In this document: positions 1-20,142 of the stretch, in pieces
Numbering within the stretch: the stretch's first letter is position 1
Layout of the letters: each line of letters begins with the position of its first letter
NCBI GenBank assembly: GCA_023647555.1
Contig: JALRLY010000212.1
Span: forward strand, 1-20,142
Direction: 5' to 3'
Length of the DNA: 20,142 nt
Source: Pancytospora philotis
Lineage: Eukaryota > Microsporidia
Notes under the pieces: generated by a model
What the model was told of the DNA's origin: nothing
Seen by the model: only the letters and a program-made list of their open reading frames with translations
The model's database searches: none
Translations under genes and position numbers: made by a program

Positions 1-200
1 TCCGCGGCGGCCGTGCTCCCCGCCTGCAAGTCGTTCAGAATGTAGTCGTACACATCGGCGTACGCGTGCGTGGGGTCCATGACGCGCATCGTGCGCGCGC
101 AGACGGAATACGTCTTCGTTTGGTGCGTGATGGTGACCACGTCGTCCGTCTGGCTGAGTCTGTGCTTGAAGATCAGCTTGAGAGCGGCGAGCTGGTCCAT
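1..200 (-). CDS. Unrecognised protein, N-terminal 66 residues only (gene runs off the window)
   Basis: Reading leftward from the ATG at 200 the frame stays open to base 1, giving about 66 residues that begin MDQLAALKLIFKHRLSQTDD. The C-terminal part lies outside the window. The start is well supported: directly upstream on this strand is AAAAAATTTAGTCCCG followed by ATG, the same AAATTT-plus-CCC arrangement seen before other genes here. Codons end mostly in G or C, as in the housekeeping genes of the window. There is no signal peptide or membrane segment in the visible part; it starts with a short amphipathic helix-like stretch followed by a Thr/Val-rich, possibly beta-rich segment. I do not recognise the family. 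Its 5' side faces the TBC gene, which has the same orientation. Confidence 0.7.
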   Translation of the reverse strand, partial: MDQLAALKLIFKHRLSQTDDVVTITHQTKTYSVCARTMRVMDPTHAYADVYDYILNDLQAGSTAAA

Positions 201-216
201 CGGGACTAAATTTTTT
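201..216 (-). promoter_or_regulatory. AAATTT-like block plus CCC start signal
   Basis: On the minus strand this reads AAAAAATTTAGTCCCG immediately before the ATG at 200. It combines the two elements known for microsporidian genes, an AAATTT-like block and a C-triplet at the start codon. Confidence 0.6.
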
Positions 217-497
217 GTGGCTTTGGCCGGTGCGGGCGCGGTCGCGCCCTGCTGTCTCTCTGCTCGCGCTGGATCGATAGTTCGTAGAGTAGGCGTACAA
301 GTCTCACAGCATTGCCCATAAGAGTACGAATGCTCCATATTTGGCACAATATTTCTGATGCATTAACCTTTGGCTAAACGACTCATTTTTCAGCGCTACC
401 CGCAAAATCGAGATCACTTTAGCACTTTGACTCATACAATGCGGGGAATGCACAGAACACATTCTGTTTAGTACACTGGCGAGCAGTTTTAACTTAC

Positions 498-503
498 TTT
501 ATT
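498..503 (-). terminator. AATAAA polyadenylation signal of the TBC gene
   Basis: TTTATT on the plus strand is AATAAA on the coding strand, about 46 bases beyond the TBC stop codon at 549-551. It is a canonical eukaryotic 3'-end signal. Confidence 0.45.
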
Positions 504-548
504 CGGCAAATTTTACGCACACCTGATGTCGGTGCGCCAGCGCCCGCG

Positions 549-1517
549 CTACGGATTTTCATTGGTGTATCGATAGCCCGTGCTTTTGAGGAACCGCGCG
601 GCTATGCTCACGACCACGTCCTCGTCCACGTGCGAGTCCGGGAGTCGGCCGATGAGCTCGAGCAGCTGGTCGCTGTTGCCGGCCAGCACGTCGGCCTCGA
701 AGTAGGCGAGCACCGCGGCAGCGAAGTACAGCAGCGCGTTGAAGCCGTAGAAGAAGACGTAGTCCCAGACCCGCAACACCAGCTTGATGTCGAAGCGCGA
801 GAAGAGCGTCATGTACCAGCCGATGCTGTGCATGCTGAAGTCGATCGAGTTCTCCCGCAGATGGCGGTGTATGCGCGGGACGCACGCGTTGAATACGCTG
901 GTCTGCAGCTTCATGATCTTTGGCACGCGGCTGAGCTGCGGGTCGAACAGGCCCCAGAGGCTGTTGCGCGCGGCCAGTGAAAGGTACATCGCGAACGCCT
1001 CCTCCTCGGAGAAGTACATGAGCAGGATCGCGCAGATGTCGCTCATGCCTTGGCAGTACCCGACGCGCGTGTTGTAGTTGGCGAGCGCGGTCAGGATCCT
1101 GAACAGTTCGGACTGGCCCTTTCCGTACTGCTTGAGGAACAGAAAATGCTGGCGGAACGTGCGCTGTATGTCCACGTGTATCTGGTACTCGTACTGCGTC
1201 TCCATCTCTCTGAGGCGCGCATAGTCCGCGCTCTGGTCGGCGAACGCGAGGTCGCGCCAGATGCGGCCCTTGAGGGACAGCGGTACGCCGCGCTCGAGCA
1301 GGTAGTTCTTGCGCACGGCGACCTTGAACCTCCTGGTGTCGTCGCCGTAGCGGTCGATGAGCATGTACCACTGCATTTTGATGCCCGAGTAGTCCTCGGC
1401 GAACGCGGTCCGCATGCTCGTGATGAAGCCGTACTCGTCGGTCGCGGGGATGAGCGCCGGCTCGTCTGGCCGCTCGTAGAGATCGCGGATCCGCGCGTCG
1501 CTGGTCTGCCCGCCCAT
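549..1517 (-). CDS. TBC-domain Rab GTPase-activating protein
   Basis: This 322-residue protein is almost entirely a TBC (Tre2/Bub2/Cdc16) domain, which accelerates GTP hydrolysis by Rab GTPases and so switches off steps of vesicle traffic. Both catalytic fingers are intact: the arginine finger in IHVDIQRT (I113, D116, R119) and the glutamine finger in YCQGM (Y154, Q156). Upstream is the usual substrate-arch segment GVPLSLKGRIWRDL (about 77-90), and downstream helices include SIGWYMTLFSRFD and VLRVWDYVFFYG, typical of the second half of the domain. There is no membrane anchor or extra domain, so it is a minimal RabGAP; the target Rab cannot be told. The start at 1517 gives a sensible short N-terminus, but its upstream motif is weak (GAAAATAC about 25 bases before ATG and no CCC). 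Strongly G/C-ending codons. An overlapping frame starting at 1566 is a shadow. Confidence 0.9.
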   Translation of the reverse strand: MGGQTSDARIRDLYERPDEPALIPATDEYGFITSMRTAFAEDYSGIKMQWYMLIDRYGDDTRRFKVAVRKNYLLERGVPLSLKGRIWRDLAFADQSADYARLREMETQYEYQIHVDIQRTFRQHFLFLKQYGKGQSELFRILTALANYNTRVGYCQGMSDICAILLMYFSEEEAFAMYLSLAARNSLWGLFDPQLSRVPKIMKLQTSVFNACVPRIHRHLRENSIDFSMHSIGWYMTLFSRFDIKLVLRVWDYVFFYGFNALLYFAAAVLAYFEADVLAGNSDQLLELIGRLPDSHVDEDVVVSIAARFLKSTGYRYTNENP

Positions 1518-1959
1518 TGTGTGTTGTGCCGCAGCGTATTTTCATAGGTTTTACCGGTATAAACAACGCCTATGGGTGCTTAGAGAAAAAGTAGATAGGC
1601 GGTGAAGTGTGCTGGAAAGTATTCTGTTTACAGCTACTCTCTAGACCGCCCCATTCACAACAATCATCGAATTACGACAGAGTTTTGAAGAAAACTTAGC
1701 GGCTGGCTGACGCCTTGGCTCTCCAGATGGCCCGTCGTTGTAACGAATTCGGTAAAATTTGCAAGCTGAATAGTCAGTTGTCTCAAACAGGAAACATTCA
1801 GCGACCCAATGGTTACGTCATGTGGTGTGATCATAATATTGCGTTGTTGGTGCTTTTGGCTCAGTTGAATACGTCATTGGTGCATCCACCGGCCACATAC
1901 GCTCATACGCGCATCGAGCAACTGTGATTAAAAATTTTTGTTGCAATGAACCCGAGCCC
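1518..1959. other. Intergenic region between divergent TBC and 1960 genes
   Basis: The 442 bases between the divergent genes are AT-rich and contain TATA-like sequence near 1555 on the TBC side and the AAAAATTTTT block at 1930-1939 on the other. An in-frame ATG at 1727 opens a 66-codon frame that ends at 1927, but it has no start signal and its end abuts the promoter of the next gene, so it is not called. Confidence 0.5.
1930..1959 (+). promoter_or_regulatory. AAATTT-like block plus CCC start signal
   Basis: AAAAATTTTT at 1930-1939 is followed by CCC at 1951-1953 and a second CCC at 1957-1959 directly touching the ATG at 1960. This is one of the best matches in the window and the main reason to accept the downstream small gene. 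Confidence 0.6.
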
Positions 1960-2448
1960 ATGAAACGACCGCTTGTTGGCGTGGCGGTGCGGAATCTGGA
2001 GACGGTGATCAAGAACAGACTGGCCGCACAGCGCAGCTTTCTTCGGCGGAAGAACTCGTTGGAGCCGCCGAAGAAGCCGTGCCCGCCCGCGACTGCCCGC
2101 CGACCCTTGCGAGCGGTTCCGCCCGGTGGGCAACTAGTAAACCGGCGGGGCCTCGACGGCGCTGCGTGCTGTAGTGTAAATAGAAAGACAGAAAGTAAAA
2201 CAGTACCAATGCGGCCAGCTCGGCAGTCTCCCGGCCGCACCGAAGAATTCACGGCCCAGGCCGTGACCACATCGGTAACAGCCCTCGGCAGACCCGCAAT
2301 CACTCTTGTTCGCTCAAACACTGCGGCCGCCGCAGCACACGCATCCGGGCCAGGCGGCGCGGGGCGCTCTGCGGAGGCTGCCGCGCCTCAGCAGCCAGCA
2401 CAGCCATCTTCCGTGGCCAGCCCTTCCCTGTATAACTTTGACTCTTAG
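1960..2448 (+). CDS. Basic, disordered-looking hypothetical protein with a bZIP-like basic patch
   Basis: A 162-residue protein starting MKRPLVGVAVRNLET. The frame also runs upstream without ATG, but the ATG at 1960 carries the AAATTT/CCC signal, which decides the start. Residues about 12-30 are helical and very basic and contain NRLAAQRSFLRRK, which resembles the basic region of bZIP factors (Asn, Ala-Ala and Ser in register) but has Phe where the invariant Arg should be. Prolines follow at once, so there is no leucine zipper. The rest is Pro/Ala/Arg/Ser-rich low complexity with an alanine run near residues 120-124. No signal peptide or membrane segment. Nuclear or nucleic-acid binding is possible but only an inference. 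Being low in complexity and unrecognised, it could still be a chance frame; the start signal is the main support. Confidence 0.5.
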   Translation: MKRPLVGVAVRNLETVIKNRLAAQRSFLRRKNSLEPPKKPCPPATARRPLRAVPPGGQLVNRRGLDGAACCSVNRKTESKTVPMRPARQSPGRTEEFTAQAVTTSVTALGRPAITLVRSNTAAAAAHASGPGGAGRSAEAAAPQQPAQPSSVASPSLYNFDS

Positions 2449-3848
2449 ATCTACTTTTCGCCAACGATTATTTTATCCGAAAAGCTTATTGATCCCACAG
2501 GATTCATACAGGGAGTTTGGGAGCCGCGCCGGCGCGGTAGAGCATCAGCATTTCCACCAGATGTTCTACTTCTAGCTGGCTGCTCGAGGCACCGCACTCA
2601 TTAAATAGCAGAGCACTAGTCTTCTTCTTAGTGTCCCCTCTGGGCCACGTGTTTATTTGCAGCTGGCGGTTCGCGCCGTTTTCCCGCCCGTCTTGTTGTT
2701 TATCCACAGCCGACTTACGTGTGGATGCGCTGTAGCGTAGGCCTGTCTGCCCGTGCATGTTACACTGCAGTGCTCGCTGCGCTGTGTTGTAGGTAGTTGC
2801 TTTCTGTAGCTATATTTCGAGGAATCCGAAGGCACCAAGTAAATTACATTAAACTGGCTCGCAATAATTACAAGGCATTTACTTCAACCTTAATACTAGC
2901 AGGATGGATCTACGCAGCAGCATTCAATCATCCGTGTTGTTAGCGAATTGCTCAGCTGTAAGCGCGCCTTGAGTGTCTATTGATCGCAAGCGGCGCTTTT
3001 AAGTTTTTGCCACGACAGCACAGCATAGCACACAACCCACACAACAGCGTAGAGCGCAGTTCTAGATTCGCCGCAGCATGCTGCTTCACCATTCGGCACT
3101 CCAGACAGTGCTAGCGCCGCTCTGCGAGCGTCTCTGCCCAAAATCAGCGGCACAGATCCTAAGCAGCTGTGTCGCAGCGGTCAGCAGAGCCGTTTCGCGC
3201 AGCCACCGGCGCAGCACGACGTTTGGCTCTGGGGCACGAGGTCGTCCACCTGGTTCTCTCCCGCCGGCTGCCAAACCCGCCGTCTGGGTTCGCGGACCCG
3301 GGCGCGAAAGAGCCAACGTCTCCTCGCCGGGACGCAGCATTTTCTGATCACTGATAGTTGACAGATTGCGCCCAATAAACAATCAAAACGCGTGATGGGA
3401 CGGGCAGCGGGCCGCCGCGCGCGTCTGGCGGCGCATGCAGATTTTGCTACGGTGAGAATTCTGCGAGCGGGCCCGAGCGCCGCACAAATGCGCTCGCACG
3501 TAATGCACACGTGGCACCCGCAAAGCCACGCACCAAAGCATAGTTACGGGCATAGCCAGCACAGCCGCAGTAGAATAGCAGCAGCGCCGAGCGGCCGGCG
3601 CTCCTCTCTTTAATTAAATGTGTTCGTATTGTCTCCGTACAGATTACATGTGCGATCAGATTTTAATTTACTGATGTAAACTCTAACACGCTGCGACGGT
3701 TGGCGGCGGGCGAGCGGCAGCCGGGCGCGGTGCTGGCATGCGTGCTGCTCCGCGGCGCGCCGGCGTGCACGCGCAGAGCGCCGCGAACCGCGCACGAATA
3801 TTTTTGGCAAAAATCGAGTATTTAAGAGTGCGCAATAATTTGCACCCC
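2449..3848. other. Long 1.4 kb region without a supported gene, upstream of the Myb gene
   Basis: This is far longer than any other gap here. It is AT-rich from 2449 to about 3060, then GC-rich from about 3090 to 3600. Open frames in the GC-rich part overlap on both strands, mostly start at non-ATG codons, show no recognisable domains and have no AAATTT/CCC start signal. An ATTAAA within CTCATTAAA at 2597-2605 may be the 3' signal of the 1960 gene. The last 250 bases hold the Myb start signal and a TATTTTTGG-type AT-rich patch around 3800. I see no tRNA. Confidence 0.5.
3834..3848 (+). promoter_or_regulatory. AAATTT-like block plus CCCC start signal of the Myb gene
   Basis: AATAATTTGCACCCC immediately precedes the ATG at 3849. 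It places the start there rather than at the in-frame ATG at 3738, which lies before the promoter-like sequence. Confidence 0.55.
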
Positions 3849-4493
3849 ATGGGCAGCAGTTGCAATGCGGTTTACTCCGACCCGGACAACGAGCAAATGA
3901 TAAATAAAGGCCCATGGTCCAAGGAAGAGGACGGCCGCCTCCGGGAGCTGGTGGAGACGTACGCGCCGCGGAACTGGTCGTTCCTCGCGAAGATGCTGGG
4001 CACGCGGCAGGGCAAGCAGTGCCGCGAACGGTGGCACAACCACCTCGACCCCAAGATCAAGAAGACGCCGTTCTCGCGCGAGGAGGACGGGATCATCATA
4101 AATCTGCATATGAAGATGGGCAACAAGTGGTCCGAGATCGCGAAGCACCTCCCCGGGCGCACGGACAACGCCATCAAGAACTACTGGAACAGCACGATTC
4201 TGCGGCGCCAGCAGAGCGGGCGGCGGCGCAGCCCGAGCATGTTCGAGTACCAGCAGCAGTGCAGCACCGAGTATCCGGAGCCGATGCACCTGTACCCGAA
4301 CTTCTACATACCGACGCAGATGTACGCCTCGGAGAACGACGTCAACATGACCGGCATCAAGATGTCGCGGAGCCGCAGCGTCTGCGAGAGCAACTATAGA
4401 AAGGCGAATGCCGCCTCGAGCGCGCCAGCCGAGCACGTGGAGCTGGACGACGAAGACAGAAAGGCCTGCGAGGCGCTGCTGCGCTTCTGCTAG
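3849..4493 (+). CDS. R2R3-type Myb transcription factor
   Basis: A 214-residue nuclear DNA-binding protein with two adjacent Myb repeats near the N-terminus. The first repeat starts at KGPWSKEED and has its three tryptophans at about 23, 43 and 62; the second starts at KTPFSREED, with Phe75 replacing the first tryptophan as is common in R3 repeats, then W94 and W113. The recognition-helix sequences [13 protein letters not shown] and [12 protein letters not shown] are textbook. Such proteins bind AACNG-type sites. The C-terminal 95 residues are low complexity with a Tyr/Pro-rich segment and an acidic end ([14 protein letters not shown]) that could act in activation; the latter is inference. 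Codons are G/C-ending. It lies behind the longest gap in the window. An ATTAAA at 4500-4505, a few bases after the stop, is a possible 3' signal. Confidence 0.93.
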
Positions 4494-5175
4494 TGTATTA
4501 TTAAATATGTAATCTGAGTGTCTAGGCTGCGGCCGCAGCGGACGTCCAGTCGCCGCCGAATCGCAAAAATTTCAAAAATTTATACGCGTGCTGCTTGCTG
4601 ATTTACTTTTATGTTTCACTTGCTGGCTGCAGCTGCGCGTCTGCTGTTGCGCTGTGCTGTATTTTTGCAGCAGTTATGTTCTTGCGGCGTCTGTGGCAGT
4701 TGCTGTAGCAAATCGTTAGTTGTGCTGTTTTAGCCTTATTGAAATGAGCTCTGAGCATACTTCATGCTATAGCTTATTGCTTCACGCTAAGCGCCGTACA
4801 TACCACCTGTGCTGCTTAGTCTAGCTGCGCGTGGAACGCACCCCGGCCCACTGTGCCCGAATTCGATTACGTAACAAAAACTTGCAATGATAGCTTTATT
4901 GGATTAGCTTATTGGTGCGTGATGTAACCCAATGCGCATGCGCGGGAATTCGCGGCCGCGCGTGTATGGGCTGCGCAACTGCCAAAGATGAGCATAGGTA
5001 GTTAGTTAAATGCCTTAAAACAGGTTTAAAGCGGTAACTTGGCAACTGCACTTAAAAAGCTGATGCACTTCGACAAAATATACTTAGGAGGAAGGACGGA
5101 TCCCAGTGGCACAAGTCTGAGCAAAATTAAGTAAATTTATTTTGAGCTGAAGGCCTAGCACTGCTGCCGCTGCGC
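4494..5175. other. 682-base gap between convergent Myb and TrpRS genes
   Basis: The region carries the 3' ends of the two convergent genes. A doubled AAAAATTT block (about 4565-4581) is followed by an ATG at 4611 that opens a 40-codon cysteine-rich frame ending at 4733; this is treated as a finding, not a gene. The remainder is mixed-composition sequence in which I see no gene or RNA. Confidence 0.5.
5136..5141 (-). terminator. AATAAA polyadenylation signal of the TrpRS gene
   Basis: TTTATT on the plus strand, AATAAA on the coding strand, about 35 bases past the TGA at 5176-5178. Confidence 0.45.
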
Positions 5176-6339
5176 TCACCTTTTGAACCTGCTGATGTCC
5201 ATGAAGCGCCTGGCCGTCTCGTCCGTCACCAGCTTACGCCGCGCCTGGTAGTCCGCCAGGAACTCCTGTATGACTTCGATGCAGCGCTTCTTCATCTCCC
5301 CGGTCGTCACAGCGCCGCTGAGGTAGCCGGTGCGCAGGCGCTCGAGCTCCTGGTCGTCCTCCAGGAAGTAGCGGAGGTACTGGAAGGGCACGTCGACCGT
5401 GGGGTCGCCGCCCAGCTGCCGGTGCTCCTCGAGCGTCTCGCGGCCGCCGCTGAACGCGAGGCGGTTGATCTTGTTCTTGACGTCGCTGGGCGTGTCCGAC
5501 AGGTAGATCGTGGTCTTGGGGCTGGACGCGCTCATTTTCTTGTTGGTGCCCTGCAGGTCCGGCAGCATGCTCAGATAGAGCGTCGACGGCTTCTTCGACT
5601 TGAGCGCAAAGGCCTTGTCCCGGGCGATCCTGAAGTACGGGTCCTGGTCCACGGCGCACGGGATGAGGCACATCGCGTCCGGGCTGAGGAAGGAGAAGGA
5701 GCTGGCGAAGGCGGCGGCGATCTGCTTGGCGGGGAACTCCACCATGCCGATGTTCGTGTTGATGTCGAAGCCGAAGACCTTCATCGCCTCGTTCAGGCTG
5801 ATGCTCTTCGACACCCTCAGGGTGTTGGCGTAGAAGTGGTGCGAGCTCTCGTAGTTGCTGAAGATGTACGTGAGCTCTGGATCGAACCCGAAGGCGATCA
5901 TGTCCTTGATGTTGTCCAGCGCGTTGCTCTGCGCCTGCTCGATGCTGATGTCCTTGCACAGGAACTTCTCGTCGTCGGTGAGCTGCACGACGAACGGCAC
6001 GCGGAACGCGTCCTGTATGTACTTGCACAGCAGAAAGGGCAGCGCGTGCCCGATGTGCATGCTCTTCGAGGACGGCCCGCGCCCCGTGTACATGTAGAAC
6101 TTGCCGTCCTTGGCGATGCACTCCAAAATTTTGTCGAAGTCGCGGTGCGCAAATACGAGATTCCGGCGCAGCAGCCGGTGGACAGGGCCGCGCGCCAGGC
6201 CCTGCAGCGCCTCCAGATTTTTGTCGTCGAAGCGCGTGCACCCGAACTGGGAGATCAGGTGGTCGTAGTCGATCACGGCCATCTTCCCGTCCTTGCACTC
6301 CGCCTCCACGTTCCACGGCGTGATCTCCTGAGCAGCCAT
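5176..6339 (-). CDS. WRS1: Cytosolic tryptophanyl-tRNA synthetase
   Basis: This 387-residue class I aminoacyl-tRNA synthetase charges tRNA(Trp) with tryptophan using ATP. The HIGH motif is present as MHIGHAL (HIGH at 95-98), the KMSKS loop as NKKMSASS (268-272), and the eukaryotic/archaeal-type TrpRS signatures YTGRGPSSKSMH and PCAVDQDPYFR are intact. The protein starts directly with a short lead-in to the Rossmann fold: no WHEP domain and no mitochondrial targeting extension, so a single cytosolic enzyme is expected. Start at 6339 is supported by AAATTTTT about 12-19 bases upstream on the coding strand. Codons are almost all G/C-ending, consistent with high expression. It is divergent from the hydrolase gene and convergent with the Myb gene; no operon-like link. 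Confidence 0.97.
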   Translation of the reverse strand: MAAQEITPWNVEAECKDGKMAVIDYDHLISQFGCTRFDDKNLEALQGLARGPVHRLLRRNLVFAHRDFDKILECIAKDGKFYMYTGRGPSSKSMHIGHALPFLLCKYIQDAFRVPFVVQLTDDEKFLCKDISIEQAQSNALDNIKDMIAFGFDPELTYIFSNYESSHHFYANTLRVSKSISLNEAMKVFGFDINTNIGMVEFPAKQIAAAFASSFSFLSPDAMCLIPCAVDQDPYFRIARDKAFALKSKKPSTLYLSMLPDLQGTNKKMSASSPKTTIYLSDTPSDVKNKINRLAFSGGRETLEEHRQLGGDPTVDVPFQYLRYFLEDDQELERLRTGYLSGAVTTGEMKKRCIEVIQEFLADYQARRKLVTDETARRFMDISRFKR

Positions 6340-6359
6340 CCAGAACGCTTAAAAATTTG
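6340..6359 (-). promoter_or_regulatory. AAATTT-like block of the TrpRS gene
   Basis: On the coding strand AAATTTTT (6351-6358) lies about 12 bases before the ATG; the C/G triplet is weak here (TCTGG touches the ATG). Confidence 0.5.
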
Positions 6360-6790
6360 CGTGCTATATGCCGTGTCTTTGCTGGCAGGCGCCGCAATTA
6401 CGGGCGACAGACATGGATTAAATTTTATAGCGCTGATATCCACAAGGGTTTTAACATTGATGGCCTATTTGATTTATTACCGCCGTCCGATAGCGTCCGA
6501 AGTATTTCTCGTATACTGATGGGCGCAGATACTGCTCCTGTGAAAGTATACAACGGTATCGCACGGGGATGCCGGGGCAACAAACACGTTTCAGCCCAAA
6601 GTATCCGTTTGCTGCGCATCAACACATATTTTGCTTTGTATCAAAGCATCGCAGCCCTGCGAATTTGGGCGTACTAACTCGCTGAAAATGTATGACGCTG
6701 GCGATGCGCCTCTGCGCGGCGCAGTACTCCCGCCCATGCCGGTTCAAGGCGCCGCCGCAGGCCTGCTGATGTTTTACGATGTTATGATGC

Positions 6791-6821
6791 AAATTTTTCA
6801 TTTGGCTGCTCGGCGAACCCA
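6791..6821 (+). promoter_or_regulatory. AAATTT-like block plus CCC start signal of the hydrolase gene
   Basis: AAATTTTTC at 6791-6799 is followed by CCC at 6818-6820, one base before the ATG at 6822. Confidence 0.55.
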
Positions 6822-7916
6822 ATGCATTCCAGCGACACTAACTGCAACGCAGCGCTCACCACAGACAGACCGCTGGAGCACGCGGGGCCGGGCGAGCTCG
6901 AGGAAATTAACGACGAGGCCGCCCGCACGCAGCTCGGCATCACCGAGACGATCGAGCAGTGGCTCCGGCGGCTGCTGGCGGGCTTCACGATGGAGAGCAT
7001 CTTCTCCAGCGACAGCCCGGCGGTCGACGAGGACAGCCAGGAGGAGCTCGCCCTGGGCAGCGTGATAGCGGCCGGCGCGGCGGAGTTCGCCGAGGGCGAG
7101 TCCGTCGAGCGGATCGGGCGCCACGCCATACTGAACGCCGCCATGCGGGTCTTCCTGAGCTTCGACGCGACGAAGAGGCCGCGCGGGTTCTTCGAGAAGT
7201 TCGAGCACAACATCTACCTCACGACCGAGGACGGGCTTTCGATCGGCGCCTTCCTCTTCGGACCGGAGAGCACCGACGCGGCCACGCGTTTCTTCGTGCT
7301 CTGCCACGGGAAGGGCTGCAGCCGCTACGAGGCCAGCTACTTCATGGACTTCAAAAGCGCGGCCGCGGAGCACAACGTCTGTCTGCTGCTGCTCGACTAC
7401 CGCGCGTTCGGCGACTCGGAGGGCGAGTACACCATCGAGGGCGTGAACCGCGATCTGCTGGCTGCCTTTGCGTACCTGCGCACGCACTACGGCGCGGCGC
7501 ACGTGTCGCTGGTCGGCCACTCGCTGGGCTGTGCGATCGCGATGGAGTTCGCGCACCACGCTGTGACCGTGCTGGGCCTGCAGGAGCTCGATCGGGTCTT
7601 CCTGCTCGCGCCGTTCAGCTCCACGCTCGCGATCTGCCGCGACTTCGCGGCCTTCAACCTCCTCTCCTTCTTCATACCCGATCTCCCGCAGCTCGTCGCG
7701 GAGTCCTTCAACTACGAGAACGCCGCGAAGGCCGCCGCGGTCGGGAAGCGGCTCTACGTATTCCACGGCCTGAAGGACACGGTCATTAAGGCGAGCCACG
7801 GCGAGGAAGTTGCGGCGGCTGCGCAGTGCGAAATAGAGTTCACGCAGCACAGGCACATCGACATCTTCTACGACCCCGCGCTGTGGAAGCGCATTTTTGA
7901 TATCAGCAGGCAGTGA
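6822..7916 (+). CDS. Alpha/beta hydrolase, ABHD12/BEM46-like serine hydrolase
   Basis: A 364-residue serine hydrolase. The nucleophile elbow is GHSLG (S234), the likely acid is D319 in HGLKDT and the base H345 in QHRHID; the oxyanion region is HGKG (162-165) followed by the diagnostic segment DYRAFGDSEG (192-201). That set matches the ABHD12/ABHD13/ABHD17/BEM46 group, whose characterised members act on lipids or acylated proteins at membranes. Unlike most of these there is no N-terminal membrane anchor: the first 110 residues are acidic and helical without a hydrophobic stretch, and there is only one cysteine (C8) near the N-terminus. The substrate is therefore open. The start is fixed by the AAATTT/CCC signal. 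Codons are strongly G/C-ending. It opens a run of nine plus-strand genes. Confidence 0.88.
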   Translation: MHSSDTNCNAALTTDRPLEHAGPGELEEINDEAARTQLGITETIEQWLRRLLAGFTMESIFSSDSPAVDEDSQEELALGSVIAAGAAEFAEGESVERIGRHAILNAAMRVFLSFDATKRPRGFFEKFEHNIYLTTEDGLSIGAFLFGPESTDAATRFFVLCHGKGCSRYEASYFMDFKSAAAEHNVCLLLLDYRAFGDSEGEYTIEGVNRDLLAAFAYLRTHYGAAHVSLVGHSLGCAIAMEFAHHAVTVLGLQELDRVFLLAPFSSTLAICRDFAAFNLLSFFIPDLPQLVAESFNYENAAKAAAVGKRLYVFHGLKDTVIKASHGEEVAAAAQCEIEFTQHRHIDIFYDPALWKRIFDISRQ

Positions 7917-8169
7917 CGGCAGAGCGCTGGATGGCGCATCATAGTAGCGCAGGCTGCACCCATAGTAAATTTTGTATTCGTATTTTCTACTTGCTTACAG
8001 CTATATGCCCTGTTATTCTTGTCGATTGCTTATACATTATTTCTCTGCGATACTCCTTTGCGCCGGTTTATTTAAGTTACGATTAGCCATTCCGGATGAT
8101 CCCTGCGTCTTCTCCCGCTCTCACCGAGCATTCCGGTCCACCAACAACTTTCGCGCCGTTGTTTAGCCC

Positions 8170-8559
8170 ATGATCCCAAAAATTCTGCAGATCCTCTCCA
8201 AAGCAGACACCTTCAAGCTGTTCACAACGCCGACGGGCCCGTCCATCTACGAGGCGTTTGCCCAAGCTAAGGAGCCGCTCAGCCTCCCCGAGATCCACCA
8301 GGTGATCCGCCGCTACTTCGCCATGATGACGCAGGGCGTGGACCCCTCGTCCTTTGTTGCCACGGAAGCCGCGCGCATGCAGGGGCTCGCCGACAAGGCG
8401 CTCATAGAGATGCAGAAGGAGTACATTGCGCAGCAGGCGCTCGCCCCGCGGGACCAGAACGATGAGCTTGTGGCCCTTTACCTGGACTCCATGAACTACT
8501 TTGTCGCGGGCCTGGACATCCCAGTTCTGACAGAGCACATGAAGTATCTTGAGGAGTGA
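8170..8559 (+). CDS. Small hypothetical helical protein
   Basis: A 129-residue protein beginning MIPKILQILSKADTF. CCC directly precedes the ATG (TTTAGCCCATG), but no AAATTT block lies within 60 bases. Mostly amphipathic helices, one Pro/Thr-rich turn at FTTPTGPS, no cysteines, no signal peptide, no membrane helix. Codons are biased to G/C at the third position like the recognised genes, which supports real coding. The segment from residue 4 to about 50 loosely recalls the ZA loop and helix B of a bromodomain (PLSLPEIH resembling the PMDLSTI motif), but the acetyl-lysine-binding Asn is not visible, so I do not name it. A stop codon of an upstream small frame sits just three bases before its ATG. 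TTCATTAAA at 8628-8636 is the likely 3' signal. Confidence 0.72.
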   Translation: MIPKILQILSKADTFKLFTTPTGPSIYEAFAQAKEPLSLPEIHQVIRRYFAMMTQGVDPSSFVATEAARMQGLADKALIEMQKEYIAQQALAPRDQNDELVALYLDSMNYFVAGLDIPVLTEHMKYLEE

Positions 8560-8627
8560 CAGTGCCTGCCTTTAATCGACCACGGAGGCGGGCTTTAGCG
8601 TGCATAGATTTACGATCCTGTTATAGC

Positions 8628-8636
8628 TTCATTAAA
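8628..8636 (+). terminator. TTCATTAAA 3'-end signal
   Basis: ATTAAA-type polyadenylation signal 69 bases after the stop of the 8170 gene. The same nine bases recur at 12362-12370 and 16200-16208 behind other genes. Confidence 0.4.
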
Positions 8637-9028
8637 TTAGTCCTTGTTTTCCTAGTACAGCCACCGGCCTATACTTCTTATACAGACAGCCTGGCATTCA
8701 TTTCTCGCAGTTTTTGAGTCTAGCATGCGCACAACTTTAATATTCGCGCTCTCGGCTGTATTCTGGGTAATGTATGAGTCGTTATAGTGCTGCGGCGTGC
8801 ATGATATGGGCAGTCCTAGGAATAGTTCTCGTTTTAAGCACCCAGTTATTCTGTCTCACCTGGCTATCAATGTTGTGAAGCTGTTCGCCTTTCTATAGGA
8901 AAATTGCCGTGCAAGTGTTACATTTCATTTTCGATCTTGTATACTATCCTACAGCTACTGATCGACTGGGTATTATCTACGTCATGGCTGTGCTAATCTC
9001 TCAAGGTACGCGCGGCAGTTGATAAAAG

Positions 9029-9048
9029 AAAATTTTTCAGCGGCCCCG
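9029..9048 (+). promoter_or_regulatory. AAATTT-like block plus CCCC start signal
   Basis: AAAATTTTTCAGCGGCCCCG immediately before the ATG at 9049. It shows that this ATG, not the TTG opening of the frame at 9019, is the start. Confidence 0.6.
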
Positions 9049-10428
9049 ATGACAGGTTTCATGGCCCTGCTGCTGGGCTGCGTGCAGTGCGCTAGCACCT
9101 CGGCGGAACTGGAATCTTATGATGACTACATCCTTAAAATTGAGAAATCGTTCGTCTCCAACAGTACCGTACCTGACCTAGCCCGCGGACAAGTTTCACC
9201 CGCTATCGCTGCTCCGAGCGCTGACGCAAAACACTTCCTCGGCGGCGTGGAGGTTGCCAACCAGCAGTGGGAGGAGGCAGTTCGCAAGTACGACAGCGCG
9301 GCATATAGACTGAACAGCTGGACGAATAGGCTAATAGCGCTTGCAACACAGCTCAGACCATTCTCAGTCAAGCGCAAGTACGGCTACATTGAGCTAGGAA
9401 AGGTCTGCTTCCGGGACACAGGCCGATTTATATCGCAGCTCGGGCCCGAAGATTACTGGATCAATTCCGAGGAGTCGCAGAGAGCGTTCGATATCGAATA
9501 TGACAGGTTGAGTAGGAAATTATGGCATGAGTTTATCAAAAAGACGAATTATCACTTCAGGCTCTGTTACAGCGCTTGCTACAGGTTTCTGCGCATGTAC
9601 GACGCAGCGCAGTACGGGGATGAATACATTGATAGGGTGACAGACGCTGTGGATGAGCTGTATGAGTTTACGCGCACCGCTCAATCCGTGGAGCACTCTG
9701 AGAGGTATGTTGCGCGGTTCAGCGAGGCCGCCCTCGGCCACTTCAGCAAGCTGCTTCAAACTCTCGATGAAGTGGCTCACGGAACCTGGCTTCAGAATCC
9801 GCAGCACACGATTCTCGATGTCAAAGACCCGAGCCCGAACTACAAGGGCCTCGAATACTTTTATCTGTTGTTCAAGGCGACCATCGAGGCAACTATACTA
9901 GTGCAGAGAGAACTCAATGCTTTCGGTCGTTATAATCAATTTCTCGAAGAAGAATACAAGAATGCGCTAGGGCAAGCTAGGGAAGCTAACAGGCGTGACC
10001 GCAGAATTGCAGTAGATCCGTTAAGAATTGCCAGCAGAATAATGACTCGTGAACTACCGCAAATAAAGCGCGAGGCGGTGCATGCGTACAATACTTTCCT
10101 CAACATCACACACCACCTGCCGCGCGCGCCTAAGCCTATTGATGCTTCGCCCAAATGCGCTCCGCAGCAGCCTGTGTACACCAACTCGCATTTCGGCGGC
10201 TACCCCACTCCCAATGACCTGTATGTTGCTGCATATGCCGCTGGGTATAATGCTGGATATGCCAGAGGATGCGATGCTGGGAGGAGCATGGTTTATCCAG
10301 CAATATACGGCTCCGGCTACACTGATTCCAGTACCGCTACCGCGGCTCATTCTAATACGCATCGTCTTTCCGATTTGCAGCAAAGGCGATACAATGCTGT
10401 TAGTTATCCATCTCGTCCCTATCAATAA
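9049..10428 (+). CDS. Secreted helical protein, member 1 of tandem paralog array
   Basis: A 459-residue protein of no family I recognise, with a signal peptide (MTGFMALLLGCVQCASTSA, about 1-19). The family core follows: Y81 with AAYRLNSW, then RPFSVKRKYGYI (103-114), C120, and C177 in YSACYRFL, 57 residues later. A C-terminal helical block opens with DPSPNYKGLEYFY (260-272) and contains ILVQRELNA (283-291). From about 360 the sequence turns low complexity, Tyr/Gly/Ala-rich (AAYAAGYNAGYARG). Possible N-glycosylation sites are at N38 and N352. It aligns almost without gaps to the next gene over residues 74-113, so the two are close duplicates. It is probably exported to spore or host; the role is unknown. 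Codons are more mixed than in the housekeeping genes. AATAAA overlaps its stop codon (10424-10429). Confidence 0.88.
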   Translation: MTGFMALLLGCVQCASTSAELESYDDYILKIEKSFVSNSTVPDLARGQVSPAIAAPSADAKHFLGGVEVANQQWEEAVRKYDSAAYRLNSWTNRLIALATQLRPFSVKRKYGYIELGKVCFRDTGRFISQLGPEDYWINSEESQRAFDIEYDRLSRKLWHEFIKKTNYHFRLCYSACYRFLRMYDAAQYGDEYIDRVTDAVDELYEFTRTAQSVEHSERYVARFSEAALGHFSKLLQTLDEVAHGTWLQNPQHTILDVKDPSPNYKGLEYFYLLFKATIEATILVQRELNAFGRYNQFLEEEYKNALGQAREANRRDRRIAVDPLRIASRIMTRELPQIKREAVHAYNTFLNITHHLPRAPKPIDASPKCAPQQPVYTNSHFGGYPTPNDLYVAAYAAGYNAGYARGCDAGRSMVYPAIYGSGYTDSSTATAAHSNTHRLSDLQQRRYNAVSYPSRPYQ

Positions 10429-10429
10429 A
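10424..10429 (+). terminator. AATAAA overlapping the stop codon
   Basis: The stop TAA (10426-10428) lies inside an AATAAA hexamer, so the 3' end of the mRNA may be only a short distance beyond the reading frame. Confidence 0.35.
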
Positions 10430-10863
10430 TGCTATTCGTTAACGCTGGCATATCCGTCCAGCGGCTTCAAGCATTTGGGCCTTGTTCCGCCCCTGCTCGG
10501 CCGTATGGGCCTATCCTTTGAAGAACAGCATGCTTGCTGCCGAATATGTTGGATCTGTAGTGCTTTAAAGTACATTCTCCGGTGCCGCAGCGTATGGTAA
10601 AATGCACATTCGGTGCTTGTTTTTCCAGCCTAGTTTGAATGCCTGTGTGTTGCACCTGTTTTACAGATTTCAACGGTGAGCAACCAGTTCTTGTTTGTCT
10701 CACATTTGCGGGTTACTTTTCTGAGTTCCATGGTTAAGATAATAATTACCAGGGTTTTCTATTGCTATCAAACAGCTGAGCACACTATGCGCCGTTTAAC
10801 AGTTGTTGTTACCTCTGTATGACCGCTCCTGGCTTGCAAATATGAAAAATTTTGATGGCCCCG
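10429..10863. other. 435-base gap between members 1 and 2 of the array
   Basis: Mixed-composition sequence ending in the start signal of member 2. No supported open frame, RNA or repeat; I see no resemblance to the gap before member 1 outside the start signal. Confidence 0.45.
10845..10863 (+). promoter_or_regulatory. AAATTT-like block plus CCCC start signal
   Basis: AAAAATTTTGATGGCCCCG directly before ATG at 10864. It contains an earlier in-frame ATG at 10855, but the CCCC lies after that one; by comparison with member 1 the ATG at 10864 is preferred. Confidence 0.6.
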
Positions 10864-12336
10864 ATGAATATGTTTCTGACCTTGCTGCTCGGCGGCCTGC
10901 GGGGCGCCGGCACCTCTGCAGGGCAGGACTATATCTATAGCTACATCCTCGAAGTGGAGAGGTCATTCGACTCCAATATTCGAGTTGACGTGACGCCCCG
11001 TTTTCATCCTCAGGCTCGCTCTTTGCGCGCGGCTTCCAGCACAAACCAGCCCCTGGGCTGTGCACGGGTCGACAGCGCACAGTGGGAAAAGGTGCTGAGC
11101 GACTACGAGGTCGCGGCGCATGAGCTCAATAGCTGGGCATACCGCCTTTATGACTATGTCTCAGCCCTCAGGAGGTTCTCACTCAAGCGCAAATATGGCT
11201 TCATCTTTGCTGACTGCTCGATCAACGATACGATAGGCTTCTTATCCAAGTTAGGCGCCAGGGATATCCTGAGGCAGCCTATAGGAAAGTGGGGCGGGTT
11301 CGACTCTGAGTTCACCAATCTCAATGAAACTCTGTTGGCTGATTTCATCGCCAAAGTCAATGAACACTTTACGTGCTGTTTCAAAGCATGCTGTAATTTT
11401 TTAAGTCTATACGACTCGCGAATGTATGGGCCGCATTACGCCAGAAGAGCCACCGATGTGACGGATAAGCTGTCTGAGCTCATGTGCGGCGCCAAGACTA
11501 TGGGGCTGTCCGTGCGGCACATCGCACAGTATAGCCTGTCCTCACTTGAGTACTTCGATATCGTGCTGCGCGAGCTCAAAGGGGTGGCTTCCAGGTGTTT
11601 GCTCATGGCGCCCGACAATACGGTATACGACCCCGCGGACCCCAGTCCGCGCTATCATGGGTTCGATTATCTGTACCAGACGTACAAGAGGTGCGTCGAG
11701 GCGCTTATACTCGTGCAGAAGGAGCTCAATGCGTTGAATCGCCACTACGATTTCCTCGATAAGGAATTCGATAGAATGCTGAAGCGAGAGTGCGAGAACA
11801 ACGGTCCCGGCGCTCTCGTCGACTATTCAAAGCTAGCCTACTACGTTATAAAAAATAAGCTGCCCGCGATAATAACGCAGACCAAGCACACATACACGAG
11901 GTTTCGCAATATCGCCAACTACCTGCCGAGCGAGGAGCCGGTCGTAAGTCCGCTCATGGCTGTGTCGATTGGGGTGTGGGAAGCTCCTAAGCCTGCCGAG
12001 GCTGCACCTCATCGGGAAGGGTCAGGCTACGTATCGCATCGGCGCCCCAAGCACCAGCAGTATGTGCACCCTGGTCCGCACAACAACGCTCACCCTGAAA
12101 ATACAAATGGGCAGTACCGGGGCACAACGTATTACAATGCGGACCCGGGCAGCATGCCGCAGCAGCCCATCATGCAGTCTGGCTTCTACCATAATGGGTT
12201 TTTTGTCACTGCGGATGGGCAGCGTTGGGTCCCATTTAATAACAACGTGTATCCGGGCACTATGCCGCCGCAGCCCGCGCATTATGGCCCAGATCCCAAC
12301 GGCGATCCTGCGAATGCGCAGTGCCAGGGGCTGTAG
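10864..12336 (+). CDS. Secreted helical protein, member 2 of tandem paralog array, with proline-rich tail
   Basis: A 490-residue secreted protein, the closest relative of member 1. Signal peptide MNMFLTLLLGGLRGAGTSA; core Y81 with AAHELNSW, then RRFSLKRKYGFI (103-114), C118 and C176 in FKACCNFL; C-terminal block DPSPRYHGFDYLY (259-271) with ILVQKELNA (282-290). Additional cysteines at 66, 171, 172, 177, 207, 245, 277 and 310 suggest further disulfides. Beyond about 375 the protein becomes a His/Pro/Asn/Gly/Tyr-rich tail with an imperfect repeat, PGSMPQQP and PGTMPPQP (428-435 and 464-471). The last residues include DPANA, as in member 4. Possible N-glycosylation sites are at N121 and N154. 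No known domain; a structural spore component or a host-facing secreted protein are both possible. The start at 10864 is chosen by the signal; 10855 would add three residues. Confidence 0.88.
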   Translation: MNMFLTLLLGGLRGAGTSAGQDYIYSYILEVERSFDSNIRVDVTPRFHPQARSLRAASSTNQPLGCARVDSAQWEKVLSDYEVAAHELNSWAYRLYDYVSALRRFSLKRKYGFIFADCSINDTIGFLSKLGARDILRQPIGKWGGFDSEFTNLNETLLADFIAKVNEHFTCCFKACCNFLSLYDSRMYGPHYARRATDVTDKLSELMCGAKTMGLSVRHIAQYSLSSLEYFDIVLRELKGVASRCLLMAPDNTVYDPADPSPRYHGFDYLYQTYKRCVEALILVQKELNALNRHYDFLDKEFDRMLKRECENNGPGALVDYSKLAYYVIKNKLPAIITQTKHTYTRFRNIANYLPSEEPVVSPLMAVSIGVWEAPKPAEAAPHREGSGYVSHRRPKHQQYVHPGPHNNAHPENTNGQYRGTTYYNADPGSMPQQPIMQSGFYHNGFFVTADGQRWVPFNNNVYPGTMPPQPAHYGPDPNGDPANAQCQGL

Positions 12337-12338
12337 AC

Positions 12339-12354
12339 CGCTGATTTTTCAGCG
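12339..12354 (+). other. Perfect hairpin after the member 2 stop codon
   Basis: CGCTGATTTTTCAGCG forms a 6-base perfect stem with a TTTT loop, starting two bases after the TAG. It is followed within 8 bases by TTCATTAAA. Function unknown; it could be chance. Confidence 0.4.
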
Positions 12355-12361
12355 TCAATCA

Positions 12362-12370
12362 TTCATTAAA
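12362..12370 (+). terminator. TTCATTAAA 3'-end signal
   Basis: ATTAAA-type polyadenylation signal 26 bases after the member 2 stop, identical over nine bases to the signals behind the 8170 and 15629 genes. Confidence 0.45.
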
Positions 12371-12464
12371 CTACGGATATTTTAATTATACTATATTTTC
12401 TTGCTGTAATCAATATTGCAATCTATCATGCGCGTATCGCTCGTAGCGACCGCAATGGATCACC

Positions 12465-12482
12465 AAAAAATATTCAGGCCCC
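12465..12482 (+). promoter_or_regulatory. AAATTT-like block plus CCCC, displaced from the start
   Basis: AAAAAATATTCAGGCCCC ends at 12482 and abuts an out-of-frame ATG at 12483; the coding ATG of member 3 is at 12497. A second CCCC lies at 12488-12491. Confidence 0.5.
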
Positions 12483-12496
12483 ATGATCCCCTTTTA

Positions 12497-13717
12497 ATGT
12501 TGGGCACATTGCTTATGTGCAGCTCGGTATTCAGCGCTGATACTGTCCCTGATAGTGGAGATGTGAGGCGCATCGAAAGAGTGTGCCAGGCATTTGACTC
12601 TGAGGCTAACGCATGCACATCGGTGTTCTTCAATCGGCCGGCGCGACGGACCTGCTGGGAGAGCGGCCCGGTGCTGCCCGTGTCTTTCATAAACATCGAC
12701 CATCGCCAGAAAGAACGAATCGTGAAGGCCTACAAGGATGCGGCGGACTTCTTGTCGAGCATTGTCGCCATTATGCAGCGGCAGATCGAAGAGCTTAATA
12801 AGCTGTCCTTTGAGCACAAGTATGCCAGCTTTGACACGGAAAACTACTTTTGCGATACCGTCGCCGGCGAGCCCAAACTCGCACCCCATATGCTTAAGTA
12901 TAAAGCGCCGCCCAAGCTGCGGCTGTTCGATGGCGAGATCGCCGCCTTCGCCAAAGACTTCCGGACGCGATTCAGCAGAGATATCAAAGAGTTTCACCGC
13001 CTCTACATCCGCATGAGCTGCGAGCTGGTTAGCCTGTACAAACTGAATAAAGCTGACAGCGATGCGCTATCAAAGGCCTTTATGAAAACGCGGAGCATTT
13101 TGAACAGCCGGGGCAGGAACGCTCATGAGCGCTTTGAAGCTGGAAAAATGCATCCTGCGAAATTCTGCAATGATGTTCTCGCGCAGTTCAGTTCAATTTA
13201 CCACAGGCTGATCAGGGCGATCATGGGCCGAAGGGCCCTGGACCCTAGCGGCGAGCCGCTCGACACCGAATGCCTCGCTTCAGAGTACCATGGGCTTGAT
13301 CAGATGTTGCGGCTCTTCGAGACGTACATGGGCGCCGGTCTGCTCGCGCTCGCCGAGCTGGATCGGTGCATTGAGCACTGGAGCGAGCTCAGCAAGCGTT
13401 ACGGGAAATACAGTGATAGGAGAGATGCAAGAACATCAGTAAATGGTACCAATAAAACGAGAGAACCGGGATGTTGTAAGACTTTTATCAAAGCTCGGTA
13501 TTGCACATTAGTAGCGCACACTTCAAGGGCGCAGGCGCAGCTTGCAAAGATCGAAAAGAGGCTATCTGATGCCATGTCGGCATTCAGTAGAGCTGAGCCC
13601 GCCCCCATAGCGTATTGGCAGCACAGCGGCCCCCATGCAGCCCCAGTCCCGGCCCTCGGTCTACGGCAGCACCAACATCCACAACATCCACATATGCCGG
13701 GAAGACAGTGGTGTTAG
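12497..13717 (+). CDS. Secreted helical protein, member 3 of tandem paralog array
   Basis: A 406-residue secreted protein when started at the ATG at 12497, giving the signal peptide MLGTLLMCSSVFSA. In-frame ATGs at 12428 and 12455 would put 14-23 polar residues in front of it and lie before the promoter-like block. Family core: Y79 with KDAADFLSS, LNKLSFEHKYASF (100-112), C119, C175 (56 apart), and the C-terminal block EYHGLDQM (263-270) with ALAELDRC. It is more diverged from members 1 and 2 but shares YKDAAD with member 4. The segment about 300-330 is basic and polar with NGTNKT, two possible glycosylation sites. The tail from about 370 is His/Pro-rich (RQHQHPQHPH) and ends in cysteine. The translation start is unusual because a four-codon frame precedes it. 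Unknown function, presumably extracellular. Confidence 0.85.
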   Translation: MLGTLLMCSSVFSADTVPDSGDVRRIERVCQAFDSEANACTSVFFNRPARRTCWESGPVLPVSFINIDHRQKERIVKAYKDAADFLSSIVAIMQRQIEELNKLSFEHKYASFDTENYFCDTVAGEPKLAPHMLKYKAPPKLRLFDGEIAAFAKDFRTRFSRDIKEFHRLYIRMSCELVSLYKLNKADSDALSKAFMKTRSILNSRGRNAHERFEAGKMHPAKFCNDVLAQFSSIYHRLIRAIMGRRALDPSGEPLDTECLASEYHGLDQMLRLFETYMGAGLLALAELDRCIEHWSELSKRYGKYSDRRDARTSVNGTNKTREPGCCKTFIKARYCTLVAHTSRAQAQLAKIEKRLSDAMSAFSRAEPAPIAYWQHSGPHAAPVPALGLRQHQHPQHPHMPGRQWC

Positions 13718-14213
13718 TCTAGAGTTTGTCTAGAAGCAGGGTAAGATTTAAAACGTAATGAAATATTTGGTCTGATGTGTATATTAGAAACTAATGGTAT
13801 ATTTTATAGCATTTGAATATCCTGGCTGGCGGTGTAGTGTGAGGAGCTTGCCGATGCTGTCAATGATGATGTATTTATTATTAGATGCGATTCAGCTATT
13901 AGTCGAGTATTTATTCGATAGCATTTTGCATTAATACACTGTACACTTCTTGACATGCGCTAGCAAAGCCTTCATTAATATTTTGACAGACGCCCCACGC
14001 TTTATATTCGTAATGCAATGCATTGCGTCATGTAATTTGCATTAGCCTATGCTGCAATGCTGTGCAGCAATTCAACTCTCGATCTCGTTAGCAACAACTT
14101 GATCTGTGCGCTAGAACGAGCACCCAACTACTCTCGTGTGTTTTTGCACCAAGGTCCGGCCGCCCGTCCGTAAAATTCGTTGAATTATCGACAAAAATTT
14201 TTCAGCCCCGTTA
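13718..14213. other. 496-base gap between members 3 and 4
   Basis: AT-rich sequence with a 12-base palindrome GCAATGCATTGC near 14016 and the start signal of member 4 at its end. No supported gene or RNA, and I recognise no decayed family copy in it. Confidence 0.45.
14193..14213 (+). promoter_or_regulatory. AAATTT-like block plus CCCC start signal
   Basis: AAAAATTTTTCAGCCCCGTTA directly before ATG at 14214; the first part is nearly identical to the signal of member 1. Confidence 0.6.
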
Positions 14214-15401
14214 ATGGTGCCTGTCGCTTTGCTTGCGTACTGCATGTACTGTGTTGCTGCCGCGGGCAGCCCGTCCCAGACCTGCGACACCTCCACCGAT
14301 ACTCCAGAGCGGTGCAGCCCGATCACAGATGATGATGCGGCTCCTCACCAACGGCAACTGAATTTGCCCATTCGAGTTGGTCCGTTCCACTACGGATCAG
14401 GTGTCCCAGCATTCAAGATCACCCAGAAGGTACAGTTTGTCTCTGGGCTATACAAGGATGCAGCAGACACCCTGGCTTTCTGCTGTGGTATGGTCAAGCG
14501 CTCCATCGCGGAATTGAAGGAATTCTCTCTGCACCACAAGTTCGGCTACTTCTTACACCTGTACAGGTGCTACCGCGGGCCGAATGCCGAGCTGCCCGAT
14601 CTTGCCCTCTGCCCCATGGATTATACCAGGATGAGTGCGTGGGGCAAGTTCGATGACAGCTTTAGTGCGTTGTGTGATAGCTTCTTCGGCTGCTTCAAGG
14701 GAAACATATCCCTGCTTTACAAGCAGTGCGCTGCTGCCAGCGTTGCGATTCTGCGCTTTGGAGGAGCCAAGTGTTATAGATACCAGCACTATAACAGAAA
14801 GCTCCAGGCGCACTGGCAGGACTTGGAGCAGACGCTGAATACAGACAGCATGCAGAGCTACCCAGTGCACATGAAAAACTTCATCGATAGAACAGGCGAG
14901 GAGTTTCGTAAGCTGTTGGGTGCGGTGAACTTGTGCTCCGCAGCGCTTATGCAATCGTGCCCGTCGGAGGGTTTCTCTCTTGGCGCCGAGTACTACTATG
15001 CGGTGAGCAGGGATTTTAAAAATGTGGGCAAGCTCTTGGAAGCGTATATGATGGCTGTTTATATAGTCCAGCGGGAGATCTGCCGCCTCACCGAACACTA
15101 CAAGGGCCTGGATGCGGCGTACCATGCAGCGATGAAAGACGCCATTGACAAGAAACGCCCCCAGTCTCTGAAAGGCTTTGCAGAGCTATCATTTGCTCGC
15201 ACCGCCATTGATGTCAAGTTTGAAGATATTAACAGGCTCGCCGCGAGCGCTTATAAGCAGCTTACGGTTATAGAGGATAGACTGGTAGAGGCTGAGTCGA
15301 GGTTCAATCCCAGGCCAGAGTGGTATATGGCACCTGAGCCTAGACAGGATACTAAGTCAAAGTCTTCACAGGATCCTGCGAATGCACATGCTTCTTTCTG
15401 A
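14214..15401 (+). CDS. Secreted helical protein, member 4 of tandem paralog array
   Basis: A 395-residue secreted protein with signal peptide MVPVALLAYCMYCVAAAGS and a Thr/Asp-rich linker to about residue 50. Family core: Y80 with KDAADTLAFC, AELKEFSLHHKFGYF (99-113), C119 and C172 (53 apart). The later helical block includes AEYYYAVSRDFKNVGKLLEAYMM-type helices (258-280) and IVQREICRL, clearly parallel to ILVQRELNA in members 1 and 2. One possible N-glycosylation site is at N164. There is no long low-complexity tail; the C-terminus is short, polar and ends DPANAHASF. The DPANA is encoded by 14 bases identical to those at the end of member 2. Function unknown. It is the last gene of the contiguous array; the next gene encodes a membrane protein on the same strand. 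Confidence 0.87.
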   Translation: MVPVALLAYCMYCVAAAGSPSQTCDTSTDTPERCSPITDDDAAPHQRQLNLPIRVGPFHYGSGVPAFKITQKVQFVSGLYKDAADTLAFCCGMVKRSIAELKEFSLHHKFGYFLHLYRCYRGPNAELPDLALCPMDYTRMSAWGKFDDSFSALCDSFFGCFKGNISLLYKQCAAASVAILRFGGAKCYRYQHYNRKLQAHWQDLEQTLNTDSMQSYPVHMKNFIDRTGEEFRKLLGAVNLCSAALMQSCPSEGFSLGAEYYYAVSRDFKNVGKLLEAYMMAVYIVQREICRLTEHYKGLDAAYHAAMKDAIDKKRPQSLKGFAELSFARTAIDVKFEDINRLAASAYKQLTVIEDRLVEAESRFNPRPEWYMAPEPRQDTKSKSSQDPANAHASF

Positions 15402-15530
15402 GCCATCTAATATGTGCTTTACTGTGCTGTTGATGCTTCCTAACAACGGTTTTGCGTTTCTATTCAGTAAATCACGTTACACCAATTTTAAGACAGCGGG
15501 TTTAGCTTTTTGAAAAGTGATAAACGCTGG

Positions 15531-15572
15531 ACAGCAGCATCAAAATACTGTACAGCAGCATCAAAGCACTGA
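15531..15572 (+). repeat. Two tandem 21-base direct repeats
   Basis: Units 15531-15551 and 15552-15572 both begin ACAGCAGCATCAAA and differ at three positions. They lie about 57 bases before the 15629 start codon in noncoding DNA and may be a local duplication or part of a promoter. Confidence 0.75.
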
Positions 15573-15628
15573 TTGTTTATTCATCCCAATTAATCTGCAG
15601 CCGCATTAGCCTAACACAAACAAAGCCC

Positions 15629-16171
15629 ATGATCTGGTCAACGAGGGCCCGCTGGTGCGTGTCCGCGCTGGTGCTCGGCGCCTGCCGCGCGGTCCAAATC
15701 AACACAATGGTATTTAATAACTCGAGCGACAGGTCGGCGACCATCCAATTCAGCGAGCCCGTGGTCGTGGAGCAGCTGAACCTCTGCAAAAAGGTGAGCG
15801 GTGACAACGTTGTCCCCGTAGCCGCTCTCATGGACCGGATCACGGATCCGCCGAACTACCCGGAAAAGCTGCGCAACCTCTCGCGCAGCGATGACAAGGA
15901 CCCGACGTACAGAGGAGAGGCGACGGTCAGCAGTCTGACGGTCGATCTAAAGGGCATAGACTTTCAGGAGAATGTTCTCTACTGCTTCAAGGCGCTGCTT
16001 TACGGGACTGGCGAGACGGTATACTCAGAGTCATTCGTGTACGATGACGGGAGGCTGCAGTACGCCAGGGACTGCGATAACGGGCACTGGTACAGCAACA
16101 TATGGGTGTGGTGCTGCGTGGTGCTCATTGTGGTGCTTGTGCTGCTCGTGCTGAGGCTGCTGTTCTACTAG
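15629..16171 (+). CDS. Small type I membrane protein with signal peptide and C-terminal membrane helix
   Basis: A 180-residue protein of no family I recognise. The N-terminus MIWSTRARWCVSALVLGACRA is a likely signal peptide (about 1-21). The ectodomain of about 135 residues is Ser/Thr/Asp-rich with alternating hydrophobic patterns suggesting beta strands, possible N-glycosylation sites at N30, N31 and N83, and cysteines at 53, 119 and 149. A strongly hydrophobic segment at 159-180 is one membrane helix, leaving essentially no cytoplasmic tail. CCC touches the ATG; no AAATTT block is close. It follows the secreted array in the same direction, so it may act in the same surface or secretory setting, but that is only positional. 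Its codons are more G/C-ending than those of the array genes. TTCATTAAA follows at 16200. Confidence 0.82.
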   Translation: MIWSTRARWCVSALVLGACRAVQINTMVFNNSSDRSATIQFSEPVVVEQLNLCKKVSGDNVVPVAALMDRITDPPNYPEKLRNLSRSDDKDPTYRGEATVSSLTVDLKGIDFQENVLYCFKALLYGTGETVYSESFVYDDGRLQYARDCDNGHWYSNIWVWCCVVLIVVLVLLVLRLLFY

Positions 16172-16199
16172 AAATGCTGTGGAGCAAAAGCCTGCGGTA

Positions 16200-16208
16200 T
16201 TCATTAAA
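16200..16208 (+). terminator. TTCATTAAA 3'-end signal
   Basis: ATTAAA-type polyadenylation signal 29 bases after the stop of the membrane-protein gene; the third copy of the same nonamer behind a gene in this window. Confidence 0.45.
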
Positions 16209-16456
16209 GCGTTAAAGATACAAGAAAATTGAATGGCTATGCCAGAGTGAGCAGCAACACGACTATTTAGCAAAAGCTGAAATAGCTTTTATAGCCCCAT
16301 GCGTTCTAAGGCACTCGCGCATAAATAATACAATTTGAATATTGTGCTAGTAAGAAACAGCCACAGCTTTGGCAGGTGTTAGTGCCAGCACCAATAAGAA
16401 GATCCTTCATACACCGCATCCTGCATATTTTAGCGCACGGCCGATGGAATAAATGC

Positions 16457-16478
16457 AAAAATTTTACACCGACGGGCG
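16457..16478 (+). promoter_or_regulatory. AAATTT-like block plus GGG start signal
   Basis: AAAAATTTT (16457-16465) and GGG (16474-16476), two bases before the ATG at 16479; the G-triplet variant of the microsporidian start signal. Confidence 0.5.
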
Positions 16479-17099
16479 ATGGCTGTTGATGCTCCAACCA
16501 CGAAGCCTGCGTACGCAATCACGACGATCCTGGGCTCCGTCCCGTACATCATCGATACCGACAGGCCGTTCCTGCAGAGGCCCCGCCTAGTCCTGCTGGA
16601 CGATTTTCTCTACAAGGACTCGTACTACCACAAGGGCGGGCAGCTGCCTCTGAAGGACTTTGTCGCTGCTGGCACGGATGTGCTGCTCGGGACCAGGGGC
16701 GAGCGTCCGGCGGTGCTGAGCTCCAAGCGCGGGAACTTCAAGGTCACTCCGGAGATGTACAGGGAAACCGTCGAGCGCATGGGCGTCGCAGCCTTCTCGG
16801 ATTACCATACCGGCAGGCTTGAGTACGGCGGCGCAGAGCTTTTGGAGCCGTCTGATGCGGCCGACCTGGCTGCGAAGATTGCACAGGGGCATCTGCTGTT
16901 TGGCACGAGGTTTATCAACCAGCTGACAGAGACAGGGCAGCTGCTCCTCATCGAGGATGGCGCTCTAATCGTTAAGCATGTGAACGACACTGAGCACGAG
17001 TATGTCAAGTACATGCTGTCTATCAAGGAGATGAACGCGTTTTCGTTCATTTCCGAGCAAAACTACCGGACGATTGATGAGTATTTCAGGTCCTTGTGA
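16479..17099 (+). CDS. Reduced queuine tRNA-ribosyltransferase accessory subunit-like protein
   Basis: A 206-residue protein that I read as a shortened member of the tRNA-guanine transglycosylase family, closest to the noncatalytic QTRT2-type subunit. The middle, SSKRGNFKVTPEMYRETVER then GVAAFSDYHTG (about 81-112), matches the barrel segment where family members read (V/L)TPE..., an acidic-rich strand and a conserved Asp. The end, EYVKYMLSIKEMNAFSFISEQNYRTIDEYF (about 173-204), resembles the C-terminal helices of the family with the AYIHHLL...KE...HN pattern. Family members are about 400 residues; here much of the barrel and the zinc site are missing, and there is no cysteine at all. It therefore cannot bind zinc or catalyse base exchange in the usual way. 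The assignment is by eye and moderately secure. The start is supported by the AAATTT/GGG signal. Confidence 0.6.
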   Translation: MAVDAPTTKPAYAITTILGSVPYIIDTDRPFLQRPRLVLLDDFLYKDSYYHKGGQLPLKDFVAAGTDVLLGTRGERPAVLSSKRGNFKVTPEMYRETVERMGVAAFSDYHTGRLEYGGAELLEPSDAADLAAKIAQGHLLFGTRFINQLTETGQLLLIEDGALIVKHVNDTEHEYVKYMLSIKEMNAFSFISEQNYRTIDEYFRSL

Positions 17100-17221
17100 C
17101 TATGCTGCGCGCTGTTATGCAGTACGGTATGTTTGAAGCACAGTATCGGCTTTAGCAGCTTGTCCTACCTAGCTACGTACCATCTGTTATTCTAAGTAAT
17201 AAATCCTGGTTGTTCATCTTT

Positions 17222-17257
17222 ATTCTTTGGATTCTTTGGATTTTTTGGATCTTTTGC
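17222..17257 (+). repeat. Four tandem 9-base repeats before the proteasome gene
   Basis: Two perfect ATTCTTTGG units (17222-17239) are followed by ATTTTTTGG and ATCTTTTGC. They lie 57 bases before the proteasome ATG. The frame is open through them, which artificially lengthens the apparent coding region, but they lie upstream of the start signal. Confidence 0.7.
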
Positions 17258-17288
17258 ATCCCGTCGCAGAGCGCCTAGGCTCCACTGT

Positions 17289-17313
17289 TAATTTTGCAGG
17301 GCACAGAGCCCCT
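17289..17313 (+). promoter_or_regulatory. AATTTT block plus CCCC start signal of the proteasome gene
   Basis: TAATTTTG at 17289-17296 and CCCC at 17309-17312, one base before ATG at 17314. It decides between this ATG and the upstream frame opening at 17227. Confidence 0.5.
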
Positions 17314-18042
17314 ATGGCCGGCGACTTCGACTATGACAGCTTCCTGATGTTCAACCCCGAGGGCAAGATCCGCCAGCTCGAGTACCTCAGACAGGCCACT
17401 GGGCTCGGGAACACGTGCCTCGCGCTGAGCAACCCCAAGCACGGCGTCCTGGTCGCCCACATACCGCGGCGTTCCAAGCTCGCGGAGCCGCAGAACAAAG
17501 TTTTCGAGATCAAGGAGAACGCGCTCTTCGCCTTCGCGGGCATCACGAACGACGGCCTCAGCATCGTGGAGTACCTCAAGCACCGGGCCATCGAGGAGGA
17601 CGTGGTGAAGAACCGCTCGATACACTACATCGATGTGTTCGATGATCTCTGCGTGGACGCCGCGCGGCGCTCGATCGCGGACTCGTCGCGGCTGTACGGC
17701 GCCGCGGGCATTCTCATGATCGACACGGACGGCGTGAAGGTCGTCGAGTTCGATCCGGTCGGCACTGCGCGCGAGATGCGCGGCGTGGCCATCGGCTTCC
17801 GCGCGCAGTCCTGCATGACCATCCTCGAGGACTGCGTCGACGAGATCGCCGATGCCTCGCTGGACGAGCTCATCAGGCTGGGGATCCGTGCGCTGGGCAA
17901 CGCGCATCCCGACAAGGACGAGAACACGCTCAAGGTCGAGGACGTGTATATATACGTGATGGAGGCGGGTGCGGGCTACAAGCAGGCCATGGCCTCCGAC
18001 TATATGGTCTCGGGCGAGGAGACCGATGTATCACAAGAATAA
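17314..18042 (+). CDS. 20S proteasome alpha subunit, alpha6-like (PSMA1/PRE5)
   Basis: A 242-residue alpha-type subunit of the 20S proteasome, the ring that gates entry to the proteolytic chamber. The alpha-type N-terminal signature is present as FDYDSFLMFNPEGKIRQLEYLRQA (about 5-28), modified from the usual YDR...F.P.GR..QVEYA. The body matches the Ntn fold with GVLVAH, ALFAFAGITNDGLSIVEYL and ILMIDTDG; the stretch VVEFDPVGTAREMRGVAIGFRAQS, with EF.P.G and an acidic/aromatic position before AIG, is most like alpha6. Alpha subunits have no catalytic N-terminal threonine, consistent here. The C-terminus is acidic. The start at 17314 gives the standard short N-terminus and sits on the CCCC signal; starting at 17227 would add 29 low-quality residues encoded partly by tandem repeats. 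Codons are strongly G/C-ending. Confidence 0.92.
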   Translation: MAGDFDYDSFLMFNPEGKIRQLEYLRQATGLGNTCLALSNPKHGVLVAHIPRRSKLAEPQNKVFEIKENALFAFAGITNDGLSIVEYLKHRAIEEDVVKNRSIHYIDVFDDLCVDAARRSIADSSRLYGAAGILMIDTDGVKVVEFDPVGTAREMRGVAIGFRAQSCMTILEDCVDEIADASLDELIRLGIRALGNAHPDKDENTLKVEDVYIYVMEAGAGYKQAMASDYMVSGEETDVSQE

Positions 18043-18346
18043 GTTAAATATTCAGCTGGCGTATTGGTAGAAGTGTTGCTCTTTTAGTCCTGGACAAGCT
18101 ATTTGCCTGTGTGAACTCTATTGAAACGTTTTAGAGGCACTGTGGGCAGATACCGCTTGACATAGGCATTGGCTAGGCCAGCGGGTTCATCCACATGCAA
18201 AATGTGACCATTTTCATACTACCTGGCCTATCATTTCCTATTGTTTAGAGATCTATCATTACGCGCACTGCGCCATTGTCTGAAGCATCTACAGTGAAAG
18301 GAATAAACTATTTGTAGTCCAAAATATTAGAAAAAGCAAAAGACTA
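18043..18346. other. 304-base gap between convergent genes
   Basis: AT-rich 3' region shared by the proteasome gene and the convergent secreted-protein gene. An AATAAA lies at about 18300. Nothing else is supported. Confidence 0.5.
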
Positions 18347-19435
18347 TCAATAGGTAATGCGTTTATATTTGTTACCAGAGCGGATGGGAGAGTCGTATTG
18401 GGGGAGGCTTTGGGCCAGCTCCTGTTTACATGCTCTAATCTTCTTCAATAGGCTCTCTAGGTCGAGAAGCAAATTCGTTGCCACCTCTCGCAGATTAGGA
18501 ATGCGCTCATCGATCACTTCATCGGCGTACCGTTTCTTGTCCGCTACGGTCAGCGCGGCCGACCGATACAGGCGATGCTCCCTGCATTTCGCCTTGTACA
18601 AATTGGTGATGTTTGCTCGGGCGCTGCGCAGCTTGACTATCTCGTCGTTCACTGCTAAGGCGACCCTCATGTAATCGAAGAAAATGCTCTTTATCGCGCC
18701 AGGCATGCAGCCCTCTATGCCCTGTATATCAAGGATGGATCCGCTCGTGTTCTTAGGGGCGATTCGGCGGGCCCTGATCTCTTTCTCTATAGCATCGCCG
18801 TTCGTTGTAACGTACAGCCTGACAGCGTGTGTGAACCTGGACCACTTTAGCGAGCTGTTCTGCTTCGAATCCATATACTGGTGCACAAGGATCGCATCAC
18901 CATTGATCTCCGCCACCTTTTTGATTAGCCCTACATCGACCATGCAGTCGTAATACAGCGCGAATTCTCTGAGCGCGTCTCTGCACGTCTCGAAGTACAG
19001 CAGCCGCATGGTCCTGTTCGGGTATTCGTCGTGCCAGTCCTCCCTCAGCCACTTGTCCTGCTCGTATATTCTAGCATCGGCAGCGGAGAGGCGGGCCGCC
19101 GCCGTGTGGGGCTGGTGCTCCTTGGCCAGGTTTACATTCAGCGCAGCGTAGGCACAGCCCCTGTAGTACCTCTCCCACGCGATGAACTCCCTCGACAGGT
19201 CTTTAACACCTCTGCACAGCCCGAGCAGCAGGCTCTCGCACGCAGAGCAGGCCTTAAGAAGCGTGTTTGTTGAGATGCTGGTGCTCCTCACGCCGGAGCT
19301 GTTGCTCTCTGCCCTGGGACGCGCATAAACTAATTGCATTGCGCCGTGTGGCGGAGCTGTGTTGGCAGCATGGGACAGCAGCAAGACAGTCTGGACTACC
19401 GCTGCGATCACCATTTCTACACCCTTCTCGTGCAT
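18347..19435 (-). CDS. Secreted helical protein, diverged fifth member of the paralog family
   Basis: A 362-residue secreted protein. M1 at 19435 or M8 at 19414 could start it; both give a hydrophobic signal ending SHAA (about 24), and M8 puts the hydrophobic run at the very N-terminus. Neither has a clean AAATTT/CCC signal (ATAAATAA before the first ATG, GGG nine bases before the second). It belongs to the family by pattern rather than obvious identity: C94 in YYRGCAY and C151 in FETCRDAL are 57 residues apart, and FETCRDALREFALYYD parallels FKACCNFLSLYD of member 2. A later block GIEGCMPG...FFDYMRVALAVNDEIVKL mirrors YHGLDQM...FETYMGAGLLALAELDR of member 3. The first half lacks the KYG motif. 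Several possible N-glycosylation sites (N45, N140, N193, N229, N275). No low-complexity tail. Function unknown. Confidence 0.82.
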   Translation of the reverse strand: MHEKGVEMVIAAVVQTVLLLSHAANTAPPHGAMQLVYARPRAESNSSGVRSTSISTNTLLKACSACESLLLGLCRGVKDLSREFIAWERYYRGCAYAALNVNLAKEHQPHTAAARLSAADARIYEQDKWLREDWHDEYPNRTMRLLYFETCRDALREFALYYDCMVDVGLIKKVAEINGDAILVHQYMDSKQNSSLKWSRFTHAVRLYVTTNGDAIEKEIRARRIAPKNTSGSILDIQGIEGCMPGAIKSIFFDYMRVALAVNDEIVKLRSARANITNLYKAKCREHRLYRSAALTVADKKRYADEVIDERIPNLREVATNLLLDLESLLKKIRACKQELAQSLPQYDSPIRSGNKYKRITY

Positions 19436-19994
19436 TTATTTATTCGTACCGATAGCAGACCCATCAGTGATATTGATGCGTGATCTCGTGAGTCAAGCTA
19501 TCAGGCGCAGATTTTAAGATGGCGTTGTGCTGCGTGCAAATCCGTAAAAACTTTTAGTGAGGGAACGCAAACGACCCGTTTAAGATTCTAGCTTTGTGTA
19601 TGCAAGCTCAGGATAGAACCATAGCTTTGAAAGTTCTTAAATGCGCAGTTCAGGCACTGGAATGGTTAATCTAGATCAGAGATCTTCTAGCCCTTTTGTA
19701 TCCGGATTTGATTTTCACGCGGGAAAGCGGCGTTTCCAGTAATAAAGAGCACAATAGCGCCAATGTATAGCAGAAGCACTATTTTTATCATATTCGCATA
19801 GTGCATGCCCGTATGCTGATACGTCTCTGTACAGTGATGCATATGCCACTCCAGAGATGCGCTTTCAACACATCAAACTCTTTGCAATAACATTCCAAAG
19901 TGTATGTCGCTCAACCCGTGGCCGCATCCACACAAAAGTCGTGCCCACCCCACCAGCACTCGCCGTTTAAATCGGATGGAAATATTTTGGCCCG
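19436..19994. other. 559-base divergent intergenic region
   Basis: It separates the fifth secreted gene (-) from the pseudouridine synthase gene (+). AT-rich, with several ATGs that each open fewer than 20 codons. The only recognisable element is the start signal at 19980-19994. No RNA gene seen. Confidence 0.5.
19980..19994 (+). promoter_or_regulatory. AAATATTTT block plus CCC start signal
   Basis: AAATATTTTGGCCCG immediately before ATG at 19995. Confidence 0.55.
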
Positions 19995-20142
19995 ATGGCT
20001 GGGGCGAGCTACCGCAGCTACCTCGAGTCCCTCGACAAGAAGGAGCTGATCAAGCTGCTCTGCGCGGGGAAGCGGCCCGCGAAGCCATTCGCCTACAAGT
20101 CGCACCGGACGGTGGCGCTGCGGGTCTCCTACGACGGGACCA
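19995..20142 (+). CDS. tRNA pseudouridine synthase, TruA/PUS3-like (N-terminal 49 residues)
   Basis: The first 49 codons of a gene that continues past the right edge. Residues about 38-48 read RTVALRVSYDG, the conserved first strand of TruA-family pseudouridine synthases (pattern ...alr..YdG..y.G). The 37-residue lead with a LESLDKKELIKLL helix and a basic linker is typical of the eukaryotic PUS3/DEG1 branch, which modifies U38/U39 in the anticodon stem of tRNAs. The catalytic Asp motif lies outside the window, so the branch assignment is tentative. The start is well supported by the AAATATTTT/CCC signal. Codons are strongly G/C-ending. Confidence 0.75.
   Translation, partial: MAGASYRSYLESLDKKELIKLLCAGKRPAKPFAYKSHRTVALRVSYDGT

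Follow-up and report, generated by a model that had tools for sequence, protein, structure and literature searches.

The window, meaning the whole stretch of DNA that was analysed, is the entire contig C74 (20,142 bases) of the genome assembly that was searched (3.68 Mb, 83 contigs). The five open frames of the initial annotation, designated P1 to P5, were all present (Table 1), and each encoded an N-terminal hydrophobic leader as judged by plain hydropathy. The tail of P1, from about residue 365 onwards, was rich in Gly, Tyr, and Ala, and that of P2 in His, Pro, Asn, and Tyr. A longer in-frame ATG at position 12428 is a possible start for P3. Among the neighbouring genes, proteasome alpha-6 had PDB chain 8adn_E as its top relative (221 bits; the following chain scored 84). 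For uL3, the four top PDB chains 7qep, 6zu5, 6rm3, and 7qca reached 480-510 bits, with the rest of those listed at 442 or lower. Three of these four uL3 scores lie within 10 bits and thus point to no single genus. The entries topping both comparisons are microsporidian chains, which marks the DNA as microsporidian. A Pfam search with the 180-residue neighbour yielded no match. GC content per kilobase ranged from 0.48 to 0.64 across the window. Eight Microsporidia listed in excerpts of a codon-usage study have genomes with 23-47% GC (PMC4461291), so the window is GC-rich for this group.

Table 1. Genes of the window (C74) and related or comparable genes elsewhere in the assembly. Gene numbers per family, obtained for G1 and G2 by single-protein searches of the own genome, are lower bounds.
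Feature	Contig and position	Strand	Remarks
P1	C74 9049-10428	+	G1; 459 aa; hydrophobic leader, helical core (predicted)
P2	C74 10864-12336	+	G1; 490 aa, counted from the ATG after GGCCCCG
P3	C74 12497-13717	+	G1; 406 aa; short His/Pro tail
P4	C74 14214-15401	+	G1; 395 aa; short tail only
180-aa neighbour	C74 15629-16171	+	Between P4 and P5; hydrophobic leader, C-terminal transmembrane-like stretch
Proteasome alpha-6	C74 17314-18042	+	Housekeeping neighbour between P4 and P5
P5	C74 18347-19435	-	362 aa; outlying G2 member, sole G2 copy in the window
G1 relative	C54 39112-40194	+	Single-protein search
G1 relative	C54 44699-45796	+	Single-protein search
G2 gene	C36 24152-25294	+	
G2 gene	C36 25639-26724	+	
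G2 gene	C36 30630-31766	-	
G2 gene	C36 31988-33052	-	
G2 gene	C60 51684-52694	+	
G2 gene	C60 52990-54015	+	
G3	C54 48997-54156	-	Four genes in a row
G4	C36 27341-29613	+	Two genes
Another related pair	C36 10153 and 12493		phmmer E 3e-18 to 5e-18

The homology of P1 to P4 was confirmed by pairwise comparison after removal of the first 20 residues of each protein. All six pairs scored above every one of 300 shuffles each (z 12.0-103.4), and the nearest relative of P1 was P2 (phmmer, 232 bits, E 2e-71). Two motifs pointed out in the initial annotation were indeed in register in the four proteins, namely Y-x-x-A-A at residues 81, 81, 79, and 80 and [FL]S-x3-K[YF] at residues 105, 105, 103, and 104. 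The late block Y[KH]G...VQ[RK]E, also described there, held for P1 and P2 but not for P3, which has YHG without VQ[RK]E, nor for P4, where VQRE is present and YKG at residue 296 is out of register with the block. Two relatives were found on contig C54. A profile of P1 to P4 matched this pair in hhalign (local mode, as for all hhalign values given here) with a probability of 97 and an E value of 9.3e-11; the reversed control had a probability of 0.2. Neither of the two motifs is conserved in the C54 proteins, and both lack a low-complexity tail. The family, referred to as G1, thus comprises six genes found.

P5 had been grouped with P1 to P4 as a fifth family member, and here the initial annotation had to be revised. 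Compared with P1 to P4, P5 gave z values of only -0.1 to 1.8, the highest being that with P1 and those with P2 to P4 lying around 0. Assignment of P5 to G1 by profile comparison was rejected as well: the hhalign score was 24.7-24.8 (E 0.02, probability about 2%), the same level as a control with G2 against reversed G3 (24.7, E 0.02). With the six-gene G1 profile cut to its core, P5 scored 20.4, while 100 shuffles of P5 reached 21.7 and 41 other open reading frames 20.5. We read this as no detectable relation at the sequence level, which is not proof of none. P5 led weakly to one gene on C36 (E 0.95), and that gene led to five more. The profile of these six genes matched P5 with a probability of 91 (E 1e-6, score 52.8), whereas 42 other open reading frames stayed at or below 22.1 and reversed P5 had a probability of 0.1. 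The tyrosine, asparagine, and arginine of a block Y-x-N-x3-R were conserved in all seven genes including P5, and a late cysteine in six of the seven. With its profile score above the controls and the residues of the block conserved, P5 was assigned to a second family of seven genes, G2, as an outlying member. Profiles of G1 and G2 showed no detectable relation to each other (probability 0.1-0.4). P1 to P4 thus do form a tandem array of paralogs that are diverging, carry leaders, and have no known domain, but the array does not extend to one family of five. We regard this anatomy and the separation of G1 from G2 with P5 as practically certain.

The conserved cysteine pair proposed for all five proteins did not stand up to alignment. 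The cysteines cited for P1 to P4 fell into different columns (122, 123, and 125 for one partner; 176, 180, and 181 for the other), and no cysteine column of the G1 alignment held more than three of the six members. An alternative pair with a spacing of 53 was in register in P1 (Cys120/Cys173) and P4 (Cys119/Cys172), one column off in P2, and missing in P3. When cysteines were placed at random, with their number per protein kept and the first 20 residues excluded, 30 of 400 trials gave every one of the five proteins a pair spaced 53-58 residues apart, and in 359 of 400 all five shared some spacing range six residues wide.

An AlphaFold2 model of P4, based on an alignment of four sequences, contained helices only (residues 2-18, 66-102, 106-120, 137-143, 146-182, 188-208, 213-248, 254-312, and 320-364; mean pLDDT 54, pTM 0.51). 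P1 to P4 are thus predicted, with low confidence, to be all-helical. A single-sequence model of P5 without its first 8 residues resembled P4 in layout, at a pLDDT of 43 that is too weak for comparison. Fold searches gave no match above the background stated for helical bundles. The earlier description of the proteins as lacking a known domain was borne out, as P1 to P5 had no match in Pfam, NCBIfam, or the PDB; no Pfam family was hit even at an E value of 1, DUF1609 included. Five further proteins representing G1 and G2 as well as G3 and G4 (see below) did not exceed the curated Pfam cut-off. P2, the one protein compared with a set of 5.8 billion proteins, matched solely the window's own protein. 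Excerpts of the literature on microsporidian gene families, compared by description and not by sequence, contained no account of these families. As far as sequence comparison goes, G1 and G2 look like new families of a kind that is already known.

Two further multi-copy families, G3 and G4, were found in the neighbourhoods of G1 and G2 genes on C54 and C36, with no relation to G1, to G2, or to each other detectable by hhalign. Leaders were assessed by plain hydropathy, a downstream methionine being taken as the start of two C36 genes. A hydrophobic stretch of 8 residues starting within the first 22 residues was present in all 19 genes of the four families (mean hydropathy 1.96-3.19, the weakest being that of the second C54 gene of G1). 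When 22 proteins were compared by phmmer, the best match was the adjacent family gene for 17 of these 19, as local duplication predicts; the exceptions were P5 and the fourth of the G3 genes. For seven pairs of neighbours, NG86 dN/dS was 0.33, 0.31, 0.34, 0.32, 0.45, 0.37, and 0.24, dS being 0.8-2.8, so that the last values are unreliable and the seventh pair is saturated. With dN/dS well below 1, the seven pairs gave no sign of gene-wide positive selection. This indicates that the copies in the pairs tested are kept by purifying selection and hence are working genes. Clusters of G1 and G2 genes stand amid housekeeping genes.

The families also differed from other genes in codon composition. 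GC3 averaged 0.60 (0.50-0.75) in the 19 genes of G1 to G4 and 0.84 (0.71-0.94) in 15 Pfam-bearing genes, one of which (LRR, GC3 0.74) is slightly below its Pfam cut-off. The difference was significant (Mann-Whitney p 1.2e-6), whereas second codon positions were alike (p 0.18). Nine frames were left out of this comparison: a retroelement (0.46), the 180-residue neighbour (0.81), window frames of 129 and 206 residues (0.82 and 0.76), four more frames with leaders on C36 (0.75, 0.74, 0.60, and 0.70), and a 504-residue leader protein on C54 (0.86). Because the 180-residue neighbour and the 504-residue protein have high values, a leader alone does not bring about low GC3. That low GC3 is due entirely to a regional GC compartment was rejected: between P4 and P5 lie three genes with a high GC3 (0.81, 0.76, and 0.89), and yet the spacers of these genes (GC 0.42-0.45) are similar to the spacers flanking the array (0.38-0.46). 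Pooled spacers had a GC of 0.44 beside family genes and 0.51 elsewhere in the window, the latter value being weighted by a single 2.2-kb stretch at 0.55. The GC3 difference is thus largely a property of the single gene, with a possible regional part. Family genes were closer to spacer composition than Pfam-bearing genes, as would be expected if they were younger or under weaker codon selection.

As a control, four 6-kb stretches (24 kb) from C10, C31, C45, and C66 were analysed, their positions being fixed arbitrarily. The 14 frames taken from them, each of at least 150 residues, were chosen mechanically as the longest non-overlapping ones, and none matched G1 to G4. A GC3 below 0.6 was found for one frame (0.44), which has a hydrophobic leader; two other frames with strong leaders had values of 0.94 and 0.84, and two frames lay at 0.66. 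Seven additional places were reached from the low-GC3 frame. Five of them follow one another on C41 (165.9-172.5 kb), and the other two are on C76, where one was matched at an E value of 0.013. This fifth family spans C41, C76, and C66 with at least seven frames. Together with G1 to G4 it brings the number of such families in the genome to at least five.

Families of this kind are known from Nematocida. According to excerpts of PMC5423893, host-exposed proteins of these parasites are enriched for signal peptides or transmembrane domains, membership in large families, and clade specificity. Members of a family often lie next to each other, which suggests that they were duplicated locally, and NemLGF1 includes all four proteins that are specific to the nucleus. 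Further families are named in excerpts of PMC10393165, where three of the four other largest were modelled without apparent structural similarity to solved proteins. NemLGF1 and NemLGF5 are lineage-specific, often adjacent families of proteins with a signal peptide; G1 and G2 likewise have adjacent members with a leader and may be lineage-specific as well, and the helical C-terminal domain of NemLGF1 is reminiscent of the predicted helical G1 model. They differ in being enriched at chromosome ends, whereas G1 and G2, compared by description, lie among housekeeping genes. Four N. parisii families are given there as having 18 to 169 members; six and seven were found here. For a microsporidian large gene family, PMC5423893 sets a minimum of 10 members per genome, a size that G1 with six genes and G2 with seven found do not reach; absence outside the genus or clade is typical of such families but no requirement.

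The best reading of these data is probably that G1 and G2 are small secreted families that arose by local duplication and belong to the host-exposed microsporidian kind, the array P1 to P4 being a local expansion of G1 and P5 a lone copy of G2 in the window. They may belong to a wider multi-copy secreted repertoire in which a gene duplicates beside itself and then diverges. Judged from hydropathy, the leader would direct the protein into the parasite ER and out of the cell; the mature protein, if the low-confidence model holds, would be a bundle of long helices. By analogy with the Nematocida families, it could contact proteins or membranes of the host while the parasite grows inside the cell, and the duplicates might specialise for different partners or stages. 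We think a host-facing role of G1 and G2 somewhat probable on the strength of this analogy, and P1 to P5 may, as the initial annotation had it, be located at the host or spore surface. Counted against a host-facing role were the low-complexity tails of P1 to P3, which would fit a protein of the wall or polar tube too, as well as the family sizes below 10 and the dN/dS values well below 1.

These tails invoke the idea that the proteins are structural components of the spore wall or polar tube, in which the helical core would assemble and the tails of P1 to P3, rich in Pro, His, Tyr, and Gly, would anchor or cross-link it. Known spore-wall proteins also carry leaders and show little sequence similarity, which speaks for this idea, as do the leaders found here and the tails following the helical core in P1 and P2 and, in shorter form, in P3. 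However, the tail of P4 is short, the C54 relatives have none, P1 to P5 lack any Pfam match, and the existence of several unrelated families of the same habit better suits an effector repertoire. Spore wall protein 12 is likewise a helical microsporidian protein, of the BAR type; P1 to P5 have no BAR match in Pfam. A structural role is possible but rather doubtful. Drift from a described family (InterB/DUF1609, ricin-B lectin, LRR, RING, or serpin) appears highly improbable. Such families are expanded in Microsporidia according to excerpts of PMC5423893, PMC10393165, and PMC10759460, InterB being a microsporidian multigene family as well (PMC10393165, in part). The Pfam searches described above argue against this origin; unlike InterB, P1 to P5 matched neither DUF1609 nor any other Pfam entry. 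In Nosematida, genes for ricin-B lectins likewise form lineage-expanded clusters (with ptp6) with a proposed action at the host (PMC10759460, in excerpts), but these lectins are beta-trefoils, whereas the present proteins are predicted to be all-helical and have no lectin match.

G1, G2 with P5, and perhaps other families might also go back to a single helical ancestor, their sequences being by now too different to be recognised as related, in which case the five-protein grouping of the initial annotation would be right at the level of the fold. The models of P4 and P5 are alike in having a leader, a linker, helices, and two long C-terminal helices, and the best match between G1 and P5 joins corresponding places (profile columns 265-338 and residues 231-303 of trimmed P5). 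Nevertheless, the scores of this comparison lie near the null (24.8 and 20.4, next to the reversed, shuffled, and open-reading-frame controls), the G1 and G2 profiles do not recognise each other, the P5 model is too poor for comparison, and a helical layout alone is common. We consider such a common fold unlikely. A broader version, in which many mutually unrecognisable secreted helical families derive from one scaffold and stand in short, low-GC3-marked arrays amid housekeeping genes, is more doubtful still; if true, the entire effector repertoire could be listed by leader and codon composition without recourse to homology.

The preferred reading, small host-exposed families, would add several apparently new secreted families to parasites whose host-facing proteins often lack a known domain, and local duplication of such families looks like the usual parasite route to host-facing proteins. 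In the small sample studied, the combination of a leader with low GC3 set the secreted tandem families apart from other, ordinary genes almost completely. Should this marker hold across the genome, it could be used to list candidates for host-facing proteins without recourse to homology; the sole control frame that combined a leader with low GC3 belonged to a further multi-copy family.

Besides G1 (the tandem secreted paralogs P1-P4 of the window plus two C54 genes) and G2 (P5 of the window with four C36 and two C60 genes), three additional multi-copy families of leader-bearing proteins were observed, the leader being an N-terminal hydrophobic stretch judged by plain hydropathy. Proteins of the families at C54:48997-54156 and C36:27341-29613 were 299-373 aa long, and a Pfam scan of one member of each returned nothing above the cut-off. 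The C66 frame of the remaining family comprised 291 aa.

Coordinates of features in the window (contig C74) and on other contigs of the same assembly
Feature	Location	Strand	Remarks
Multi-copy family G3	C54:48997-54156	-	leader-bearing proteins
Multi-copy family G4	C36:27341-29613	+	leader-bearing proteins
Multi-copy family C41/C76/C66	C41:165885-172480	+	C41 and C76 places are search matches only
Pair of leader-bearing proteins	C36:10153-13899	+	407-474 aa
Pair of leader-bearing proteins	C36:16411-19059	-	407-474 aa
180-aa protein	window 15629-16171		leader and C-terminal membrane-like stretch
Longest intergenic gap of the window	1518-3737		2.2 kb, GC 0.55
Retroelement	C54:40743-44492	-	single open gag-pol frame, 1249 aa

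The GC content at third codon positions (GC3) was 0.50-0.75 in the tandem secreted family genes (n = 19; C74, C54, C36, and C60), compared with 0.71-0.94 in Pfam-bearing genes (n = 15). GC3 nearly splits the two sets, and the contrast is largely a gene-by-gene effect.

Many of the family and housekeeping genes read carried a AAAATTTTT-like run just upstream of the start (e.g. window 8990-9048 and 14150-14213) and CCC on or close to the ATG, a combination known as a microsporidian start signal. It was not present upstream of P5. P5 was also the exception among the seven G2 genes, the other six of which encode a KRK, RKRK, or RKRR run soon after the leader. This basic run of the C36 and C60 genes might serve for processing or as a nuclear signal. 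The G2 pair of C60 has a subtilase gene (C60:48797-50473) 1.2 kb away, with another frame intervening.

Within the window, the 180-aa protein has next to no tail beyond its membrane-like stretch and gave zero Pfam matches. The longest gap contained no convincing gene and no Rfam match; its open frame 1960-2448 likewise gave zero matches in a Pfam scan.

The proteins of both C36 pairs were 407-474 aa long, and other frames lie in between. Those of the plus-strand pair are homologous, with phmmer E-values of 3e-18 to 5e-18; a repeated PPPYGTQDQ-type stretch occurs in the first of them. On C54, a Ty3-type retroelement sits between the two G1 genes of that contig; its frame matches protease, RT, RNase H, and integrase and has a GC3 of 0.46.
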